Source: Mucinivorans hirudinis
GTDB taxonomy: Bacteria; Bacteroidota; Bacteroidia; Bacteroidales; Rikenellaceae
NCBI GenBank assembly: GCA_000723505.1
Contig: HG934468.1
Location: 1,768,798-1,832,797, forward strand
Length of the DNA: 64,000 nucleotides
Direction: 5' to 3'
The notes beneath the pieces were generated by a model. It saw nothing but the letters and a program-made list of their open reading frames with translations, was not told the DNA's origin and searched no databases. Shown in pieces: positions 1 to 64,000 of this stretch. Position 1 is the stretch's first letter. Each line of letters starts with the position of its first letter. The position numbers were made by a program, and so were the translations under genes.

Positions 1-709
1 CTTCCAACTGAAAATGCAGCGTATGCAGTCCATCTTCTTGATTGGCAGCAACCCCAATATGCTTTACGATATGCGATTTACCAACTCCCGTAGAGGCGAG
101 GAAACAAGTAAGCTGACCACGCAGGTTACGACCATCATTTAGAGCATCTAAATATTCGATGTAGAAGCGTGAAACCTGTGGCAGGGAGGACATTTTTTCT
201 TCCAGTTCACGCTGTCGATTCTTTTTGTATCGCTCCGAAAAGGTAGCCCCGACATCAATAAATGCGTTTGACTTGAGTGTGAACCCCGATAACCACTCAG
301 CATACTCTTTCAACAGGGCTTCCGCTTTCTCCTGTTTGCTCTGATTGTAGAGCTTGCCCACCTCGGTATAGACATTTTGAAGCCGCACACCCTTGATGTA
401 GTTCTCGAACATATCAAGCACAATCTCAGAGGTCGAGTCACCATCATACTCAACGATGGTGTTTATCAACTCTATCGCATCGTAGTCGCTATTGAAGGCT
501 TGTGAAAGGATAGCGTAGGATGGAGGTGTTTTGTAGTTCTTGAAGTGATTGGCGAAGAGCTCCTGTACTCGCTGAAACGAGCGGTCAGGCAGAAACTCCT
601 TCTCCATATACTGCACAAGAACACTGCACACCCCATCGTTACGCATAGCCGTGGCATATAACTCATAGAGGAACTCAACGCTCAGAGGATTAGTTTTTCT
701 CTTCTCCAT
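1..709 (-). CDS. DnaB-like replicative helicase, N-terminal 236 residues (runs off the window start)
   Basis: No stop is met before base 1, so the C-terminal half of this protein lies outside the window. The start is the ATG at 709-707, two bases after the sigma-factor stop, giving MEKRKTNPLSV. Residues 205-212 read ASTGVGKS, a Walker A loop, preceded by QLTCFL and followed about 20 residues later by LHFQLE. That arrangement matches the DnaB/RecA-type ATPase core, where FSLEM follows the P-loop. The first ~190 residues are helical and probably form the N-terminal domain. Role inferred from the family: ring helicase unwinding DNA at the phage replication fork. It is co-directional and tightly coupled with the sigma gene. 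A RecA-like ATPase of another subfamily is the main alternative. Confidence 0.75.
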   Translation of the reverse strand, partial: MEKRKTNPLSVEFLYELYATAMRNDGVCSVLVQYMEKEFLPDRSFQRVQELFANHFKNYKTPPSYAILSQAFNSDYDAIELINTIVEYDGDSTSEIVLDMFENYIKGVRLQNVYTEVGKLYNQSKQEKAEALLKEYAEWLSGFTLKSNAFIDVGATFSERYKKNRQRELEEKMSSLPQVSRFYIEYLDALNDGRNLRGQLTCFLASTGVGKSHIVKHIGVAANQEDGLHTLHFQLE

Positions 710-711
710 GC

Positions 712-1323
712 CTATAAACCCTCTTTTTTAAGCCGACCATCTACGGTGAGCACATCTCTCATATTCTTCTTAGCTAAGAATATGCGGCTTTTTATGGTTT
801 CGGAGTTCTTGGTTTTCAGATTGCCATTCTGATAGGATATTTCGACAATCTCATCCATTCGATAGCCTGCCTGCTGAAGCAACAAAGCCTCCCTGTGAAT
901 TTCAGGGAGAGCGTCTAAGGCTTCGAGAATCTCATCGTTGTAATGCTCCCGAAAGTTGTCGAGTCCCATACAATTGCAGCTCAACGATTCGACACTGTCA
1001 GCGATGTCATTCAGTTCGATGTTATCTTTTTTCTTGGGCACTTTGCTGTTTTGACGGTTCAGATCAAAAATATAGCGTTGCGCCACCGAATAGATCCAAC
1101 TCTTGAGCCCACGTGAGGGATTGTAGCTTTCGATGTATCGAAAGAAATTTACCAACACCTCGCTGTAATTATCCTCAATATCCTTCTGGTCGTTTGTATA
1201 CTTGATACATATACTGTAAACTAACCTCTTGTGAGGTAGGATATACTTTGTAAATAGTTCCGTCCTGCGCTTGATAGACTCCGGATCTAAGTCTCTCACG
1301 GACGGCAATAATTGCTTTTTCAC
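712..1323 (-). CDS. ECF-type RNA polymerase sigma factor
   Basis: The 203-residue protein has a sigma-70 region 2 (about residues 30-95), with the pattern DIEDNYSEVLVNFFRYIESY followed by SRGLKSWIYSVAQRYIFDLNR. This is typical of ECF sigma factors (core binding and -10 recognition). Region 4 (about residues 130-195) contains LEALDALPEIHREALLLQQAGYRMDEI and a helix-turn-helix ending in RIFLAKKNMRD. There is no region 1 or 3. Such proteins redirect host RNA polymerase to alternative promoters. The gene lies directly upstream of the helicase and downstream of the Rha gene. I infer that it reads the 12 AAACTTT-N15-CTAWTCTTA motifs upstream of the virion genes, because ECF -35 boxes usually contain AAC. 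The family assignment is firm; the target is an inference. Confidence 0.88.
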   Translation of the reverse strand: MKKQLLPSVRDLDPESIKRRTELFTKYILPHKRLVYSICIKYTNDQKDIEDNYSEVLVNFFRYIESYNPSRGLKSWIYSVAQRYIFDLNRQNSKVPKKKDNIELNDIADSVESLSCNCMGLDNFREHYNDEILEALDALPEIHREALLLQQAGYRMDEIVEISYQNGNLKTKNSETIKSRIFLAKKNMRDVLTVDGRLKKEGL

Positions 1324-1348
1324 TCATTCCAGCCATAATCGTAATACT

Positions 1349-1382
1349 TAATCTGTTATTCAATCTTCAAGCTTATTTCAGC
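1349..1382 (-). repeat. Leader repeat copy 1, upstream of the sigma gene
   Basis: These 34 bp match 2241-2274 with three differences. On the - strand the core is GCTGAAATAAGC followed by TGAAGATTGAA, ending about 25 bp before the sigma start. The similarity continues for a few more bases (GTCAGTTT against AGTCAATTT). Because both copies lie just upstream of regulatory genes (sigma and Rha), a shared promoter or operator is likely. No consensus host promoter is obvious in either. Confidence 0.6.
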
Positions 1383-1405
1383 GTCAGTTTATATGTGGGA
1401 CGTTG

Positions 1406-1449
1406 TAGTGATTAGTGATATCAACAAAAGTGTGAGCCACTAATCACTA
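1406..1449. promoter_or_regulatory. 12-bp perfect inverted repeat between rha and sigma genes
   Basis: TAGTGATTAGTG at 1406-1417 is repeated as its exact complement at 1438-1449 around a 20-bp loop. It sits in the 141-bp gap after the Rha gene stop and before the sigma gene start. No run of T follows on either strand, so it does not look like an intrinsic terminator. A protein-binding site (operator for the sigma-helicase unit) or an RNA hairpin is possible. Confidence 0.6.
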
Positions 1450-1464
1450 TCAACCAAACACCAT

Positions 1465-2214
1465 TTACTCCTTACCAAGGAATTTATTTACAAAGTAGAT
1501 AAGCCCCTTACCTGTGACTTTGGGTGTGCTCTTCACTATGGATGAGCCATCGGGATTATTGATGGTTCGCTTCTTTATCTCAAACAATCCTTGCTCCATC
1601 GCTCTTTGGGTAGGGATATTGTGGCTCTCTCCCTTAGTGCAGAGGTAATTATTATCTCGAAGCCACTCAAAAAGTCTGTTTTGCCCTATCTCGACTCCGT
1701 TTTGGCATAGGATTTTTGCCAGTTCCCCGACAAGGCAACTACTGTGCGATGTCTCGACCGCTGAGGCAAAGAGGACTTTGGGAGCTTGCAGGACAAGAGT
1801 TTTTCGTTGTTGCTCTATCTCTTCCGACTGCGTTGCTGCCAACTTCAACGCTTCGGAATAGGTTTGAGGAATCTTAAACCCACCGTACATTTTTTCTCGC
1901 TCTAACTCTTCCCAGCGGTCTATAATAGCAGCTCTTAATGTTACATCGTAACCACTGGCAAGCAACAAGCACGCTTTCTTGTTGAGTATATACATAAAAT
2001 TGCGTTTGCCATTGGATGCTATGTACTCCGATTCGTCAATCTGATATTCGCTATTCTTAGTAGAGCCCAAATTTGGGCTGTACTCTGGCATCTTGTCTAT
2101 CAAACACTTAACATCTCGAATTATGTGTCTGTGGTGTTTATTTGTGACCTCTGCTATCTGCAAAGAAGTGAGCGTTTGTACTACTTGACTATTGAAGATT
2201 TCTACGTCTTTCAT
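1465..2214 (-). CDS. Rha-family phage regulator with C-terminal ANT/KilAC domain
   Basis: The 249-residue protein has a Rha-type N-terminal domain (about residues 8-110). Marks are SLQIAEVTNKHHRHIIRDVK, YMLNKKACLLLASGYD-like wording (here FMYILNKKACLLLASGYDV) and the helix AAIIDRWEELERE. A linker with SEALKLAATQSEEIEQQRKTL leads to a C-terminal ANT/KilAC antirepressor domain (about 145-245) with VGELAKILCQNGVEIGQNRL and a closing KVTGKGLIYFVNKFL. Proteins with this two-domain plan act as phage regulators or antirepressors that bind DNA or host repressors. It lies between the RuvC-like gene and the sigma gene and has its own leader, which shares a 34-bp repeat with the sigma leader. Autoregulation through that repeat is an inference. 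Confidence 0.85.
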   Translation of the reverse strand: MKDVEIFNSQVVQTLTSLQIAEVTNKHHRHIIRDVKCLIDKMPEYSPNLGSTKNSEYQIDESEYIASNGKRNFMYILNKKACLLLASGYDVTLRAAIIDRWEELEREKMYGGFKIPQTYSEALKLAATQSEEIEQQRKTLVLQAPKVLFASAVETSHSSCLVGELAKILCQNGVEIGQNRLFEWLRDNNYLCTKGESHNIPTQRAMEQGLFEIKKRTINNPDGSSIVKSTPKVTGKGLIYFVNKFLGKE

Positions 2215-2235
2215 TTTGAATTGATTTTGCTTTTT

Positions 2236-2274
2236 TAGATTAATCTATTGTTCAATCTTCAGGCTTATTTCAGC
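2236..2274 (-). repeat. Leader repeat copy 2 with 12-bp palindrome, upstream of rha
   Basis: Bases 2241-2274 match the sigma-gene leader at 1349-1382 in 31 of 34 positions. It overlaps a perfect 12-bp palindrome, TAGATTAATCTA, at 2236-2247. The element ends about 20 bp before the Rha start codon. It could be an operator shared by the two regulatory genes. Confidence 0.55.
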
Positions 2275-2307
2275 AGTCAATTTTTAATCTATAAAACAAT
2301 CACTTAT

Positions 2308-2790
2308 TTAGAATACCCTGTACTTATTGCAGTAGTATTTGAATATCCAGAAAGCATCCGCTTCGTCGTCATTTTTAGCGTGAAAGTTATATTTGCTCTC
2401 CGCCGCCTTAATCATATCGACTTTGCTTGCTTTGCCGTTGCCTGTTGCAAATTTTTTCAAGCTCATCACATTAACAAACACCGGTTCGGGTAGCTCTAAC
2501 TCATCGCATACTTCCAGCAGAATGCCTCGAAGCTCACAGAGCTTTCGCATATCGTAGAAGTGGCTATTGACATTCACGTCTTCGGCAACTACCTGCCTGA
2601 TATTATGCGTTTTTATATATTCAATTAGGGTGTCTCGAAACGCCTTGTGTTGTTTGTTGTCATTTCGTTGCTTTGACTCATAAAAATTCCATGCTCCCGA
2701 TTCGTGGGCCGAATAATATCCGGTTTGTGATGCGATGTCGAGAGCCAGAACCTCATCTTTGGTTGGTTTACACGATAAATGATTTGCCAT
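2308..2790 (-). CDS. RuvC-like Holliday-junction resolvase
   Basis: The 160-residue protein has the RuvC/RNase H acidic pattern: D18 in VLALDIAS, E70 in QVVAEDVNV, and a C-terminal NDDEADAFWIF with D141/D142 and D145. The segment KKFATGNGKASKVDM matches the RuvC-type lysine-rich stretch before the last acidic motif. Length is close to the usual 160-190. The expected role is metal-dependent cleavage of branched DNA (four-way junctions, recombination and replication intermediates) before packaging. The ATG at 2790 overlaps the end of the SbcC-like gene by 23 bp, so it is translated as part of the recombination operon. Confidence 0.85.
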   Translation of the reverse strand: MANHLSCKPTKDEVLALDIASQTGYYSAHESGAWNFYESKQRNDNKQHKAFRDTLIEYIKTHNIRQVVAEDVNVNSHFYDMRKLCELRGILLEVCDELELPEPVFVNVMSLKKFATGNGKASKVDMIKAAESKYNFHAKNDDEADAFWIFKYYCNKYRVF

Positions 2791-5083
2791 TCTCTTTTCG
2801 GATGATTAGTGTGTGCGGGTATGATTCGCTTACGTGTCCGTGCGAGACCACCAAGGCGGTGATGCCAAGGCGGTTAATCGACTCGAACATTTTGGCGTTC
2901 CCCTGCTCATCTACTGCCGCCAGAATCTCATCCAATACCAATAAATCAAGACCCTTATCGCCCTCGCAGTTGCTGTTGACCAGCTTCTGCATCGCGAGGA
3001 TAGACGAGAGGTTTACTCGTGCCTTTTCGCCCTCCGAGAACTTGCCAAAAGAGCCGCAATCTACACCGTCCCGAAGAAGCGAAATCGAGATTTTCTCTCT
3101 CACTTTGCCCGTTTTCAGTACGGTATAGCCGGAGAACTGAATTCGAATATCACTACCGATGCTCTCTAAAAACTCATTGGTAATTTGACTCAGAGCCTCG
3201 ATCTTCGTGTTTGCCAAATAGGACTTAAACTGAGCAAATCGTTGCTCCTGTTCTTGCAGACGCTTTAGTCTCTGCTCGACCTCCGACTTCGTTTTCAGTG
3301 TCTCATTAGAGCGTTTGCGGACATCTTTTAGCGATTCTCGGAGCGACTGGATAACCTCATCCGGCGACGAATTGTTAATCTCGCCGATGGTGGAATAAAG
3401 TGTCTCGATGGAGCTTTCGGTAGCTGCCACATCCTCATTGAGCGTTTTAATCTCACGTTTGCGAGACGCAGTGGCTGAGTCGATAATCTCGTATGCCTGG
3501 TCGAACATCTTGCGGCGTGTGCTCTCAATCTCTTTCTGAATGGTGGCGATTTTCTCGGTGAACTGCTTCCCTTTGCGTTGCAGAGATTCCAGCTTGAAAT
3601 TGAGCGTTTGCAACTCCTTCTCGGCAGCATCAACTTTGGCAAGCCAATCGCTGTTGTCGGTGTTGAGTTGTCGCCTTGCCTGCTGAATCTCTTTTTGGTC
3701 CTGCTCGATAAAGACAATCGTCTTTTCGGTCTCGGTTCGCTTTTGGGTGGTCTGCTCGGCTTCAGTTTGAAGTCGCTCCAACTCTTTTTCGCCTTGGGCA
3801 ACATCAAACGAACTGTCAGATGCTACAAACTCAAACTGACACTTCGGGCAAGTGATAGCTCCGGCAATTTTGTTTTTAAGCAATTCAATAGCAGAACTGT
3901 GAGTTCGCCTCTTCTCCAGCAATGAGGTACAGAGCCGGTTCGCCTCCTGCATCTCTTTCTCTAAGTCTGCAAGTTGTTTTTTGTAACTTTCGCTTTTGGT
4001 GGTAGCTTTAGTCACAAACTCGGCGTGCTCAGATTTGAGTTTATCGCAAACTGCTTGCTGCTGTTGCACTTTGACATCCAAAGACTCCAGTTCATCAGAC
4101 AAACCCTCTCGTTCACTTTGAACCTGAGCGAGTTCGTCAGTCTTCGTTTTCAGAACATTGTTCCAGTCAGTAAGTTTTCCGAATGGCTTTAAGAGCATTT
4201 CAATGCCGTTTAGACAAATCTCCAACGACTCTTCACTATGTTCAAGTAGCTGGACTTCTTTGTCGGCAGTGTCGAGGGTTACCAGCACATCGGCGTGGGC
4301 ATCTATCTGAACGCTGAGCATACGAAGCGACTCTCGTTTTTCGGCGATAGTATGTTCAATACCCTTGATGCGTTCCGCTTTGTTACGGTTGCGCTCCTCC
4401 TTGCCGTTCTCCTCCTTGTCGATTTGTTCGATTAGCATCTGGGTACGACCCTCCAACGATGCGAAGTCGAGTTCCACGGCTTTGAGTTCATCAGCGATGG
4501 GCTCCATATCCTGACATACTCGCTCGATAGCTTCATCGACCACAATGCCGTTGCTGAAACGATTGATTATCTCCTTCTTATCCTTGTCTGAACACGACAA
4601 AAAGTCTTCGTAACGGTGTTTGGAGAGGATAAAGTTGTTGAATAGCTCATCACGAGTGATGCCCAATTTTTCGAGAATGTACTTCGTGTAGGCATCCACT
4701 GAGTGCTGTACGGCCTCATCGGTATCAACCAATTTGCCATCTCGCTCAATCGAGCAATGCACCACAGATGCCCCTTTACGATAAAGCTCACGTTCAACGG
4801 CAAACACCTCATTGCACGAACTGTTGAAAAACTCCAATCGCACGTAACACTCATCGGCAGCATCGTTGATAATCTCCTCATTCTTGATTTTTCGCAGCGG
4901 TGAGCCTGTAATGCCAATAGCGATACACTCCAACAATGCAGATTTACCGGAACCATTCGAGCGTTGGCTCTCATTGTCCCGATTGTCGCCAAAAATCAAT
5001 GTGGTAACGCCTTGATTGAGCGTGTACTCTATCTCACGAAAGGCACATAGATTGCGTGCCTCTATTTTGTTTAGTTTCCACAT
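2768..5083 (-). CDS. SbcC/Rad50-like recombination ATPase (T4 gp46 type)
   Basis: This 771-residue SMC-like protein begins with an N-terminal ABC half: Walker A ending in SNGSGKSALLE at about residues 42-51. Long coiled coils follow, with a central zinc-hook CPKC near residue 411. The C-terminal half carries the ABC signature FSEGEKARVN (about 682) and Walker B LDLLVLDE (about 712). With its Mre11 partner, encoded 5 bp upstream, it forms the nuclease complex that trims or opens DNA ends. T4 uses gp46/gp47 for recombination-dependent replication and host DNA degradation. The family call is very secure; the exact role in this phage is inferred. Confidence 0.93.
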   Translation of the reverse strand: MWKLNKIEARNLCAFREIEYTLNQGVTTLIFGDNRDNESQRSNGSGKSALLECIAIGITGSPLRKIKNEEIINDAADECYVRLEFFNSSCNEVFAVERELYRKGASVVHCSIERDGKLVDTDEAVQHSVDAYTKYILEKLGITRDELFNNFILSKHRYEDFLSCSDKDKKEIINRFSNGIVVDEAIERVCQDMEPIADELKAVELDFASLEGRTQMLIEQIDKEENGKEERNRNKAERIKGIEHTIAEKRESLRMLSVQIDAHADVLVTLDTADKEVQLLEHSEESLEICLNGIEMLLKPFGKLTDWNNVLKTKTDELAQVQSEREGLSDELESLDVKVQQQQAVCDKLKSEHAEFVTKATTKSESYKKQLADLEKEMQEANRLCTSLLEKRRTHSSAIELLKNKIAGAITCPKCQFEFVASDSSFDVAQGEKELERLQTEAEQTTQKRTETEKTIVFIEQDQKEIQQARRQLNTDNSDWLAKVDAAEKELQTLNFKLESLQRKGKQFTEKIATIQKEIESTRRKMFDQAYEIIDSATASRKREIKTLNEDVAATESSIETLYSTIGEINNSSPDEVIQSLRESLKDVRKRSNETLKTKSEVEQRLKRLQEQEQRFAQFKSYLANTKIEALSQITNEFLESIGSDIRIQFSGYTVLKTGKVREKISISLLRDGVDCGSFGKFSEGEKARVNLSSILAMQKLVNSNCEGDKGLDLLVLDEILAAVDEQGNAKMFESINRLGITALVVSHGHVSESYPHTLIIRKENGKSFIV

Positions 5084-5088
5084 AGCGG

Positions 5089-6141
5089 CTAAAGTTTAGA
5101 GAGGTACGACAATCCGAGTTCCACATCATCAATCTGTTTCTCTTGGCAGAACTCTTCGTAGGTTTCACGGATTTTGCCCGTGTCGAACTTTTCAAAGAGC
5201 GAAGAGGAGGCAACTTCAATCTGTTCCACAGCTTCGGTGATGATTTCGACTTTGGAGGCTCCGGCTTCGAGCAGAATGGACTTGTTGATGGATGCACTCT
5301 TTTCGGGCGTGGTATGTACACGCACCTTGGTGCGATAGCGACCACCTTCCTTCATCTCATCCAACAGGTCAGTCAGGCGAATATCCACTTTGTCGCCATC
5401 CACATCAATCACCTTGTAGCGCACATTGGCTCTGTTCTGAACGAACTCGTGTGAGCCGTCATTATAGAGCACCGTATAACCCTTCTCTTCGTCCTCACCA
5501 AAGTTGTGCTGACGAGCAGAGCCGATGTATTCGATACGAGTTTTAGGGATTACGCAACGATTATGATAGTGAGCAACAAAAACACGCTCAAACTCCTCGA
5601 AGATATTTGCAGGCAGCTCCTTGTCGCTCGGTTGCGACAAAGCACCATTAATACCTTCGTGGATATAGAGATAGTTTTTCTTGCTGCCGTCTAAGGCATT
5701 GCGTTTCAAGTCGGAGAGCTTGTCACAGAAACTGCCATCTTCGGGAAAGTAAGCTATCATATGTAGCAACGCATACCTGCCGTCACCAATGGGTAGCGTA
5801 ACATAATCGTCGGCTACCAATACATTCGGGTGCTGGTTGTATATATGGCAATAACCCCGATTAGCCTCCAATGAGACTTTATCGTGGTTGCCGTTTGCAA
5901 TGGATACATTGATGCCTTGTTCGGCTGCACTGAGCAGACAGTCGTGCACAGCCAGTAGAATATCAAGCGTTTGAGAAGGGCGTGATAGAAATAGGTCTCC
6001 ACAGATAGCTATCTGCGAGACATTCATTTTGTTACATATTGTTAGTGCCTCGTTCCAATTGGCGATAAATTCTGGTATGTTTTCCTTTCCAATGTGCAGA
6101 TCGTTCATCAGTAACAGGCACGGATAATTACTTTTTGCCAT
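5089..6141 (-). CDS. SbcD/Mre11-like exonuclease subunit (T4 gp47 type)
   Basis: The metallophosphoesterase motifs are all present: D14xH16 in NDLHIG, G48D49 in CGDLF, and N85H86D87 in NGNHDK, followed by later histidines in HEGING and AHYHN. I chose the ATG at 6141 (MAKSNYPCLLL). A further-upstream start would use TTG and add seven residues. It partners the SbcC-like ATPase just downstream (5-bp gap). The complex is a Mn-dependent double-strand exonuclease and hairpin endonuclease in the known family. It sits between the SSB candidate and SbcC, a T4-like recombination cassette. Confidence 0.92.
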   Translation of the reverse strand: MAKSNYPCLLLMNDLHIGKENIPEFIANWNEALTICNKMNVSQIAICGDLFLSRPSQTLDILLAVHDCLLSAAEQGINVSIANGNHDKVSLEANRGYCHIYNQHPNVLVADDYVTLPIGDGRYALLHMIAYFPEDGSFCDKLSDLKRNALDGSKKNYLYIHEGINGALSQPSDKELPANIFEEFERVFVAHYHNRCVIPKTRIEYIGSARQHNFGEDEEKGYTVLYNDGSHEFVQNRANVRYKVIDVDGDKVDIRLTDLLDEMKEGGRYRTKVRVHTTPEKSASINKSILLEAGASKVEIITEAVEQIEVASSSLFEKFDTGKIRETYEEFCQEKQIDDVELGLSYLSKL

Positions 6142-6218
6142 AATAGATTGTGCAAATGGCAAAGGAAAGCGGTGAGAAACCGCCCTCCCTGCCGGTAAAT
6201 AATCATTGAAATTGCCTG

Positions 6219-7463
6219 TTATCGTCTGCGACGTTCCGATGATTGTGCTTCATCTTGAGCATCTTCGCCCTGCGGATCATCCGAAGCGGACTCAGGAGCT
6301 TGTTTTAGTGCCTCCTCAATCATATCCAGCAGATTCTTATTGCTGGTTCCCCGAGTGAAACGGATGTCCAATTTCTCCTGCTCGATATAGGTGCGAATCA
6401 TAGCCCTTAAATCCAGATACTCGGGTGATTTATCGCCAAGCTTCTGCTGCTCCAACTCCTCCTGTCGAACAAACAAATCATCAAGCGAGATACCTGCACT
6501 CTCTGTGGCGTTGCCTCTCGAATCTTTAGCACGTTTGTCAAAAGAGAAGCTGCTCTTATCATCCTTTGGAAGCTCTTCACCCAGTTTGTCGATAGCATAT
6601 TTCATGTCGAGGCTATCCATAATATTCATCTCGAACTTAGCATCACACTGTTTCAAAAACTCGATAGTCGCCTCGTATAGATAGCGATTGTAGCGATAGA
6701 TGATTTCGGGAATGCGAGGGGCTGCCATCAGTTTTGCAAGCTCCTCATTGGTCAGAGCAATGCTATCTGAAACGTGGTCAATATCGACAACATATTCGGT
6801 CTTGCCACCGTTTTTGCGTTTCTCAATCTCTACGGCATAGCCATTATAGACTGACGAAATAGGACACGGGAAGCCCGGAGATTTGGATAACTTCTTTTGC
6901 CATAGCTTGAATTTGCGCTCATCCAACTCTTTGAACTGCGAGTGTGACAGGGTGAGCATCTGGATTCCTTTGGCTCGCTCATCAAGGTCGATGATGTACA
7001 TAACGTGACCGTAGCCATATTTCAGACCACCGCCAAAGGAACCTCCACCGATTTTTTCGGCAAGTTTCTCATCATCTCGGTCGTTAGCAGCAGCTACAGC
7101 CAACTTGCGGTAGGTGTCGATAAGGTCCACAGAGAAACCCGAATCAGTAGCACGAGTTACTGACACATAGACTGATGATGCTTTTGAGGTGGGTGTTGCC
7201 CCGGGACGAATAAGCTCCATAAGGATTTGGCGAACCGGATACTCATACCCGAGTCGGTCGCATCTCCCGTCGGTACTTGGGGCGATTGGTAGCACTCTGA
7301 GGTGGTAAGTGCCAAGTTTGTCCATACGGAAGAACTCCGTTTTACTGAACGATTTGCTCTCTTCGATGGCGCGCTGTTGGGCGGCTTCGTAGCTCTCCTG
7401 TGAGGCTACAAACATCTCTTCGACAGACATCGTTAGGATGTCTTTCTCATTGCTTTCTTGCAT
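6219..7463 (-). CDS. Probable gp32-like single-stranded DNA-binding protein
   Basis: The 414-residue protein has an N-terminal region with FFRMDKLGTYHLRVLPIAPS, resembling the start of the T4 gp32-like OB-fold core (a KPG-type segment followed by RILP). Further in are aromatic- and basic-rich strands such as KYGYGHVMYIIDLDERAKG. The C-terminus is acidic (ASDDPQGEDAQDEA) and then ends in four arginines. An acidic tail is usual in SSBs that recruit replication partners, though the final Arg run is odd. The gene is first in the SbcD/SbcC/RuvC operon, which fits an SSB. The call rests on weak motifs plus context; a different replication accessory protein is possible. Confidence 0.55.
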   Translation of the reverse strand: MQESNEKDILTMSVEEMFVASQESYEAAQQRAIEESKSFSKTEFFRMDKLGTYHLRVLPIAPSTDGRCDRLGYEYPVRQILMELIRPGATPTSKASSVYVSVTRATDSGFSVDLIDTYRKLAVAAANDRDDEKLAEKIGGGSFGGGLKYGYGHVMYIIDLDERAKGIQMLTLSHSQFKELDERKFKLWQKKLSKSPGFPCPISSVYNGYAVEIEKRKNGGKTEYVVDIDHVSDSIALTNEELAKLMAAPRIPEIIYRYNRYLYEATIEFLKQCDAKFEMNIMDSLDMKYAIDKLGEELPKDDKSSFSFDKRAKDSRGNATESAGISLDDLFVRQEELEQQKLGDKSPEYLDLRAMIRTYIEQEKLDIRFTRGTSNKNLLDMIEEALKQAPESASDDPQGEDAQDEAQSSERRRR

Positions 7464-7776
7464 GATTGTTATTTGAATAAATTAAACAACCCGAATGCAA
7501 TCTAATACCGTAGCTCAAGGGTTCGGTGTCACCTTGTGCGTTCAGTTGAGCAATCTAAAGAGTTCATTCATAGCAAGTAGCCGTACAACTCCAATCAAAA
7601 TAGATGAGGGATCGTAAAATCCGTCAAGAAAAAAAGTATGTAATATAGGGGAATTTTGAGCGGGAAGAAGTTCCCTAAAATTCTTGGCTAATAATCTATT
7701 GCCTCAATCAGAATAAAAGATGCAAGAAGCATCACAACAAAAGTAGCAATTAAGTCTGAAACTACAAAAGTTTTTT
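7464..7776 (-). promoter_or_regulatory. Host-type promoter and ~260-nt leader of the replication operon
   Basis: This 313-bp gap contains, on the - strand, TTTG at 7768-7765 and TACTTTTG at 7745-7738, separated by exactly 19 bp. That is the Bacteroides housekeeping promoter form (TTTG, 19-21 bp, TAnnTTTG). Transcription would start near 7731 and leave a leader of roughly 260 nt before the SSB candidate. I see no clear riboswitch, but the leader has short dyads (for example GGGAA with TTCCC near 7660-7675). No convincing ORF lies in the gap. Confidence 0.7.
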
Positions 7777-8247
7777 TCAATTTTCATCTCCTTTTAGCTT
7801 CGTTCTCAATAATTTTCGCTCCTTTTCAATCTCTTGACGGTTTGCCTTAGCATACTTGTCAAGCTTACGTTTGCTTACTCCCTGATAAAACTGCTCCCTT
7901 TCGGGAGTCAATCGCTTTGCTCGTCCGCAGTAGATACCATCACGTTTGTAAAGGTCCAAATATCGCTGAAACTTGGGCTTAGAGAGTGAGACATCCGGCG
8001 AGGCATTGCAAACCAACTCAATCACACGAATTGACGGTTCCGGAAACAGACTTTTCGGGGTCATACGCATAATGACGGCATAAGCAGCCGGAGATTCATA
8101 CTTGAGCATAAACCCAAGCGGAGTCTCTTCAAACTTATACTTCTTCCTTGTCCCCTTGGGTCTTCCGTCCTCTTTTCGGTGTGGTTGGGAGTGTTTGTTC
8201 GTCTTTTTGGTTAGTCTCACTCCCCTGAACGTCTTGGCTTGTGGCAT
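7777..8247 (-). CDS. Unknown basic protein with AT-hook-like GRPKG motif; overlaps the gene before it
   Basis: The 156-residue ORF starts at an ATG at 8247 inside the preceding 73-residue ORF (113-bp overlap, +1 relative frame). Convincing protein-like sequence begins at about residue 29: GRPKGTRKKYKFEETPLGFM, then KYESPAAYAVIMRM, and a charged helical C-terminus rich in Lys, Arg and Glu. GRPKG resembles an AT-hook, so DNA binding is possible but unproven. I do not recognise the family. The upstream 28 residues are low quality, which raises the possibility that the true N-terminus comes from the overlapping ORF by frameshift (see findings). It lies at the end of the late - strand region, after the fibre gene. 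Confidence 0.5.
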   Translation of the reverse strand: MPQAKTFRGVRLTKKTNKHSQPHRKEDGRPKGTRKKYKFEETPLGFMLKYESPAAYAVIMRMTPKSLFPEPSIRVIELVCNASPDVSLSKPKFQRYLDLYKRDGIYCGRAKRLTPEREQFYQGVSKRKLDKYAKANRQEIEKERKLLRTKLKGDEN

Positions 8248-8356
8248 CGGTCTCTTCTGATTTTACGGGTTCGACAATCGGTTTTGCTGTTTGGGTGGAT
8301 GTGGTGGCGATGTTTTGCCTGCTTACCACATCTCGGGTGATGTTTACTCTTTTCAT
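8135..8356 (-). CDS. Small unknown polar protein downstream of the tail fibre gene
   Basis: The 73-residue ORF starts at ATG 8356, twelve bases after the fibre stop, with MKRVNITRDVVSRQNI. The rest is Thr/Ser/Glu-rich and disordered-looking, ending TTPKRGRKTQGDKEEV. The tail TTPKRGR runs into the same DNA that encodes GRPKGTRKK in the overlapping frame, so the two ORFs may be one protein interrupted by a frameshift. Function unknown. The similarity in style to the 121-residue protein at 44061-44426 (disordered, Gln/Glu-rich, phage structural neighbourhood) is only superficial. Confidence 0.5.
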   Translation of the reverse strand: MKRVNITRDVVSRQNIATTSTQTAKPIVEPVKSEETDATSQDVQGSETNQKDEQTLPTTPKRGRKTQGDKEEV

Positions 8357-8368
8357 AATTTATTGTTG

Positions 8369-10951
8369 TTAAACGAAGTATGTGAAATTTATTTCTGTGC
8401 TGACATTGTAATATCCGCTCTCGTAGATATTAATGGTTCTTGAACCGCCAAATATCTTAAACCACGCACCACGATTAAATTTATGGTCATCGTTAAAGTC
8501 AGCGTGGGTGCAGCGTAGTCCGTATCGTGGAGGCTGTATCTGATTGGGGATAACTGCCACAACACCACCCATATTACCTCCGTCACGTTTGGCAGTGTTG
8601 ACAATGCCTTGTATGCTGACAATATTTCCAATCTGACGGATAAACAGCGCACGTGTATCTGTGGCTATGCCCGAGTTGTTCATCTGAATCCAACCGGTAT
8701 CTATCAGCTTTGTTTGATAATCGTCTGCGTATGCAGCACCGATATTGCGACACGCCAACTTTTTGGCATCGGCGTTGGGTATATTTAGGTCAGACAATTT
8801 ACCGTCTTTGGTCAAATATGTTCCCGAAACATCCGTTTTGGAGAGTACGTCCAACTTATCACGTAGCGTTTGCTGAGCCTGAGCCGTAGTTTTTCCACTC
8901 TTTACTAAGTGAGTTATATAGTCCTGAAACAGTTGCTCGACTGATGCAAACTTGCCATCGGCAACGGTTTTGGTATAGACTCCGATATTGGCAGCAACAG
9001 CATCTTTGTCCGATGAGTTATAGCCATCGAGCAGGCGTGGGGCAAACTTTTTCAGCTCTTTCACAACATCAGAGACCAGTACATAGCCTTCGGTTTGGGA
9101 TTGCGATACTCCCTGATTATCAATGTAGGCAAAGTTGCCGGTCTTGATGCCCTCTAACTTCTGCTTGTGCGTTTCGGTGAAAATTGCTCCGGTATAGGCT
9201 CCGCCTGTGTCCAACTTTTGCCCCATCATTGCATCTATCTCAGCAACCGAGTAGACGCTGATATTTTTGCGAGACAAGGCTTTATCTGTGAGGTCGGCAA
9301 GATTAGATGCTTTGGCGAGTTTCAGATCCCCTGTGCCTTTCTTCTCCGCATCAATATTATCTCGTACCGCTTGCTGCTTCGAGGCTTTCAGAGCGTTAGC
9401 CTGCTCGTGGGTCAGGTTGTTAATCTCATCGGCAGTCAGATTGACCAATTCCAGTAGTTTATTCGAGATTTGCAGGTAACGACCGTTGCCCTCGCCTTTG
9501 GAATAGACATCTATGTTGGTTCGGGCAACTGCTTTGTCCGCCACGTCCCGCAGGTTTTCATTTGCACTGAGTTTGAGTTTTAGAGCATCAGAAACATCTT
9601 TCGCCGTCACAAATCCTGTACCGCCACCATCGAGCGAACTGCCCGATATGCTATCTAACTTCTGTTTGTAGACAGTCGTAAAATCTTCGGTCGAGAGTTG
9701 TTTGCCGTTCACCTTATCCACTTTGCCGCCCATACCGCCCGTGTAAGTAGTCTGGGTAACAAATATCGAGTAGATATCCTTGTCTTTGAGTTTCAACTCT
9801 CCGTCAATCACCACATAGCCGTTAGGGGTAAAGACAAAGTTGCCCAGCGTGTTACGAAGCGTAAAATCGTGAGTGGTGTTGCTGATAAACCCGACAGAGG
9901 CAATCGTTGCATTATCCTTGTCTCTCCAATCCAGATAAGCGGTCAGAGCGACTTCGGTTTTGCCGTTCGTGTTGTTCTGGATAACGGCACACGCACCTGT
10001 GGAGCTTACTTTGAACGTTCCGCTCACGGTGGTGGTTCGGGTTTGCCCCTCTACCGAGAACAGAGGAACTGAGCAACGTTTGCCGTCATAGATATTGAAA
10101 TTACGAAAACGGCTGATGCCTTGGTTGTAGCCGGTGTAATTGATATTGACCGACCCTTGGTCGGTGTTGTCGGTTGAGTTAGTGATATGGGTCTGATAAA
10201 GGTAGAGTGCACTGATACTTGCTTGTGTGGTTTTGATAGTCGAGCAACTAAAACCGGTGCTGTCAACCTTAGCAAGTTCTGATGCTCCCTTCATAAAACT
10301 GAATGAGCCGTCTGTACCCATAATAATCTCTGCCGTTAGCAGTTCATTCAGATAGGCTCCGAGAGTCACCTCGCCACCATCTTTGATTTTTACTTTTGCC
10401 GTGCGACCCTCTGCATTTTGAACCGCTACCTCTTTGCTCGATTTGATAGCCTTATCAATAACCACTTCCCCGGCGAACTGCACATCTTTCTGTACCCGCT
10501 GACGAGAAGAGGGAGTGTTGAGTAGTAGCGCATAACGCCCAAAGAATTTATCAATCAATCGAGGTGCATAATCGGCTGTTATTTCGATAAATGTCGGTAC
10601 TTGTCCGGTTACCGCATCAACCACCGTGGGTACTGTGTTTGTCCCTGAGCAGAGATAGCAGGTGCGACCTCGCTTGTTCACCTCATTGGCATAGACCACC
10701 GACTCGTGGTTGTTGTGCTCATAGATGTAGTACGGCAATGCGACACTCTCCGCACCCTCGAAGTAGCGAACCTTACCGCCAAGCCACACATAACCCGGCG
10801 TGATGCCACCACCTTCACTCAGGCACCCCGAAATGATAAAAGCCGAGCACTCCGAGAACAGGGCTGTCATACCGAGTGCCAGTTCCTGCAAGTTTACTAT
10901 ATCGTCCGAATAGGTGTACCTACCACCTGTTTCTGCAATGTATTCCTTCAT
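8369..10951 (-). CDS. Tail fibre / receptor-binding protein
   Basis: The 860-residue protein has an N-terminal baseplate-attachment region (GGRYTYSDDIVNLQELALGMTA, typical of fibre N-termini). A long shaft contains repeated units such as DKAVARTNIDVYSKGE, DKALSRKNISVYSVAE and AVAANIGVYTKTVAD. This R/A-x-N-I-x-V-Y pattern is common in tailed-phage fibres. The C-terminus (from about residue 755, DTGWIQMNNSGIATDTRALFIRQIGNIVSIQG, read in pieces) resembles fibre tips that end in a beta-rich domain with FKIFGGSRTINIYESGYY. It is the last large gene in the late region and follows the baseplate genes. Expected role: host surface recognition. Confidence 0.8.
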   Translation of the reverse strand: MKEYIAETGGRYTYSDDIVNLQELALGMTALFSECSAFIISGCLSEGGGITPGYVWLGGKVRYFEGAESVALPYYIYEHNNHESVVYANEVNKRGRTCYLCSGTNTVPTVVDAVTGQVPTFIEITADYAPRLIDKFFGRYALLLNTPSSRQRVQKDVQFAGEVVIDKAIKSSKEVAVQNAEGRTAKVKIKDGGEVTLGAYLNELLTAEIIMGTDGSFSFMKGASELAKVDSTGFSCSTIKTTQASISALYLYQTHITNSTDNTDQGSVNINYTGYNQGISRFRNFNIYDGKRCSVPLFSVEGQTRTTTVSGTFKVSSTGACAVIQNNTNGKTEVALTAYLDWRDKDNATIASVGFISNTTHDFTLRNTLGNFVFTPNGYVVIDGELKLKDKDIYSIFVTQTTYTGGMGGKVDKVNGKQLSTEDFTTVYKQKLDSISGSSLDGGGTGFVTAKDVSDALKLKLSANENLRDVADKAVARTNIDVYSKGEGNGRYLQISNKLLELVNLTADEINNLTHEQANALKASKQQAVRDNIDAEKKGTGDLKLAKASNLADLTDKALSRKNISVYSVAEIDAMMGQKLDTGGAYTGAIFTETHKQKLEGIKTGNFAYIDNQGVSQSQTEGYVLVSDVVKELKKFAPRLLDGYNSSDKDAVAANIGVYTKTVADGKFASVEQLFQDYITHLVKSGKTTAQAQQTLRDKLDVLSKTDVSGTYLTKDGKLSDLNIPNADAKKLACRNIGAAYADDYQTKLIDTGWIQMNNSGIATDTRALFIRQIGNIVSIQGIVNTAKRDGGNMGGVVAVIPNQIQPPRYGLRCTHADFNDDHKFNRGAWFKIFGGSRTINIYESGYYNVSTEINFTYFV

Positions 10952-10954
10952 ACG

Positions 10955-11509
10955 TTATTTGTTTGGATATATTTCTGTTCCATCTATCTTTATCAGATAT
11001 GTTTTTCCTGCCACTTTATAGCTGTTCACCACATAGGAGAGCATATAGACAAACTCTTTGGTCGGTATGGTAATTGAGGGAACGTTCACCATAAAACTCA
11101 CCTTGTTCAGAGCTCGCTCTTCGGCTAACCGATAGAACTCTCGCGGCTCTTCCAGCGGGTTGGAGGTCAAAACCTGTTCGCTCTGCATCCATACCGTGAA
11201 GGGTTTTGCGTTTTTTGCCCCCTCGTGGTAAATATCGACACCTAGCGGTGAGCTCTCCGAGATAAAGATTCTATCCTCCGACTTGGCAAAGTATCGTTTG
11301 AATTTGTAGTTGAGATACCATTCAAAATAGATCACCTGTGAAGTCATTCTCGCCTCGATATGCTTCTCTTTAGCAAATTGTTCAAAACGCTCATTGAGCG
11401 TTTTGAGCGGATAGACCAAACTCTGCAACAAAAGGATATACCGCCTGCCACTAAGGTAGTACGGCACCAACCGATTAATCAGTTTGTCTGTGGGCACTCT
11501 ATATCTCAT
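10955..11509 (-). CDS. Probable baseplate/tail protein (position of gpI)
   Basis: The 184-residue protein (MRYRVPTDKLINRLVPYYL) is not recognised by motif. It overlaps the end of the gpJ-like gene by 11 bp and is followed 3 bp later by the fibre gene. That is the place of the tail protein I/gp-fibre connector in P2- and Mu-like baseplates. Its middle carries a repeated hydrophobic pattern (ARMTSQVIYFEWYLNYKFKRYF). A late-promoter motif at 11520-11550 sits just before its start, so it and the fibre may be boosted separately from the upstream baseplate genes. Function from context only. Confidence 0.55.
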   Translation of the reverse strand: MRYRVPTDKLINRLVPYYLSGRRYILLLQSLVYPLKTLNERFEQFAKEKHIEARMTSQVIYFEWYLNYKFKRYFAKSEDRIFISESSPLGVDIYHEGAKNAKPFTVWMQSEQVLTSNPLEEPREFYRLAEERALNKVSFMVNVPSITIPTKEFVYMLSYVVNSYKVAGKTYLIKIDGTEIYPNK

Positions 11510-12395
11510 CGTTTCTATCTAAGATTAGTGTAATTGCTTGACGAAAGTTTGGGACCGACTTCTCTTCGCCTTTACCGCTTGACTGTTTGAGGTAGCCCGA
11601 AGAGGTGTGCGTCATTCGTCCGACCCGTACCATTGGGGTGATATGACCATCTGAATTATAGGGGGCGATGTAGATGCCCTGTACGGGTGTTGCGTTGGTG
11701 TCGATATAGACATCTGTTACATGCTCGGCACTGCGAATGGCTGCGATGATGTCCGAGACATAGATAGTCGAATCGAACTTAATATCCTGCATAAAGACGT
11801 TGAGCTGTTCTTCAATCAGGTCATAGACCACCGATTCCATAACCGCACCGTCGTAATAGACCGATACACGCGGCACCAACACATCACCCTCCCCGCTTGT
11901 AACCTCGATACGAGTACCGGCAAACTTGATTTTGTTGATATATGCCTGAATCATCGTCAGCTCCTCAATATCTATCGCGTGCAGGCGGCCTTTGTCGCCG
12001 GTGGCCACTTTCAGAATCAGTTTATTGTCGAGGTTCACATCGCTGTGGCTCTCCATATAGGAAGCTTGAGTGACTATCTGCTTTGTGCTATCGGTTTCAG
12101 CATAACCGAAGGCAAGTCCATCTTCACGCACCAATATCTCATCGCCCTTTTGGTATTGCTTCAGTGCGTTGATGTAATAAGTCGGAGTGCCGTTAATGCG
12201 GTTGTTAATCACCTTGGATATATCCACCGAAAAGAGATCAAGGATAGCCTCAAAGCTAAAGACCACAGCGGCAAAAGTCCACGTTATGCCGTTGAGAATA
12301 GATAGCTTCGAGTCGCTGGAAAACTCCGAAAGTTCGAGACGTTTGTTGCGCTCCGCCACCGCCTCATCGTATATCTGCTTAATTGTTCGTGCCAT
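11499..12395 (-). CDS. Baseplate J-like protein
   Basis: The 298-residue protein begins with MARTIKQIYDEAVAERNK. Mid-protein it has LEELTMIQAYINKIKFAGTRIEV-like sequence and VYYDGAVMESVVYDLIEEQL followed by IYVSDIIAAIRSAEHVTDVYID. This succession (EQLNVFMQ..IKFDSTIYVSDIIAAI, then a V-x-D-V-Y strand) is the C-terminal logic of the baseplate J family (P2 gpJ, T4 gp6). The protein would form the wedge ring that connects the hub to the fibres. It overlaps the LysM gene upstream by 17 bp and the next gene by 11 bp, a tightly coupled baseplate operon. Confidence 0.65.
   Translation of the reverse strand: MARTIKQIYDEAVAERNKRLELSEFSSDSKLSILNGITWTFAAVVFSFEAILDLFSVDISKVINNRINGTPTYYINALKQYQKGDEILVREDGLAFGYAETDSTKQIVTQASYMESHSDVNLDNKLILKVATGDKGRLHAIDIEELTMIQAYINKIKFAGTRIEVTSGEGDVLVPRVSVYYDGAVMESVVYDLIEEQLNVFMQDIKFDSTIYVSDIIAAIRSAEHVTDVYIDTNATPVQGIYIAPYNSDGHITPMVRVGRMTHTSSGYLKQSSGKGEEKSVPNFRQAITLILDRNDEI
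11520..11550 (-). promoter_or_regulatory. Late promoter motif P12 (AAACTTT / CTAATCTTA)
   Basis: Read on the - strand, AAACTTT at 11550-11544 is followed after 15 bp by CTAATCTTA ending at 11520, ten bases before the ATG of the baseplate gene. It lies inside the 3' end of the gpJ-like gene. Confidence 0.7.
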
Positions 12396-13317
12396 ATTTG
12401 TATGTCGTATTGTCGATTATAAATTCCCACACACCGCCCTCGTTCCAAGCGGGTTCATTAGTCAGTACCCATATTGCTCCCATTCCCGAGGTGAGTATAT
12501 AGCGGTTGTTTTCGTCTCGCTCTGGTTCGGCGTAGTTGCCCGATGGCACCGTTTTCATTGTGATGCGGCAATTACGGCGGTTACCGTGTTTCTGCACTAA
12601 GCCAACTAGAAAGGCATCAATGGTCGGCTGGCGATAGACAAAAGTCAAAAGATTCAGTTCCATCAACTCCTTTAGCTCAACGAGCGGCATCAGTTTCTCT
12701 GTTTTGATACTATCGAGCGTTATCCGAAATGTGCCCCGAAGCATCGGCAAACTATCAAGTGGCAAGGAGACATCCGACACCTTGAATCGCTCCACCGAAA
12801 GCGGTTTTAATATATACATTGCTAATGGTCGTAAATCACTCACATCAAGAGTTTTGAACGATGCTTGTATATACAGTGTAACTTTCCGTTTTTCGCCGAT
12901 AGATGAATCGAAAATATGGGTGATATTTTGCACCGTGTCGGTGAGCGTAATGGTCTCCCCCGGAGAGTTATCACCCCAATCAACCTCGATATTTCCGCTA
13001 CCCGAACAGGAGAAGCCGACACTGATTTCAGTGTTGGAGGTGTAAACCTCAACGCACTTAGGCAGCGTAAAGCTCTTGGGGTAGACGTGCATTTCACCCG
13101 ATGCCGGAGTGATACCGTGCGTATCGTAATAGGCTGAAACCTCTTTGTTAATCAGATAACCTTCGGTGTAATTCAGCTCATCACCCGAACGCAAATCGCT
13201 ATCGAGCGACAAGTTCTCATTCGTTGCCAGCAGGTCGAGAATCCCCTCCACCGAGCCGTAGATATGTAGGGCCACATCATAGATATTTTGCCCTTGTGTG
13301 ATTCTGTATTTACCCAT
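12379..13317 (-). CDS. LysM-containing baseplate/tail protein with PKD-like domain
   Basis: I use the ATG at 13317 (MGKYRITQGQNIYDVALHIY), which overlaps the preceding stop by 8 bp; the longer frame begins in upstream coding sequence. Residues 3-50 form a LysM domain (QGQNIYDVALHIYGSVEGI, LATNENLSLDSDLRSGDEL), as in tail-tube-end or baseplate proteins that hold peptidoglycan or bind the hub. Around residues 95-140 lies a PKD-like beta domain with VDWGDNSPGE. The remainder is unrecognised. Its place before gpJ suggests a baseplate hub cap (gp53-like). Confident for LysM; role inferred. Confidence 0.7.
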   Translation of the reverse strand: MGKYRITQGQNIYDVALHIYGSVEGILDLLATNENLSLDSDLRSGDELNYTEGYLINKEVSAYYDTHGITPASGEMHVYPKSFTLPKCVEVYTSNTEISVGFSCSGSGNIEVDWGDNSPGETITLTDTVQNITHIFDSSIGEKRKVTLYIQASFKTLDVSDLRPLAMYILKPLSVERFKVSDVSLPLDSLPMLRGTFRITLDSIKTEKLMPLVELKELMELNLLTFVYRQPTIDAFLVGLVQKHGNRRNCRITMKTVPSGNYAEPERDENNRYILTSGMGAIWVLTNEPAWNEGGVWEFIIDNTTYKYGTNN

Positions 13318-13990
13318 TTTTCTCTCTGACCTCCAATAATAGTTCACCTGTTTCCGAGTTCATATAGGCGTTAACGACAATCATATTGTCCGCCTCAAAC
13401 TCCTTTTGAAGCTTCGCTGCCAATCCTGAGTTCTCAAAATTGCCGTGCAGAAAGTCTATCAGCCCAACACCGGTTAGGGGATGCTGGTAGAGCGTACCTG
13501 CCGATGCCCGAAGCAGAAAGTTTTGGTTCTGTGACAGCGATGCCTTTACCAGCAAATCGGTCTCTTTGCCGCTATACAGGCTCAGGCGACCACCCTCTAA
13601 CCGCAGGTTGAAATAGTTCTGCTCATTGATTGCTCTGAACTCTGCCAAACGAATTGCAACGCCATCGGGCAAAGCCACATCAAACCACAACCCGTTATCA
13701 CTTGCATTGCGAATAAACTCCGAGAGATCGCTATTCAAATCCACCCGAAACCGCACTCTCAACTGCTTGAAAATAGGTTTGTAGGGAATGGAGATATGCG
13801 CTTCAAGCCCATCTTTGACTCGTTTCTCGAAGTTCTGCGGAATAATGACCTCTCCATAACAGTAGTTGTCGTTATCAGCCCCCGGCACACTATCGAGCAG
13901 CACAAAATCATAGTTCATCTTGCCGATTATATTGTCTGTGGTCTCCAACTCGCCGTAATCGGCATCTATCTGTATATCTTGTCTTGCCAT
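13310..13990 (-). CDS. Unknown baseplate-region protein (possible gpW/gp25 position)
   Basis: The start is taken at ATG 13990 (MARQDIQIDADYGELETTDN) because the longer frame adds eight weak residues and runs into a terminator hairpin. The 226-residue product has beta-rich sequence with RVRFRVDLNSDLSEFIRNAS and LTGVGLIDFLHGNF, and ends ETGELLLEVREKNG. I do not recognise a family. It is first in the run LysM, gpJ, gpI, fibre, where contractile-tail phages usually encode a gp25/gpW wedge protein, but the sequence does not clearly match that family. A late promoter and an attenuator-like hairpin precede it. Confidence 0.6.
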   Translation of the reverse strand: MARQDIQIDADYGELETTDNIIGKMNYDFVLLDSVPGADNDNYCYGEVIIPQNFEKRVKDGLEAHISIPYKPIFKQLRVRFRVDLNSDLSEFIRNASDNGLWFDVALPDGVAIRLAEFRAINEQNYFNLRLEGGRLSLYSGKETDLLVKASLSQNQNFLLRASAGTLYQHPLTGVGLIDFLHGNFENSGLAAKLQKEFEADNMIVVNAYMNSETGELLLEVREKNG

Positions 13991-13999
13991 CGTATAATT

Positions 14000-14044
14000 A
14001 AAAAAGCCGCCCAATCGTTTAGGAGTGAGCGGCTGGTTTCACTC
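14000..14044 (-). terminator. Terminator/attenuator in the leader of the baseplate operon
   Basis: On the - strand AGCCGC (14034-14029) pairs with GCGGCT (14010-14005), extendable by two pairs, and is followed by six T. It ends only 10 bp before the ATG at 13990. A second, competing hairpin can form: GAGTGA (14044-14039) with TCACTC (14028-14023), which would trap the 5' terminator arm in its loop. Promoter P11 lies immediately upstream, so transcripts from it must pass or stop here. Confidence 0.7.
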
Positions 14045-14048
14045 TATA

Positions 14049-14079
14049 AAAGAATAGAGAAAACAGAGCAAGAAAGTTT
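14049..14079 (-). promoter_or_regulatory. Late promoter motif P11 (AAACTTT / CTATTCTTT)
   Basis: AAACTTT at 14079-14073, then exactly 15 bp, then CTATTCTTT at 14057-14049 on the - strand. Unlike most copies it is 58 bp from the next start codon, and a terminator-like hairpin lies in between. Confidence 0.8.
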
Positions 14080-14081
14080 AT

Positions 14082-14405
14082 TTAGTCACCGGAAATCGAG
14101 TCATAAATGGTAGAAACCGTACCCCACATATCATCGGGCAGGTTCTCGTCAGAGATTTTCTCGCATACCATTTTCAGGTACTCCATCTCGTCTTTGGAGA
14201 AGTCGATATGTAGCGGTTTATCTTTCTCTACATCCCACTCGATACGTTTGGTCTCGGCGTTCTCGTGAAGATTAATCTCTTCGCGCTCCGTTTCTGAGAT
14301 TTCGATTTTGCGTAGAATCTCTTTCTTGAGATTGAACTGTTTGAAGTTACCCTCCTTGGGCAGAAATACCGGTAGGTAAAGCCTGTCTTTGATGCTTAAT
14401 TCCAT
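14082..14405 (-). CDS. Small unknown protein in the tail region
   Basis: The 107-residue acidic protein (MELSIKDRLYLPVFLPKEGN) contains the helical segment KEILRKIEISETEREEINLHEN and ends MWGTVSTIYDSISGD. It is not recognised. It lies 17 bp after a 103-residue gene and before the baseplate operon, and shares their late promoter at 14753-14783. Two small genes between fibre and baseplate genes could be assembly chaperones or structural adaptors, but the sequence gives no direct evidence. Confidence 0.6.
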   Translation of the reverse strand: MELSIKDRLYLPVFLPKEGNFKQFNLKKEILRKIEISETEREEINLHENAETKRIEWDVEKDKPLHIDFSKDEMEYLKMVCEKISDENLPDDMWGTVSTIYDSISGD

Positions 14406-14422
14406 AACTGATTTTTTAGTGT

Positions 14423-14734
14423 TTATTTTTCTGATGATTGTTGAGTTGCTGTTTGGGGATTAATTTCATCCCTGATGAGTTCCATAAAGAGCTCAAAGTC
14501 CTCGAAGATTTTTAACAAGGGTGCGTTCCCGGGCAGTGAGCAGTTGATGTTGTCATTCTCGAAGATGACATATCCGAGATGTCGTTTCTCGTTGAGTTCA
14601 CCCGTAGGCAATGCAAAAACCGATGCTTGGACTTTCGTTAAGGTGTTGTTGGAGGCTGTGAACTCCAAAGAGTAGAAGGCATTTCGGGTGCTCTCCTCTG
14701 CTGTTTTGATGATTGTTGTCTTTATAATTTCCAT
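14423..14734 (-). CDS. Small unknown protein, first gene after promoter P10
   Basis: I choose ATG 14734 (MEIIKTTIIKTAEESTRNAF) because the alternative ATG at 14752 would lie upstream of the likely transcription start from the promoter motif at 14753-14783. The 103-residue product is beta-rich (FYSLEFTASNNTLTKVQASV, GELNEKRHLGYVIFENDN) and ends in a Gln/Thr-rich tail. No family recognised. It is co-transcribed with the 107-residue gene that follows. Confidence 0.6.
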   Translation of the reverse strand: MEIIKTTIIKTAEESTRNAFYSLEFTASNNTLTKVQASVFALPTGELNEKRHLGYVIFENDNINCSLPGNAPLLKIFEDFELFMELIRDEINPQTATQQSSEK

Positions 14735-14752
14735 AATTGAGATGTGTTTCAT

Positions 14753-14783
14753 TAAGATTAGTGGATGCGGAGCTGAAAAGTTT
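14753..14783 (-). promoter_or_regulatory. Late promoter motif P10 (AAACTTT / CTAATCTTA)
   Basis: AAACTTT at 14783-14777, 15 bp, CTAATCTTA at 14761-14753, ending 18 bp before the ATG at 14734. It overlaps the last codons of the long fibre gene. Confidence 0.78.
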
Positions 14784-17700
14784 ATAAATCCCAGTCGGCC
14801 GTGCTAAATACTTGAAAACAGAATGAGCCCTCATTGGCCGATGAGTCATCTTGGGTTTGGACTTGAAAATAAGTGCTGTAAACTCCCATAACAGTAACGT
14901 ATATCGGGGTATTGGTGTAATAGCCTGTCATCTGCACAAAGTAATTACCACTGAGATTCCAAGGGAGATTGATTGTGTAGCGTCCGACCGCAGTTCTGGA
15001 GATGGTCATTCTGTTGCCATCGTAGGTTTTTTGCTTCATCGACACGCTCGTTCCGGAAAGTGTCACGACTCCTGATGCCAATACTTGCAGGTAGTTACCG
15101 TACCTTCCACTGCACATCATATCGCGTCGGTTAATAACTATCCACCCGAAGAAGGTTACATCATCACCGTAACCGAGCAATTCGATAGTCTCACGAGAGA
15201 ACGTGATGGTTGATTTTTGTATGCCATCTTCGAAAAAATACTTGCCATAGGGGGCAGTAATCGACATCACCCCTTGCGATATTGTGCTTCTCCACTGATA
15301 ATTCACGATACAAACTCGTCTGCCCGAATTGTCAAGTGTCCACGGCAATGGAACATTCTCATCCCAACTACCTCTTGTGGCTACCACGTTGTCGAAGTTA
15401 TTGAGATTCTGTTGGTTCAAATTAGCAGTATCACCAAAGTTGATGTAGATTGACGGATCGTTCATTACAAAAGGACTGCGAAATGTTCCTCTAATACGGA
15501 CATTCGAGAATATCGCTTTTTGTGCCGTAATATTCCCGGCTGTGTCCCAACTTATATTGCCGTTGGCCAACTGACCCGAACCGTCATTGTTGAGTTTCCA
15601 TCGTGTTCCGTTGACAATAGAGCCATCAGACGAGAGAGCAACGCTATTTTTGGAGATCTGATAGGAGTTAATGCTCCAACCTCCGATATATCCTTTGTCA
15701 ATGGTCAGTGTGAGTGCATTGATGTTGGCTGCCGTAATGATAGCCGCCCGTATGGAGTCGGTATTGATACGTGCTGCATCAATTGTCCCTGCGGTGATTT
15801 GAGATGCCACTATCGAACCTGTATATACACCTGTCGAGGTAATTTGGGTCAGCTTAGAATATGACGAACCACCTAATGCAGTTGTAATGTTATCTATTGG
15901 AGCACTCCAATTTAGCGATACAGACGATGCAAATATTACTGTCCCGGCTGCGTTCCAAGAGATATTCCCATTGGCTATTTGTCCTGAACCATCGTTGTTG
16001 AGTCGCCATTTAGTTCCGTTGTATATAGAGCCGTCAGAACCCAAATAGACGCTGTTTTTCCAGATATTCTGATTGTCAAAACCCCAGCCTGCAATGCGGT
16101 TGTAGACCTGCTGGCTACCGGAGAGTAGTGTATTTGCAGAGAGACAGAAATACTCCAGATTATCGTGAGACATCATCTGAACGCCCATAAACCCTGTTTT
16201 GATACTGCTGCCTGACGCTGCAATCTGCCCAAATGTAATGTGACCTGCGTTGTTTGTTTGGTGCCATGTCATCGTAATTCCATAAAGCTTGCAGGTGCCT
16301 AAATATATGCTACCGCTTCCTGAGTTTGTTGTCCGAATCTGAATAGGGGTCTGACCAAATGCACCAATAGCCCCGACACTCATATTATCACTTCCAATGG
16401 TGAAACCTCCAATGGTTCCACGCACAAAGGAGCAGGATAAACCATTGATGTAGGTCGTATTAATAATATCGGATTTGATACTGGCAGCATCAAGTTTGGT
16501 GGCAGTAATGCTACCCGTTGCAATTCGGTCTGCGCTTAGTGTGCCTGTGATGATGCTACTTGCATTGATGGCTACGGCATTGACCTGAGAAGCTGTCAGC
16601 GTTCCGGTATAAATACCTGTCGAACTGATGTATGTGAGCTTAGGAAATGACGCGCCACCCAAAGCGTTGTTAATATCGTTTATTGGCGTTGTCCAGCTAA
16701 GCGATACAGCAGCTGAGAATGTCACCGCCCCTGCTGCATTCCATGAGATATTACCCGAAGCCAAGCTCCCGGAGCCATCGTTATTCAATGCCCATTTGCC
16801 GGAGTTGGCAATTGAGCCGTCAGCACCCAGATAGACGTTGTTTTTGTATATCTGCGAAGCATTGAGATTCCAACCTGCTATCTGATTGACAGACCCCAAA
16901 CGAACCAAGGTATTACCTGCCGAATCGGTAGAAAGCATCCCAAAATCGCTGTTGCTCGTATAGTACAGCATTGTTCTGTGTCCAGCAGTTGAACTCGACG
17001 AGGCTCCAAAAACGGCAATGCGATTATTGGTCTTATCGAGTATAATCTGACCACCTGAAATCGAACCACTATTGATTGTCCATCCACCGATTGTTCCCTG
17101 CACAAAAGCACACGACAAACCGTTGATGTAACCCACGTTGATAATATTGGCTTTGATGCTTGCCGCATCGAGTTTGGTGGAGTTAATGCTTCCGGCTGCA
17201 ATTCGGTCGGCACTGATTATTCCGGCTGTAATCTGCTCGGCAGTGATAGAACCCGTATAAATCCCCGTTGACGAAATTTGCGTGAGCTTCGGAAACGATG
17301 TGCCACCCAGAGCAGTATTGATATTGTCGATGGGTGTAGTCCAATTCAGCGACACCGAAGCGGCAAAGGTTACCACCCCGGCAGCATCCCAAGCAATATT
17401 ACCCCCTGCCACAGCACCGGCACCGGTCGAATCTAATCTCCATTTATAGCCACGAATACCGGTAGTCCCGATGGTCATTAACCCTGAAGCTGCTGTATAT
17501 GCCCCCGAAATGTTGTTCTTTGTCCCGAGATATATGGAGTCCGTATCAATTGACCAGCCTCCGATTTTGCCTTTGGTAACGTTCAGTGTCAATGCCTCAA
17601 TATTACCTGCGGTGATAAGCGTTGCTTTCAGTGCTGCTGTGTCTATTCTTGAAGCGTCTATCGTCCCGGCACTGATTTGCGAGGCGTTAATACGAATGGC

Positions 17701-18189
17701 ATTGACCGTATTAGCAGAGAGCGTTCCTGTAAAAATTCCACTCGCATCAATGTAGGTAGCACCGACCCACGCCAGCGCGACCTCGCTACCAAACTCAACC
17801 TTGCCCGTAACGGCGTTGTACTTGATAGATTGATTTCCTCGCCCCAATTGAGCATTGCCGCCACTGTCGATAAAAAATGTTTTGTAACCGTCCCGAAAGC
17901 CATAGATGCCGTCAATGGTTTCGGTGATTATTACCCCTGCATCGTTGCGTGTAGACATTGAGAATCGCCCCAAGGCAACACCTGTCAATGTATTGTTGGC
18001 ATTCTTGACCCCTGCAAAGATTTTGGGCGTGATTACGCTGCTGGAATTAATAACGGTTTTGGCTGTATTCCAATCCGCCACCCAGTCCAACAGGTTTGCA
18101 TCGACTCCCGCAGGACCGGGCACGCCATCAGAGAGCGTGGATATGGTAATCCACGCTCGTGCTAATGTTGTTCCGGGTGCTACGCTCAT
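14782..18189 (-). CDS. Long repetitive tail fibre / side-fibre protein
   Basis: The 1135-residue protein contains about four tandem units of roughly 170 residues. Each unit has FPKLTQISSTGIYTGSI or a close variant, then a helical or triple-beta stretch such as AEQITAGIISADRIAAGSI, then NGLSCAFVQGTIGGWTI, and IWKNSVYLGSDGSIYNG. Units are interrupted by WKLNNDGSGQ and NISWNAAG. This is a beta-helical or trimeric shaft as in tail fibres of the Siphoviral Tal/BppU and prophage J type. The last ~220 residues are non-repetitive and may be the tip. It follows directly (1 bp) on the Ig-like gene, with which it is probably co-translated. Internal repeats make domain swapping likely. Confidence 0.8.
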   Translation of the reverse strand: MSVAPGTTLARAWITISTLSDGVPGPAGVDANLLDWVADWNTAKTVINSSSVITPKIFAGVKNANNTLTGVALGRFSMSTRNDAGVIITETIDGIYGFRDGYKTFFIDSGGNAQLGRGNQSIKYNAVTGKVEFGSEVALAWVGATYIDASGIFTGTLSANTVNAIRINASQISAGTIDASRIDTAALKATLITAGNIEALTLNVTKGKIGGWSIDTDSIYLGTKNNISGAYTAASGLMTIGTTGIRGYKWRLDSTGAGAVAGGNIAWDAAGVVTFAASVSLNWTTPIDNINTALGGTSFPKLTQISSTGIYTGSITAEQITAGIISADRIAAGSINSTKLDAASIKANIINVGYINGLSCAFVQGTIGGWTINSGSISGGQIILDKTNNRIAVFGASSSSTAGHRTMLYYTSNSDFGMLSTDSAGNTLVRLGSVNQIAGWNLNASQIYKNNVYLGADGSIANSGKWALNNDGSGSLASGNISWNAAGAVTFSAAVSLSWTTPINDINNALGGASFPKLTYISSTGIYTGTLTASQVNAVAINASSIITGTLSADRIATGSITATKLDAASIKSDIINTTYINGLSCSFVRGTIGGFTIGSDNMSVGAIGAFGQTPIQIRTTNSGSGSIYLGTCKLYGITMTWHQTNNAGHITFGQIAASGSSIKTGFMGVQMMSHDNLEYFCLSANTLLSGSQQVYNRIAGWGFDNQNIWKNSVYLGSDGSIYNGTKWRLNNDGSGQIANGNISWNAAGTVIFASSVSLNWSAPIDNITTALGGSSYSKLTQITSTGVYTGSIVASQITAGTIDAARINTDSIRAAIITAANINALTLTIDKGYIGGWSINSYQISKNSVALSSDGSIVNGTRWKLNNDGSGQLANGNISWDTAGNITAQKAIFSNVRIRGTFRSPFVMNDPSIYINFGDTANLNQQNLNNFDNVVATRGSWDENVPLPWTLDNSGRRVCIVNYQWRSTISQGVMSITAPYGKYFFEDGIQKSTITFSRETIELLGYGDDVTFFGWIVINRRDMMCSGRYGNYLQVLASGVVTLSGTSVSMKQKTYDGNRMTISRTAVGRYTINLPWNLSGNYFVQMTGYYTNTPIYVTVMGVYSTYFQVQTQDDSSANEGSFCFQVFSTADWDL

Positions 18190-19479
18190 CTATTTTGAGA
18201 TTAGTTCACATTCAAAAGTCGCCTTGCCGCTTACTTCTGACGCTTGTACGGTGATGGTTTTGGTTACTCGGCTCTCTGATTGTGGAACGCCGCTGTCATT
18301 GTACTTGTTCCACTTATAGGAGTAAGTAACACCCGTTGCATCAATCTCTTCACCGTTACGCCATACTTTGGCGGTCAAGGTCAGTGAGCCTGCTCCGTTC
18401 TTGATAATATTGCCTGCCGGAGCTGCAATGTCAATGGTGATGGGGTCGGACATATCCGAAAGCGAAACGATATCGCTCACTACGCTGTTGGTCGTCCCAC
18501 TGGCTGAGTCGGTGTCTTTGATAGCACACTTGAACGTCTCATAATTAAGCACCGCACCGTCTGGAACTATAATCTCATTAGTGGTGTGCCCAGTGATTCC
18601 GCCATAGGTGTAGGTTGCATTAATTACACCCCAGTTTGTGCCGAGGGTAACGTCATACTCAGGGCAGGTGATTGCAGCTCCGCTTGCCACAGCTGTCGTT
18701 ACATTGGTGGTGAATGTGACTGCTTTGGTGGACGTATTAACGCTCTGCACCACATACGATGCTGCACCAATGGTTGCCAGTGAGCCCTCAATCACATCGG
18801 TTACGTCGCTGAATATAACAACTGCTTGTCCTGTGGTCGCGGCTGCTCCGGCGGTCTTGTTTGCAAAGACCCCTGCCTTTTTGATGCCCCATTTGTAGCT
18901 CACCAGCGTATTGTCAATCTGGTTACCCCGCCATAGATCGCAGTGGATTTTTAGTGAGCTGGGCGATGCGTTTTGGAATACACTGCCATCAGGAGTGTAA
19001 GCAATCGCACATATCAATGCACCGGCATTGTCCACCCTTGCAAAAGCAATGTCGGTTGCAAATGGCAGTTCAAGCCCTGTGCGTGGGTCAATAAAGATTG
19101 CCTCAAAGCGATAACGCACGGTCGTAGCTGCCGAGAGTTGGTTCTGTTTCACAGTCAACGCATACGGAGCTACCGAAGTTGAAAACTCGGTGGTGCCTGC
19201 CACATTTGAGAGTGCCGTGCCGTCCTTGTACCACTTTACGCTGCCTGCCTTGATACGCCCGGCTACACTCATCTGGTTAGCCGTATCGCCACTCATATAA
19301 ACCGATGGGGTCAATACGAGAAAGGGCGAAGAGGTCCAGTTGGGCGAATAACTTGCTGTGTCCTTGCTGAAAATTTGCGTTGTAGCCTGATTGGAGGTGA
19401 TAAACGCATTGATACTTACTGAGTCATTTAGGTCGATAATCGTAATCTGACCTCTTGCGATTCTGTCGCCTGTTGCCAT
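18190..19479 (-). CDS. Tail-associated protein with Ig-like C-terminal domain
   Basis: The 429-residue protein starts MATGDRIARGQITIIDLNDS, a phrase common at the N-terminus of phage tail/fibre genes. It has successive beta-domains: residues ~55-135, ~150-230 and a C-terminal Ig-like module (SLTLTAKVWRNGEEID, YSYKWNKYNDSG, ITVQASEVSGKATFECEL). The same kind of C-terminal module ends the next upstream protein (VEVTADDITHRATFDCEVNL). The proteins are probably chained in one fibre. It sits 12 bp after that gene and 0 bp before the long fibre. A decoration or adhesion role is inferred. Confidence 0.65.
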   Translation of the reverse strand: MATGDRIARGQITIIDLNDSVSINAFITSNQATTQIFSKDTASYSPNWTSSPFLVLTPSVYMSGDTANQMSVAGRIKAGSVKWYKDGTALSNVAGTTEFSTSVAPYALTVKQNQLSAATTVRYRFEAIFIDPRTGLELPFATDIAFARVDNAGALICAIAYTPDGSVFQNASPSSLKIHCDLWRGNQIDNTLVSYKWGIKKAGVFANKTAGAAATTGQAVVIFSDVTDVIEGSLATIGAASYVVQSVNTSTKAVTFTTNVTTAVASGAAITCPEYDVTLGTNWGVINATYTYGGITGHTTNEIIVPDGAVLNYETFKCAIKDTDSASGTTNSVVSDIVSLSDMSDPITIDIAAPAGNIIKNGAGSLTLTAKVWRNGEEIDATGVTYSYKWNKYNDSGVPQSESRVTKTITVQASEVSGKATFECELISK

Positions 19480-19491
19480 AATGTTTTTGTT

Positions 19492-21306
19492 TTATTGGTT
19501 TGATATATTGAGATTTACTTCACAATCGAATGTTGCTCTGTGTGTGATGTCGTCTGCTGTCACCTCAACGCTTTTCCCTATGCGTGGAGGGTTGTTCCAA
19601 TACTCATCAGCATAGGTGTCGCTACTTGTTCTGAACCATCGAAATTCGCTTTCGTGAATGAGGTGTGTGATGTTCTCGCCTGCTCGAAACACCGATGCCG
19701 ATAAAATGGTAGAGATTAGCCCATTCTTGAATGTATTTCCCTGCGAGGAGTAAACGACCACATTAACTGCCGAGATATTCTCTCGCACCTGCTCATCGAG
19801 GTCTTCCCAGCGAATGGTTACGTCTTTAAGCTGAATGGTCTCCTTAGTCCACTTGAAGCGTCCACTTGCAAAATGCCCCGTGCCATCACGGTTGATAACA
19901 AAAGAGTCATCACACGAAGAAATTGATCCATCTTCGTTGAGTTTGAGCAGTGGATTTTGGATCGTGCCGCCGATACCTCCTTTTGAGAACCAAGCTCCGT
20001 AGTCCTCCGTTTCGTTGAGTCGTCCGTCTGTGGGTTGGTATTGAGAGGTGTTCTCTCCGGCTTCGAGTTGCGGAGCCGTAACATATGGCTCACTTTGCTC
20101 GCTCACTAAGCGAATAATCATTGTACTCGCAGATGAGTGCTTAACTGTAAAGACGATTTTGTGTCGTCTCCATTCGTTTGCGGTTTCAGTTACCAGTGGG
20201 CCGATGCGATGTTCGTCCTGATAAAATGTGATTGCGCCAAGCCCAGAATGAACCCATATCGAAAAACAATACTTTCGCCCAACACGCTCTTCACGCCAAG
20301 CGGAGCTTTGAACAGTCAGTGCGGAGTTGGTTGATAGACGGCGTACTTTCCCAATACCAACAGGAGAAATCATATCAACCACAGCAGAATTGGTAAAAGC
20401 ACATTCAGCTGAGTTCAGAATAACGTTCTTATGAATCTTGCCTACATAAAAGGTCGAAGCAAAGCCGTTCTCATCACCAGCCGTCAATGTTCCGGCGATA
20501 TTGACGTTGCGTGTAGCGTAGAGATTCTGAAAGTATGCTCCATAACCTTCGAGCATCCCAAACACGGGGTCGATTATTCCTGTAATCTTACCCATACGTG
20601 CCTTAGTCGCTTTGGCAAAAGTGGCTATATCCGAAAGACGAATCACGTTCAGGTCGGTGATTTCGCACCACTCATCACCCGACAGGTTCGGATTGATTTT
20701 CAAGGTTCGTGCATACTGACTTGGATAATCCATCACGATAGCCGAAAGTCGATAGCTCCACTCGGTTGTAATGTCGAAACTATCCTCTCCGTCCGTCTCA
20801 TCGGTGTAACCAATCGAGAGCTTTGCTCCGTTGATAGTTTTTGAAGCACGTACACGAAAAGAGACGATGAGCATTTCAGGGTTGCTCACCTTGCCGCTAA
20901 TTGGAAAAGAAAATTGAGTAGTGGTTTTACGAGCTTCACGGATATACAGCAATGAATGTTCAAAACCAAGCCCGTCAATCACGTCCATATAGGGCGAATC
21001 ACTGTCCGATGCAGTCATATATAGCGCACCGCCACGAGAGCGGTCCACGAGACTGGTGACACGCACAAAATCGAGCAGCTCGCCACTCTTTGGCTCATCA
21101 CCCTCAAAAAGTGCACCTATAAAGTAGTGAGACTCCTTGCCAGCGATAATATCCGTACCAGTTTCAGTCACCACCATCAGCGAATAGATCAAGTTCGGCG
21201 TATCGAAATACTGCCTCCGAACCACATCGCCAACACGCAAACCCTGAACCTTCTTGGATTCAGGGTCAATCGCTATCTTATATCGTGAGTATCTGTTTAC
21301 TGCCAC
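19492..21306 (-). CDS. Tail fibre-base protein (GTG start)
   Basis: The 604-residue product begins with a GTG at 21306 (VAVNRYSRYKIAIDPESKKV), 22 bp after late promoter P9. It has a beta-rich N-terminal region, GDVVRRQYFDTPNLIYSLMV and GGALYMTASDSDSPYMDVID; a middle part (ITGIIDPVFGMLEGYGAYFQN, then NLYATRNVNIAGTLTAGDEN) typical of fibre head-tail junctions; a carbohydrate-binding-like module (QSSAWREERVGRKYCFSIWV to QLEAGENTSQYQP, the pattern of phage fibre jelly rolls); and a C-terminal Ig-like unit. Strongly suggestive of a fibre scaffold gene. The restriction-modification cassette lies between this gene and the other tail gene at 29488-31146. Confidence 0.7.
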   Translation of the reverse strand: MAVNRYSRYKIAIDPESKKVQGLRVGDVVRRQYFDTPNLIYSLMVVTETGTDIIAGKESHYFIGALFEGDEPKSGELLDFVRVTSLVDRSRGGALYMTASDSDSPYMDVIDGLGFEHSLLYIREARKTTTQFSFPISGKVSNPEMLIVSFRVRASKTINGAKLSIGYTDETDGEDSFDITTEWSYRLSAIVMDYPSQYARTLKINPNLSGDEWCEITDLNVIRLSDIATFAKATKARMGKITGIIDPVFGMLEGYGAYFQNLYATRNVNIAGTLTAGDENGFASTFYVGKIHKNVILNSAECAFTNSAVVDMISPVGIGKVRRLSTNSALTVQSSAWREERVGRKYCFSIWVHSGLGAITFYQDEHRIGPLVTETANEWRRHKIVFTVKHSSASTMIIRLVSEQSEPYVTAPQLEAGENTSQYQPTDGRLNETEDYGAWFSKGGIGGTIQNPLLKLNEDGSISSCDDSFVINRDGTGHFASGRFKWTKETIQLKDVTIRWEDLDEQVRENISAVNVVVYSSQGNTFKNGLISTILSASVFRAGENITHLIHESEFRWFRTSSDTYADEYWNNPPRIGKSVEVTADDITHRATFDCEVNLNISNQ

Positions 21307-21328
21307 TTCTTCAAGGTTGTTGTACCTT

Positions 21329-21359
21329 TAAGAATAGTGCTAAATGACTTCTTGGGTTT
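21329..21359 (-). promoter_or_regulatory. Late promoter motif P9 (AAACCCA / CTATTCTTA)
   Basis: AAACCCA at 21359-21353, 15 bp, CTATTCTTA at 21337-21329, 22 bp before the GTG of the fibre gene. It is the last late-phage element before the restriction-modification cassette. Confidence 0.72.
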
Positions 21360-21522
21360 GATGCTGCAATAAAAAAACGAGATAGACATTGATAAAAGAG
21401 AATGATTCAAGTATTACACACATTACACTATGAGGTTGATCCCTGAATTTATGTTTATTTTAAATTACTGTGTGCTATGCGAAATTTATTACTTAGCATA
21501 TACAACTCATTAAATTATTCAA

Positions 21523-21530
21523 TATCTTTG
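21523..21530 (+). promoter_or_regulatory. Host-type promoter -7 box for the restriction-modification operon
   Basis: TATCTTTG fits TAnnTTTG, the Bacteroides -7 box, 28 bp before the XRE gene start. No clean TTTG -33 box is visible at 19-21 bp upstream. The remaining 21360-21520 segment is AT-rich without a recognisable feature. Confidence 0.55.
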
Positions 21531-21558
21531 CTGAAAATACCAATTCATAGGTTGGATT

Positions 21559-21768
21559 ATGAAGAAATTAAATAGACTAAAAGTCGTTCTCGTTGAAAAA
21601 GAAAAAACAGGGAAATGGCTATCTGAACAGTTAGGGAAAGATCCTTCAACTGTTTCAAAATGGTGTTCCAATAAGATTCAGCCATCCGTAGAGATGTTAG
21701 ATGAGATAGCCGTTTTGCTAAATGTAGATGTGCGAGAATTATTAAACAAGAGTAAATCTAAAGTATGA
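21559..21768 (+). CDS. XRE/Cro-CI family regulator of the type I RM operon
   Basis: The 69-residue helix-turn-helix protein has LVEKEKTGKWLSEQLGKDPSTVSKWC and IQPSVEMLDEIAVLLNVDVRELL, the five-helix XRE fold. Its stop overlaps the hsdR start (ATGA), so both are translated together. Small XRE genes upstream of hsdR are common in Bacteroidota type I systems, where they probably delay restriction until methylation is complete. The gene has its own host-type promoter, and together with hsdRMS it is a mobile-looking cassette. Confidence 0.85.
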   Translation: MKKLNRLKVVLVEKEKTGKWLSEQLGKDPSTVSKWCSNKIQPSVEMLDEIAVLLNVDVRELLNKSKSKV

Positions 21769-24530
21769 CAACACAATCAGAACAGGCTTTAGAGCAGGGG
21801 TTGATTAAGACTCTGGTCTCTATGAATTATCAAAAGATTGAAATAGCGGATGAAAATGCTATGGTTGCCAATTTTCGCAGTCAGCTTAATAAGCATAATA
21901 ATACAGAACTTACAGATGATGAGTTTAATCGCATAATGATTCATCTGGAGAACGGTTCGATATTCGCAAAAGCAGAGAAACTTCGTAATCGTTTTCCTCT
22001 GACTCGTGATGACGAGTCGGTAAAGTGGATCGAGTTTCTAAATACTCAGGAGTGGTGTAAGAACGAGTTTCAGGTTTCAAATCAGATTACTGATGAGGGT
22101 AGGCGCAAATGCAGATATGATGTTACTATTTTGGTGAATGGATTGCCACTGGTGCAAGTGGAGCTGAAAAAGCGAGGCATAGAGCTTAAGCAAGCATACA
22201 GTCAAGTTCAACGTTACCACAAAACAGCATTCAAAGGACTATTTAACTATATACAGATATTTGTCATTTCAAATGGCGTAAATACCCGTTATTTTGCCAA
22301 TAACCCCAATCAAGGCTATAAATTCACGTTTCCTTGGGCTGACTTCAAAAACAACCACATAGACCGCTTAGACATCTTTGCTGCAATGTTTTTTGAACAA
22401 TGCACGTTGGGGAAAATGCTTGCCAAATATGTAGTGCTGCATCAATCGGATAAGTGCTTAATGATTCTAAGACCCTATCAATTCTATGCGGTTGAAGCCC
22501 TACTTGATAAGGTGGCTAATTCTGTGAAGAATGGCTACATTTGGCATACTACGGGTAGTGGCAAAACCCTGACTTCGTTTAAGGCAGCTCAGTTGATCGC
22601 AGAGATGAGCGATATTGACAAGGTGCTTTTCGTTGTTGATAGGCACGATTTAGATACCCAAACTAAAAAAGAATACGATGCTTTTGCCCCGGGGGCTGTG
22701 GATAGCACTGACAACACAAAAGAGTTAGTCAAAGCATTGCAGGGTAAGAAGAAATTGATGATAACAACGATTCAAAAGCTGAATCACGCAGTACAAAAAG
22801 ACAGATATAGTAAAAGTTTACAGGGAGTAAAAGATAAGAATATCGTAATGATATTTGACGAGTGCCATAGAAGTCAATTCGGAGATATGCACTCGAATAT
22901 AACAGGATTTTTTAGTAAGATTCGTTATTTTGGGTTTACAGGTACTCCAATTTTTGCCGACAATGCTAACAATGGTCGCACCACAAAGGATATTTTTGGT
23001 GAAAGACTTCACGAGTATCTAATAAAAGATGCTATTGCAGATGAAAATGTACTTGGCTTCTTGGTGGAGTATCATGGCAAATGGAAACGAAAAAATGAAA
23101 ACGACAAACAAGTAAAATCCATTGATACAGCGGAAGTTTTATTGAAGGATGAAAGGATAGCTTCGATAGCAGATTTTATACTCTCGAACTACAACTCCTC
23201 TACATACGAAAGGGATTTCAATGCTATGTTTGCGGTTGGTGGTGTGAAGATGCTTATCAAATACTACGATATGTTCAAGAGTCGCAACCATGACCTAAAG
23301 ATTGCTACGATTTTCACATATACTCAGAACGAGGAATCGGAAGATGAGTTTACTGGTTTAGGGCAAGGTTTTGCCTCCACTCAAAACACTAGAGATATTT
23401 TAGAGCGGTATATCAAAGATTATAACGAAACATTCGGCACAGACTTCGATACAGACCACTTTGGGCTCTACTATGACGACATCAATAAGCGAATGAAAAA
23501 TCGCCAAATCGACCTTCTGATAGTATCTGATATGTTTCTTACGGGTTTTGATGCCAAGAAACTCAATACGCTTTATGTAGACAAAAATCTCAACTATCAC
23601 GGTCTTTTGCAAGCCTTCTCTCGAACCAATCGAGTGCTTAACGAAAAGAAAAAGTTTGGCAAAATCACTTGTTTTAGAGACCTTAAACAGCAGACAGATG
23701 ATGCCATAAAGCTCTATTCCAACAACAAATCTTCGGAGGTGGTTTTGATGAAGCCCTACGAAAAACTTGTCGAGAGATTCAATGAGATGGCAGCAGAATT
23801 TTTATCTCACTTTCCTACTATCAAAAGCGTTGGTGGTTTAGACTCAGAGTTAGATAAACGTCGTTTTGTAATTCTCTTTAGGGCAATGCTTAGACTGAGA
23901 AATGAAGTCAAAGGCTATAATGAATTTGATGCAGAAGACCTTACAATAGAAGAGCAACGATTTGCCGACTATCAAAGCAAATACCTTGATATGTCTAACG
24001 AGTTTGCCATAACCTCTGAAAAAGAAGATGCCGAAAGTATCCTACAAGATATAGACTTTGAGTTAGAGTTAGTACACAGAGACATTATCAATGTGATGTA
24101 CATTCTCTCACTGCTTCAAGACCTTAAACCTGAATCGTCATCTTATCCTAAAGATCGAAAAGCAGTTCTTGATACGATGGATTCAGACCCTGATCTGCGT
24201 TCCAAAATTGTCTTGATTGACAACTTTATTCGCCTGCACATTGACGGGCGGCAGAGTGATGATTTGCCAGCGGATATGGAGGGCGATTTGGATAAATACA
24301 TCGCTACCCAAAAGGCTATTGCCATTGAGCAAGTTGCTGTCGATGAAGGCATTGATAGCTCTTTGCTACACGAATATGTATCAGAGTATGAGTATTTAGG
24401 GAAACCCAAAAACGAGATAATTAAGCGAGCAATTGACCCATTGAAATTATCATTTATGGATGCTCAAACGAAAAAGAAGAGCCTAATCGACAAGATGAAA
24501 GATATTATTAAACTATTTAGCTGGAACTAA
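21765..24530 (+). CDS. hsdR: Type I restriction endonuclease R subunit HsdR
   Basis: The 921-residue protein starts with the PD-(D/E)XK nuclease domain, with D in CRYDVTILVNGLPLVQVELK and the ELK ending near residue 133. A superfamily 2 helicase follows: Walker A HTTGSGKT (about 262), DECH in IVMIFDECHRSQFGDM (about 365), motif III FGFTGTPI, and later helicase motifs with LNYHGLLQAFSRTNRV. The C-terminal helical region binds HsdM. Function: ATP-driven translocation and cleavage of unmethylated DNA. Start and end agree with its neighbours (ATGA to xre; 8-bp gap to hsdM). The operon is complete and looks functional. Confidence 0.95.
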   Translation: MTTQSEQALEQGLIKTLVSMNYQKIEIADENAMVANFRSQLNKHNNTELTDDEFNRIMIHLENGSIFAKAEKLRNRFPLTRDDESVKWIEFLNTQEWCKNEFQVSNQITDEGRRKCRYDVTILVNGLPLVQVELKKRGIELKQAYSQVQRYHKTAFKGLFNYIQIFVISNGVNTRYFANNPNQGYKFTFPWADFKNNHIDRLDIFAAMFFEQCTLGKMLAKYVVLHQSDKCLMILRPYQFYAVEALLDKVANSVKNGYIWHTTGSGKTLTSFKAAQLIAEMSDIDKVLFVVDRHDLDTQTKKEYDAFAPGAVDSTDNTKELVKALQGKKKLMITTIQKLNHAVQKDRYSKSLQGVKDKNIVMIFDECHRSQFGDMHSNITGFFSKIRYFGFTGTPIFADNANNGRTTKDIFGERLHEYLIKDAIADENVLGFLVEYHGKWKRKNENDKQVKSIDTAEVLLKDERIASIADFILSNYNSSTYERDFNAMFAVGGVKMLIKYYDMFKSRNHDLKIATIFTYTQNEESEDEFTGLGQGFASTQNTRDILERYIKDYNETFGTDFDTDHFGLYYDDINKRMKNRQIDLLIVSDMFLTGFDAKKLNTLYVDKNLNYHGLLQAFSRTNRVLNEKKKFGKITCFRDLKQQTDDAIKLYSNNKSSEVVLMKPYEKLVERFNEMAAEFLSHFPTIKSVGGLDSELDKRRFVILFRAMLRLRNEVKGYNEFDAEDLTIEEQRFADYQSKYLDMSNEFAITSEKEDAESILQDIDFELELVHRDIINVMYILSLLQDLKPESSSYPKDRKAVLDTMDSDPDLRSKIVLIDNFIRLHIDGRQSDDLPADMEGDLDKYIATQKAIAIEQVAVDEGIDSSLLHEYVSEYEYLGKPKNEIIKRAIDPLKLSFMDAQTKKKSLIDKMKDIIKLFSWN

Positions 24531-24538
24531 TTGAACCT

Positions 24539-26080
24539 ATGAGCGAAGAACAACAACGGATATTGAAAGCACAGCTATGGAAGATGGCGTGCGAAATGCG
24601 TGGTAATATGAATGCCAGCGACTTTATGAATTTTGGGCTTGGATTGATATTCTATAAATATCTTTCTGAACGGATCGAAATGTTTATCAACGACCAACTT
24701 CAAAATGACAACACCGATTTCAGAACAGTTTGGGCTGAGGGTAACGAGGATATAAAACAAGAGTTGCGCAACGTAGCTATTGAAGATATTGGTTACTTCT
24801 TGGAACCTGAGTATCTCTTTTCAACACTCTCGGCAGATGCAAAGGACGGAAAATTCATCCTTGAGGCATTGGGGCAATCGTTCAAACATATTGAGGATAG
24901 CACCCTAAGTGCTGACTCTGAGGATGATTTTCAAAATCTGTTTGACGACGTAGATTTAACTTCGGCTAAACTGGGTAAAACTGCTGATGATAAGAATAAA
25001 TTAATTAGCAGTTTGTTATTGGCTCTTGACGAGGTCGATTTTTGCCTGAAAGACACAGAGATTGATATCCTGGGTGATGCCTATGAGTATATGATCGGAG
25101 AGTTTGCGGCAGGGGCAGGGCAAAAAGCAGGTGAATTCTACACCCCACAGCAGGTATCGAAAGTATTGGCTCAAATAGTAACCGTTGGCAGAGAACGTGT
25201 TCGCAATGTGTATGACCCTACTTGTGGCTCTGGTTCGTTGCTTTTGAGTGTTGCAAAGGAGGGTTTCGCCGAATTTATATACGGACAAGAGAAAAACCCG
25301 ACAACATACAACCTTGCCCGAATGAATATGCTGCTTCACAACAGGCGTTACGATAAATTTGAAATACGAAGTGGCGACACCTTGGAGGATGACCAATTTG
25401 AAAACGAAGTTTTTGATGCAATCGTAGCAAATCCACCGTTCTCGGCACAATGGAGTGCTGATAGCAAATTCAATACTGATGACCGTTTTAGCCGTGCCGG
25501 AGCGTTGGCTCCTAAAAGCAAAGCTGATTATGCCTTTATTCTGCATATGATTCACCACTTGCACGATGGAGGTACAATGGCTTGTGTTGCTCCACACGGA
25601 GTTTTGTTTCGTGGTGCTTCAGAGGGAAAAATCCGTAGATATTTGATTGAAACAAAGAACTACATAGATGCTATTATCGGACTTCCCGCCAACTTGTTCT
25701 ACGGTACATCTATACCGACTTGTATTTTAGTGCTGAAAAAGTGCCGCAAGGAGGGAGACGATGTTTTGTTTATTGATGCTTCGAAAGGATTTGAAAAGGT
25801 CAAGACCCAAAACAAGCTTTTACCTGAACACATTGAGAAGATTGTTAATACCTATAAAAGTCGTGCTGAAATCGAGAAATATTCTCACAAAGCAACCATT
25901 GAGGAGATTGCCGAAAATGATTTCAATCTGAATATTCCTCGCTATGTAGATACATTTGAGGAGGAAGAAGAGATTGATATTAAGGCTGTGATGGCTGAAA
26001 TCAAGACACTTGAAGCCAAACGCAGCGAATTAGATAAGCAGATAGATGTTTATTTGAAGGAGTTAGGCTTAGTCTTTTAA
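24539..26080 (+). CDS. hsdM: Type I restriction-modification DNA methyltransferase HsdM
   Basis: The 513-residue N6-adenine methyltransferase has the N-terminal helical HsdM domain (ILKAQLWKMACEMRGNMNAS). The SAM-binding motif I is DPTCGSGSLLLSVAKEGF (about 227). The catalytic NPPF is in AIVANPPFSAQW (about 298). Near the C-terminus is a run of acidic residues (EEEEEIDIKAVMAEIKTLEAK) typical for this subunit. It pairs with HsdS to methylate adenine in a bipartite target and with HsdR to restrict. It precedes hsdS by 44 bp, so one transcript probably carries xre, hsdR, hsdM and hsdS. Confidence 0.95.
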   Translation: MSEEQQRILKAQLWKMACEMRGNMNASDFMNFGLGLIFYKYLSERIEMFINDQLQNDNTDFRTVWAEGNEDIKQELRNVAIEDIGYFLEPEYLFSTLSADAKDGKFILEALGQSFKHIEDSTLSADSEDDFQNLFDDVDLTSAKLGKTADDKNKLISSLLLALDEVDFCLKDTEIDILGDAYEYMIGEFAAGAGQKAGEFYTPQQVSKVLAQIVTVGRERVRNVYDPTCGSGSLLLSVAKEGFAEFIYGQEKNPTTYNLARMNMLLHNRRYDKFEIRSGDTLEDDQFENEVFDAIVANPPFSAQWSADSKFNTDDRFSRAGALAPKSKADYAFILHMIHHLHDGGTMACVAPHGVLFRGASEGKIRRYLIETKNYIDAIIGLPANLFYGTSIPTCILVLKKCRKEGDDVLFIDASKGFEKVKTQNKLLPEHIEKIVNTYKSRAEIEKYSHKATIEEIAENDFNLNIPRYVDTFEEEEEIDIKAVMAEIKTLEAKRSELDKQIDVYLKELGLVF

Positions 26081-26124
26081 TACAAATCCTCAATGCTATT
26101 ACAGAACGAAATACAACAACCGAG

Positions 26125-27324
26125 ATGAAGAATAATAAAAATAATAATTGCAATTTTCCAACTTTGCGATTCCCTGAGTTTGCTGGGGAGTGGGAGGAGG
26201 TGAGGTTGAAGGATATTTGTACTATCTCCAAAGGGGCTGGTATCTCAAAAGACCAATTATCAATAGACGGAACGCCTTGCATTCTATATGGAGAGTTATA
26301 CACCAAATATAAATCCGAGGTTGTCCGAGATGTCTTTAGTCGCACAAACATTTGTGATTCAAACCTTGTAAGGAGCAAGGCGAATGACGTAATTATCCCT
26401 TCTTCGGGAGAAAGTGCAGTTGATATTGCCACAGCACGCTGTATTCCTTATGATGGAGTATTACTTGGTGGCGACTTAAATATAATTAGACTGTCTGAGC
26501 AAAATGGCATTTTTTTTAGCTATCAATTGAATGGAGCGAGGAAGCGAGAAATAGCTAAAGTAGCACAGGGGGTATCAGTGGTACACCTATATGGCGAAAA
26601 TCTCAAGAACCTTACGGTCTTCTATCCACTAAAAGCGGAACAGGATAAGATAGCTCGATTTTTATCCTTAATCGACGAGCGTATCGCAACCCAAAACAAA
26701 ATAATTGCCCATTTAGAATCTCTAATTAAAGGGCTTTATTCAACCACAAACAAAATTGGATGGAAGAGTTACTTATTAAGCGAATTGATGATTGAGCGTA
26801 AAGAGTTTAATACAAAGCAATTTCCTATATATTCCGTTTCTGTTGACGTTGGACTTGTTGACCAAATTGAACACCTTGGAAGGTCTTTCGCTGCTAAAGA
26901 CACAAGACACTACAATGTGGTAAGACCTGGTGATGTGGTGTATACTAAAAGTCCTACAGGTAGTTTTCCTTTTGGTATAGTGAAGCAAAGTTTAGTTAAT
27001 CCAGCCGTAGCTGTATCACCACTTTATGGAGTCTATCAACCTAAGAGCATCCATATAGGGAGAATAATCCAACACTATTTTGCATCTCCTATTAGAACAA
27101 ACAATTATTTGCATTCCCTCATACAAAAAGGTGCTAAAAATACTATCAATATTTCCACTCAACATTTTTTAGATAAAGCCATTCTTTTACCAAGTAGCGA
27201 AAAAGAAATAATCTCTATATCTGAACTTTTAGCGTCATACAATGATAAATGTGACCTCGAAAAGGCACTCAGAGAACATCTATTGTCTCAAAAAATGTTC
27301 TTACTACAAAAGATGTTCATATAA
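26125..27324 (+). CDS. hsdS: Type I specificity subunit HsdS, expressed copy
   Basis: The 399-residue protein has two target recognition domains. TRD1 (residues ~10-150) starts LRFPEFAGEWEEVRLKDI and ends AEQDKIARFLSLIDERIATQ, the coiled-coil spacer. TRD2 (about 200-360) begins KIGWKSYLLSELMIERKEF and ends SISELLASYNDKCDLEKALR. The start ATG at 26125 follows hsdM. The first 585 bp (26151-26735) are an identical inverted copy of 27903-28487. Flipping the segment between them would replace TRD2, so the enzyme can have two recognition sites. A tyrosine recombinase follows in the same cassette. Confidence 0.92.
   Translation: MKNNKNNNCNFPTLRFPEFAGEWEEVRLKDICTISKGAGISKDQLSIDGTPCILYGELYTKYKSEVVRDVFSRTNICDSNLVRSKANDVIIPSSGESAVDIATARCIPYDGVLLGGDLNIIRLSEQNGIFFSYQLNGARKREIAKVAQGVSVVHLYGENLKNLTVFYPLKAEQDKIARFLSLIDERIATQNKIIAHLESLIKGLYSTTNKIGWKSYLLSELMIERKEFNTKQFPIYSVSVDVGLVDQIEHLGRSFAAKDTRHYNVVRPGDVVYTKSPTGSFPFGIVKQSLVNPAVAVSPLYGVYQPKSIHIGRIIQHYFASPIRTNNYLHSLIQKGAKNTINISTQHFLDKAILLPSSEKEIISISELLASYNDKCDLEKALREHLLSQKMFLLQKMFI
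26151..26735. repeat. 585-bp inverted repeat, left arm (hsdS TRD1)
   Basis: This arm is the reverse complement of 27903-28487 and shows no difference in the parts I compared: both encoded proteins share the same ~190 residues, and the antisense shadow frames are also identical. Arms diverge precisely after GGGCT at the inner end (TTATT against AAGTC), and at the outer end before CAATTTTCC. The arm is the likely homology or recombinase substrate for hsdS inversion. Confidence 0.9.
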
Positions 27325-28474
27325 ATAACCTTTGCAGGAGTGTTTGTTTTTGCAGATTGTATGCACTTAAAACTTTTGTCTCAATGGTGATTTTCTCATC
27401 TACACTCTTAAGTAGATTGGCAATTTGCTTTTGCGTGTTAATAGTTGGGATGAAGATTTTCAATCGTTTTACTTCATTTGCTGAGATTTCTGAAAAAGTT
27501 GAACCACTTGCTTTCTTTATTAATTCGGATTTTTTTGTTCGCATGAAATAAAAGAGAAATTCATAATCAACGTGAGTTGCGACAAGAGATTGAAAGCCCT
27601 GATTAGTAGTGCAAGTAGACTGACAAATAGAACATTCTCCAATGGTAGCTCTTGTCGAAAGTAAGAGGCTATTAGGCGGCAATAATTTTGCACTTGAATT
27701 TTTTAGTCCTTTTTCGGTGATAGTCCGATTGCTGCTATTAACGTATTTTGCTCTTCCTATTTCAGAAGGTGTGAACCAATTTATATCACCACCCCAAAAG
27801 GAAGGAATGCTTGTATCAGGAGTTCCTCCACTAACAACAGAAGCAACTTCTGAGATAGTAGACTCTTCCCATCCTGCATTATTTTCAAAGATAATTTGAC
27901 TTAGCCCTTTAATTAGAGATTCTAAATGGGCAATTATTTTGTTTTGGGTTGCGATACGCTCGTCGATTAAGGATAAAAATCGAGCTATCTTATCCTGTTC
28001 CGCTTTTAGTGGATAGAAGACCGTAAGGTTCTTGAGATTTTCGCCATATAGGTGTACCACTGATACCCCCTGTGCTACTTTAGCTATTTCTCGCTTCCTC
28101 GCTCCATTCAATTGATAGCTAAAAAAAATGCCATTTTGCTCAGACAGTCTAATTATATTTAAGTCGCCACCAAGTAATACTCCATCATAAGGAATACAGC
28201 GTGCTGTGGCAATATCAACTGCACTTTCTCCCGAAGAAGGGATAATTACGTCATTCGCCTTGCTCCTTACAAGGTTTGAATCACAAATGTTTGTGCGACT
28301 AAAGACATCTCGGACAACCTCGGATTTATATTTGGTGTATAACTCTCCATATAGAATGCAAGGCGTTCCGTCTATTGATAATTGGTCTTTTGAGATACCA
28401 GCCCCTTTGGAGATAGTACAAATATCCTTCAACCTCACCTCCTCCCACTCCCCAGCAAACTCAGGGAATCGCAA
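27317..28474 (-). CDS. hsdS: Silent hsdS cassette in inverted orientation (second TRD2)
   Basis: The 385-residue frame encodes the same TRD1 as the expressed hsdS and a different TRD2 (NAGWEESTISEVASVVSGGT, then TPDTSIPSFWGGDINWFTPS) with a matching C-terminal spacer. It lacks a normal start: the frame begins at a TTG, the arm starts 14 bp further, and no hsdM or promoter is upstream. It is therefore a silent donor for TRD2, exchangeable with the expressed copy by inversion of 26736-27902. The two genes overlap tail to tail by 8 bp (27317-27324). Type I systems with silent inverted hsdS copies are known in Bacteroides and other genera. Confidence 0.9.
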   Translation of the reverse strand: MRFPEFAGEWEEVRLKDICTISKGAGISKDQLSIDGTPCILYGELYTKYKSEVVRDVFSRTNICDSNLVRSKANDVIIPSSGESAVDIATARCIPYDGVLLGGDLNIIRLSEQNGIFFSYQLNGARKREIAKVAQGVSVVHLYGENLKNLTVFYPLKAEQDKIARFLSLIDERIATQNKIIAHLESLIKGLSQIIFENNAGWEESTISEVASVVSGGTPDTSIPSFWGGDINWFTPSEIGRAKYVNSSNRTITEKGLKNSSAKLLPPNSLLLSTRATIGECSICQSTCTTNQGFQSLVATHVDYEFLFYFMRTKKSELIKKASGSTFSEISANEVKRLKIFIPTINTQKQIANLLKSVDEKITIETKVLSAYNLQKQTLLQRLFI

Positions 28475-28487
28475 AGTTGGAAAATTG
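27903..28487. repeat. 585-bp inverted repeat, right arm (hsdS TRD1)
   Basis: This is the reverse complement of 26151-26735. It lies between the invertible segment and the recombinase gene. It is the partner arm of the hsdS phase-variation switch. Confidence 0.9.
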
Positions 28488-28558
28488 ACAATCTAAAATC
28501 TCTAATCTTAATTCGTTTTTTATATATTATATGTCGAACAATATAAAATCAAAAAAAT

Positions 28559-29482
28559 ATGACACAATTACCAATTCAAGAGATTACATGCTTATGGCGT
28601 GCAGACAAAAAACAGTATGTGAAAACATCTACAATTTCTGCGTACACACTGCTAATTGAGAATCATATCCTACCAGCCTTTGGAGAGGCTGATAGAATCA
28701 ATGAGTCAGATGTGCAAGGGTTTGTTTTCGAGAAACTAAATTCAGGATTGAGCCACAAATCAATCAAAGATATACTCATCGTTCTGAAGATGATATTAAA
28801 ATTTGGAGTTAAAAATGGATATCTCGAACACACTCAAATAGATATAAAGTTTCCTACTCAACGAGACAAACACGAAATAGAAGTTTTAAGTAGGAGTAAT
28901 CACAGAAAGGTCATATCTCATATTGAGGAGAACTTTACATTTCGGAATCTTGGTATTTATATTTGTCTTTGTGCCGGAATGAGAATTGGCGAGATATGTG
29001 CATTAAAATGGGAGGATATTGATACCGAGAATGGTATCATAAGCGTCAAAAAGACCATTCAACGTGTATATATGATTGAAGGAGAGGAACGATATACAGA
29101 ACTGATTTTAGACTCGCCAAAGACCAAAAACTCTATTAGAGACATCCCTATGACAAGAGATTTATTGAAATTATTAAAGCCACTAAAACGTATTATGAAT
29201 CACAATTACTTTGTCCTTACCAATGAATCCAAACCGACCGAACCACGTACATATAGGAATTATTACAAACAATTTATGCAAGATATTGGAGTGCCAATAT
29301 TGAAATTTCATGGACTTAGACACAGCTTCGCAACTCGTTGTATAGAGAGCAAGTGCGACTATAAGACTGTTAGCGTCATATTAGGGCACTCAAACATTAG
29401 TACGACACTAAATCTTTATGTTCACCCCAATATGGAACAAAAAAAGAAATGTATAGACCAAATGGTAAAAGCATTAAAGTAG
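28559..29482 (+). CDS. Tyrosine recombinase, probable hsdS invertase
   Basis: The 307-residue phage-integrase-family protein has a SAM-like N-terminal core-binding domain (residues ~1-95). The catalytic domain carries R in CAGMRIGEICALKWEDID (about 142), H-x-x-R in HGLRHSFATR (about 250), the GHS (about 276) and the Tyr in LNLYVHP (about 286). It lies directly after the inverted hsdS copy. The usual job of such enzymes next to hsdS in Bacteroidota and Streptococcus (CreX) is to flip hsdS segments. It might instead have mobilised the cassette. It is AT-rich, unlike the late genes, as expected for an acquired segment. Confidence 0.88.
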   Translation: MTQLPIQEITCLWRADKKQYVKTSTISAYTLLIENHILPAFGEADRINESDVQGFVFEKLNSGLSHKSIKDILIVLKMILKFGVKNGYLEHTQIDIKFPTQRDKHEIEVLSRSNHRKVISHIEENFTFRNLGIYICLCAGMRIGEICALKWEDIDTENGIISVKKTIQRVYMIEGEERYTELILDSPKTKNSIRDIPMTRDLLKLLKPLKRIMNHNYFVLTNESKPTEPRTYRNYYKQFMQDIGVPILKFHGLRHSFATRCIESKCDYKTVSVILGHSNISTTLNLYVHPNMEQKKKCIDQMVKALK

Positions 29483-29487
29483 ATTTG

Positions 29488-31146
29488 TTATTGCAATTTC
29501 ATTACACGATCTCCGCTACAACTATCGCTCACCCAAAGTGAACCGTTTGTAGCGGAGTTTTTTTGGACTTCCAATTCGTAAATGCGCATCTTCTTGCGAA
29601 TGGTTAGCTCATCGAAGGTTGCAGAAACATTGCCTGTTGTTCGATTACGGATTATTGCCCAGCCAGCCCCTGCAAAGCCTGACGCAAAGTATTCAGAACT
29701 GAGTGAATCGAGAAAAACGGCATTGCCACAGTGCTTGATGCCACCCTCAATCGAGAGCAGGTAACTTTCGTTGCCGAAATATAGAGCGTTTGCGGTCAAT
29801 CGTGTCGATGAGCCATCAATACCAATATGACCCGCAGCCTCGACAGGTTTTCCAAAGGTAATGAAGTCAGCATCTGTGGTGATAAAGAGCGAATCGCTGT
29901 CACGGTTTAAGGGTTTGTAGATACTGGTTGATGGACGGTGCGAGAATCGTGTTTTGCAAACCACATACAGGTTTTGATTTGCCTTGCCGTACTCTGATAG
30001 CGAAGAGAATGTAATACCGTCTTTATCACCGTATAGCATAGCTCCTTTGTCCGTTCCGAAGCGCAATCGTTTGTGCATAATCATACCCTCGTCATCGCTA
30101 TCGACACGGTAACTGGACAACAATTCGTCACCGTAGTTGTGGCGTACTTTGAGTGAGTCGGGAAAATATGCCGCTCCGTAGTTGGTTAGCAGGATATTGT
30201 CGCCGTCTATGTCCGATATGCCTGCAAAGAGTCTAATTTTGTTTGTCGATTCACTTCCGAGTAACAAATCTGCACCGGCAGAGCTGAGTTGTATGTCGCC
30301 ATCTCCAACTCTTATCAATACAGGAACTCCATCAATCTTTATTCCATATCCGGAGCCAAACGAAAGGAAAGCATTGGCTGAGAGTGTATCTTTGGTTGCT
30401 GTAAGTAACGGCACACCATTAAATCCAAGCTCAAAACCATTGAGAGCACGAAACAAACCTCCAACCGTTGCTTTTTTTGCAACAGTTAGTGAATCTGAGA
30501 CAGTGGCATTTTGCATCGACCAATCGACTGTTGACAGGTTCGCATTTCCCTTGTGCCATACATCGTGCCCATTAATCTGAATAGTCGATGTAGAGATGAA
30601 AACACAATTTGCTTTGTCTGGTCCAAAAACTATTTCGCCACTGCTTTTGATAGCTGCACCTGCTAAATCAAAGATTTCAGCATCAACGTTAGCTGTTCCT
30701 GTGACGGAGTTATATCTCAACAACTGCCTACCACCAATATAAAGACTCTCGCCTCCAATGCGAACATCACCATAAAGGCGAGTTCCATATCGCTCATCCT
30801 CATAGTAGGTTTCAATCAGACGTGTATTACCGATACCAGCTTCAAACCCATAATTCGCCCGAAACATGCCAGACATATCGCCACCAGACTTTTTCAGATA
30901 ATCAATCAGCACCCCTCCGCCACCAGAACCACCACCTTCGACAGCTCCGGCAATCGCATCAGCAAATCCATAAGCGGTGTTCCGTAGGCGTATCGAGGTA
31001 TCATCGCCTTCTGAAATGCCATACGGATTATCGGGACTCTTCTTATCCTGAGCATTGAAAAAGTTGTTGTATAACTGGGAATATATCGAATAGCATAATG
31101 AGTCTCTGTCTAACTCGCCAATGCCGGGCAGTAGTTGCAGGCTCAT
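29488..31146 (-). CDS. Tail fibre / tail-tip structural protein
   Basis: I use the ATG at 31146, which overlaps the spike stop as ATGA; the longer GTG-started frame would overlap the spike gene by 120 bp. The 552-residue product is rich in short beta-strands with structural repeats (TRLYGDVRIGGESLYIG, LFRALNGFELGFNGVPLL, GSGYGIKIDGVPVLI, KLRFGTDKGAMLYGDKDG-like). It ends with the charged segment TIRKKMRIYELEVQKNSATN and GSLWVSDSCSGDRVMKLQ, a phrase I know from Bacteroidales phage fibre proteins. It is translationally coupled with the spike and lies on the left side of the RM cassette. Confidence 0.75.
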   Translation of the reverse strand: MSLQLLPGIGELDRDSLCYSIYSQLYNNFFNAQDKKSPDNPYGISEGDDTSIRLRNTAYGFADAIAGAVEGGGSGGGGVLIDYLKKSGGDMSGMFRANYGFEAGIGNTRLIETYYEDERYGTRLYGDVRIGGESLYIGGRQLLRYNSVTGTANVDAEIFDLAGAAIKSSGEIVFGPDKANCVFISTSTIQINGHDVWHKGNANLSTVDWSMQNATVSDSLTVAKKATVGGLFRALNGFELGFNGVPLLTATKDTLSANAFLSFGSGYGIKIDGVPVLIRVGDGDIQLSSAGADLLLGSESTNKIRLFAGISDIDGDNILLTNYGAAYFPDSLKVRHNYGDELLSSYRVDSDDEGMIMHKRLRFGTDKGAMLYGDKDGITFSSLSEYGKANQNLYVVCKTRFSHRPSTSIYKPLNRDSDSLFITTDADFITFGKPVEAAGHIGIDGSSTRLTANALYFGNESYLLSIEGGIKHCGNAVFLDSLSSEYFASGFAGAGWAIIRNRTTGNVSATFDELTIRKKMRIYELEVQKNSATNGSLWVSDSCSGDRVMKLQ

Positions 31147-32018
31147 TTGGTATAAGATGTTTTGGATAAGAATTTTTGAATCTTTGAAGCGAGCGAAGGG
31201 AAGTTTGGACAGTTGATTGCAGGCATCGTCCCCATCAATGTCGGGGTCATAATTTTTGAGCACTCTGTGATGAATTCGAGCATCAATTGAGCCAACTCAT
31301 TACCCAATACCAACGGTTCGGTAGCATTTTCATCGCCAAGTGTAACCTTATTGTCCGCCAACACAATGGTCGTACGGTTTACCTTTTGCTGTATTTTATC
31401 TTTGGATTGATTGACTTCTGATTTATCAACCTTGTGAGTAATAGTTTCGGCAACTACTGTGATTGTTGCCTCTTTATCGTTCTTATTCTTTACAGAAGTC
31501 AGAACCTGCTCTGCTGTGTATTTGGTCGTTGCCTGATTTCCGGTAGGCTCCAATTCATCATAGTCGGGAGAATCATTACTCTCAGGGTCTAACTCTTCGG
31601 TTTCGACGACACCTACAACGGTCTCTTTATGAGCGTGAATTTGGATGAAATCGGCGTGGGAGAAGTTGACCACATAGCTATATCTGGTAGCTGCATCGCT
31701 AACGATGGTCACATCCGAGAACAGAGTCGGAATAATCAGAAAACCACCTGCATTGTCTTTAGCCCCGGCAAGTAGCACGCCTTTATGGATAAATGGCTCT
31801 GTGCTGGCAGTCTCATCGGGAAACTCTCCCACGTCAATTGTGCCACAAAACTCATCACTTGGATCATCATTAATTTTGGCAACATACCCGTGAATCAATC
31901 GTGCCGTTCCCACACCGCCCGTTCCTGATGGCGACATATTCACACGGTCAATACTACGTCCCAGAGCAATCTTACGGATTGCCTCGCTTATCATCCGTCC
32001 ACTATTTGCTGAATCCAT
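31143..32018 (-). CDS. Baseplate spike protein (gpV / gp5-like)
   Basis: The 291-residue protein has an N-terminal OB-like portion (LIHGYVAKINDDPSDEFCGTI, DVGEFPDETAST) and HKGVLLAGAKDNAGGFLIIP, as in gpV/gp5 spike proteins. The C-terminal part is a needle-like beta-rod with KVDKSEVNQSKDKIQQKVNR and then TLGDENATEPLVLGNELAQLM, the signature of phage baseplate V C-termini. It would form the membrane-piercing tip under the hub. It is the first gene after late promoter P8, coupled by ATGA to the fibre gene. The toxin-antitoxin pair was inserted between it and the hub gene. Confidence 0.7.
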   Translation of the reverse strand: MDSANSGRMISEAIRKIALGRSIDRVNMSPSGTGGVGTARLIHGYVAKINDDPSDEFCGTIDVGEFPDETASTEPFIHKGVLLAGAKDNAGGFLIIPTLFSDVTIVSDAATRYSYVVNFSHADFIQIHAHKETVVGVVETEELDPESNDSPDYDELEPTGNQATTKYTAEQVLTSVKNKNDKEATITVVAETITHKVDKSEVNQSKDKIQQKVNRTTIVLADNKVTLGDENATEPLVLGNELAQLMLEFITECSKIMTPTLMGTMPAINCPNFPSLASKIQKFLSKTSYTK

Positions 32019-32032
32019 ACTATGCTTTTGGT

Positions 32033-32063
32033 AAAGAATAGTGCGAATTGGTTGAAATGGATT
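32033..32063 (-). promoter_or_regulatory. Late promoter motif P8 (AATCCAT / CTATTCTTT)
   Basis: AATCCAT at 32063-32057, 15 bp, CTATTCTTT at 32041-32033, 14 bp before the spike ATG. The -35 half is the weakest of the twelve copies. Confidence 0.65.
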
Positions 32064-32161
32064 ATCTTTGCTATGCTACTCTTTGTGTTGCCGCGTCATT
32101 ATTATTTTGATGTAAGTCAATTATTTTCAACAAAAAACATCAAAAATCAAAGAATACCCAT

Positions 32162-32169
32162 TATATTTG
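32162..32169 (+). promoter_or_regulatory. Host-type promoter -7 box for the Panacea pair
   Basis: TATATTTG fits the Bacteroides -7 consensus, 26 bp before the ATG of the antitoxin-like gene. A strong RBS-like GGAAAGGA follows. The - strand late promoter P8 lies about 100 bp away in the opposite direction. Confidence 0.65.
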
Positions 32170-32195
32170 CATATTATTTGGAAAGGAATTGTTTT

Positions 32196-32675
32196 ATGAA
32201 CAATATTAACGACATAGTAGACTATATCATCTCTAAGGTTAAGTCAGAAGATGATTCTGCATCTTTGATTAATTTAAAGTTGCAGAAACTATTGTATTAT
32301 ATTCAGGCTTGGTCATATGGTATTAATGGGAAAGCTATGTTTGAAGGCGAATTTCAAGCGTGGGTTCATGGCCCTGTAAATAGAGAAATATATGATAGAT
32401 TCAATCCAACCAAGTATTTATATTCCGAAATAAATCTGGAAGATAGAATAAAAACTGATGTGAAAATAGATGAAGAAACTGCTGAATTCATTGATTTTAT
32501 CTTGGAAAATTATCTTAAATATAGCGGTGCCGAACTAGAACGTCTTTCGCATTCTGAGTTACCTTGGATTCAAACAAGAGGTAAGATAGGAGCATATGAT
32601 AGGTGTGAAGAATGTATCTCTGAGGAATTATTAATTAGTTATTATGGCTCCAAGTGGAAAGAGATTAACTCATAA
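32196..32675 (+). CDS. Panacea (DUF4065) domain protein, probable antitoxin
   Basis: The start is ATG 32196 (MNNINDIVDYIISKVKSEDD), with GGAAAGGAATTG before it; the 58 codons ahead in the same frame overlap phage promoter DNA and lack coding character. The 159-residue protein has the Panacea signature: INLKLQKLLYYIQAWSYGIN, EFQAWVHGPVNREIYDRF and the late SELPWIQTR. Panacea is a known antitoxin domain that neutralises many unrelated toxins encoded next to it, and is frequent in phage defence loci. It overlaps the following gene by 32 bp, a typical toxin-antitoxin arrangement. Its AT-rich codon use differs from the surrounding tail genes. Confidence 0.85.
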   Translation: MNNINDIVDYIISKVKSEDDSASLINLKLQKLLYYIQAWSYGINGKAMFEGEFQAWVHGPVNREIYDRFNPTKYLYSEINLEDRIKTDVKIDEETAEFIDFILENYLKYSGAELERLSHSELPWIQTRGKIGAYDRCEECISEELLISYYGSKWKEINS

Positions 32676-33381
32676 TATTGCCAAATATGGCAATTCATTA
32701 ATCAATAAAGAACAAGAAAAAGCAATAAGGGAGACCAATATTGCTTTTTCTTTTGAATATTATAAAGAGATAGATTTATTTGGTGTTGGACATTGTGATG
32801 CAAAATGGCATATAAGCATATATGATAGGCTGGCATCATTATCATGTTTGACACCCAAAGACATATTGGAGGATGGAAGGTACAAAGAAACTCTTAAATG
32901 TCATGCGATTGATTGGTCTGCAAAAAACATTCCCATTGAAAAAAAATCTCTAAATTGGCTCCCTCATCACGTATTGGATGGTGACGAATTTCCAATTATG
33001 CAACTGTCAATATCTAAAGGAACAGGAAGAATTATTGGCTTTTTTGACAAAGACTCATTTGTGTTTAATATAATACTATTTGATCCAAATCATAATTTAC
33101 AACCTTCAAACTATAGTGACTATAAAATGAGGCCAACCCTAATTGGCACATCTCAATATGACGACCTTCTAGGAAAGCTTATTGTTATCAGAGATGAGAT
33201 GAGTAAATGCCCCCAAACATCTTGTATTCTCAACGCTCACATAGATAATATTGAAAACACACACAACATAATATATGTAGGACTCGATGCAGACTTCTAT
33301 GAACAATATATTGAGATAATTAAGACTCATTCCTTGAGGGATATTGTTGAAGAAGGAATTTTCAAATTTATGACTGAGTAA
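32644..33381 (+). CDS. Panacea-linked putative toxin of unknown mechanism
   Basis: The 245-residue protein begins MAPSGKRLTHNIAKYGNSLI inside the antitoxin gene. It contains KWHISIYDRLASLSCLTPKD, then KNIPIEKKSLNWLPHHVLDG and TGRIIGFFDKDSFVFNIILF. The last part, DPNHNLQPSN, looks like a conserved metal or RNA-binding site but I cannot name the fold. Similar proteins of Bacteroidota are found next to Panacea genes, so I infer the toxin role. It ends overlapping the hub gene tail to tail by 14 bp (33368-33381). A non-toxic defence effector is possible. Confidence 0.65.
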   Translation: MAPSGKRLTHNIAKYGNSLINKEQEKAIRETNIAFSFEYYKEIDLFGVGHCDAKWHISIYDRLASLSCLTPKDILEDGRYKETLKCHAIDWSAKNIPIEKKSLNWLPHHVLDGDEFPIMQLSISKGTGRIIGFFDKDSFVFNIILFDPNHNLQPSNYSDYKMRPTLIGTSQYDDLLGKLIVIRDEMSKCPQTSCILNAHIDNIENTHNIIYVGLDADFYEQYIEIIKTHSLRDIVEEGIFKFMTE

Positions 33382-34687
33382 ATTTAGCTTTATACGGCAC
33401 AGTGATTTTCTGCCTATACCCATTTGTCCCAAAGGTGGTTGTTACTTCATCAATGATATAAACTCCGTTCTTTGACGGGTTACGTGTGTCGATGAGTTCC
33501 ACTTGCACGGCGGTGTTTAGAGCTAAATCGCCGAAGATGGTGACAGAGCCGGTGATGCCGTTCAGGTTGTAGTTCTTGAAGTATTCGATGGTCTCCTCGA
33601 CCAACTTGTCAGAGTCTATATTCATATTGGGCGACATATAGGGAGCAATGGTGTAGGTGCTCAAATCAACCTTGGTCTTTGTTGCTGCTCCCTCTGCGGT
33701 GGTGTTGCCGGTAACCTTGTGTGTCTTCTTACTGATTTGGGTTGCGTTTACCGTCTGAAACTCTTTGCTGCCTACTACGGTCGGGTCGTACTCCGGATTT
33801 AGTCGAACTGTTACCTCGAAAAACTTCTCATCAGCTCCCAATGCTTTGCCGGTGACGGCAAGAAACTTCGGGTCGGTCTTGATCACTTTCAAATCGCTCT
33901 GGGCAACGTGGTAATCAAATAGAATTTTAAACGGTTTTGCTTCACTGTCTTGTGGGAAAGTAGGTTGGCTTTTACTGGACGAGTAAGGGCGACCAATAGC
34001 AATCGTCGGCATATTGTTTGGGCTGTTCTCGTCATACTTCAGGAAGCAATAGACCTTATATTTAGACCATTCTGAGAGAATATCAGCCACCGTAAAATTG
34101 TCGGTAATCTTGACTTTGCCGATTTGAATATCAAAACGCTTGGTCTCCGAGTGAACCTCAAAACCGGTGTCTTTCAATAACCCGTATTTCTCGCCCAGAA
34201 TATCATTTACCTTGCAAGTCTTCGTAGTTTCAAACTTTGGAGCCTGCTTTAGTTTGAGTTTGTAAGCCATATTTTCGCACTGAATCTCAAACTGACTATC
34301 GGAATTGTACGCCGTGATATAGCCATCAAACATATTTTTGAGCACACCGTTGTAACCCAGTTTGATATTTACCCGCTGCCCGATGGTGAACGTGGTTGCA
34401 TCCATAGCTTGCTGAGAGGTGCGCTTTTCGATGATTACGCCGTCCTCCATAATCTCAGTGGTTACACGCTTGGCATCTTTGCCCTCGATGGTGGCATTGC
34501 CAATAACGGTGCTCTGAAACACCGTCCCTTTCGGGAAGGTTATCTTTGCCGTGCCTATCAGCTTTTTATAGCTCTCGTCAATCTCAATTTCCTGCACTTC
34601 GGTTAGCACAATGGGGTTGTTGATAGCTATCGGATTGGCAGGGTCAGCATCGCCAATCGTTATTTTACAGGTCAGTATGTCAATCAT
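33368..34687 (-). CDS. Tail hub protein (gpD / gp27-like)
   Basis: The 439-residue protein has gpD-like hub features: tail-tube-like beta-strands near the start (NNPIVLTEVQEIEIDESYKK, LIGTAKITFPKGTVFQ), TFTIGQRVNIKLGYNGVLKN with FDGYITAYNSDSQFEIQC, and a later AYKLKLKQAPKFETTKT. Toward the end is TYTIAPYMSPNMNIDSDKLV, then FFGDLALNTAVQVEL-type strands (here VTIFGDLALNTAVQVELIDT). This order, base domain then carrier domain, is typical for late-control D/hub proteins. The gene follows DUF6046 and the tape measure. The Panacea pair separates it from its spike. Confidence 0.75.
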   Translation of the reverse strand: MIDILTCKITIGDADPANPIAINNPIVLTEVQEIEIDESYKKLIGTAKITFPKGTVFQSTVIGNATIEGKDAKRVTTEIMEDGVIIEKRTSQQAMDATTFTIGQRVNIKLGYNGVLKNMFDGYITAYNSDSQFEIQCENMAYKLKLKQAPKFETTKTCKVNDILGEKYGLLKDTGFEVHSETKRFDIQIGKVKITDNFTVADILSEWSKYKVYCFLKYDENSPNNMPTIAIGRPYSSSKSQPTFPQDSEAKPFKILFDYHVAQSDLKVIKTDPKFLAVTGKALGADEKFFEVTVRLNPEYDPTVVGSKEFQTVNATQISKKTHKVTGNTTAEGAATKTKVDLSTYTIAPYMSPNMNIDSDKLVEETIEYFKNYNLNGITGSVTIFGDLALNTAVQVELIDTRNPSKNGVYIIDEVTTTFGTNGYRQKITVPYKAKFTQS

Positions 34688-34690
34688 TGC

Positions 34691-35656
34691 TTAGAACCAT
34701 TTTAAGAGTGAAGAGGGGTCTACTACGCCTCGCCCGATGTTGACAATCTTAATCCACTTGTTCGTCTCACGAATGGCATCGTCCACCTTTTCTTGCTCGG
34801 CAATTTTTAACTCGATGCTTTCGGACGGCTCAACCGCTACACACGAGAGTGAATAGGGCTGCACATTGCGGCAATCGGCAGTCGGCAGCGAATAGTTTAG
34901 CACGATAAGTTTTTCGATTTTGAACTGGCGCAAAATTGTATTATCGCAGTCAATCACCCCTTTGAACTGCATCAACTTCAAAAACTTCGACACCTCTGCT
35001 TCCGGGTAGACATCTGGGTATTTGCTCGTGATTTTGCCATTGATAGAAACCTCTAAATCACCACCCGAAACATACTCCTTTCGGGTGTAGTCTCGCCCCT
35101 GCACCTGTGTCATTACGATATTGTTCTTACTGCCTACCTGCACCATTGGTTGAAGGTCGATAAAAGCCACCTCACCATACTTACTGTTAGGTTCAACTTT
35201 TCCCGAAGCTGTATCGTAATAATTCCCCTCTTTGCTGATAGAGAGCTCCAAAAAGTCCGCAACCACACGTCCGACAATGGTGTCGGTGTAGCTTTTCTTT
35301 TTGGCAACGGCTTGTTGCTCCGAGATAAGTTGATAGTATTGTCCGGCTTTGTTTGCAATGCTGGTCTGCGACACGCTCTGAAGGATTTTGTCTCGCTCCC
35401 GTTGCTCCCAGTATTGGATAAAACGAGGATAAGAACGTAATGCTCCATATGCCAATTGAGATGCTGTTTGAATCAATGCACGTTTGAGAATCTCCCTATC
35501 TTTCGAGAAGTAATGCACCGCGCCGTCTTGAAACTCCGCCAAGCCCATACCAAGAGCACGTCGGGCAGCATTACCAATGTAGCCACCCAGCGAACCGTTG
35601 CTGATGATTCCTCCGCTAAGAAGAACCGATTTACCTATATTCCAGAGTCTACTCAT
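34691..35656 (-). CDS. DUF6046-type tail protein, between tape measure and hub
   Basis: The 321-residue protein contains SKYGEVAFIDLQPMVQVGSK, then VQGRDYTRKEYVSGGDLEVS and INGKITSKYPDVYPEAEVS, followed by MQFKGVIDCDNTILRQF. These are the conserved stretches of a domain I know from Bacteroidota tail regions as DUF6046. Its N-terminus has a glycine-rich, helical stretch (SVLLSGGIISNGSLGGYIGN). The position, just after the tape measure and before the hub, is where phages with contractile tails usually encode a tail-completion or DNA-circularisation-like (LysM) protein. Precise role unknown. Confidence 0.7.
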   Translation of the reverse strand: MSRLWNIGKSVLLSGGIISNGSLGGYIGNAARRALGMGLAEFQDGAVHYFSKDREILKRALIQTASQLAYGALRSYPRFIQYWEQRERDKILQSVSQTSIANKAGQYYQLISEQQAVAKKKSYTDTIVGRVVADFLELSISKEGNYYDTASGKVEPNSKYGEVAFIDLQPMVQVGSKNNIVMTQVQGRDYTRKEYVSGGDLEVSINGKITSKYPDVYPEAEVSKFLKLMQFKGVIDCDNTILRQFKIEKLIVLNYSLPTADCRNVQPYSLSCVAVEPSESIELKIAEQEKVDDAIRETNKWIKIVNIGRGVVDPSSLLKWF

Positions 35657-35674
35657 TGTTGTTTTTTTAGTGAA

Positions 35675-38600
35675 TTAGCCGTTCCATGACGCATCAAAAT
35701 CATGCACCACATCAATTAGTGCTTGTGCTAACTGCTCTTTGAGTCCCTGCACCTCAGACGATTTGCCATCTTCTGATTTGAGTATTTTGATTGCCTCGAC
35801 ACTCAGTAAGTTGGTGATGTTGACGATGACCTGTTTCGGTGCAGCGGATGAAAGTTTGCCGGTTCCCGAATAGTTACCACCAGCCAGTCCATCGTCCGGG
35901 TCGCCGGTGTTGTAGGTGATTCCGTTTGCGTTCCAAGGCTGCGGATCTGCTCTGTCGGGTTCGTTGGAATAGAGTAACCGTGTAAAGCCTGCTTTCTCCA
36001 TAATATTTTTGGCAATCTCTTCCGAACCTCCCCATGTCTGACGGAGTGAAGCCATCATATTCACCACACGATTGTGCACATCCTGAGAACCTGCGAGGGC
36101 ATCTTCACGCTCTTTGTCGGTGGCGTTCTTATCCAATGCACGCTGCACCCAATTGCCGTTCTTATCTTTGTAGAATCCACGGTCAGTAAGTGCTTTGTAG
36201 CTAAAACCTGCTTTTACCAGTGCACTCTGAGCGGCATCGGGCGAAGCCATTATCTGACGATACAGTGTCGTAAAGTTGGTAATCTCAGGCACCAACTCTC
36301 GGTTCATATAATCGACATAATCGTAAAGTTTGTAAGCATCGGCCTCTTTCATATCGCCAATGCCCTTCACATAGTTTGCCTTACCGTCTTTGCCGATTGT
36401 AAATAGAGTGCGGTCTAACGAACCCTCGTCCTGACCATATTTGGAGCGGATATTTTGCATAAACGCACCAATCTCAATGTCGGTTCGGGCTTTACCTAAA
36501 TCTGCATAAGCCGAGTTGATACGTGACTGACTATCCTTACGAGCAAGGGTGCGAAGAGCACTTCGGGTGTCGTCTTGACGGGCATCGTTGTATGTGTATT
36601 GATTAGCATAACTGGTATAACCACCATACCTTGCACTCATACCTGAGCCCATTGAAGAGAGAGTCGCCGCCCACCAGTTGCCTGTGAATGCACCAATCTT
36701 TTGCCCCGACCCTTCGGTAATGGTTTTGCCAGAAGTCAATTCGTCCATTGCCTTCTTAGCCTCCATAGCTGTTTTGTAGGTGACAGCCAGTGAGCTATTT
36801 AGGGCATCAATCGAGGGATAACGGTACTTCTCATTTGCCCGAATCTCCTCCAAAACGGCATCCTTTGCCTCTTTGACCTTCCAAGTCTTATATGCCAAAA
36901 ATCCGATTGCACCAATAAGGGCACTCACTCCGGCAGTGGCAACCAATGCACCTGTCCCAAGTGCTGCGATCGAGGCTCCGGCACCAATCAAACCATTTCC
37001 TGTGGCTACCTGATTGGCAAATAGACCAGCTCCCTTGAGCCCCATGCCTCCAACTCCGGCAGACATCAGAGCTTGAGCCATTGCCCCCTTGCCCGACACA
37101 CCTGCCGCACTCAGAGCCGTTACGATTTGGCGTTTGGCTCCGAAAGAGAGCTTACCGCCACCCATACCGACCAATGACGTGATGGCCTGAAGTCCTGACG
37201 ATGCAACAGACTGCTTGCCCATAAATCCGAGTGCAACCCCGATATTGGTAATCGCCCCGGCGAGTTTGAATAGACGTGTAGCAACGAAGCTCGAAAACAG
37301 CAGCGGCTCAATCCAATGAAAATTACGCCCAACCCAAGCACCTATCTTAGCAAGCACCGAAACGATATTGAGCAGTGCCTGACCAATGGAAGCCAATCCA
37401 ACGGCAAACTCACGGCTCTTGAACTTCTCAATAAGCTCCCGAAGTGTCGATTTTATGATAGGTTCGATAATCTCATAGCCCTGCATAAAACTTTCGGTCA
37501 CCTGAGAGGTCATCTGTGCCCAGAGTCCTTTGGTGTTTTCCTGCTTGACCTTGGCAAGTTCTGTTGAAATGCCGTGTGAGCCTTGATTCTGCACGGTGAG
37601 GGTTTTAAGCTGCTCGTAGTTGCGGACAAACATCATAGCCGCATTACCGCCGATTTTACCGAATATGGCCTGCATATCGCCCATCGTGGCACCCTTCTTA
37701 TTGAGCTCCTCAAAAATCTCTGCCAGTGGGCGTAGTCGCTCAACCTGTTTTCCATAAACATCTTCGTGGGTCGTAAACTTCACTCCAAGACGGTCGAGCG
37801 TATTTTGAGATTCACGAGTCGGTTTGGCAAAACGTGTAGCCATAGCACGCATAGCAGTACCCGCCATCGTACCTTTGACACCCATATTACCCAAAATACC
37901 AATCGCTGCGGAACTTTCGGTAAATTCCACCCCTGCCATACGCATATAACCTGCCGCCATCTTATAGGATTCTGCCATCTCAATGATGTTCACATTCGAG
38001 CGAGAGATGGTCGATGCCAAAATATCGGCAACCGAGTTCATACTCTCACTCTTGATGTCGTACCCGGCCATTATATTGGTCGCGAGGTCGGCAATCTGAG
38101 ATACATCATTATCGCCAATCAGAGCAAGGTTCGTAATCGGGCGTATCGACTCGTTGATGGTATTGATGTTCATACCCGCCATTGAGAGGTATTTCACCGC
38201 CCCTGCAACTTCTGAGGCGGTAAATTTGGTCTCCACACCAATCTGACGAACATACATCGCCATCTTCGTGAAACGGCTCTCGAAGGTGGTCAAATCAGAG
38301 TCGGCAACCCGCAAAATGCTCTGTGCCGAGGTCATAATGTTGGAATACTCAATCGCCTTGGTCAGCTCCGTGCGCAGAAAGCCATACATCATATAGGCGT
38401 TGAACATATGCGCCATCGGCAGTGTCCTGAGCGATGGAGTTCGGGCATATTGCAGTCGATTAATAGCCGCACGTTGTCGGTTGGTCTGCCCGGTGACAAT
38501 ATTACGCTGTCCGCGCTGAACGGTATTGATTACCTGTGCCGCATTTTGCCTGTCGGTACGTGTTTTGTCTCTGGCTGTGCGAGCAGCTTCGGTTGCGGCT

Positions 38601-39499
38601 TGTCGCTCTCGCATATCATTCGAGCGCATCCGAAACTGACGATCCCACTCTTGACCTCGTAATTGTTGTTGAAGTCGCTGTGCTCTTAACTTGTCAGCCG
38701 CATCCTCTTTACCAAACTCTCGTTTCTGTGTCGCAAGGGCACGGTTGGTGATCAGCCTCTCGTTGAGTTTGTCCGATACGGCTTGCGGTAATACATATTC
38801 CCGAACCGGGTTATAGACAAAGGGCGGTTTGATGGTATTTGCGATCGGGTTTGCAGCGGTAGCCTTGCCGGGCGACCCCATACCCATACCGAGAGTCATC
38901 TTCGATGCTCCCTTTATCTGGTTCATCAAGCCGAGAATCTCAATGAGTCGCTGTTTGGCAACGTCGGTCTTGATGTTTATCTCACGACCTTTTTCAAGCT
39001 GAACTAGTGCAGCGGTAATCTTACCAATAACCTTTGTGATACTCTTCTGAGCATCAAGCATAGACTTGACTGAGGTTGCTGCACTCTGCTCAACGGCTGC
39101 ATTACGGCTCTCTGCCTCTTTCTTATTGAGCAGAGCTTTGGCTTTCGCCTTGATATTCTTGCTGTCTAATGGCTGATTGGCATTAATAACCAAATTGATA
39201 CCCTTTGACATCTCTCTGATTTCACCAAGCAGGCTTTTCACACGGGTCAGTTTCTCTTCGGTTCCTGTCGTGTCGATAGATACCTTGTAGTTATAGTCCC
39301 GCTTCTTACCTGACTGAGTACGAAAAGCCTTGTCAATTTCGGTCATCATACTCTGAATGTTGGCAAGTGCAGGTTTTATATCTGCCTTTGCCTGCATCAG
39401 TTTTCCAACAGCAGTTGCAAACTCCTGAACCTGTGTAGTTCCCTTTGTCGCATCTACATTGATAGTATAACTGACTGTATAGTTTTGATCTTGAGCCAT
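35675..39499 (-). CDS. Phage tail tape measure protein
   Basis: The 1274-residue protein has the TP901-type tape measure domain at about residues 400-560, with FTASEVAGAVKYLSMAGMNI, MTNLALIGDNDVSQIADLAT-like and MAGVEFTESSAAIGILGNMG. Long coiled-coil and Gln/Arg-rich helices precede it, and hydrophobic, glycine-rich probable membrane segments follow (ALVATAGVSALIGAIGFLAY and the region with VKIGAWVGRNFHWIEPLLFS-type sequence). It sets tail length and is ejected with DNA. Promoter P7 stands 17 bp upstream; ATG 39499. Length suggests a tail of roughly 190 nm using the usual 0.15 nm per residue rule. Confidence 0.92.
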   Translation of the reverse strand: MAQDQNYTVSYTINVDATKGTTQVQEFATAVGKLMQAKADIKPALANIQSMMTEIDKAFRTQSGKKRDYNYKVSIDTTGTEEKLTRVKSLLGEIREMSKGINLVINANQPLDSKNIKAKAKALLNKKEAESRNAAVEQSAATSVKSMLDAQKSITKVIGKITAALVQLEKGREINIKTDVAKQRLIEILGLMNQIKGASKMTLGMGMGSPGKATAANPIANTIKPPFVYNPVREYVLPQAVSDKLNERLITNRALATQKREFGKEDAADKLRAQRLQQQLRGQEWDRQFRMRSNDMRERQAATEAARTARDKTRTDRQNAAQVINTVQRGQRNIVTGQTNRQRAAINRLQYARTPSLRTLPMAHMFNAYMMYGFLRTELTKAIEYSNIMTSAQSILRVADSDLTTFESRFTKMAMYVRQIGVETKFTASEVAGAVKYLSMAGMNINTINESIRPITNLALIGDNDVSQIADLATNIMAGYDIKSESMNSVADILASTISRSNVNIIEMAESYKMAAGYMRMAGVEFTESSAAIGILGNMGVKGTMAGTAMRAMATRFAKPTRESQNTLDRLGVKFTTHEDVYGKQVERLRPLAEIFEELNKKGATMGDMQAIFGKIGGNAAMMFVRNYEQLKTLTVQNQGSHGISTELAKVKQENTKGLWAQMTSQVTESFMQGYEIIEPIIKSTLRELIEKFKSREFAVGLASIGQALLNIVSVLAKIGAWVGRNFHWIEPLLFSSFVATRLFKLAGAITNIGVALGFMGKQSVASSGLQAITSLVGMGGGKLSFGAKRQIVTALSAAGVSGKGAMAQALMSAGVGGMGLKGAGLFANQVATGNGLIGAGASIAALGTGALVATAGVSALIGAIGFLAYKTWKVKEAKDAVLEEIRANEKYRYPSIDALNSSLAVTYKTAMEAKKAMDELTSGKTITEGSGQKIGAFTGNWWAATLSSMGSGMSARYGGYTSYANQYTYNDARQDDTRSALRTLARKDSQSRINSAYADLGKARTDIEIGAFMQNIRSKYGQDEGSLDRTLFTIGKDGKANYVKGIGDMKEADAYKLYDYVDYMNRELVPEITNFTTLYRQIMASPDAAQSALVKAGFSYKALTDRGFYKDKNGNWVQRALDKNATDKEREDALAGSQDVHNRVVNMMASLRQTWGGSEEIAKNIMEKAGFTRLLYSNEPDRADPQPWNANGITYNTGDPDDGLAGGNYSGTGKLSSAAPKQVIVNITNLLSVEAIKILKSEDGKSSEVQGLKEQLAQALIDVVHDFDASWNG

Positions 39500-39516
39500 T
39501 CGCTACATCTTTATAC

Positions 39517-39547
39517 AAAGAATAGCAGAATTTGACCGTGATAGTTT
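39517..39547 (-). promoter_or_regulatory. Late promoter motif P7 (AAACTAT / CTATTCTTT)
   Basis: AAACTAT at 39547-39541, 15 bp, CTATTCTTT at 39525-39517, 17 bp before the tape-measure ATG. Confidence 0.8.
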
Positions 39548-39588
39548 AATGCAATACGAGTTGCTTATTGACGAAAACATACATATAG

Positions 39589-39619
39589 TTTGTTTTTCGT
39601 CAATAAGTCGTTATCTTTG
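39589..39619 (+). promoter_or_regulatory. Host-type promoter for the DUF4143 ATPase (TTTG-19-TATCTTTG)
   Basis: TTTG at 39589-39592, exactly 19 bp, then TATCTTTG at 39612-39619, the Bacteroides housekeeping consensus, 17 bp before the ATG. It points away from the late promoter P7. Confidence 0.8.
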
Positions 39620-39636
39620 CACTAAATATTCTATTT

Positions 39637-40854
39637 ATGATACCAAGGGAGATATACTTAAAAAAACTACGACTGCTTCGAGACCAAGACTTAATCAAAG
39701 TAGTTACAGGTGTGCGCCGTTCAGGAAAATCAACACTATTGTCTGCATTTGCCAATGAACTGTTAGAATCTGGAGTCAAACAGGAGCAGATTATTTTCTT
39801 CAACTTTGAGGAGCGTGAAAATTTAGAACTCACTGACTGGACAAAGCTCTATGACGAGATAATAGTAAAAACGGATCCACTTAAGAAGAGTTACATTTTT
39901 TTGGATGAGGTGCAAATTATATCTAATTTCGAAAAACTTGTTGATAGTTTGTATGTCAAAAAGAATATTGACCTTTATGTGACCGGCTCCAATGCCTATT
40001 TGCTTTCAAGCGAATTGGCGACCTTGTTAACGGGTCGGTATATTGCTATCAATGTGCATCCTTTCTCTTTTGCAGAGTATGCACTATGCTTTCCGGAAGA
40101 AAAAAACACAGACCGTCTGTTTAGGCAATACTTAAATAATAGTGCTTTCCCTGAAGCTGTTCATCTTTCAAAAGTAGCACCTGAACTAGTGAATGACTAT
40201 TTGCAATCTATTTACGACACCGTTATAGGGAAGGATATTGTTGTTCGACACAAACTTCGTAATTTCAATAAATTACAGCGTGTAATTGAGTTTCTTTTTG
40301 ACTCTGTGGGTTCACTCGTTTCACCAACCAATATAGCAGAACAGCTGAATCGAGCCTCTGACAAAACCATATCCCACAATACAATAATAAAGCTGATAAA
40401 GTACCTTACAGAATCATATATTCTCTATTGTGCACCACGGTACGATATTAAAGGTAAAGAGTTGTTGTCCACCAATGATAAGTATTATTTGATTGATTTG
40501 GGGTTGAAAAATATTACCACTACAAATAAATATGATGCAAACTTAGGTCATAAGTTAGAGAATGTAATCTATTTTGAACTTCTCAGGCGCGGAGGAAAAG
40601 TTTTTGTAGGAAAACAGAATGACAAAGAGGTTGATTTTGTAGTACATAAGGCGAATAACGAGAGAGAGTATTATCAAGTCGCATACAGCATTAATGACGA
40701 AAAAACACTTGAACGAGAATTTTCGTCATTAAGGCTCATTAAAGACAATTACCCAAAGTATCTGCTAACCCTCGACTATGATACGGCTGTAATTGATGGG
40801 ATACATAAAATCAACGTTATCGATTGGCTATTAGATGAGGTAACCGGGGGCTAA
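39637..40854 (+). CDS. AAA_14 ATPase with C-terminal DUF4143 domain
   Basis: The 405-residue protein has Walker A GVRRSGKST near residues 25-33, Walker B YIFLDEVQ (about 90) and the sensor SNAYLLSSELATLLTGR. The winged-helix/DUF4143 C-terminal half contains LEREFSSLRLIKDN and a PD-(D/E)XK-like triad (KEVDFVV, then YYQVAYS). These proteins are frequent in gut Bacteroidota and their biological role is unclear; nuclease or regulatory functions have been suggested. It is oriented opposite to the virion genes, with its own host-type promoter, so it is probably an acquired accessory gene expressed in the lysogen. Confidence 0.85.
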   Translation: MIPREIYLKKLRLLRDQDLIKVVTGVRRSGKSTLLSAFANELLESGVKQEQIIFFNFEERENLELTDWTKLYDEIIVKTDPLKKSYIFLDEVQIISNFEKLVDSLYVKKNIDLYVTGSNAYLLSSELATLLTGRYIAINVHPFSFAEYALCFPEEKNTDRLFRQYLNNSAFPEAVHLSKVAPELVNDYLQSIYDTVIGKDIVVRHKLRNFNKLQRVIEFLFDSVGSLVSPTNIAEQLNRASDKTISHNTIIKLIKYLTESYILYCAPRYDIKGKELLSTNDKYYLIDLGLKNITTTNKYDANLGHKLENVIYFELLRRGGKVFVGKQNDKEVDFVVHKANNEREYYQVAYSINDEKTLEREFSSLRLIKDNYPKYLLTLDYDTAVIDGIHKINVIDWLLDEVTGG

Positions 40855-40878
40855 TTGCAACCTAAAACAATCCCCTGT

Positions 40879-40936
40879 AACACTGAAGTGCACCCTAAAA
40901 GTTAGACAAAAAACTTTTGGGGTGCACTTCAGTGTT
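40879..40936. repeat. 25-bp near-perfect hairpin, IS-end-like
   Basis: Arm 40879-40903 and arm 40912-40936 are reverse complements in 24 of 25 positions, with an 8-bp loop (AGACAAAA). Core of the arm is GAAGTGCACCC, then AAAAGTT. The TGCACCCYAAAAGTTAGACA wording resembles terminal inverted repeats of IS3-family elements. There is no poly-T after either arm. It may be a collapsed IS or MITE-like remnant between the ATPase stop and the tail chaperone gene, or a tail-to-tail terminator. Confidence 0.65.
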
Positions 40937-40949
40937 GGCAAGAAAGCAA

Positions 40950-41503
40950 TTAAGGAGGCGATGAGCCGGAAAGGATGTTTGTAGTCATTCGACTGACGGT
41001 CATTTGCTGATGTAACCAAAGTGCCTCTTCGGATAGCATCGCAAACTCTTCGTCACTGATTTTTTCCAAATCTACGCCGGGAAAGTAATGTCGGATGTAA
41101 ATTATCCGTTGACGTATACGGTCATTGTCACCTACTTCCCAGCTTTGGATAAACCCACCAAAACGGTTTGTCTCGTGGTGATGATTTCAGAGAGTTGTCC
41201 CATTAAGCCGAACAGGAACAGCGATTCGTTATCAACCAGATCTTTGTCCCCCTCAATATAACAATCTTTGGCAAGGGTGCGCATAGCCATCACTTCATCC
41301 TTCTTGGATGCAGCCATAAACTTGCTGAACTGAGCGAATGAAGGTTCTCCCAGATAGGCAACATAAATCTCTTTTTCCTCATTGTCTACGTCGCCAAATA
41401 CGACCATAGGATAGACCTTGCGGAGTTTCTTTTCTGCTTTAAGCTCCTTGGCACGTTTACGGATCTGCTCCTCCTGTGCCAGTGTCAATGATTTTTCTTC
41501 CAT
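40950..41503 (-). CDS. Tail assembly chaperone, GT fusion by -1 frameshift
   Basis: Reading the - strand from ATG 41503 and shifting -1 at the GGGTTTA heptamer (41156-41150) continues through an open frame to TAA at 40952-40950. The extension reads IQSWEVGDNDRIRQRIIYIR, then HYFPGVDLEKISDEEFAML and SEEALWLHQQMTVSRM. The total product is about 184 residues. This is the G/GT arrangement of tail chaperones in many phages, where a minority long form binds the tape measure. The heptamer matches X XXY YYZ in the zero-frame phase (G GGT TTA). The extension frame has no start of its own. Confidence 0.75.
41132..41503 (-). CDS. Tail assembly chaperone, short form (G-like)
   Basis: The 123-residue zero-frame product begins MEEKSLTLAQEEQIRKRAK and ends RQTVLVGLSKAGK. 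It is helical and charged, and contains KVYPMVVFGDVDNEEKEIYV with AYLGEPSFAQFSKFMAASKK. Location directly before the tape measure in transcription order (with the ATPase insertion in between) and the frameshift support the tail chaperone call. Late promoter P6 precedes it at 24 bp. Confidence 0.75.
   Translation of the reverse strand: MEEKSLTLAQEEQIRKRAKELKAEKKLRKVYPMVVFGDVDNEEKEIYVAYLGEPSFAQFSKFMAASKKDEVMAMRTLAKDCYIEGDKDLVDNESLFLFGLMGQLSEIITTRQTVLVGLSKAGK
41150..41156 (-). other. Slippery heptanucleotide GGGTTTA (programmed -1 frameshift)
   Basis: GGGTTTA on the - strand lies in register G GGT TTA, six codons before the zero-frame TAG at 41134-41132. Re-pairing in the -1 frame (GGG TTT) opens 66 further codons. 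Established for tail chaperones; here inferred from sequence. Confidence 0.7.
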
Positions 41504-41527
41504 TTGAATTTTAATTAAAGTTCATCT

Positions 41528-41558
41528 AAAGAATAGTGGAAGGGGACGGTGAAAGTTT
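41528..41558 (-). promoter_or_regulatory. Late promoter motif P6 (AAACTTT / CTATTCTTT)
   Basis: AAACTTT at 41558-41552, 15 bp, CTATTCTTT at 41536-41528, 24 bp before the chaperone ATG. It overlaps the last codon of the Dam gene. Confidence 0.82.
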
Positions 41559-42042
41559 ATTGTATTTCAAATATTCTTCCTGCAATACCGCAATTTTTTA
41601 GCACCTGCGAGTTAGCCTCGTCAAAAGCAATCAGGCACGATGGTGCACCGGCAGTACCACCACGCTCACCTGTAACGTGATGAAACGACAATCGCCCTTT
41701 GATAAAGAGAATCGAATGAGCGTGTCGAAATATGAGTTCCTGAAAGAGCTTGGTTTCGGTTCGGGCAAAGGTGAGTGCTATAGCGTTCTTATGCTCGATA
41801 CAGCGTTCTATAAACTGAATAATAAGCCGAGTGTCATACGGTGGATTGCAAAAGACACGTCCTTGCCACGGCTGTACTAAGCCGTCATCTTCGATAGTGA
41901 AGTGATTATTTGCTGTTGCCCAAGGACGATTAATAGGAGCACAGGGGTCTAAATCAAATTCTCCAAGTTTAGCTAAAATATCCGGAGGAGTTAACCATTC
42001 ATTCTTGCCGGTGGAGGAGTTTCCCTCAAAAGTTACGTTCAT
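41557..42042 (-). CDS. Phage Dam-type N6-adenine methyltransferase
   Basis: The 161-residue protein belongs to the phage Dam family: EWLTPPDILAKLGEFDLDPC with DPC at 32-34, and the catalytic NPPY at 66-69 (VFCNPPYDTRL). A later TGERGGTAGAPSCLIAF contains the conserved glycines. Length is typical for the small phage family. It would methylate adenines of phage DNA. Unusual: it is encoded inside the late tail region under its own late promoter P5, so it would act on progeny DNA late in infection, perhaps to protect it from host or its own type I restriction; that link is inference. Confidence 0.88.
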   Translation of the reverse strand: MNVTFEGNSSTGKNEWLTPPDILAKLGEFDLDPCAPINRPWATANNHFTIEDDGLVQPWQGRVFCNPPYDTRLIIQFIERCIEHKNAIALTFARTETKLFQELIFRHAHSILFIKGRLSFHHVTGERGGTAGAPSCLIAFDEANSQVLKNCGIAGRIFEIQ

Positions 42043-42065
42043 ATCTGATACGATTATTGTTCGTA

Positions 42066-42096
42066 TCAGAATAGTGTGATTTCGGTTGAATGGTTT
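42066..42096 (-). promoter_or_regulatory. Late promoter motif P5 (AAACCAT / CTATTCTGA)
   Basis: AAACCAT at 42096-42090, 15 bp, CTATTCTGA at 42074-42066, 23 bp before the Dam ATG. Its -35 half abuts the T-run of the terminator at 42098-42131. Confidence 0.75.
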
Positions 42097-42097
42097 G

Positions 42098-42131
42098 AAA
42101 AAAGCCGCGACCTATCACAGGCAGCGGCTTT
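42098..42131 (-). terminator. Intrinsic terminator after the tube gene
   Basis: AAAGCCGC (42131-42124) pairs with GCGGCTTT (42108-42101) on the - strand, with a 15-nt loop that itself has a CCTGTGATAGG dyad. Six T follow. It ends transcription of the sheath-tube unit just before promoter P5. Confidence 0.78.
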
Positions 42132-42161
42132 CGCACAAATGATTAAGCTGAAAAATCAATT
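42098..42161 (-). ncRNA. Candidate ~64-nt small RNA from promoter P4
   Basis: Promoter copy P4 (42168-42198) has no gene behind it: the next 70 bp hold no ORF and end in the terminator at 42098-42131. A transcript starting about 42161 would be 60-65 nt long and end in a GCCGC hairpin plus T-run. I infer a small RNA or simple transcription filler; it could also be a relic promoter. Confidence 0.4.
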
Positions 42162-42167
42162 TTCTAT

Positions 42168-42198
42168 TAAGATTAGCCGAACAATGAGCAAAGAGTTT
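42168..42198 (-). promoter_or_regulatory. Late promoter motif P4 (AAACTCT / CTAATCTTA)
   Basis: AAACTCT at 42198-42192, 15 bp, CTAATCTTA at 42176-42168. It lies 12 bp after the tube gene and leads straight into a terminator, not into an ORF. Confidence 0.7.
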
Positions 42199-42209
42199 AA
42201 TCAAAAGGA

Positions 42210-42665
42210 CTAAATCGTATCGCCATCGCCAATTTGGATGTCGAATGGGTTCAAGTCGAACTCCTTGGTGATGTCGGTATCGTCCTGCTTGGACTCCATA
42301 CCGTCCTCAGAGAAGATACAGCCCTTCAAGGTTACGGTGGTTGTGGTCCAGTCATCTGATGCCATTGGGTTGGCAAAGCTGACGATAAGGTCGAACTCTC
42401 CGATATCCATCAATGAACCATAAGTCGAGCGCAACATCTGCTGAGTGGCATAATCCATCGTGATGGATGCCGTATAAGAGATATTTCCAAAACCACGACT
42501 GACGGGTTTACCGCCCATTCCGTAGTTCGATTCAATCTTACGTTTCTTGTTCCATTTGATACCCGAAACACCCTCAAGTGTGGTTGAGCCTGCCTCGATT
42601 CCGAGAGCTGTCGATGAGAGGGTTATCATCGACCACGAATAGGCTACGTTGTTAATTATAGGCAT
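42210..42665 (-). CDS. Tail tube protein
   Basis: The start is ATG 42665 (MPIINNVAYSWSMITLSSTA); the longer frame adds nine poor residues. The 151-residue protein fits the contractile tail tube: GVSGIKWNKKRKIESNYGMG, then SITMDYATQQMLRSTYGSLM and FDLIVSFANPMAS. It immediately follows the sheath gene (gap of about 45 bp). It should polymerise into the inner tube. The intervening GACAC-TAT-GTGTC dyad (about 42695-42710) may moderate sheath/tube transcript levels but is short. Confidence 0.8.
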   Translation of the reverse strand: MPIINNVAYSWSMITLSSTALGIEAGSTTLEGVSGIKWNKKRKIESNYGMGGKPVSRGFGNISYTASITMDYATQQMLRSTYGSLMDIGEFDLIVSFANPMASDDWTTTTVTLKGCIFSEDGMESKQDDTDITKEFDLNPFDIQIGDGDTI

Positions 42666-42710
42666 ATTAAACTGTTTTTTAGCAAAGTCCAATAAAAGAC
42701 ACTATGTGTC

Positions 42711-44054
42711 CTATTTAGCGGTTAATGAAAGTCCCTCTTCGACATAGATTTTTGTGGCAACACCCACCGGCACAAGAACAAAAGAGATTCTGAGCGTATC
42801 ATCCACCAAAACATTCTGGTTGGGGTCGATATTGACCGCATAACCTGAAATCTCCTGAGCCGCTTGCATCTTGGCGAGAATATCACCAATCAATGTTTTG
42901 AAGGCTGAAATCTTTGCCGGAGCAAGGAATCCTGTTGCAGGGTTCACAAGCAGCGGTGAGTTCACATACGGGAGCAGAGCGGCACGAACCGAGCGGCGAC
43001 TCTTGTTGATGGTGCGGTTACGGGCAATGGTGCGGTAGTCGCCTCTCGAACAAGTCTGATCCTTGCTGATATACACGCCGTTTTCACGTCCGGCATACTT
43101 CATCGGGAATATATACCCCTTCTCATCGAAGTCATCAAGTAGCACAGGCGAGAGTGATTCGTACATATTGAGACTTATAAACTCCTCTTCTGCATCGAGA
43201 TTGATATCGCCAAAACCCAGCTCAATGTCTTGAAAATTGACATCAAAGAGATTGAAAGTTTTTACCCAGGCAACAGATTCTTGAACGCCTGCTCTGGCTA
43301 TCGCACCCATCATTGCACCAAGGAAACCGACCGGAGTGTTATTGACGTTACGTTTCTGCATCGTATTGATAACCTCACTACGAGCCTGACCGAAAATCGC
43401 ACTCACACGGCGAGATTCACAAATCGCCGATGGGATTTTGTTCAGGTCTATCTGCTTGTTATCAGCACTGTCGCCACCGGTATTTGATGGATTTGCTGAC
43501 AATACGATAGAGAGGGGCTGATGTTGATTCGAGAGAGCTTCGGCTTTACCGTTCAGGGTAGGTATAATGTTGAGATTATACTTCTGCTCCGAACCGTTCA
43601 AGAGCCACAGAGGTTGCTCCGTCCAAACGCCCAACTGGTTTATCATACCGCCTGCCACACGCTGCATTGCGTCGATAGCGTCCCAATTAGAAGAGCAATC
43701 TGCAAACATCACATACAGGCGACCACTGCCGTCCACATTGCCGCTCATTCGGAAAAACTCACGTATGTGGTAAGCGGGAATACCGTGCAGGAAGTTGACA
43801 TTATTCTCATCATCCTCGGTGGTCTCCACACGCTCGATGATGCCGAAGTCAGTTGTAGCAGATTTCAAACTGGTGATGTATGCAACATCGCCCAGTTTTA
43901 GTTTCGAATCATTGTTTTTGCCATAACCTGCGGCGAACAAGTCAGGCTGTTTAGAGACATCAAATAGCAACCCGGTAACCTTCTCGTTGCCGGTCGCTCC
44001 GCCAAACGGGATGTTCCCGTCAACGTCTTTTATGAATACATTACCAAGTGCCAT
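42711..44054 (-). CDS. Contractile tail sheath protein (DUF2586 type)
   Basis: The 447-residue protein starts MALGNVFIKDVDGNIPFGGA and carries typical sheath features: an N-terminal handshake strand region, GLLFDVSKQPDLFAAGYGKN, and a long domain with FFRMSGNVDGSGRLYVMFAD. The C-terminal segments are RTINKSRRSVRAALLPYVNS, SPLLVNPATGFLAPAKI and DDTLRISFVLVPVGVATKIY (arm extending to the neighbour). The family seen in Bacteroidota is DUF2586. It identifies the tail as contractile (myovirus-like). It lies between the 121-residue gene and the tube gene. Confidence 0.85.
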   Translation of the reverse strand: MALGNVFIKDVDGNIPFGGATGNEKVTGLLFDVSKQPDLFAAGYGKNNDSKLKLGDVAYITSLKSATTDFGIIERVETTEDDENNVNFLHGIPAYHIREFFRMSGNVDGSGRLYVMFADCSSNWDAIDAMQRVAGGMINQLGVWTEQPLWLLNGSEQKYNLNIIPTLNGKAEALSNQHQPLSIVLSANPSNTGGDSADNKQIDLNKIPSAICESRRVSAIFGQARSEVINTMQKRNVNNTPVGFLGAMMGAIARAGVQESVAWVKTFNLFDVNFQDIELGFGDINLDAEEEFISLNMYESLSPVLLDDFDEKGYIFPMKYAGRENGVYISKDQTCSRGDYRTIARNRTINKSRRSVRAALLPYVNSPLLVNPATGFLAPAKISAFKTLIGDILAKMQAAQEISGYAVNIDPNQNVLVDDTLRISFVLVPVGVATKIYVEEGLSLTAK

Positions 44055-44060
44055 AGTTGA

Positions 44061-44426
44061 TTAGTTCTGTTTGTAATAGGGGTTTTTGTAAAGTGTTGCA
44101 CCGCCTCTAATTCGCTCTGCAGTGTCGGGTGTAAACACACCTCCATGCTTGTCTACATAAAGCGACTGGTGGTTCGGGAACGTTTTGAGAATGCCGAGCG
44201 TGAAACTGTCCGGGTCATTTTCAACTTGTTTCTGTGCCCCCTTTTCAGAGGTTGCAATCTTCTCCTGTTTCGGTTGGGGTGCCTCAATTTGTGAATTGGT
44301 ATCGGCAGTAGCTGTTTCCACTTGGGTCTCTTCTTGCAGAGCAACTCCTTCTGATGGTTGCTCTTGAAAGGTTTCGGCTCCTACTCCCTGAGCCATATCT
44401 TCTGTCGGTATTTTTTGTTTTGCCAT
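44061..44426 (-). CDS. Disordered acidic protein between capsid and sheath genes
   Basis: The 121-residue protein has a long Gln/Glu/Thr-rich, disordered N-terminal part (MAQGVGAETFQEQPSEGVAL, EKIATSEKGAQKQVENDPDS). A compact C-terminal segment follows with FTLGILKTFPNHQSLYVDKH and GGVFTPDTAERIRGG. Function unknown; position suggests a head-tail adaptor or capsid accessory protein. It is behind the capsid terminator, so its transcript depends on read-through, and it ends 6 bp before the sheath. Confidence 0.65.
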   Translation of the reverse strand: MAKQKIPTEDMAQGVGAETFQEQPSEGVALQEETQVETATADTNSQIEAPQPKQEKIATSEKGAQKQVENDPDSFTLGILKTFPNHQSLYVDKHGGVFTPDTAERIRGGATLYKNPYYKQN

Positions 44427-44441
44427 TGTTAGTCAAGAATT

Positions 44442-44472
44442 AAAAAGGGAGGTGGAGATTGCCCCACCTCCC
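44442..44472 (-). terminator. Intrinsic terminator downstream of the major capsid gene
   Basis: On the - strand GGGAGGTGG (44472-44464) pairs with CCACCTCCC (44455-44447) around an 8-nt loop, followed by five T (44446-44442). A 9-bp GC-rich stem and a T-run make it a strong candidate. It would lower sheath and tube expression relative to capsid, letting some polymerase pass. Confidence 0.88.
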
Positions 44473-44510
44473 CGGGATTAAAGAATCTATGATCAGCAGT
44501 AAAGAAAGGG

Positions 44511-45557
44511 TTACGCCTTTTTGTATGCCGTGTGGACCACAATCTCGCCAGGACGAACAATGTTTACGTCCATCTTCATACGCATCTGGAAGAAGAAGAG
44601 CTCTGAGTTCGCTTGCAGGCGGTCAATCTTCAACACCTCGCTGTCATTGGCGTAGTCAACACCCATCCAAAGGTTGGAATCCATTCCGGTGGTGAACTGA
44701 CCCAACACGATGGTGTGTTCGGGAATACCCACGATAGGTGTGATTTTCTTGCCCTTGAAGCGGTAGCGGTTCACCTCTGTATTCTCAGAGTATTTCACCA
44801 TCTTGTCCGAGATGTACTGGTCGTAAGCGTCCCACGCTTCCCAACCGATGACAAATGAGAGTCCCGGATTGTTGCGGATCTGCTTGGGACACTTTTTCCA
44901 CATCGCATAGAGGGCGGCTTCAACTGCTGCACCGTCGGTCAGTTCAGTGTTGCCTGAGACAACACATTGACCACCTGCGATAGTTTGGGCATCGGTGGCA
45001 TTCACGTTGTCGATAATGCGTTTGATTACACCGTCGAAATACTTCTCCTTGCCACGTCCGATTTGAATAGAGTCTGTCGGAATCGCCACTCCCGCAGCCG
45101 CTGCACCACCTTTGGCCGCTGTCCAGATAGCGTTGCCGATGTACTCGTTTTTCTTGTCCATCAACAGACGAAGCATAGTCGCCTGCACCTTGGGATCAAG
45201 CTCACGGAACACCAGGTTTCCGTCAGGTTGTGCAAACTTCCAATACTTTTCGTAGTCACGAGGGTTGAACTCCAAATAGACCATAAAGTCGGAAGGGTTC
45301 AGGTGTCGCTCGGTAAATTGGTACTCATTCTCGCCGTTTGGACCCTTGGCACCTTGGACAGATGTTGGGGTTGGCGTGTTGTCCTGAATAATTTCACCCA
45401 GCTTGATTGCCGGTAATGTGTACTTGTGTTGAATGCCCGACTTGATGTGGATAAGACCCTGTTTGTAGGTGTCATTACCTTGGGCGGTATAGGTGAGTAG
45501 GTCTTCGAGAACCTCTCCGTTATACCCATTCTGTAAAAATGATACTGTATCTGCCAT
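44511..45557 (-). CDS. Major capsid protein
   Basis: The 348-residue protein (MADTVSFLQNGYNGEVLEDL) has HK97/Mu-type capsid features: an N-terminal arm, a phrase with NPRDYEKYWKFAQPDGNLVF and FRELDPKVQATMLRLLMDKK, a central domain with GLSFVIGWEAWDAYDQYISD, and the C-terminal motif KKITPIVGIPEHTIVLGQFT followed by TTGMDSNLWMGVDYANDSEV. It follows the protease-scaffold gene by 15 bp and is followed by a strong terminator. This is the expected most-expressed protein. Family exact name uncertain; the capsid role is secure from context and the presence of the scaffold. Confidence 0.85.
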   Translation of the reverse strand: MADTVSFLQNGYNGEVLEDLLTYTAQGNDTYKQGLIHIKSGIQHKYTLPAIKLGEIIQDNTPTPTSVQGAKGPNGENEYQFTERHLNPSDFMVYLEFNPRDYEKYWKFAQPDGNLVFRELDPKVQATMLRLLMDKKNEYIGNAIWTAAKGGAAAAGVAIPTDSIQIGRGKEKYFDGVIKRIIDNVNATDAQTIAGGQCVVSGNTELTDGAAVEAALYAMWKKCPKQIRNNPGLSFVIGWEAWDAYDQYISDKMVKYSENTEVNRYRFKGKKITPIVGIPEHTIVLGQFTTGMDSNLWMGVDYANDSEVLKIDRLQANSELFFFQMRMKMDVNIVRPGEIVVHTAYKKA

Positions 45558-45572
45558 GTTTTTAACTGATTA

Positions 45573-46118
45573 TTATTTCATTGATTTGAATTGGAAGTTC
45601 TCACCGACCACCTGAGTAACCTTCTCGGCTATCTTCTCTTCGGCGGTTTTGGTCGACTCGGCAGCAGCTTGAACATTAGCCGGGTCAGCAGCGATTTCCT
45701 TTGAGATTTGTTCACGCACGGGAATTCCGGCAAGGGTGCTTTCAACCAGTGCAAGGTTGTTATCAGCCATATTTACCCAGTCGGCTTTTGTCTCACGGCT
45801 GATTTTTCCTGCCTCGATAGCAGCTTCAATCATCGTTTCGATTTTTGCCTTCTTCTCGGTAGCCTCTTTTTGCTGATAGGTCGAGAGTGAAGTGGTTGCG
45901 GTAGCCAAGTCTTTCTGAAGGTTGGTGATTGCAGCCTCTTTGCCTGCGATAACCGTCTGTGCGTCTGTGAGAGATTTTTCAGTCTCTTTCAGTTTTGCCT
46001 CGATGGTCACCAGTGCATTGATACGTGCCATCACATCCTTCATTTCGTAATTCTCTTTTAGTCCGAGTGTTGCGGCTACCGCAGCGTATTCGGCAGAGGT
46101 TGTTTTTTCTGAATTCAT
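45573..46118 (-). CDS. Internal scaffold protein (nested start)
   Basis: A nested ATG at 46118 (MNSEKTTSAEYAAVAATLGL) lies 23 bp behind late promoter P3 inside the protease gene and gives a 181-residue scaffold in the same frame. This equals the Mu gpZ / lambda Nu3 pattern. The separate promoter suggests the scaffold is made in excess over the protease, together with the capsid protein just downstream. Confidence 0.75.
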   Translation of the reverse strand: MNSEKTTSAEYAAVAATLGLKENYEMKDVMARINALVTIEAKLKETEKSLTDAQTVIAGKEAAITNLQKDLATATTSLSTYQQKEATEKKAKIETMIEAAIEAGKISRETKADWVNMADNNLALVESTLAGIPVREQISKEIAADPANVQAAAESTKTAEEKIAEKVTQVVGENFQFKSMK

Positions 46119-46862
46119 CGTGTTAGTATTATTTGTTTGATTAAGAATAGTGTTATCGCCTTCAAAAAGTTTAATGGGCTGATCTGTGGGGAGAGAAGCT
46201 GTGATTTCAGCCATCAGATTTTGGATTTGAGAGATGTCTTCAACCCCAGAGATCCCTGCCTTCACCTTGTCGCAAAGTTGCTTTGAGGTTGGGATTACAT
46301 TCTCTGTTGGGATGATACCTGCTTTGACTGCCGAAGCTGCATCGAAGAATGTTCCGTCTTTGTCCGCCTCGCCGCTCATAATGGCGCGGACATGTTCGGC
46401 TTTCAGCCCGAAGCGTTTGCGGTAGATGGTTTCGATTTGTTTGGTGAATGCCTTGACCATATCCGATGGTTCATCGCACTGGTTCTCTGTGTTGCATTTA
46501 TCTTCGGCGGTGGGCTGGAAGGGATTGTGAATCATCAGAATCGCATAGTCCCGCATCAGGGATCGGTCTGCTGCCGCCCAAATGATGGAACCCATCGAAG
46601 CGGCCAAGCCCTCGATGATGCATTCTGTTTCGATTTTGGAGTTACGGATGGTGGAGTATGTGCTCATACCGTGAAGCACAGAGCCGCCCTCAGAGTTGAT
46701 AAGCACTCTGATACATTTGGGGCGTACTACATTTTCGAGATAATCGAACTCAGCATTGAATTGGCAGGTGGATTCCTCCGAGACCCTGCCGAAAAAGCGA
46801 ATCGTAGCCACTTCGCCACTTTTCGCTTCGCCGATTATGTTTTGGAATTTTTCTGTGTTCAT
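45573..46862 (-). CDS. ClpP-like prohead protease fused to scaffold
   Basis: The start is ATG 46862 (MNTEKFQNIIGEAKS); the longer frame begins in noncoding DNA that holds promoter P2. The 429-residue protein has a ClpP-type serine protease (residues ~20-200): IRVLINSEGGSVLHGMS, the nucleophile Ser89 in GLAASMGSI and His112 in MIHNPF. A C-terminal scaffold of about 180 residues follows, with coiled coils (KLKETEKSLTDAQTVIAGKE), plus Glu/Thr/Ala-rich terminus. Protease and scaffold in one gene, with the scaffold also made alone from an internal start, is the Mu and lambda arrangement. The scaffold is degraded after capsid assembly. Confidence 0.9.
   Translation of the reverse strand: MNTEKFQNIIGEAKSGEVATIRFFGRVSEESTCQFNAEFDYLENVVRPKCIRVLINSEGGSVLHGMSTYSTIRNSKIETECIIEGLAASMGSIIWAAADRSLMRDYAILMIHNPFQPTAEDKCNTENQCDEPSDMVKAFTKQIETIYRKRFGLKAEHVRAIMSGEADKDGTFFDAASAVKAGIIPTENVIPTSKQLCDKVKAGISGVEDISQIQNLMAEITASLPTDQPIKLFEGDNTILNQTNNTNTMNSEKTTSAEYAAVAATLGLKENYEMKDVMARINALVTIEAKLKETEKSLTDAQTVIAGKEAAITNLQKDLATATTSLSTYQQKEATEKKAKIETMIEAAIEAGKISRETKADWVNMADNNLALVESTLAGIPVREQISKEIAADPANVQAAAESTKTAEEKIAEKVTQVVGENFQFKSMK
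46142..46172 (-). promoter_or_regulatory. Late promoter motif P3 inside the protease gene (AAACTTT / CTATTCTTA)
   Basis: AAACTTT at 46172-46166, 15 bp, CTATTCTTA at 46150-46142, 23 bp before the nested scaffold ATG. The motif is intact although it is in coding sequence. Confidence 0.8.
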
Positions 46863-46876
46863 AAAATACCTTTCCC

Positions 46877-46907
46877 AAAGAATAGGGCTATGGCACAGAA
46901 AAAGTTT
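46877..46907 (-). promoter_or_regulatory. Late promoter motif P2 (AAACTTT / CTATTCTTT)
   Basis: AAACTTT at 46907-46901, 15 bp, CTATTCTTT at 46885-46877, 14 bp before the protease ATG at 46862. The 46863-47081 stretch otherwise holds no ORF. Confidence 0.85.
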
Positions 46908-47081
46908 ATTGCGTGTGGTTTGGATTGAACTTTTTGAAATAATCAGCTGAGTTTGCATTGATAAAATGCAAATTTCTATATGTTTTTGCATTGAATAATC
47001 GCAAATTCAAGAACAATAGCACTGGCAAACAATACATTATGTAATTGTGAGTTTTGCGCAAAAGTGCAGGATATAGAAAGC

Positions 47082-47110
47082 AAAAAAAGGCGGCAACCAT
47101 CGTCACCGCC
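47082..47110 (-). terminator. Intrinsic terminator after the KilA-N gene
   Basis: GGCGG (47110-47106) pairs with CCGCC (47093-47089) on the - strand and seven T follow. It ends 9 bp after the stop of the regulator at 47119-47934 and separates the regulatory from the late operon. Confidence 0.75.
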
Positions 47111-47118
47111 CCTGTGGG

Positions 47119-47934
47119 TTACTGTTTCTCGAACAGTGAAAATATCAAGTCTCGCCCTTTTGCCGTCCAGACCAAATACTTGGTTGGCATCAGCTCCATC
47201 TTGTCCGTCTCTTCGTTATAGCGTTTGCTCATTGTCTCCTTTTCGAAAGCCAGACCCTGATTCTCATATTTGGGCATCAAGTACCAACTGCCATCCAATT
47301 TGCCGATGATGCCTCGTTGCATCAAGAGGCGATTGAGTTCGTCGGCTTTCAATCCTAACGTGCGAGCCATGTTAGAGACTGGGTAGTTTCTCCGTTTCTC
47401 GAAGGACTCTTGGGTCGTTTTAAGTTGCTCGTAAAATGCAATCTTTGGAGCATTCTCCTCGATTTGCTGGACAAGTTGCTCGTGTTTGGCTTCAAGCTCT
47501 ATGGTTTTTAGGCGGCTCATTTTTAGTTCATCAATGACAAAGGCTACAAAGCCGGGATCGGTTCTCGCCTTGTCGAGCATCTCATCTGTTGCGGTCAATC
47601 CAAAGCGAAACAGCTCTTTGATACGGTCGTTACACCACAGATAGAAATCCGGAGACAACCATTGGGCAAATAGTAAGGCAAGATCTTCATGCATCCAAGT
47701 ACCTTGATTGCTACCTCCCTGATTTACAACAACTAAGCCCGTTGCTGGGATTCCAGTCTTGGCTGATAATGAGCATATTAACTCCTTTGCTTGTTGAGTA
47801 GACAACCAGTTACTTGCTCTCTTCCTGAAAGGCTTCGCCATCTCTGTGGCATTCACCATCAACTCCCCTTCGCCAATCTGGAACGAAACCGGGGTGTCGT
47901 TGTAGTTGAATATCTGTAAATTTTTCATCTCCAC
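47119..47934 (-). CDS. KilA-N / ANT phage antirepressor (paralog 1)
   Basis: The 271-residue protein has a KilA-N domain (about residues 10-115): FQIGEGELMVNATEMAKPFR, then QGTWMHEDLALLFAQWLSPD and LWCNDRIKELFRFG. A coiled-coil linker follows (RLKTIELEAKHEQLVQQIEE) and an ANT/KilAC domain (about 165-270) with YPVSNMARTLGLKADELNRL and a KYLVWTAKGRDLIFSLF ending. Such proteins bind DNA and regulate phage development. It is the largest of three KilA-N-type genes here, all in one orientation, next to the late operon. Start at 47934 or the Met two codons on. Confidence 0.88.
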   Translation of the reverse strand: MEMKNLQIFNYNDTPVSFQIGEGELMVNATEMAKPFRKRASNWLSTQQAKELICSLSAKTGIPATGLVVVNQGGSNQGTWMHEDLALLFAQWLSPDFYLWCNDRIKELFRFGLTATDEMLDKARTDPGFVAFVIDELKMSRLKTIELEAKHEQLVQQIEENAPKIAFYEQLKTTQESFEKRRNYPVSNMARTLGLKADELNRLLMQRGIIGKLDGSWYLMPKYENQGLAFEKETMSKRYNEETDKMELMPTKYLVWTAKGRDLIFSLFEKQ

Positions 47935-47940
47935 CGAATT

Positions 47941-48264
47941 TTAATTTAGGGTTTTGTCTGGTTGCATAAGAAACAGACCCTCTGCCGTATCAGGATTAAA
48001 CTTACTTTCGAGATATTTGCTGTACATCTCAAGCCCAACACGAACAAACTCTCTCTCCTGACTCAATGCAAGCAGACCAAAAACATTTTTGGATAACTCG
48101 AAGTTTGAACCTGAAGTGGCTATCATATGCACCGAGTTGTCAAATTCGACATCTCGAGCCAAAACGATAAATGACTGTTTGGGGTTATTGTCTGTAAGCT
48201 TATGTAGCTCCTCTACAAATTCACTTAACTTTTGAAGTAACTCACTAACTTTCTTATCTTTCAT
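47941..48264 (-). CDS. Small unknown protein upstream of the KilA-N gene
   Basis: The 107-residue helical protein (MKDKKVSELLQKLSEFVEEL) has the strand FIVLARDVEFDNSVHMIATS in the middle. It ends six bases before the KilA-N start, so the two are an operon. No family recognised. The AT-rich DNA upstream (48265-48652) with repeated AGAGTA motifs is its leader. Confidence 0.6.
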   Translation of the reverse strand: MKDKKVSELLQKLSEFVEELHKLTDNNPKQSFIVLARDVEFDNSVHMIATSGSNFELSKNVFGLLALSQEREFVRVGLEMYSKYLESKFNPDTAEGLFLMQPDKTLN

Positions 48265-48318
48265 TATTTCTATATTTTAAAATTGTTATCTCTTTATGAG
48301 TTTAGAAGTAGATACAAA

Positions 48319-48628
48319 TACTCTTTGAAGTATAGTTCATTTCAGATTGAACTGTTTAAAATAGATATATCTTTTTGATACTGGAGAATAGATATTTACT
48401 CTGTGTTGTAATGATGAATCAATCTATCTATAAGTGTTTTAATGTATTACAAATATTTAAAAGAGTGATATTACTACTTTCAGTAAATCAATCTGTTTTT
48501 AAGTATTAAGAAAAAGAGTAATGATACTTCAAATGGATACTTACTCTTACAATTACTCTATTGGGATAAAGAGTATAGTATTATTATATATACTATACTG
48601 ATATCTACTTAAGTAATAACTACTCTTT
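48319..48628. repeat. Iteron-like cluster of AAAGAGTA / TACTCTTT in an AT-rich gap
   Basis: This 388-bp gap (48265-48652) has no ORF and is very AT-rich. It carries eight copies of the core AGAGT/ACTCT, at 48319, 48397, 48460, 48513, 48541, 48553, 48568 and 48621. Three are exact TACTCTTT or AAAGAGTA plus near variants. The first forms a dyad, ATACT-CTTTGA-AGTAT. Such repeats may bind an initiator or regulator. The function is unknown. Confidence 0.5.
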
Positions 48629-48652
48629 AATTATCTATCTTTCAATTCAATA

Positions 48653-49102
48653 CTATATTTTCATTTCATATAGGTTAAATATCTCCTCTATAACCTCTCT
48701 ATTCTCTATCGACAACCACTCTTTGGCTACATTATAGGCTATACCCTTACTGAAAACATAGTTCTCAGGTTTAATAGAGTGATGAGATAATCTCCCTTCA
48801 GTTGGTTTAAGATTCAGATTATGAAGTCTACATAAACCCTCATTGTAGAAGATACACCAACCTTCATCTTTTTGAATAGCTTGAACCATAGGAATTGTAT
48901 AATCTAATCTACCCAGAACTAAACCTACAGCCCAACTGGTAGGCATAAGATACTCTTTGTAACCTGCATCAATAAGCCTTTTGATATCTTGAGGAGTACC
49001 GAGACAAGGAGTCTTACATTGCTTCCTACACTGCTCACATTTACACTGAATAGGTTTACGCCCGGTCTTACGAATTATCTTTTTTTGTGGATCTTCTTTC
49101 AT
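48653..49102 (-). CDS. Cysteine-cluster protein (YkgJ-like)
   Basis: The 149-residue protein has a Cys-rich N-terminus: KCEQCRKQCKTPCLGTPQDI (residues ~20-40) and later CIFYNEGLCRLHNLNLKPTE with two more Cys and a His. That arrangement is typical for YkgJ-type zinc or iron-cluster domains. It is AT-rich relative to its neighbours. It lies 1 bp from the next regulator, with overlapping ends (49102), so it is translated with it. Role in phage biology unknown. Confidence 0.65.
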   Translation of the reverse strand: MKEDPQKKIIRKTGRKPIQCKCEQCRKQCKTPCLGTPQDIKRLIDAGYKEYLMPTSWAVGLVLGRLDYTIPMVQAIQKDEGWCIFYNEGLCRLHNLNLKPTEGRLSHHSIKPENYVFSKGIAYNVAKEWLSIENREVIEEIFNLYEMKI

Positions 49103-50289
49103 TATCTTTTCGGTTTTAGCATTAGTTCAGGATGTCTGGTGTACCACAGCTCTATGATATATTCACGTCCGGCTTTAGTCCACCGTTTTACACTACCTGT
49201 TGGATAGACCTTATCGGGAGACTTCTGCCACATATAGGGCACATCGCACTGCAAAGGACGATACGGAGCGTGAACAACCCATTGTCGATTTTCAAAATAG
49301 ATAATACCTTCCTCAGCTAAAAACCGATTGAGTGCCACGATAGAAATTTCCAACTCGTCAGCGATACGGATGCTGCGGTAATAGTCTCTATTCTCAACAA
49401 ACTCTTCATAGAAAGCCACCTTATGCTCATCTTCTCGTATCTTTCGGGCTTGTTCGGCAGCGAGCATAAGAGCCTCATCGAAATTTTGAGGCACAGGGAA
49501 ATTGCCCACAGCCTCACCAAGGGTTTTACGATATTCCGTTTTGACGTGTACCGGTTGTTCTGATTGTATGGGTTGCATTGACACATAACCAGTCGAGACC
49601 AGCTCTTCGATTCTGGAGTTGCACCAATCCGAAAACTCAGGCGAAAGCCAGCGAGCAAACTCCATCGCCAATGACTGGTCGATCCACGTTGCACCATTAG
49701 CCCCTCGTGTTGTAAAGACCTGACTATCCAACGAGCCGGACTTTTCTGTATCAACGAGCATCTGCCGAAACTCTTTGACGTGTGCAAGTCCAAGCCACAC
49801 GTAGGGATATTTATCAAAGCTGCGAGACATCTGAGTCGCATTGACGTAGGTTCTGCCATTGTTTGCTTTGAAAGTTATTGGAAATTTGTCTTGATAATTG
49901 AAAATTACAGGCTCTTGCGTTGAAGTTGTGGGAGCACTAATTTTGACAGTACTCTCCATATGCACCGGCAGGGAGTTTATCCACTTTTCCATTTTATTGC
50001 ACACCTTGGCAACCATTCCATTCTCTGAGGATATGCTTCTTAGCAACGAGTGCAGGTCAAAAGGTTTGACACCCCACCGATTGCGTCCGCCGACTTTGAA
50101 GGGAATGCGAAAAGCAGATCGACAGATTCGCATTGCTTGTCCGTTTTCAATTAGGTCCACACGATCAAGTATTTTGAGGATATCGTACAGACAAAGCCAC
50201 ATTACCGAATCGTGCTGGTCGTGAATGACACGGACTTGTTTTTTCTCGAATCGTATTACCCCGATTTTATTGTTTAGCTTGTTCATCAT
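49102..50289 (-). CDS. KilA-N / ANT phage antirepressor with extra N-terminal domain (paralog 2)
   Basis: The 395-residue protein has three parts. The N-terminal ~120 residues (VIRFEKKQVRVIHDQHDSVM, WLCLYDILKILDRVDLI) look like a Bro-N-type domain. The KilA-N core (about 140-245) has ITFKANNGRTYVNATQMSRS and GATWIDQSLAMEFARWLSPE with CNSRIEELVSTGYV. The C-terminal ANT (about 300-390) ends VKRWTKAGREYIIELWYTR. It is similar in layout to paralog 1 but adds the Bro-N-like module. The start overlaps the next gene by 23 bp. Confidence 0.87.
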   Translation of the reverse strand: MMNKLNNKIGVIRFEKKQVRVIHDQHDSVMWLCLYDILKILDRVDLIENGQAMRICRSAFRIPFKVGGRNRWGVKPFDLHSLLRSISSENGMVAKVCNKMEKWINSLPVHMESTVKISAPTTSTQEPVIFNYQDKFPITFKANNGRTYVNATQMSRSFDKYPYVWLGLAHVKEFRQMLVDTEKSGSLDSQVFTTRGANGATWIDQSLAMEFARWLSPEFSDWCNSRIEELVSTGYVSMQPIQSEQPVHVKTEYRKTLGEAVGNFPVPQNFDEALMLAAEQARKIREDEHKVAFYEEFVENRDYYRSIRIADELEISIVALNRFLAEEGIIYFENRQWVVHAPYRPLQCDVPYMWQKSPDKVYPTGSVKRWTKAGREYIIELWYTRHPELMLKPKR

Positions 50290-50632
50290 CGTAGATATTT
50301 AGGTTAGACTTATTCTTATCTTTTACGATACGGCGGCGGCGTGCCATATCTCTGACCGAGTGATATTTCCTCTCTGCATTGCACAACTTGTCGTACTCCT
50401 TGAGGGTTAGTTCTGCTAAATCAGTTAAATCGACTTCGATATTATCGTCGAGATGTCTGAAATAGAGGGCTCCGGCGGAGATATACTTGCCGTTGCACAC
50501 TAATGAAATTGCTTGCGGATTGCAGTTTGTTACTTCTGCTGCAGCTCGGATTGAACGAGCAATGGCTACTAAGCCAAATGCTCCGTTGAAAATCAATACT
50601 AGCTTTGGTTGATGGAATGGTGCTCTTCTCAT
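50267..50632 (-). CDS. Small NUMOD1/IENR1-like DNA-binding protein
   Basis: The 121-residue protein contains SIRAAAEVTNCNPQAISLVC and NGKYISAGALYFRHL, the compact helix-turn pattern of intron-encoded nuclease repeats (NUMOD1), normally found in homing endonucleases. No nuclease domain accompanies it here. The C-terminus is highly charged (MARRRRIVKDKNKSNLN). It overlaps paralog 2 and the next gene by 4 bp. It is likely a DNA-binding regulator in the KilA-N cluster. Confidence 0.6.
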   Translation of the reverse strand: MRRAPFHQPKLVLIFNGAFGLVAIARSIRAAAEVTNCNPQAISLVCNGKYISAGALYFRHLDDNIEVDLTDLAELTLKEYDKLCNAERKYHSVRDMARRRRIVKDKNKSNLNIYDDEQAKQ

Positions 50633-51063
50633 TGTTCTTCTAATAATTTGGTTAAGTACTCTTTCGTCAACCTGTTTCTGACTACCTGAGCAATATGAGT
50701 ATCTGAAAGAACAACACCATCCAGAAGAAGCTCTGATACCCTTTCTAACATATAAACAGCAAAGTTCGGATCAACATAAGCCACAAAAAGCAAGGCCAAA
50801 GATTCGTCAATTAAGATATGCTGGGTCGCTTCATCCGTTATTATCAATTCTCCGTCCGATAACTCATAGGCTTGTTTGACTGTCTCAAACCAGAATGAGA
50901 ACTTGCGAGCAAAGTCAATTGGCGAGTTTTTGTGGTTATTCTCTTTGAGTTCGATGTAGAGAGTAGCATCAAAGTAGGTGGTGCCATTCTCTGATGTTCC
51001 GAAAACGAGTTCCGGAAATTCCATATACCTGACAGAAAAAGGAGTAACGGTTTTATATTTCAT
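50629..51063 (-). CDS. Degenerate KilA-N protein (paralog 3, no ANT)
   Basis: The 144-residue protein aligns by eye with the KilA-N cores of its neighbours: TSENGTTYFDATLYIELKEN corresponds to YVNATQMS, and QHILIDESLALLFVAYVDPN to GTWMHEDLALLFAQWLSPD, ending MLERVSELLLDGV. It lacks the conserved aromatic WLSP stretch and has no C-terminal ANT. It could be a decayed regulator or a dominant-negative partner. It is the first gene of the leftward regulatory operon and has a host-type promoter. Confidence 0.7.
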   Translation of the reverse strand: MKYKTVTPFSVRYMEFPELVFGTSENGTTYFDATLYIELKENNHKNSPIDFARKFSFWFETVKQAYELSDGELIITDEATQHILIDESLALLFVAYVDPNFAVYMLERVSELLLDGVVLSDTHIAQVVRNRLTKEYLTKLLEEQ

Positions 51064-51091
51064 TTTTCTTGATAAAAATTATTATACCTCA

Positions 51092-51149
51092 ATTACGCTA
51101 CAAATATAAATAAAACGACACACAAAATGCGTGTTTTTTATTGCGTAAT
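51092..51149 (-). promoter_or_regulatory. Host-type promoter flanked by ATTACGC inverted repeat (operator candidate)
   Basis: On the - strand TATATTTG (51108-51101) fits the Bacteroides -7 box about 38 bp ahead of the degenerate KilA-N gene. It is framed by ATTACGC (51092-51098) and GCGTAAT (51143-51149), a 7-bp inverted repeat. Such flanking dyads are typical for autoregulatory operators. No TTTG sits at the ideal -33 distance. Confidence 0.5.
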
Positions 51150-51282
51150 GTTCTGTTATTAAGTATGTTATATCTGTTCGCTGGGCAGTTTTTGAGAATT
51201 TTGATATAACGATTGCAAAACAATAAAAAACAGACTAACAGACTGATATTTGAAGTTGCTATGTATCAATTAATTTAACACT

Positions 51283-51313
51283 CAACTTTTTTTGTTTTTT
51301 GCCCCTATTCTGT
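51283..51313 (+). promoter_or_regulatory. Late promoter motif P1, + strand (CAACTTT / CTATTCTGT)
   Basis: CAACTTT at 51283-51289, exactly 15 bp, CTATTCTGT at 51305-51313, 14 bp before the portal ATG. It is the only late promoter copy on the + strand and drives the head genes. Confidence 0.8.
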
Positions 51314-51327
51314 AGGAAATATTTGTT

Positions 51328-52653
51328 ATGCAGGTAGAAACATCTCAAAATTCATTCAATGGGGAGCTTTTGGAGAGCATATTTCGCACTTCAAAAAAGA
51401 CCATCACAGAATATGTTCGGGAGATTGAAAGAAACAATCGTTATAAATCCATACGGCAGGACATCACTTTGGGCACTATCCTTGACGACCGCTCTCGACT
51501 GATTGACCTGTATGAGGCGTGTTTAGAGCAAGATGCTCATATCCGTTCTGTTATTGAAACGCTTGAGAGCCAGATTCTGGGCGACAGGTATATGTTGGCC
51601 CGTATGAACGACAAGGGAAAATATGTAAAGGATGTCCATTATACCCAACTCATTCAGGGTACGCAGTTCGATAAAATCATTCGTGGCATCATAGAATCTA
51701 AATTGTTTGGGTACTCACTCATTGAGATTATGCCGCAGATCAACAAAACCACCGGCAAATTAGCCGAAGTCAATCTCATCGAAAGGCGTAATGTTCTCCC
51801 TGACCAGCATACTGTTGTCAAGCGACAAGGGTTATGGCTGCCGAACTGGGATATCTCATCGGCGGCCTACCGTGCAAATTATGTGCTGGTAAACTCCGGC
51901 GGCATAGGATTGTTCTCCGCTACTACACCGCTTATCCTTGCCAAAAAGTTCACGGTAGCCAACTATGTGAACTTCTCGCACACGTATGGTCAACCGATTA
52001 TCCACGGCAAAACGGTCTCAGAGAGCAATGCCGACCGCAAACGTCTTGCCAACGACATAGCCAATGCTGCACAGAACAAGGTAGTAATTACCGGAATTGA
52101 GGACGAGGTGGAGATCAAGACCTTTACGATGTCCAATTCAGAGAAGATATACACCTCGCTTATCGAATTTGTGAATCGTGAAGTGTCGAACCTCATTCTT
52201 GGTTCTGAGTCGATGGCGGGAGCCACTCAATCATACGTCGGTTCGACCAAAGCTCATCAGGACATCTTTCGTGAGCGTATCGAGGTCTATCGCCGTTACA
52301 TCGAGAATGTGATGAATGAAGAGATAATGCCCCGATTGGTTGCGATGAGTTATCTCCCCTCAGACCTTGAGTTCAAGTATTCAAACCGCATTGAGATGAA
52401 CAATGAAGATCGAATCAAACTCTACCAACTCATTACCGACAAATACGAAGTGGCTGCCGATGAGATTGAAAAGGAGTTCGGCATCAACGTGGGTCGTCAA
52501 CTCAATGTGGAAGTCGGTTTGGAAGGCAGTGTAGTGGGAGCAAACGCTTCGAAAGATAGGCGTGTGATGAGCGATGAGGAGTATTATCGCCGTTACGGGC
52601 ATAGTAGAAGCTCCAAGGTTGCTAACTTTCTAAAGGTTCCATCAAATGGCTAA
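51328..52653 (+). CDS. Portal protein (DUF935, Mu gp29-like)
   Basis: The 441-residue protein has the DUF935 pattern: SIRQDITLGTILDDRSRLID, DAHIRSVIETLESQILGDRY in the clip region, IIRGIIESKLFGYSLIEIM, and a later YGQPIIHGKTVSESNADRKR. The C-terminal part has RNLIERRNVLPDQHTVVKR-like wording plus FRERIEVYRRYIENVMNEE. Mu-like phages use this protein as the dodecameric portal through which DNA is packaged. It is the first gene of the + strand head operon and overlaps the next gene by 8 bp. Confidence 0.88.
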   Translation: MQVETSQNSFNGELLESIFRTSKKTITEYVREIERNNRYKSIRQDITLGTILDDRSRLIDLYEACLEQDAHIRSVIETLESQILGDRYMLARMNDKGKYVKDVHYTQLIQGTQFDKIIRGIIESKLFGYSLIEIMPQINKTTGKLAEVNLIERRNVLPDQHTVVKRQGLWLPNWDISSAAYRANYVLVNSGGIGLFSATTPLILAKKFTVANYVNFSHTYGQPIIHGKTVSESNADRKRLANDIANAAQNKVVITGIEDEVEIKTFTMSNSEKIYTSLIEFVNREVSNLILGSESMAGATQSYVGSTKAHQDIFRERIEVYRRYIENVMNEEIMPRLVAMSYLPSDLEFKYSNRIEMNNEDRIKLYQLITDKYEVAADEIEKEFGINVGRQLNVEVGLEGSVVGANASKDRRVMSDEEYYRRYGHSRSSKVANFLKVPSNG

Positions 52654-53446
52654 GGTAGAGGTTAAGGAGAATAGCAAGACACGGGAACAGTTCCTGCTGA
52701 TAGTGGACGCTTTCAGACGTATGCTCTACAACGTAGAGAATAGTGCTGAGCGGTTAGAGGTCTTTGACGATATTATCACATTGCGAGCTTCGTTTCTGAT
52801 TGACTCCGTGCTGGATGGTTTGCGGATTGACTTTGACAGGGCAATGGAGCTTTTTCAGGCTAAGAATCTGCATCTGACCGAGCGAGATGAGTCAGAACGA
52901 GATACCCTTATGGCCGCATTTGACAATCTGGTAGATTTTGCCGTAGCCCAGGAGGTGGCAATGATGCAAGAACTCCCCGAGGAACTCGACTTGGCTGAGA
53001 TGGAGAGCTATGAGGCTATCTGTCGCAAGTACAACGAAACCTATGCAGAAACCGAGAATGCACAGGTACTACACGCCGGGGCGATAGCTGCATTTTGGAT
53101 AGGACTTAGTGCAGAATCATTGATAACTTACAATACCCAAAACGATGAGCGAGTAAGAGAACTACACCAATCATTTGACGGGCTGACCTATCCAAAGAGT
53201 CAGTTTCCACCGGAACTAATCCCTCCAATCGAATGGGCATGTCGCTGTTATCTCACGGCAGATGGTTACGGCTCTGTGATGGATTCTATACTTAAGCCTC
53301 AGATAAAGGTCAATCCAATTTTTGCTGAGAGCTTGGCTACCGGTGGGCGCATCTTCACTAACGCACACCCATACTTTCGACACACGCTTCCGCCCGAGGT
53401 AGAGGCAATTAAGCAACGCATAAAGACAAAGCTATGGCTAAGATAA
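52646..53446 (+). CDS. Mu gpF-like head morphogenesis protein
   Basis: The 266-residue protein has a long helical N-terminus (FRRMLYNVENSAERLEVFDD, ITLRASFLIDSVLDGLRIDF). The C-terminal head-morphogenesis motif is TQNDERVRELHQSFDGLTYP followed by ELIPPIEWACRCYLTADGYG (W-x-CRC-type). It is a minor head protein, probably at the portal vertex. It overlaps the portal gene and the gpG-like gene by a few codons, typical of translational coupling. Family assignment is firm from the motif. Confidence 0.85.
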   Translation: MAKVEVKENSKTREQFLLIVDAFRRMLYNVENSAERLEVFDDIITLRASFLIDSVLDGLRIDFDRAMELFQAKNLHLTERDESERDTLMAAFDNLVDFAVAQEVAMMQELPEELDLAEMESYEAICRKYNETYAETENAQVLHAGAIAAFWIGLSAESLITYNTQNDERVRELHQSFDGLTYPKSQFPPELIPPIEWACRCYLTADGYGSVMDSILKPQIKVNPIFAESLATGGRIFTNAHPYFRHTLPPEVEAIKQRIKTKLWLR

Positions 53447-54015
53447 CGTTGGATGATTTTTGCAATCAGTGGAGTCGAGGAAAGCAAGTTCGCCCCTGGC
53501 ACTCGCTACTGGCAAAAAATGCTGAGGACTTCGCCACGCTTGCCGGTGAGTATGCTCTAAGCCGTTTTCGCACTTCTTTTGTGGAGGGTGGTTTCTATGG
53601 CAGCGGTCAGAAATGGGCACCTCGTGAGTCGAAGTGGGGCGAAAAATTCACCCACCCGATAATGATTGACCAAGAAGAACTTAAGAACAAAATCAAAGGA
53701 GAGATGGGCAAAGGAGGTTCTTATAGCGTGTTCGGGAAACGGGACTATCGCCGTCGCTACCGTTACGATATTTGGACTTCGGAACAAAGCAAAGCAATTA
53801 AGGGAAAGCGTGGCAAGAAGCGAGGTCGCAATCAGAGTTACGCTGCCGTCCATAATACCAACCCTAGTTTAGGACTCTATACTGTCAATCAATACTCCTC
53901 ACGTCGTCCCGTTCAGCGTCAGTTCATCGGGCATAGTGAGAAGTTACTCAATACCATCGAGAGAGTTTTTGTTCCCCTAATTTTTAGAGACTTCCCCGGA
54001 TATGATAAAAGATAA
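53434..54015 (+). CDS. Mu gpG-like virion morphogenesis protein
   Basis: The 193-residue protein has a basic, globular sequence with ALSRFRTSFVEGGFYGSGQK, then WAPRESKWGEKFTHPIMID and RRRYRYDIWTSEQSKA. It ends YAAVHNTNPSLGLYTVNQYS with RRPVQRQFIGHSEKLLNTIE, the layout of phage virion morphogenesis / tail completion (gpG) proteins. It lies between the gpF-like and the 251-residue gene with short overlaps. Function: probably head-tail joining. Confidence 0.75.
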   Translation: MAKITLDDFCNQWSRGKQVRPWHSLLAKNAEDFATLAGEYALSRFRTSFVEGGFYGSGQKWAPRESKWGEKFTHPIMIDQEELKNKIKGEMGKGGSYSVFGKRDYRRRYRYDIWTSEQSKAIKGKRGKKRGRNQSYAAVHNTNPSLGLYTVNQYSSRRPVQRQFIGHSEKLLNTIERVFVPLIFRDFPGYDKR

Positions 54016-54757
54016 GAGACCACAAATAGAACAACCGGTTACCCAAACGCCGCAAGAGAAGCAAATCATAATTCCTGAAGAGTATCAGAAAAATCCGTTT
54101 GTAGAGATGTATCAAGCGGTAAAACGCACTCTTCTAACCCTAAGAGAGAACCCCGAGAATCCATTGTCACCGCCATTCTTCAAGACCATAGCGATTGACA
54201 ATGGGCAGTATCTGCGTATCATTCGAGACCGCAACCTTGAGATGGAGGTTACTTTTCCTGCTATCTTCGTTCACTTTGTCAATGTGCGATACCTTGTGCA
54301 GCAACAACGTATCGGTGAGGGGCGTGCCACTATGCGCATCCGTTTTGTGCTCAATAACCTCAATAGCTCCGATCCCGACAAGGAGTGCGAGCCCTTTGAG
54401 GTCTTCCAACGTATCAATGTAGCCATTCAGGATGCAAAGAATAGAGAACCGGCCATCAACGAGCGGTGCAATCTGACCTACTTCGATATGCCGCAAACCA
54501 CCAATATGCTTCAGGCATACTGGATAGACTACGAAGTGTGGTTCCGTGAAATATCAGCATGGAAATATCGGGACTGGTTAGAACGCTATTTGGTGATCCC
54601 GCCCTTTACGAATCACTCCGATGCTCCGCAGCACGACAACAATCACCACGGTGACCACCCAAATCCGAAATATCAGGAGGTAACCGGCTATGTTCCGTCT
54701 GTAGAGCAGGAGAATAAAGAGGAGGGAGATGATTTACAGAGAAAATCACCGCAATAG
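54002..54757 (+). CDS. Probable tail-terminator or head-completion protein
   Basis: The 251-residue protein has a disordered start (QPVTQTPQEKQIIIPEEYQ). A compact middle domain (about 35-195) has PFVEMYQAVKRTLLTLRENP, ATMRIRFVLNNLNSSDPDKE and FEVFQRINVAIQDAKNREPA, and the beta-end LQAYWIDYEVWFREISAWKY. That order resembles tail terminator proteins. A poly-His/Asp tail (DAPQHDNNHHGDHPNP) follows. It is the last gene of the head operon and is followed by a strong terminator. The call is contextual. Confidence 0.55.
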   Translation: MIKDKRPQIEQPVTQTPQEKQIIIPEEYQKNPFVEMYQAVKRTLLTLRENPENPLSPPFFKTIAIDNGQYLRIIRDRNLEMEVTFPAIFVHFVNVRYLVQQQRIGEGRATMRIRFVLNNLNSSDPDKECEPFEVFQRINVAIQDAKNREPAINERCNLTYFDMPQTTNMLQAYWIDYEVWFREISAWKYRDWLERYLVIPPFTNHSDAPQHDNNHHGDHPNPKYQEVTGYVPSVEQENKEEGDDLQRKSPQ

Positions 54758-54781
54758 CTTGATAAAGAACCATAAACAACG

Positions 54782-54814
54782 AAACGGAGCGACAATAGTT
54801 TGCTCCGTTTTTTT
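54782..54814 (+). terminator. Intrinsic terminator of the head operon
   Basis: AAACGGAGC (54782-54790) pairs with GCTCCGTTT (54802-54810) around 11 nt, and seven T end the structure. It lies 25 bp after the last head gene. Confidence 0.9.
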
Positions 54815-54841
54815 ATGTCCTTGCGGTAACTATAACCAATC

Positions 54842-55597
54842 GTTCAAAGTTTGAACAAATAAGTAGGAATAAAACTTGAAAAAATGCCCTTATCGAGCGT
54901 ATCGAATCCGCACCTGTAGGCACACCCTCCCCCGTCTTTTTTATATCTTAATAACGCTGAATATCAATGTTTTAATAGGTTTACTTTGCTCTAAAGTAAA
55001 CCAAAACGGAACTAAAACGCCAAAAAAAAGTTTGAACGCTCATAGTTGAAAATAGAGTAAAACGGTTAAAATCGTTGTTAATTATTGATATTTAGCTTTT
55101 TACAAAGGGAAAAACTTTTATTTTTTTCATTGAAACAGTGAAAAACGCCCAAAAATGAATATTTTTTTTGTTCTACCTACAAAAGTTTTTTCTTTCTATC
55201 TGATTTTCAAACAGTTAGAACTTTCCTCCTCGCACGCGTATGTGTTCAAGTCTATTTTTGGCGTGTGTTTCAGCCACTTACAAAAAGTTTTTTCAAAAAA
55301 AGTTTGGCGTTTGAAAAATTGGTATTATACTTAATCAAGTCCAACGGCAAAGAGTAACGCCACAAAACGGACTTAAAAACAGTATCAAAAAACGAAACGC
55401 AAAAAAACAAACTTTGATACTGAAAAAACGCTCCTTGACAAAATAGTAGTTTTATTGTGGGTAACGCCACAAACACAAACTTTTTGCAAATTGTGGGTTA
55501 TACTCACAGTTGAGTAGTTTCTGAAACACTCCAAAAAGTCCCTATGTTACTATGATTGACAAAAAATAAAAGTTTGTGCAAATTGATTTTTTGCACA
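54842..55597. repeat. A-rich noncoding region with multiple dyads and direct repeats
   Basis: The gap 54815-55693 (about 880 bp) has no convincing ORF and a strong bias to A on the + strand. It contains a 15-bp palindrome GTTCAAAGTTTGAAC (54842), a 10-bp hairpin GGTTTACTTT with AAAGTAAACC (54978-55002), CAGTATCAAA with TTTGATACTG (55380-55422), TGTGCAAA with TTTGCACA (55575-55597), and the direct repeat GTAACGCCACAAA at 55354 and 55461. Recurrent AAACGCC is scattered. This resembles replication origins or partition sites; the function is unknown. Confidence 0.55.
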
Positions 55598-55693
55598 GAC
55601 TGCAAAAAACGTATAAAAACGCTGTAGGGTGTACTATACCCAAACGGCAAAATATAGCAAAACCAATGTTTAACAATTAAAAATCAAAAGAAA

Positions 55694-56296
55694 ATGAAAC
55701 AGTTAGCTATCAACGTGCAAAAAAACGTAACAATCATAGATTTAGTTTGCACTCCAAACGTTATTTTGTTGGCAAAACAAAGCACAACAACAAACACAAA
55801 AACGGGTGAAGTATCAACTTCAGTGCGGTTTATTGAGGTGTGCAAAGTTGAAAAAACAGACGCTTTGACAATCGTACAAAGTTTGCTAAAGTACTGTATT
55901 ACAGAATATTTTGTCTGCAGTGATATTGACAAAGATTTTGCAGATACAAACATTAAGCAACGCAAAATTTTTAACCAATTTTTGAGCGGTAACACAATTT
56001 ATCGCACCAACTCTGAAGGCAAAATTGCAAACGCTCTGGAGTCTGAAGTACCCTTCACACAAACGGCACTCAAAGTCAAAGATTATCACACTATTACAAC
56101 GTGCAAAAAAGAAAATCTCAAGGCTGCAATTTTCCAACACTCCAAAGCTATTTTGTCGCTATGTAAGTACTTGAGACTTATCATTGACAAAGCAGAAACG
56201 CTTGAGACTGAAACGGCACAAAGTGAAACAACAACAAAACGCAAAGCAACCGCTCCAGCTATTGACGGCACACAACCAATAGCGCAAGCAAGTTAG
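55694..56296 (+). CDS. Unknown A-rich gene downstream of the repeat region
   Basis: The 200-residue protein (MKQLAINVQKNVTIIDLVCT) has a beta-rich N-terminal half with VRFIEVCKVEKTDALTIVQS, many Cys and Thr, and a Thr/Ala-rich tail (TETAQSETTTKRKATAPAID). Family not recognised. The coding strand is unusually rich in A and C, like the noncoding DNA before it, so the two form one compositional island. It ends 24 bp before a strong terminator. It may encode an initiator, partition or regulatory protein that acts on the adjacent repeats; this is speculation. Confidence 0.6.
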   Translation: MKQLAINVQKNVTIIDLVCTPNVILLAKQSTTTNTKTGEVSTSVRFIEVCKVEKTDALTIVQSLLKYCITEYFVCSDIDKDFADTNIKQRKIFNQFLSGNTIYRTNSEGKIANALESEVPFTQTALKVKDYHTITTCKKENLKAAIFQHSKAILSLCKYLRLIIDKAETLETETAQSETTTKRKATAPAIDGTQPIAQAS

Positions 56297-56320
56297 CACC
56301 TCCAGACCGTATCAAACCAC

Positions 56321-56358
56321 AAAGCAGACCGCACCCCGAAAGTGTGGTCTGCTTTTTT
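56321..56358 (+). terminator. Intrinsic terminator after the A-rich gene
   Basis: AAAGCAGACC (56321-56330) pairs with GGTCTGCTTT (56345-56354), extended by GCAC/GTGT, and six T follow. Between it and 56517 lies a further weak dyad (GCATAGC with GCTATGC, 56375-56405) and a repeated CCGG-A/C-ACGTGCGG element at 56420-56455; otherwise nothing is seen. Confidence 0.85.
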
Positions 56359-56517
56359 ATGCCCTTATTTATCGTGCATAGCATAATGGTTTAATACCGC
56401 TATGCAAAAAGTTTTTCCGCCGGACGTGCGGACTTTATCCGGCAAACGTGCGGGGTTACTATGCCCTGACGTGAAGTCGTCTCGGGGCAAATTGTCTCAA
56501 AACATAATCGTAAACGT

Positions 56518-56973
56518 ATGAAAACCAATAAAATTCTGGACAACTATTGTCGGCTCTATGGGGTAACTATGCCCGAACTTGACCCGACCCAAACTCACTA
56601 TTTCGTAACCTTTTCCGCTGATGGTGTAAGCGTTCTGTATATGCACAAACCGTCAGAGCTTCTGGGGCGGATTGTGTGCGGAGCGATGAAGCGTGGCACG
56701 GTGCTGTATGTGCATAACGGCTGGGTAAAACCTTTGACGTGGGAGACGTGGAAACGCACTTGGGCGAAACTCTTTGCCCCGAAACCTCGCAAGCCTAAAG
56801 CCCTTGTCCCCAATCGTGAACCTGCATACCGTTCAGAGATTTTCGAGACAATGCAGCCGAAACGTCCCGCCAAAAAAGCCCGAAAATGCGGCTATGAACG
56901 CACCTACAACGCCAACACCTCAATGAACCTACTATCGCACCCACTGTCGGGAGTGCGTGTGGAGTGCATCTAA
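56518..56973 (+). CDS. Small basic unknown protein
   Basis: The 151-residue protein starts MKTNKILDNYCRLYGVTMPE. A compact N-terminal part has THYFVTFSADGVSVLYMHKP, then IVCGAMKRGTVLYVHNGWVK. The C-terminus is strongly basic and proline-rich (LFAPKPRKPKALVPNREPAY and QPKRPAKKARKCGY). Basic tails point to nucleic acid binding, but the family is unknown. The DNA is less AT-rich than the preceding island. No terminator stands behind it before the inverted ATPase gene; the next + strand terminator is at 58347. Confidence 0.55.
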   Translation: MKTNKILDNYCRLYGVTMPELDPTQTHYFVTFSADGVSVLYMHKPSELLGRIVCGAMKRGTVLYVHNGWVKPLTWETWKRTWAKLFAPKPRKPKALVPNREPAYRSEIFETMQPKRPAKKARKCGYERTYNANTSMNLLSHPLSGVRVECI

Positions 56974-57024
56974 TACGCCAAAACTATGCAATCGAAGAGC
57001 CGTGAGCCGAAGAGATTACACCTA

Positions 57025-58233
57025 TTAAAGTGATAAGAACTCGTGTGCTGGTATCATTTGTATGGTTTTATCATCAGCAGTAAACATATCGCTTTGGTTG
57101 TGCGTAACAATATATCCGTGACTAATGTCGAGACTTTTCATAGCATCTAAGAGTCCGTTATATTCTCGCTCAAAATTCTCACTGTCAATAGTTAGACATA
57201 CCTGAACAGCAATGGTTACTCGTCCTTTATCCATCACCACAAAATCACACTCGCCACGATCTTTATAGTAGAATATTTGCTTATACTTGCGGCGCAGATT
57301 TAGGAATATCAAATTTTCAAGTCTGCGACCCATATTATCGCTTGTAGATAGTGCATTTTCAGTATAGAGACCCATGTCCATCACATAAACCTTCTTTGGA
57401 TTACGTGCCTGCACTTTAAGCGAATGACTAAACATCGGCACAAATTCAAGAAGATACGAGTCTTTGAGGTATGAAAAATACTCTAAAAACGTTGCGGGTG
57501 ATTTTATGTCGAACATACCAACCAACTTATTGGCAGACAACAAATTTCCAATATTAGTTATCAGATAGGCTGCTAATTGCCGTAGAGACATAACATCTCT
57601 AACTGAATTTCTCACAGCAATATCTCGCATAAGTATATCATCTACCAGCATATTAAGAAGCACTGGTGAACCGCTTTTGAGATACTCTGGTATTCCTCCT
57701 GAAACAAGATAACTCATTACTGAGTCTTCATTATTTGGCAGTTGTTTGAAATCAATAAACTCCTTGTATGAAAAAGGGAATAACTCCATTGATAAGTGGC
57801 GACCTGTAAGATGTGTGCCAAGTTCTACACTCAGCATTGAGGCATTAGAACCTGTGATAAACACTTTATAACCTTCGCGTAACAGTTGATTGACATACAT
57901 TTCCCAGTTTTCAACAATCTGTATCTCATCGAAGAATAGAACCTCTATTTTTCTGCGAATTATCTCTTTGTGCAGGCGTACAAAATCGTCTGTTTTGAAG
58001 CTTGACAAACGTATATCGTCAAAGTTTAAGTATATCGCATCTTGATAGTCTCTGCGAAGAAGTTGTAGTAAGAGCGTACTTTTACCACATCTTCGTATGC
58101 CTGTGATTATAGTGGCGAATGATTCAACCGAAGGGATGTCAGTTAATGCCTGACGTATAAATCCGGTTTCGCGCTTCAAGAATGTTTCTCGCTGCGAATC
58201 TATTACTTGTGCTATATCCTCTTGTCTTACCAT
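57025..58233 (-). CDS. AAA_14 ATPase with C-terminal DUF4143 domain (second copy)
   Basis: The 402-residue protein is a distant paralog of the one at 39637-40854: Walker A GIRRCGKST (about 46-54), Walker B VLFFDEIQ (about 99) and SNASMLSVELGTHLTGRHL. The DUF4143 half has LENLIFLNLRRKYKQIFY and the nuclease-like CDFVV with VQVCL. It is inverted relative to all genes around it and carries its own host-type promoter, TATATTTG at 58277-58270. Position between the 56518-56973 gene and a + strand terminator suggests insertion into a former operon. Confidence 0.85.
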   Translation of the reverse strand: MVRQEDIAQVIDSQRETFLKRETGFIRQALTDIPSVESFATIITGIRRCGKSTLLLQLLRRDYQDAIYLNFDDIRLSSFKTDDFVRLHKEIIRRKIEVLFFDEIQIVENWEMYVNQLLREGYKVFITGSNASMLSVELGTHLTGRHLSMELFPFSYKEFIDFKQLPNNEDSVMSYLVSGGIPEYLKSGSPVLLNMLVDDILMRDIAVRNSVRDVMSLRQLAAYLITNIGNLLSANKLVGMFDIKSPATFLEYFSYLKDSYLLEFVPMFSHSLKVQARNPKKVYVMDMGLYTENALSTSDNMGRRLENLIFLNLRRKYKQIFYYKDRGECDFVVMDKGRVTIAVQVCLTIDSENFEREYNGLLDAMKSLDISHGYIVTHNQSDMFTADDKTIQMIPAHEFLSL

Positions 58234-58269
58234 AACTGCAAAATATCTTTTTACGTATCAATATCTATG

Positions 58270-58277
58270 CAAATATA
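58270..58277 (-). promoter_or_regulatory. Host-type promoter -7 box for the second ATPase
   Basis: TATATTTG on the - strand fits TAnnTTTG, 36 bp before the ATPase start. A TTGT stands 21 bp further upstream as a weak -33 box. Confidence 0.55.
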
Positions 58278-58346
58278 ACACATCTTTCGATATAATGAAC
58301 AATATCTTTCAAATGAAATGAAAAATAATTTCATTCTCCAACTAAC

Positions 58347-58380
58347 GCCGAGAATCTGCCGTGATTCTCGGCTTTTTTTT
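58347..58380 (+). terminator. Intrinsic terminator, orphaned by the inverted ATPase
   Basis: GCCGAGAATC (58347-58356) pairs with GATTCTCGGC (58363-58372), followed by eight T. It points in the + direction but no + strand gene lies within 1.3 kb upstream, only the inverted ATPase. The remainder of 58234-58468 shows no further feature. Confidence 0.85.
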
Positions 58381-58468
58381 ATACCCATACCCAAAGAAAG
58401 TAACTGTGTGACTATTCTAAAAACACAATAAACTCTAAACAAGTAAAATCTCATAAAATCAATCCATT

Positions 58469-58675
58469 ATGGCAACACAAATCATAGAGAGAATCTGCAA
58501 CGCTTGCAGTTGCAACGAAGCTGAGGCACAGGAGTACCTCGAAAGCGAAATCAACAACCTCAGAGAGCTACGAGACCTCGACGACCTACGAAATAGCGAC
58601 ATCGAGAGTGCCTGCTCCGGACTGGGGCTCGACTTCGACTATATGGCGTACTTCATCGAAGCACTCGCCAGCTAA
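58469..58675 (+). CDS. Small acidic unknown protein
   Basis: The 68-residue protein (MATQIIERICNACSCNEAEA) is almost all helical and acidic: AQEYLESEINNLRELRDLDD, then SACSGLGLDFDYMAY. Cys11, Cys14 and Cys16 near the start could bind metal but the pattern is not a known finger. It begins the + strand accessory block at the right end of the window, 27 bp before the LPD29-like gene. Function unknown. Confidence 0.6.
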   Translation: MATQIIERICNACSCNEAEAQEYLESEINNLRELRDLDDLRNSDIESACSGLGLDFDYMAYFIEALAS

Positions 58676-58702
58676 GTATTAACCTGCAAAACAATTAAAG
58701 CA

Positions 58703-60361
58703 ATGATAGAACAACTAAAAGTCGGTGATAAGCTCACCGTGATAAAAGTAAATTCACTTGCCGCAACCTCAATCAACCGAATTATGATTGACTCGATACA
58801 AGACGGCAAAGCGGTCTTTACCGTGAAACGCAAAAAGTATTATCTGAGCGTCGATAACAACGTGCTGGTGCTGCGTGGGCACAATCTGGGTATCACCCAG
58901 GGGACGTGGAACAATGGCGGTAGCTGCCTGATTATGAGCGGCAACTGCAATCTGGGCGGCATGGACAGAGAGTCTATGATCGAGCTGCTCAAAACCAACA
59001 TCAACCCTCTGTTCGACCAGTGGCAGCGTATCTATTGGTTTGACGGCAAGAGCGAAGAGGGCGACCCGATATTTGTGCCTCGTCCCGTGACGGCGCACTA
59101 CCTGCAATACCAAGCAGAGGCAGAGCAAAACATCAACAAAACGGCTCAGCAAATCAACCTCAATGATTTCATTTACAGCTATCGCAACGGCTCAAAACAC
59201 CAGAGCCTCAATGATATGTTGAAGTGGCATTTGCGTGAGGATTTAGCGGCAAAAGAGCACCTGAAACTCGGCAAGGTGGTAGATATTATTGAGATGAGCG
59301 AAGAGGCGTTTGATGCTTTGTGCTATGGAGACCACGAATTTAAGCTCAACCACTCTGGCGGCGATAGGTCAGACGATATATCCGAAGATCGCCAAGATGT
59401 ACACAACTACTCTCAGTATGAGATAGAGACATTCTACACCCTCTACACACTTATTCGTACTCCCTCCGGCAGAGCCATTACCGTTGATGCTCAGGGTTAC
59501 GACTATATGCGCTATACCGGTCTGCTGCCCCACTACAAAACATCAATGGCTGCCGATTGCGCAAAGGCTACGGCAATCCTGACCAAAGCACAAAACGAGG
59601 AGGCAGAAGAGAAACAAACTCAAAAGGCGGAGGCTGAACGTCGGTACCAGCAAGAGTGTAAACGGGTGGCGAAGGATTACCCATTCCTCACTGTCACAGT
59701 GGATAAATACGACCAGAAAGTAGCTGCGAACAATCTTCGTGTGCTACTCAAAAGAAAGTTTTCGGAGACAAAGTTCTCAGTCAAAAAATACTACTACGAC
59801 TCATACACCGTCAGTTGGGTGGATGGTCCAACCGTAGGGCAAGTGACCGAAATTACTCGCCTGTTCAGAAACGAGGGCTTCGATGGTATGACCGACTCGT
59901 CATATCCTATCATCACCCCATTTAACGAGCGATATGGTGGCATAGGCAGTATCAGTGCTGAGCGAAAAGTTAGCGAACACTACAAAGAGGCGGAACTTGA
60001 ACTGATTAACGTAGAACTTGGTAAGTCCTATCAAATGAGAGACTTCTCTCCGGAATATGGCGATAATGTCGGGACAATTATTCATCAACGTCTCTACAAA
60101 AAGGATTTTACTCCAACACCTGAACCCAAAGTTAAATGCACGTCCAAAGCCAAACCAGCCGTCGAAGCCATTCAAACAGAAGGTGTAGAAATAGTGGACT
60201 ACTCCGAAAAATCCTTTGCCATTATCGGCGACACCAAACCCATCAAAGAGACTCTCAAACAATTGGGCGGTTGCTTCAATGGTCGCCTGTCGTGTGGTGC
60301 GGGCTGGATCTTCTCGAAGACGAAACTCGACACCGTTAAGCAAACCCTTTTACTCACCTAA
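58703..60361 (+). CDS. Polyvalent-type protein with LPD29-like domain
   Basis: The 552-residue protein has no clear function in its first 300 residues. From about residue 330 it shows NNLRVLLKRKFSETKFSVKK, then SYTVSWVDGPTVGQVTEITR and LFRNEGFDGMTDSSYPII, the pattern of LPD29, a domain of large polyvalent proteins of phages and plasmids. The C-terminal part, FAIIGDTKPIKETLKQLGGC and GAGWIFSKTKLDTVK, is a second conserved module widespread in Bacteroidota mobile elements. A helical, Glu/Lys-rich linker (EEAEEKQTQKAEAERRYQ) separates the halves. The role is unknown, possibly in protecting incoming phage DNA. Confidence 0.6.
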   Translation: MIEQLKVGDKLTVIKVNSLAATSINRIMIDSIQDGKAVFTVKRKKYYLSVDNNVLVLRGHNLGITQGTWNNGGSCLIMSGNCNLGGMDRESMIELLKTNINPLFDQWQRIYWFDGKSEEGDPIFVPRPVTAHYLQYQAEAEQNINKTAQQINLNDFIYSYRNGSKHQSLNDMLKWHLREDLAAKEHLKLGKVVDIIEMSEEAFDALCYGDHEFKLNHSGGDRSDDISEDRQDVHNYSQYEIETFYTLYTLIRTPSGRAITVDAQGYDYMRYTGLLPHYKTSMAADCAKATAILTKAQNEEAEEKQTQKAEAERRYQQECKRVAKDYPFLTVTVDKYDQKVAANNLRVLLKRKFSETKFSVKKYYYDSYTVSWVDGPTVGQVTEITRLFRNEGFDGMTDSSYPIITPFNERYGGIGSISAERKVSEHYKEAELELINVELGKSYQMRDFSPEYGDNVGTIIHQRLYKKDFTPTPEPKVKCTSKAKPAVEAIQTEGVEIVDYSEKSFAIIGDTKPIKETLKQLGGCFNGRLSCGAGWIFSKTKLDTVKQTLLLT

Positions 60362-60364
60362 GCC

Positions 60365-61342
60365 ATGAACCCACAGATTCAACCCTATCTACCGACTCAC
60401 GTTAATCTCTACTTTGTCGATTATCGTGACGACCTATGTGAGCAAAAAGAGCTACTTCAGGAGTCACTCGCTGCCAACTCATTGGATTCCATACACGAAA
60501 AAGTGTGGGATTGGTGGGACTATCCGGAAGGCACTTACCTCGACGAAATCCGCAAAAAGATGGAGCAGGACGGAGCCGATGAGCTATACGAGGAGAACGA
60601 AGAGGAGATTCGGGACTGGCTCTCGGCAAACGACACCTCTACACCGGTCGAAGACCTGCTGAGCAACACGGGTAAAATCTCGATGTTCTACTCACTGGGG
60701 CTGGAGATAGATGGTTGGCACTCGGGGTTTATGTGCAATCCTTGGCGCAATGGCTCTTATGCTCAGGACGCTTACAAAGTCAGGCGAGTCTTAGGTATCG
60801 CCAAAGATACTCCCGAAGCAACACTCATCGACCGCATTGTCCGACAAGCGTCAGGCGGTGGCGAACTGCGAATCTATTTCAGCAATGAGCTAACGGCGGT
60901 ACTCTCCGACGACCCGGAAAATGACTTCAAACAGATTCACTTCAAGGGTGAGTTTGCCGTAGCCCTCTACAATGCCGGCGAGGGTTCGGGCGACTTTGAA
61001 TATATCACGCTCTACAGGACGTTCCCATTCAAACGCTCGAATCTCTACACCTCAGAGTCCGAAAAGTACAACCTCGAAAACTGTTTCGGGATGTGTAGTG
61101 ATTGGCTTCATAAACAAGGTGCGCCCACCTTCACAATGGAGCTACCCAAACGAGGTCGGCAAATCAAAGAGTCCAAAAACGCTGCACGCAACGCTCAGGA
61201 TGCCGAGTACAAACGCATCTTCAAAGCAGGTGGTTGTTCTGCCGGAGATATGGACATCAACCGTCATCGAGGTGTCTACTACGAGAACAACTTCCCGTGT
61301 GGCAACCGCTGTCCGCACTGTGGGACTTTCTGGATTGATTAA
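60365..61342 (+). CDS. Unknown acidic protein with C-terminal zinc ribbon
   Basis: The 325-residue acidic protein (VNLYFVDYRDDLCEQKELLQ, KMEQDGADELYEENEEEIRD) has a compact middle part (LGLEIDGWHSGFMCNPWRN). It ends with NFPCGNRCPHCGTFWID, a small zinc-binding motif of four Cys. The gene directly follows the LPD29-like gene (3-bp gap) and belongs to a run of genes with short or overlapping junctions. No family recognised. Confidence 0.6.
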   Translation: MNPQIQPYLPTHVNLYFVDYRDDLCEQKELLQESLAANSLDSIHEKVWDWWDYPEGTYLDEIRKKMEQDGADELYEENEEEIRDWLSANDTSTPVEDLLSNTGKISMFYSLGLEIDGWHSGFMCNPWRNGSYAQDAYKVRRVLGIAKDTPEATLIDRIVRQASGGGELRIYFSNELTAVLSDDPENDFKQIHFKGEFAVALYNAGEGSGDFEYITLYRTFPFKRSNLYTSESEKYNLENCFGMCSDWLHKQGAPTFTMELPKRGRQIKESKNAARNAQDAEYKRIFKAGGCSAGDMDINRHRGVYYENNFPCGNRCPHCGTFWID

Positions 61343-61361
61343 CACTATAACACATAGGATT

Positions 61362-61742
61362 ATGAGAGAATTTATCGAAGTGATGGTCGCCAATGGTTTT
61401 CCAGACTACCATTTTATTGCCTCTGAAAAACGTGTGCTCCGCAGTTGGAGTGACCTAATGAAGTCCGACATTGTCGAGGCATACCTGAAAGCAAACGAGA
61501 TAGACCCCGAAGCAATAGACTATCTGACCACCGCCGAACTCGCCTACGACTATGTAGAAGCAAATATCCCTGCTCAACACACCGAAACAGATGATGACGG
61601 TGATGAGTATGGTTGTTGGTATGATGAGACCTACGAGATGTGGAATCAAGCCTTTGTTTCATACGTTGAGTCCCACTGCTTGGTGGCTTATGAAGTAGAC
61701 AGTGAGGCATTTTTGGAGAAAGCACGAAATATCAAAACTTAG
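61362..61742 (+). CDS. Small acidic protein, tandem paralog A
   Basis: I use ATG 61362 (MREFIEVMVANGFPDYHFIA), since the longer frame extends through the preceding gene. The 126-residue acidic protein has AYDYVEANIPAQHTETDDDG, a run of Asp/Glu, and WYDETYEMWNQAFVSYVESH. It shares the motif WYDET-x-EMW, then F-x-Y, with the next gene. Function unknown. Confidence 0.65.
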   Translation: MREFIEVMVANGFPDYHFIASEKRVLRSWSDLMKSDIVEAYLKANEIDPEAIDYLTTAELAYDYVEANIPAQHTETDDDGDEYGCWYDETYEMWNQAFVSYVESHCLVAYEVDSEAFLEKARNIKT

Positions 61743-61746
61743 AATC

Positions 61747-62136
61747 ATGGAAGACTACACAGAACTAATGGTGCTATTGGGATTTCCCCGATGGCATGTC
61801 GAGGGCGGATTTATCAATCACATTCAAGGGGCAATGGTCAATTGCAAAATGAGTGTCTACGATTGCCTGCCCCAAGCTCGCCAATATATGCAAGAGAACA
61901 AGCTCAACCCCTTAGAGTACAACAACACAGAGTGCTGGCAGTTGGCAGATGAGTTTGTGAGAAGCAATCTATCGCCTCAGTTTAAGGATGATAATGGCGA
62001 AGAGGATTGGTATGATGAGACCTTTGAGATGTGGCAAGATGTATTTGCCTATATCTCAGAGAGTGCCTATTTGCAGCTTTACAACACCGATGAAAATACT
62101 CTGTTCAAATTAATAGAAAAACGAAAAGAAGAATGA
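61747..62136 (+). CDS. Small acidic protein, tandem paralog B
   Basis: Start is ATG 61747 (MEDYTELMVLLGFPRWHVEG). The 129-residue protein repeats the layout of paralog A: a LMVLLGF-type N-terminus, an acidic middle (KDDNGEEDWYDETFEMWQDV) and FAYISESAYLQLYN. Its stop overlaps the next gene by 4 bp. The pair arose by tandem duplication. Function unknown. Confidence 0.65.
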   Translation: MEDYTELMVLLGFPRWHVEGGFINHIQGAMVNCKMSVYDCLPQARQYMQENKLNPLEYNNTECWQLADEFVRSNLSPQFKDDNGEEDWYDETFEMWQDVFAYISESAYLQLYNTDENTLFKLIEKRKEE

Positions 62137-62507
62137 CAAAAATAGTATGCTCGGTTTGTGGGTCAGAGGACGTGCAAGCCAAAGTTTGGACCAAGCCAAA
62201 CGAGAATTTCGATAGAACCTGCGACTTTATCGACGAACTGATTGCCGAACCTGCCGACTGCTGGTGCTGCAACTGTGAGGAGAATCAGAAGTTGATTATT
62301 GTCGAGGAGGTCAACAACGAGCCACCCCCAAAGCAATACACCTGCCCGGCGTGCCAAGAAGATGCACTGAAATATGCAATGATTGACACAGATGGCACCA
62401 ATCTCGAAGAGGGCTACTCGTGCGGAGAATGCGGCGAGTGCTTTATCGGACTCGACAACCAAGAAGTAATCGAACATAACCCAGAAATAACAGAAGACAA
62501 TGAATAG
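62133..62507 (+). CDS. Zinc-ribbon protein with two Cys4 clusters
   Basis: The 124-residue acidic protein has VCSVCGSEDV near the start, paired with CWCCNCEENQK, and a second cluster CPACQEDALKYA with YSCGECGECF. Two zinc ribbons with an acidic tail suggest a small adaptor protein, perhaps for nucleic acid or protein binding. It overlaps the preceding and following genes by 4 and 8 bp. Family unknown. Confidence 0.65.
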   Translation: MTKIVCSVCGSEDVQAKVWTKPNENFDRTCDFIDELIAEPADCWCCNCEENQKLIIVEEVNNEPPPKQYTCPACQEDALKYAMIDTDGTNLEEGYSCGECGECFIGLDNQEVIEHNPEITEDNE

Positions 62508-63207
62508 AGAACTAATAGAAGACCTGCATCAATACTTTGAGCAGAAAGAGAATAGAACCGGCGAGGAGGTTAATTTCCTCAATCGACTGAAAAATGAGCT
62601 GCCTTACTTTCAAGTGACAGCCGTCTCTCGTGAGGACCTTCAACGAGAAGGATTTAATGTTACCGATGTAGATGACTCCGATATGACCGAGATTGCTCGC
62701 AAACTTGCGGATGACTACTGCGAACAACTATTCTGGCTAAGCCTCGAGATAATTGCAGATCAGGGCTTCGACATACCTAAATACCTCTGCCCTAAATGTG
62801 GCAGCAGAGCGAATAGATACTGCTCTGACAGCAAGATATTTGATTGTTCCAATTGCGATAATGAGTGGAAACAAGAAGAATCGACCGGACGCTTTGTCTT
62901 AGTCGAACATCCCGAAGAGAGCAAGTTTTACGCTGATTGTGAGGTTGGCTATGACTGTTACAACTCCGAGGACAACGGTGCGATGTACGTCCCTGAGCAT
63001 TTTTATACTGCCCACACCGGCGCAGTGCCCGACACAAATAAACTCTTCATCCCCGTAACGTGGCCGGAATCTCAAGAGTATTTCGAACTTCAATACGAAA
63101 AGGAGTCCATCTTCGAGCTATGCGAACCCATTGAGCATGGCAAAGCATTCGATGACTTCGGCAGTCAAGCGATCTGGGTGCCGCTTTCACTGATTAACAA
63201 GCAATGA
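62500..63207 (+). CDS. Acidic protein with one zinc ribbon
   Basis: The 235-residue protein has a helical first half with NFLNRLKNELPYFQVTAVSR, then DDYCEQLFWLSLEIIADQGF, and a zinc ribbon: LCPKCGSRANRYCSDSKIFD with CSNCDNEW. The C-terminal part (NKLFIPVTWPESQEYFELQY) is unrecognised. It is one base before the next gene. The protein may be a nucleic-acid-binding accessory factor; not established. Confidence 0.6.
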   Translation: MNRELIEDLHQYFEQKENRTGEEVNFLNRLKNELPYFQVTAVSREDLQREGFNVTDVDDSDMTEIARKLADDYCEQLFWLSLEIIADQGFDIPKYLCPKCGSRANRYCSDSKIFDCSNCDNEWKQEESTGRFVLVEHPEESKFYADCEVGYDCYNSEDNGAMYVPEHFYTAHTGAVPDTNKLFIPVTWPESQEYFELQYEKESIFELCEPIEHGKAFDDFGSQAIWVPLSLINKQ

Positions 63208-63208
63208 T

Positions 63209-63715
63209 ATGGAAGCAATTACAATTAACCTCTCAGCGTATGGGCACGCCTTTGAGATTACTTTCACCGAAATAACGCCATTTCAATCTATCGCAGAGGC
63301 TCCCGATAATGTGTTGAGTCATATATTTGACCAGTTGGCGGAGATGAATATGCAGGGAGAGTTTGAAGCACAAGAGTATATCAACTCCAATGACGACGTG
63401 GTTAAATACCAAGGAAAGTGGCGAGTAGTACCAACCTTAGACTTTGCCCTTCTGTTACGTGTAGCCATCTGGGTAAACAACTACGGTCCCGACGAGGGGC
63501 TGAGCAGAGAGCTGTTTGCTGAAACTTATGGTTCGGTGATGGGCGACCACTACCTAACCAAATGGGATAGCGTCTACCGACATAATATTATCTCTATGGC
63601 TGCTTACTTTGGTAACGACTCAAAAGATGGGCAGCGATTTGTGGATATGGTAATGCGACAAACAACCAAGTACGAACAACGAATAAAAGCAAAGCACAAT
63701 GAACGAAGAACTTAG
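63209..63715 (+). CDS. Unknown 168-residue protein
   Basis: The protein (MEAITINLSAYGHAFEITFT) is mixed alpha/beta, with FDQLAEMNMQGEFEAQEYIN and FALLLRVAIWVNNYGPDEGL, then AYFGNDSKDGQRFVDMVM. It ends in a basic helix (KYEQRIKAKHNERRT). Its reading frame overlaps the next gene by 17 bp. I recognise no family. It belongs to the same accessory run. Confidence 0.55.
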   Translation: MEAITINLSAYGHAFEITFTEITPFQSIAEAPDNVLSHIFDQLAEMNMQGEFEAQEYINSNDDVVKYQGKWRVVPTLDFALLLRVAIWVNNYGPDEGLSRELFAETYGSVMGDHYLTKWDSVYRHNIISMAAYFGNDSKDGQRFVDMVMRQTTKYEQRIKAKHNERRT

Positions 63716-63983
63716 AATAACTACAGACGAGGGCGATGTGGTCTACATTCATCTTTGCCCCAACAAAACGCCGATAGCCTACCAGCGAAAGAAAAAAGAG
63801 TTGGTTGAATGCTCCGGAATGACAGAGGCAGAAGCGGAAAATTGTCTTCTCAGACCAATTCCCATAGAACTGTTTTACAGTTACGACCAAGGTCTTTTCG
63901 GTATCGAAGCTGAGTGCCTTGCCTCCTGCGAGGTCTACAATCCTTATACCGGCGAGGAGATTCCGAACGATAATCTACCATAA
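63699..63983 (+). CDS. Small unknown protein
   Basis: The 94-residue protein (MNEELRITTDEGDVVYIHLC) ends ECLASCEVYNPYTGEEIPND with an acidic, Pro-rich tail. It contains AYQRKKKELVECSGMTEAEA, a short charged helix. No family seen. Twelve bp after its stop an ATG (63995) begins a further gene that is cut by the window end. Confidence 0.55.
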   Translation: MNEELRITTDEGDVVYIHLCPNKTPIAYQRKKKELVECSGMTEAEAENCLLRPIPIELFYSYDQGLFGIEAECLASCEVYNPYTGEEIPNDNLP

Positions 63984-64000
63984 AAGAATCACTTATGAGC

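Follow-up and report, generated by a model that had tools for sequence, protein, structure and literature searches.

Insertion sequences IS10 and IS50 carry an inhibitory hairpin that is formed only by read-through RNA, since the element's own RNA starts inside the hairpin, and in IS10 this hairpin blocks translation of the transposase. The decision taken by the trp attenuator is kinetic. Origin-dependent termination is also known for the lambda N and Q systems, and the lambda late promoter pR', which is used with Q, is directly followed by the terminator tR'. On the structural level, the E. coli trp attenuator was described to form the mutually exclusive pairings 1:2, 2:3 and 3:4, with 2:3 being the antiterminator that gives read-through (PMC13178558). 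For HK022 put, it was described that termination depends on the origin of the RNA, putL being located directly downstream of its promoter, and the same source describes lambda Q together with sigma pausing (PMC9378689). Similarly, origin-dependent termination of a processive kind was described for conAn of pLS20 (PMC8955417) and for canT of Tn916 (PMC11658703).

The late prophage promoter analysed here, P11, is followed at once by a terminator, and we interpret the locus, where two late operons meet, as an intrinsic terminator gated by the start site of the RNA, a reading drawn from the sequence and from predicted folds to which we assign a probability of roughly 55%. An arrangement of this kind was not found in the open-access literature searched with narrow terms, and the accessible text of the hankyphage paper (PMC12135933) yielded no passage on terminators or late genes.

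The P11 element in its prophage setting

The window, i.e., the whole stretch of 64,000 nucleotides that was analysed, contains a prophage region with Mu-like head genes on the plus strand (Pfam Portal_Mu and Phage_Mu_F, 51328-53446) and with matches to tail sheath, tape-measure and baseplate-hub proteins on the minus strand. The late promoters of the minus strand share the layout AAACTTT-N15-CTATTCTTT with a spacer fixed at 15 nt, and their boxes are compatible with the -33/-7 type of promoter described for Bacteroides (PMC7366714). Copies with the exact 15-nt spacing have their upstream ends at 46907, 46172, 42198, 42096, 41558, 39547, 21359, 14783, 14079 (P11) and 11550, those at 42198 and 42096 carrying 3 and 4 mismatches, respectively.

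In P11, the end of the box lies 58 nt from the ATG of the tail-region gene, compared with roughly 10-24 nt to a plausible start codon for the other copies as judged by eye, the exception being 42198 with none nearby. This bears out an earlier sequence-only reading of this DNA, which had noted the unusual distance and had placed in the gap a terminator and a competing GAGTGA/TCACTC pair; both are present (Table 1). The terminator stem consists of 9 bp plus an inner 2 bp, and the first three bases of segment 3 are also the top of its 5' arm. We infer that transcription from P11 starts near 14046-14045. The same reading had named the downstream gene a baseplate gene; this name is a positional one only, and neither the 226-aa product nor gene X has a PHROG or Pfam match.

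Table 1. Features of the P11 element and of the genes on its two sides (window coordinates).
Feature	Sequence or product	Position	Strand	Basis or remark
Late promoter P11	AAACTTT (14079-14073), 15-nt spacer, CTATTCTTT (14057-14049)	14049-14079	minus	Fixed spacing as in other copies
Segment 1	CUCUAU, -7 region of P11	14054-14059	minus	Predicted hairpin with AUAGAG when read-through RNA is folded
Partner of segment 1	AUAGAG, overlaps segment 2	14042-14047	minus	RNA fold
Segment 2	GAGUGA, predicted 5' end of the P11 RNA	14039-14044	minus	Pairing and -7/-33 geometry (PMC7366714)
Segment 3	UCACUC, antiterminator partner of segment 2	14023-14028	minus	Pairing analysis
Terminator hairpin	5' arm AGCCGCUCA, 3' arm UGGGCGGCU (segment 4)	14005-14034	minus	-16.0 kcal/mol
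T-run	TTTTT, 3' of the hairpin	14000-14004	minus	Sequence
Gene X	107 aa, last gene upstream	14082-14405	minus	Terminator between gene X and tail gene
Tail-region gene	226 aa, ATG at 13990	13310-13990	minus	No family match

The 100-nt P11 region folds at z -5.5 compared with shuffles, a value that includes the contributions of both the promoter-box hairpin and the terminator. A simple terminator scan with loops of up to 8 nt did not report the P11 terminator, probably because its loop is longer than 8 nt. A terminator for the opposite strand was ruled out, the plus strand being without a T-run after the hairpin, and a known riboswitch or RNA family as identity of the element was ruled out by the Rfam search, which gave 0 matches in the window at gathering score.

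Elsewhere on the minus strand, a late promoter at 46142-46172 lies within the ORF (45573-46991) of a ClpP-like head protease, with an ATG after it; this might represent a nested scaffold gene with its own promoter. Between two genes at 42042-42210, the weaker motif 42198 is followed by a terminator ending near 42100 and by the second promoter 42096. The box of 42096, CTATTCTGATACG, has its complement, CGTATCAG, directly before the next ATG, and the two possibly form another hairpin restricted to read-through RNA. At about 44430-44500, a strong hairpin and T-run are located 3' of the gene at 44511-45557, and no late promoter with 15-nt spacing was seen between this hairpin and the next gene; it may be a partial terminator lowering downstream expression. 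Finally, the tape-measure promoter at 39517-39547 shows some complementarity of box and leader (-7.5 for the fold of the whole stretch, -3.1 for the single helix), and no terminator was seen downstream of it.

Terminator placement and competing pairings in related prophages

Homologues of the tail gene and of gene X were collected from viral contigs, genome contigs, a phage collection and genome samples. Carriers are rare: the tail gene was found in 1 of 4 in the genus, 5 of 268 in the family and 11 of 393 in the order (mostly weak partial matches), as well as in 1 of 9 and 3 of 101 in two other families, and gene X in 1 of 395 in a sample of the phylum. Rows from the same contig or with identical sequence were dropped (L004, L016, L032, L047 and L051 as L015; L006 and L034 as L019; L002 and L058 as L030; L003, L031 and L060 as L020; L010 and L012 as L022; L007, L008, L009 and L011 as L017, L018, L021 and L024, respectively; L054 as L027; L056 as L033; L057 as L026; L048 and L052 as L028; L055 as L053; L046 as L029), and L023, which begins inside the gene, and the weak partial matches L013, L014 and L037-L045 were not used.

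This resulted in 18 distinct regions upstream of the tail gene. Each of them has a terminator, at one of two sites; none of the 18 has intact terminators at both sites, and none lacks a terminator. In the 12 leader-type regions (the window, L015, L019, L021, L024, L026, L029, L030, L033, L036, L049 and L059), 13-23 nt separate the end of the terminator from the ATG, and the promoter box lies 54-67 nt upstream of the ATG in 11 of the 12, no promoter box having been found in L021. In the other six (L017, L018, L020, L027, L028 and L053), the terminator directly follows gene X, in most cases with cargo after it, and the tail gene has a promoter of its own further downstream, with no terminator called from there to the ATG. 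The own box is 12-20 nt from the ATG in five of these; L020 differs, with a distance of 55 nt, a decayed leader terminator and gene X 3.5 kb away with its own terminator. Gene X was confirmed in 17 of the 18 regions, the contig of L029 starting too close for confirmation, and a terminator lies between gene X and the tail gene in all 17. L022, L025 and L050, where gene X was not found, are outside this count; in L022 and L025 no terminator was seen by eye in the approximately 150 bases before the ATG. Since terminator and gene X go together, the terminator probably serves to end the upstream transcript. The compact form puts this terminator inside the leader of the next promoter, and the pairing seems to solve the problem thus created.

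The natural rearrangements, among them the decayed leader terminator of L020, mostly agree with start-site gating. The terminator that follows gene X in L027 and L053 belongs to a unit of the P11 type. In L053/L055, cargo has come between this unit and the tail gene; both promoter boxes carry one change each and the loop complement is lost, while the terminator is kept. In L027 the full unit is intact despite its separation from the tail gene, and the insertion is probably recent, because the unit is nearly identical to that of L019. At the junction of gene X and the tail gene, antisense ORFs are found between the terminator and a fresh late promoter (L003/L020, L017, L018, L027 and L053/L055), so that from its sequence the junction looks like a spot for cargo insertion.

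With regard to the pairing of leader and terminator (segments 2:3), the window taken alone is only modestly unusual: compared with shuffles that keep the terminator, the best helix gave p 0.037 and the fold of the truncated RNA p 0.13. Chance pairing is nevertheless rejected by the relatives as a set. A pairing over 5-10 bp is possible in 12 of 12 leader-type elements, e.g., GAGAGUGAAUG/CGUUCACUUUC in L015, AUAGAGUGA/UCGCUCUGU in L026, GAGAGUG/CACUCUU in L036, AGAGUGC/GUACUCU in L033, ACACA/UGUGU in L030 and AGCAC/GUGCU in L021; that of L059 (CCCCA/UGGGG) is ambiguous. The single helices of L024 (-0.4) and L030 (-1.4) are weak, by a measure that gives no credit where segment 2 enters the hairpin's own first bases (L019, L024). 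The helix energy summed over 11 elements, with the L027 unit excluded as a near-copy of L019, amounts to -77.7, compared with -29.5 (sd 6.6) in terminator-preserving shuffles, and row by row p is below 0.05 in 9 of 12.

The elements were grouped by leader sequence, not by tree, into clade A (the window, L015, L026, L036, L049), clade B (L019, L024, L029, L033) and clade C (L021, L030). In the stricter test, on the fold of the truncated RNA, the 11 elements gave z -3.7 and p 0.001 (p below 0.05 in 4 of 11 rows), with p 0.001 for clade A, 0.003 for clade B and 0.95 for clade C at its cut; these elements share ancestry, and the p-values here and in the other tests overstate their independence. 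A scan of viral contigs with the promoter-leader pattern of clade B returned one contig, which was already in the set. Moreover, 7 terminators without a P11-type promoter immediately upstream, among them that of L053 as a former P11 unit, have a mean 2:3 energy of -0.6, and the pairing is stronger in the leader type (12 vs 7, p 5e-4); the decayed unit of L020 lies outside this test. L059 is part of this comparison and of the placement set and is absent from the helix-shuffle, cut-RNA fold, fold-test and hand-alignment sets.

MAFFT alignments failed to align segments 2 and 3 in all rows, and covariation tools were not applied to them. The pairs were counted in a hand alignment of 9 elements, from which L030 and L021 were excluded because their pairing sequences are unrelated. 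In this alignment 60 of 63 cells are paired, with G-C, G-U or A-U at position 6 and A-U, C-G or U-A at position 7. Most elements have an AGAGUG core in common, which is absent from L030 and L021, where only the complementarity is kept. When leaders and hairpins are swapped, they often still pair inside the AGAGUG group, as expected of related sequences, and L030 and L021 mostly misfit the others. The pairing that the sequence-only reading had wished to see preserved in relatives is thus kept, with some compensatory changes. Its idea that the leader sequesters the terminator arm holds in part: the leader can pair with the arm, but in the window 2:3 covers only the top three arm pairs. By sequence and prediction, antiterminator and terminator are mutually exclusive, the overlap being only partial in the window, and AGCCGC of the arm remains unpaired in the 2:3 loop, which means that the competition in the window would be kinetic or could end in a pseudoknot.

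The promoter supplies a further arm. In the predicted fold of the window's read-through RNA, the -7 region of P11 pairs with the leader (CUCUAU with AUAGAG), the single-helix measure choosing another register (GCUCUGU/AUAGAGU, -5.0). Segment 1 is present in RNA that enters from upstream and, given the inferred start site, missing from the RNA of P11 itself. Corresponding 1:2 pairs are GUUCACUCU/AGAGUGAAU in L015 and UACUCUUU/AAAGAGUG in L019 and L029. The box:leader hairpin has a mean of -5.6 kcal/mol in terminator-bearing promoters (n=9) vs -0.4 kcal/mol in the others (n=20), with p 3.5e-6 for these related sequences. For tail-gene promoters only, the ranges separate, with -2.9 to -9.1 for the 9 with a terminator and -0.5 to 0 for the 6 without; the control promoter 39547 (-3.1, no terminator) just exceeds the weakest terminator-bearing member, L030 (-2.9). 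Whole-stretch folds of 27 promoters separate less cleanly, 46907 and 39547 folding as well as the P11 types. One promoter was used per identical stretch (L033 counted with L019) and terminators were labelled by a pattern from known hairpins; the comparison missed the L028 promoter and the P11 of L021 and L059, the P11 of L036 was added by hand, and motif 42198 was scored as having none though a terminator lies further on.

A promoter-internal arm that pairs only in read-through RNA is thus present by sequence and prediction, off target in L030, where the promoter region pairs GGCCG/CGGCC and would hold the base of the terminator instead of segment 2, and absent from L059, with a degenerate promoter and no 1:2, and from L021, with no recognisable promoter. 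The two-structure layout proposed earlier was correct for promoter, terminator and competing pair and overlooked this third segment. The segments are conserved and show some covariation, and the terminator occupies one site or the other; the anatomy of the element and its conservation are well supported.

Proposed start-site gating and alternative explanations

The gating itself is a prediction, in which four segments would compete: segment 1 in the -7 region, segment 2 in the first bases of the P11 RNA, segment 3 in the loop and upper 5' arm, and segment 4 as the 3' arm. A polymerase coming from gene X would transcribe segment 1, and 1:2 would fold first, leaving 3:4 free to form and thereby ending the upstream transcript. 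RNA started at P11 would begin downstream of segment 1, 2:3 would fold while arm 4 is still inside the polymerase, and the resulting delay of 3:4 would let transcription cross the T-run into the tail gene. One stretch of about 90 bp would in this way both end one operon and start the next, gated by RNA alone and with no ligand required. That the untranscribed -7 region doubles as anti-antiterminator of the incoming RNA, so that foreign transcripts are stopped and the own ones exempted, and that this is kept in related Mu-like Bacteroidales prophages, is a tentative claim to which we give slightly less than even odds.

Folding calculations agree with such an order of folding and with a termination that would differ between the two RNAs. 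If the RNA is cut before arm 4, the own RNA of the 11 elements is predicted to fold into 2:3 at -4.0 to -9.4; in L036 it already switches from 2:3 to the upper terminator stem when arm 4 is still 6 nt short, and in L029 when it is 4 nt short. In the cut read-through RNA, 1:2 dominates in 7 of 11, L015, L026 and L021 favour 2:3 at equilibrium, and in L030 the promoter region is paired with the terminator base instead. The computed barrier to the terminator in the 11 elements is 8.3-12.7 kcal/mol for the own RNA vs 2.2-3.9 kcal/mol for read-through RNA, in a calculation that ignores pseudoknots and whose read-through values presuppose the earlier formation of the segment 1 and 2 fold. In the full-length RNA, the terminator exceeds 2:3 in stability in 11 of 11 elements (hairpin -12.9 to -24.8 vs 2:3 -4.0 to -9.4), and any gating must therefore be kinetic, like that of the trp attenuator. 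As the 2:3 loop of the window leaves the lower terminator arm unpaired, a pseudoknot that still terminates might form there; a conserved pseudoknot was ruled out, as the geometry varies between the elements.

The terminator might simply belong to the upstream operon and overlap the promoter, with leaky read-through feeding the tail gene and the leader pairings as by-products. Its position after gene X in all 17 confirmed regions and its being the favoured fold of the full-length RNA agree with this, and leaky terminators are plausible in the late region given the hairpin and T-run of the 44511-45557 gene with no late promoter seen after it. However, this would leave the compensatory changes unexplained, as well as the fact that 1:2 and 2:3 accompany leader terminators and are not seen where a promoter of this gene lacks such a terminator, and we regard it as unlikely.

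Control by a signal or a protein appears less likely still. Here, the outcome would be set by a factor of the phage or the host, or by an antiterminator like lambda Q; the latter would load at the loop sequence UACUCU, a -7-like pause element similar to the promoter box. In L019, L024, L029 and L033 the loop segment is similar to the -7 box, motif 42198 of the window likewise precedes a terminator and then a second promoter before the next gene, and a promoter followed by a terminator is the lambda late layout, for which sigma pausing and Q are described in PMC9378689. In contrast, the loops of L030 and L021 are unlike the box and yet complementary to the leader (ACACA/UGUGU, AGCAC/GUGCU). The attenuator proposed by the sequence-only reading keeps its terminator between promoter and ATG and its competing pair; the placement fits the end of an upstream operon that exempts P11 better than an attenuator sensing a signal.

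The placement likewise fits such an end signal better than the product of about 42 nt which the same reading had considered. A small RNA gene, in which P11 and the terminator yield an RNA of about 42-50 nt with a role of its own, is improbable. A start site and a terminator mark canonical intergenic small RNAs (PMC7366714), and the L027 unit is intact though separated from the tail gene. Against this, the near-identity of L027 with L019 suggests a recent insertion, the promoter boxes of L053/L055 are both changed while the terminator remains, the AGAGUG core is missing from L030 and L021 with complementarity alone kept, and the window is without an Rfam match. It is very improbable that a pseudoknot at the 5' end serves to stabilise the mRNA or to block ribosomes. 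Both stems of the window could stack, joined by loops of 4 and 12 nt, but segment 2 of L019, L029, L033 and L024 includes bases closing the terminator stem, so that both stems cannot form in full.

If start-site gating is true, a phage can pack the end and the start of an operon into about 90 bp by RNA alone, with neither protein nor ligand. Moreover, genetic circuits in Bacteroidota would gain a natural insulator, and caution would be needed before a promoter is called silent on account of a terminator directly behind it.

Comparison with known systems

The P11 element resembles the trp attenuator in its exclusive hairpins with 2:3 as the antiterminator (PMC13178558). It differs in that segment 1 lies in the promoter and is missing from the promoter's own RNA, and in that neither a conserved leader peptide nor a ligand was found. 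Among 10 leaders scanned there is no conserved short leader ORF, frame, length and stop varying among the relatives, and this rules out an attenuator of the trp type with a leader peptide; in the window, the leader offers a GTG frame of 7 codons and the first ATG is that of the tail gene, and several relatives have leader frames without a stop before the tail gene.

As in IS10 and IS50, the hairpin of P11 is predicted to be formable only in read-through RNA. Unlike in IS10, the outcome would be termination and not a block of translation; the hairpin is located upstream of the terminator and not at the ATG, so that the translation start is not hidden. With HK022 put, conAn and canT the P11 model shares a termination that depends on the start of the RNA. 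Those systems are processive and act on distant terminators, whereas P11 would be a local base-pairing switch at one terminator. Finally, P11 resembles lambda pR'-tR' as a late phage promoter with a terminator immediately after it, and differs in that the model needs no Q-like factor. The P11 model would combine the anatomy of the trp attenuator with an IS10-like logic of origin.
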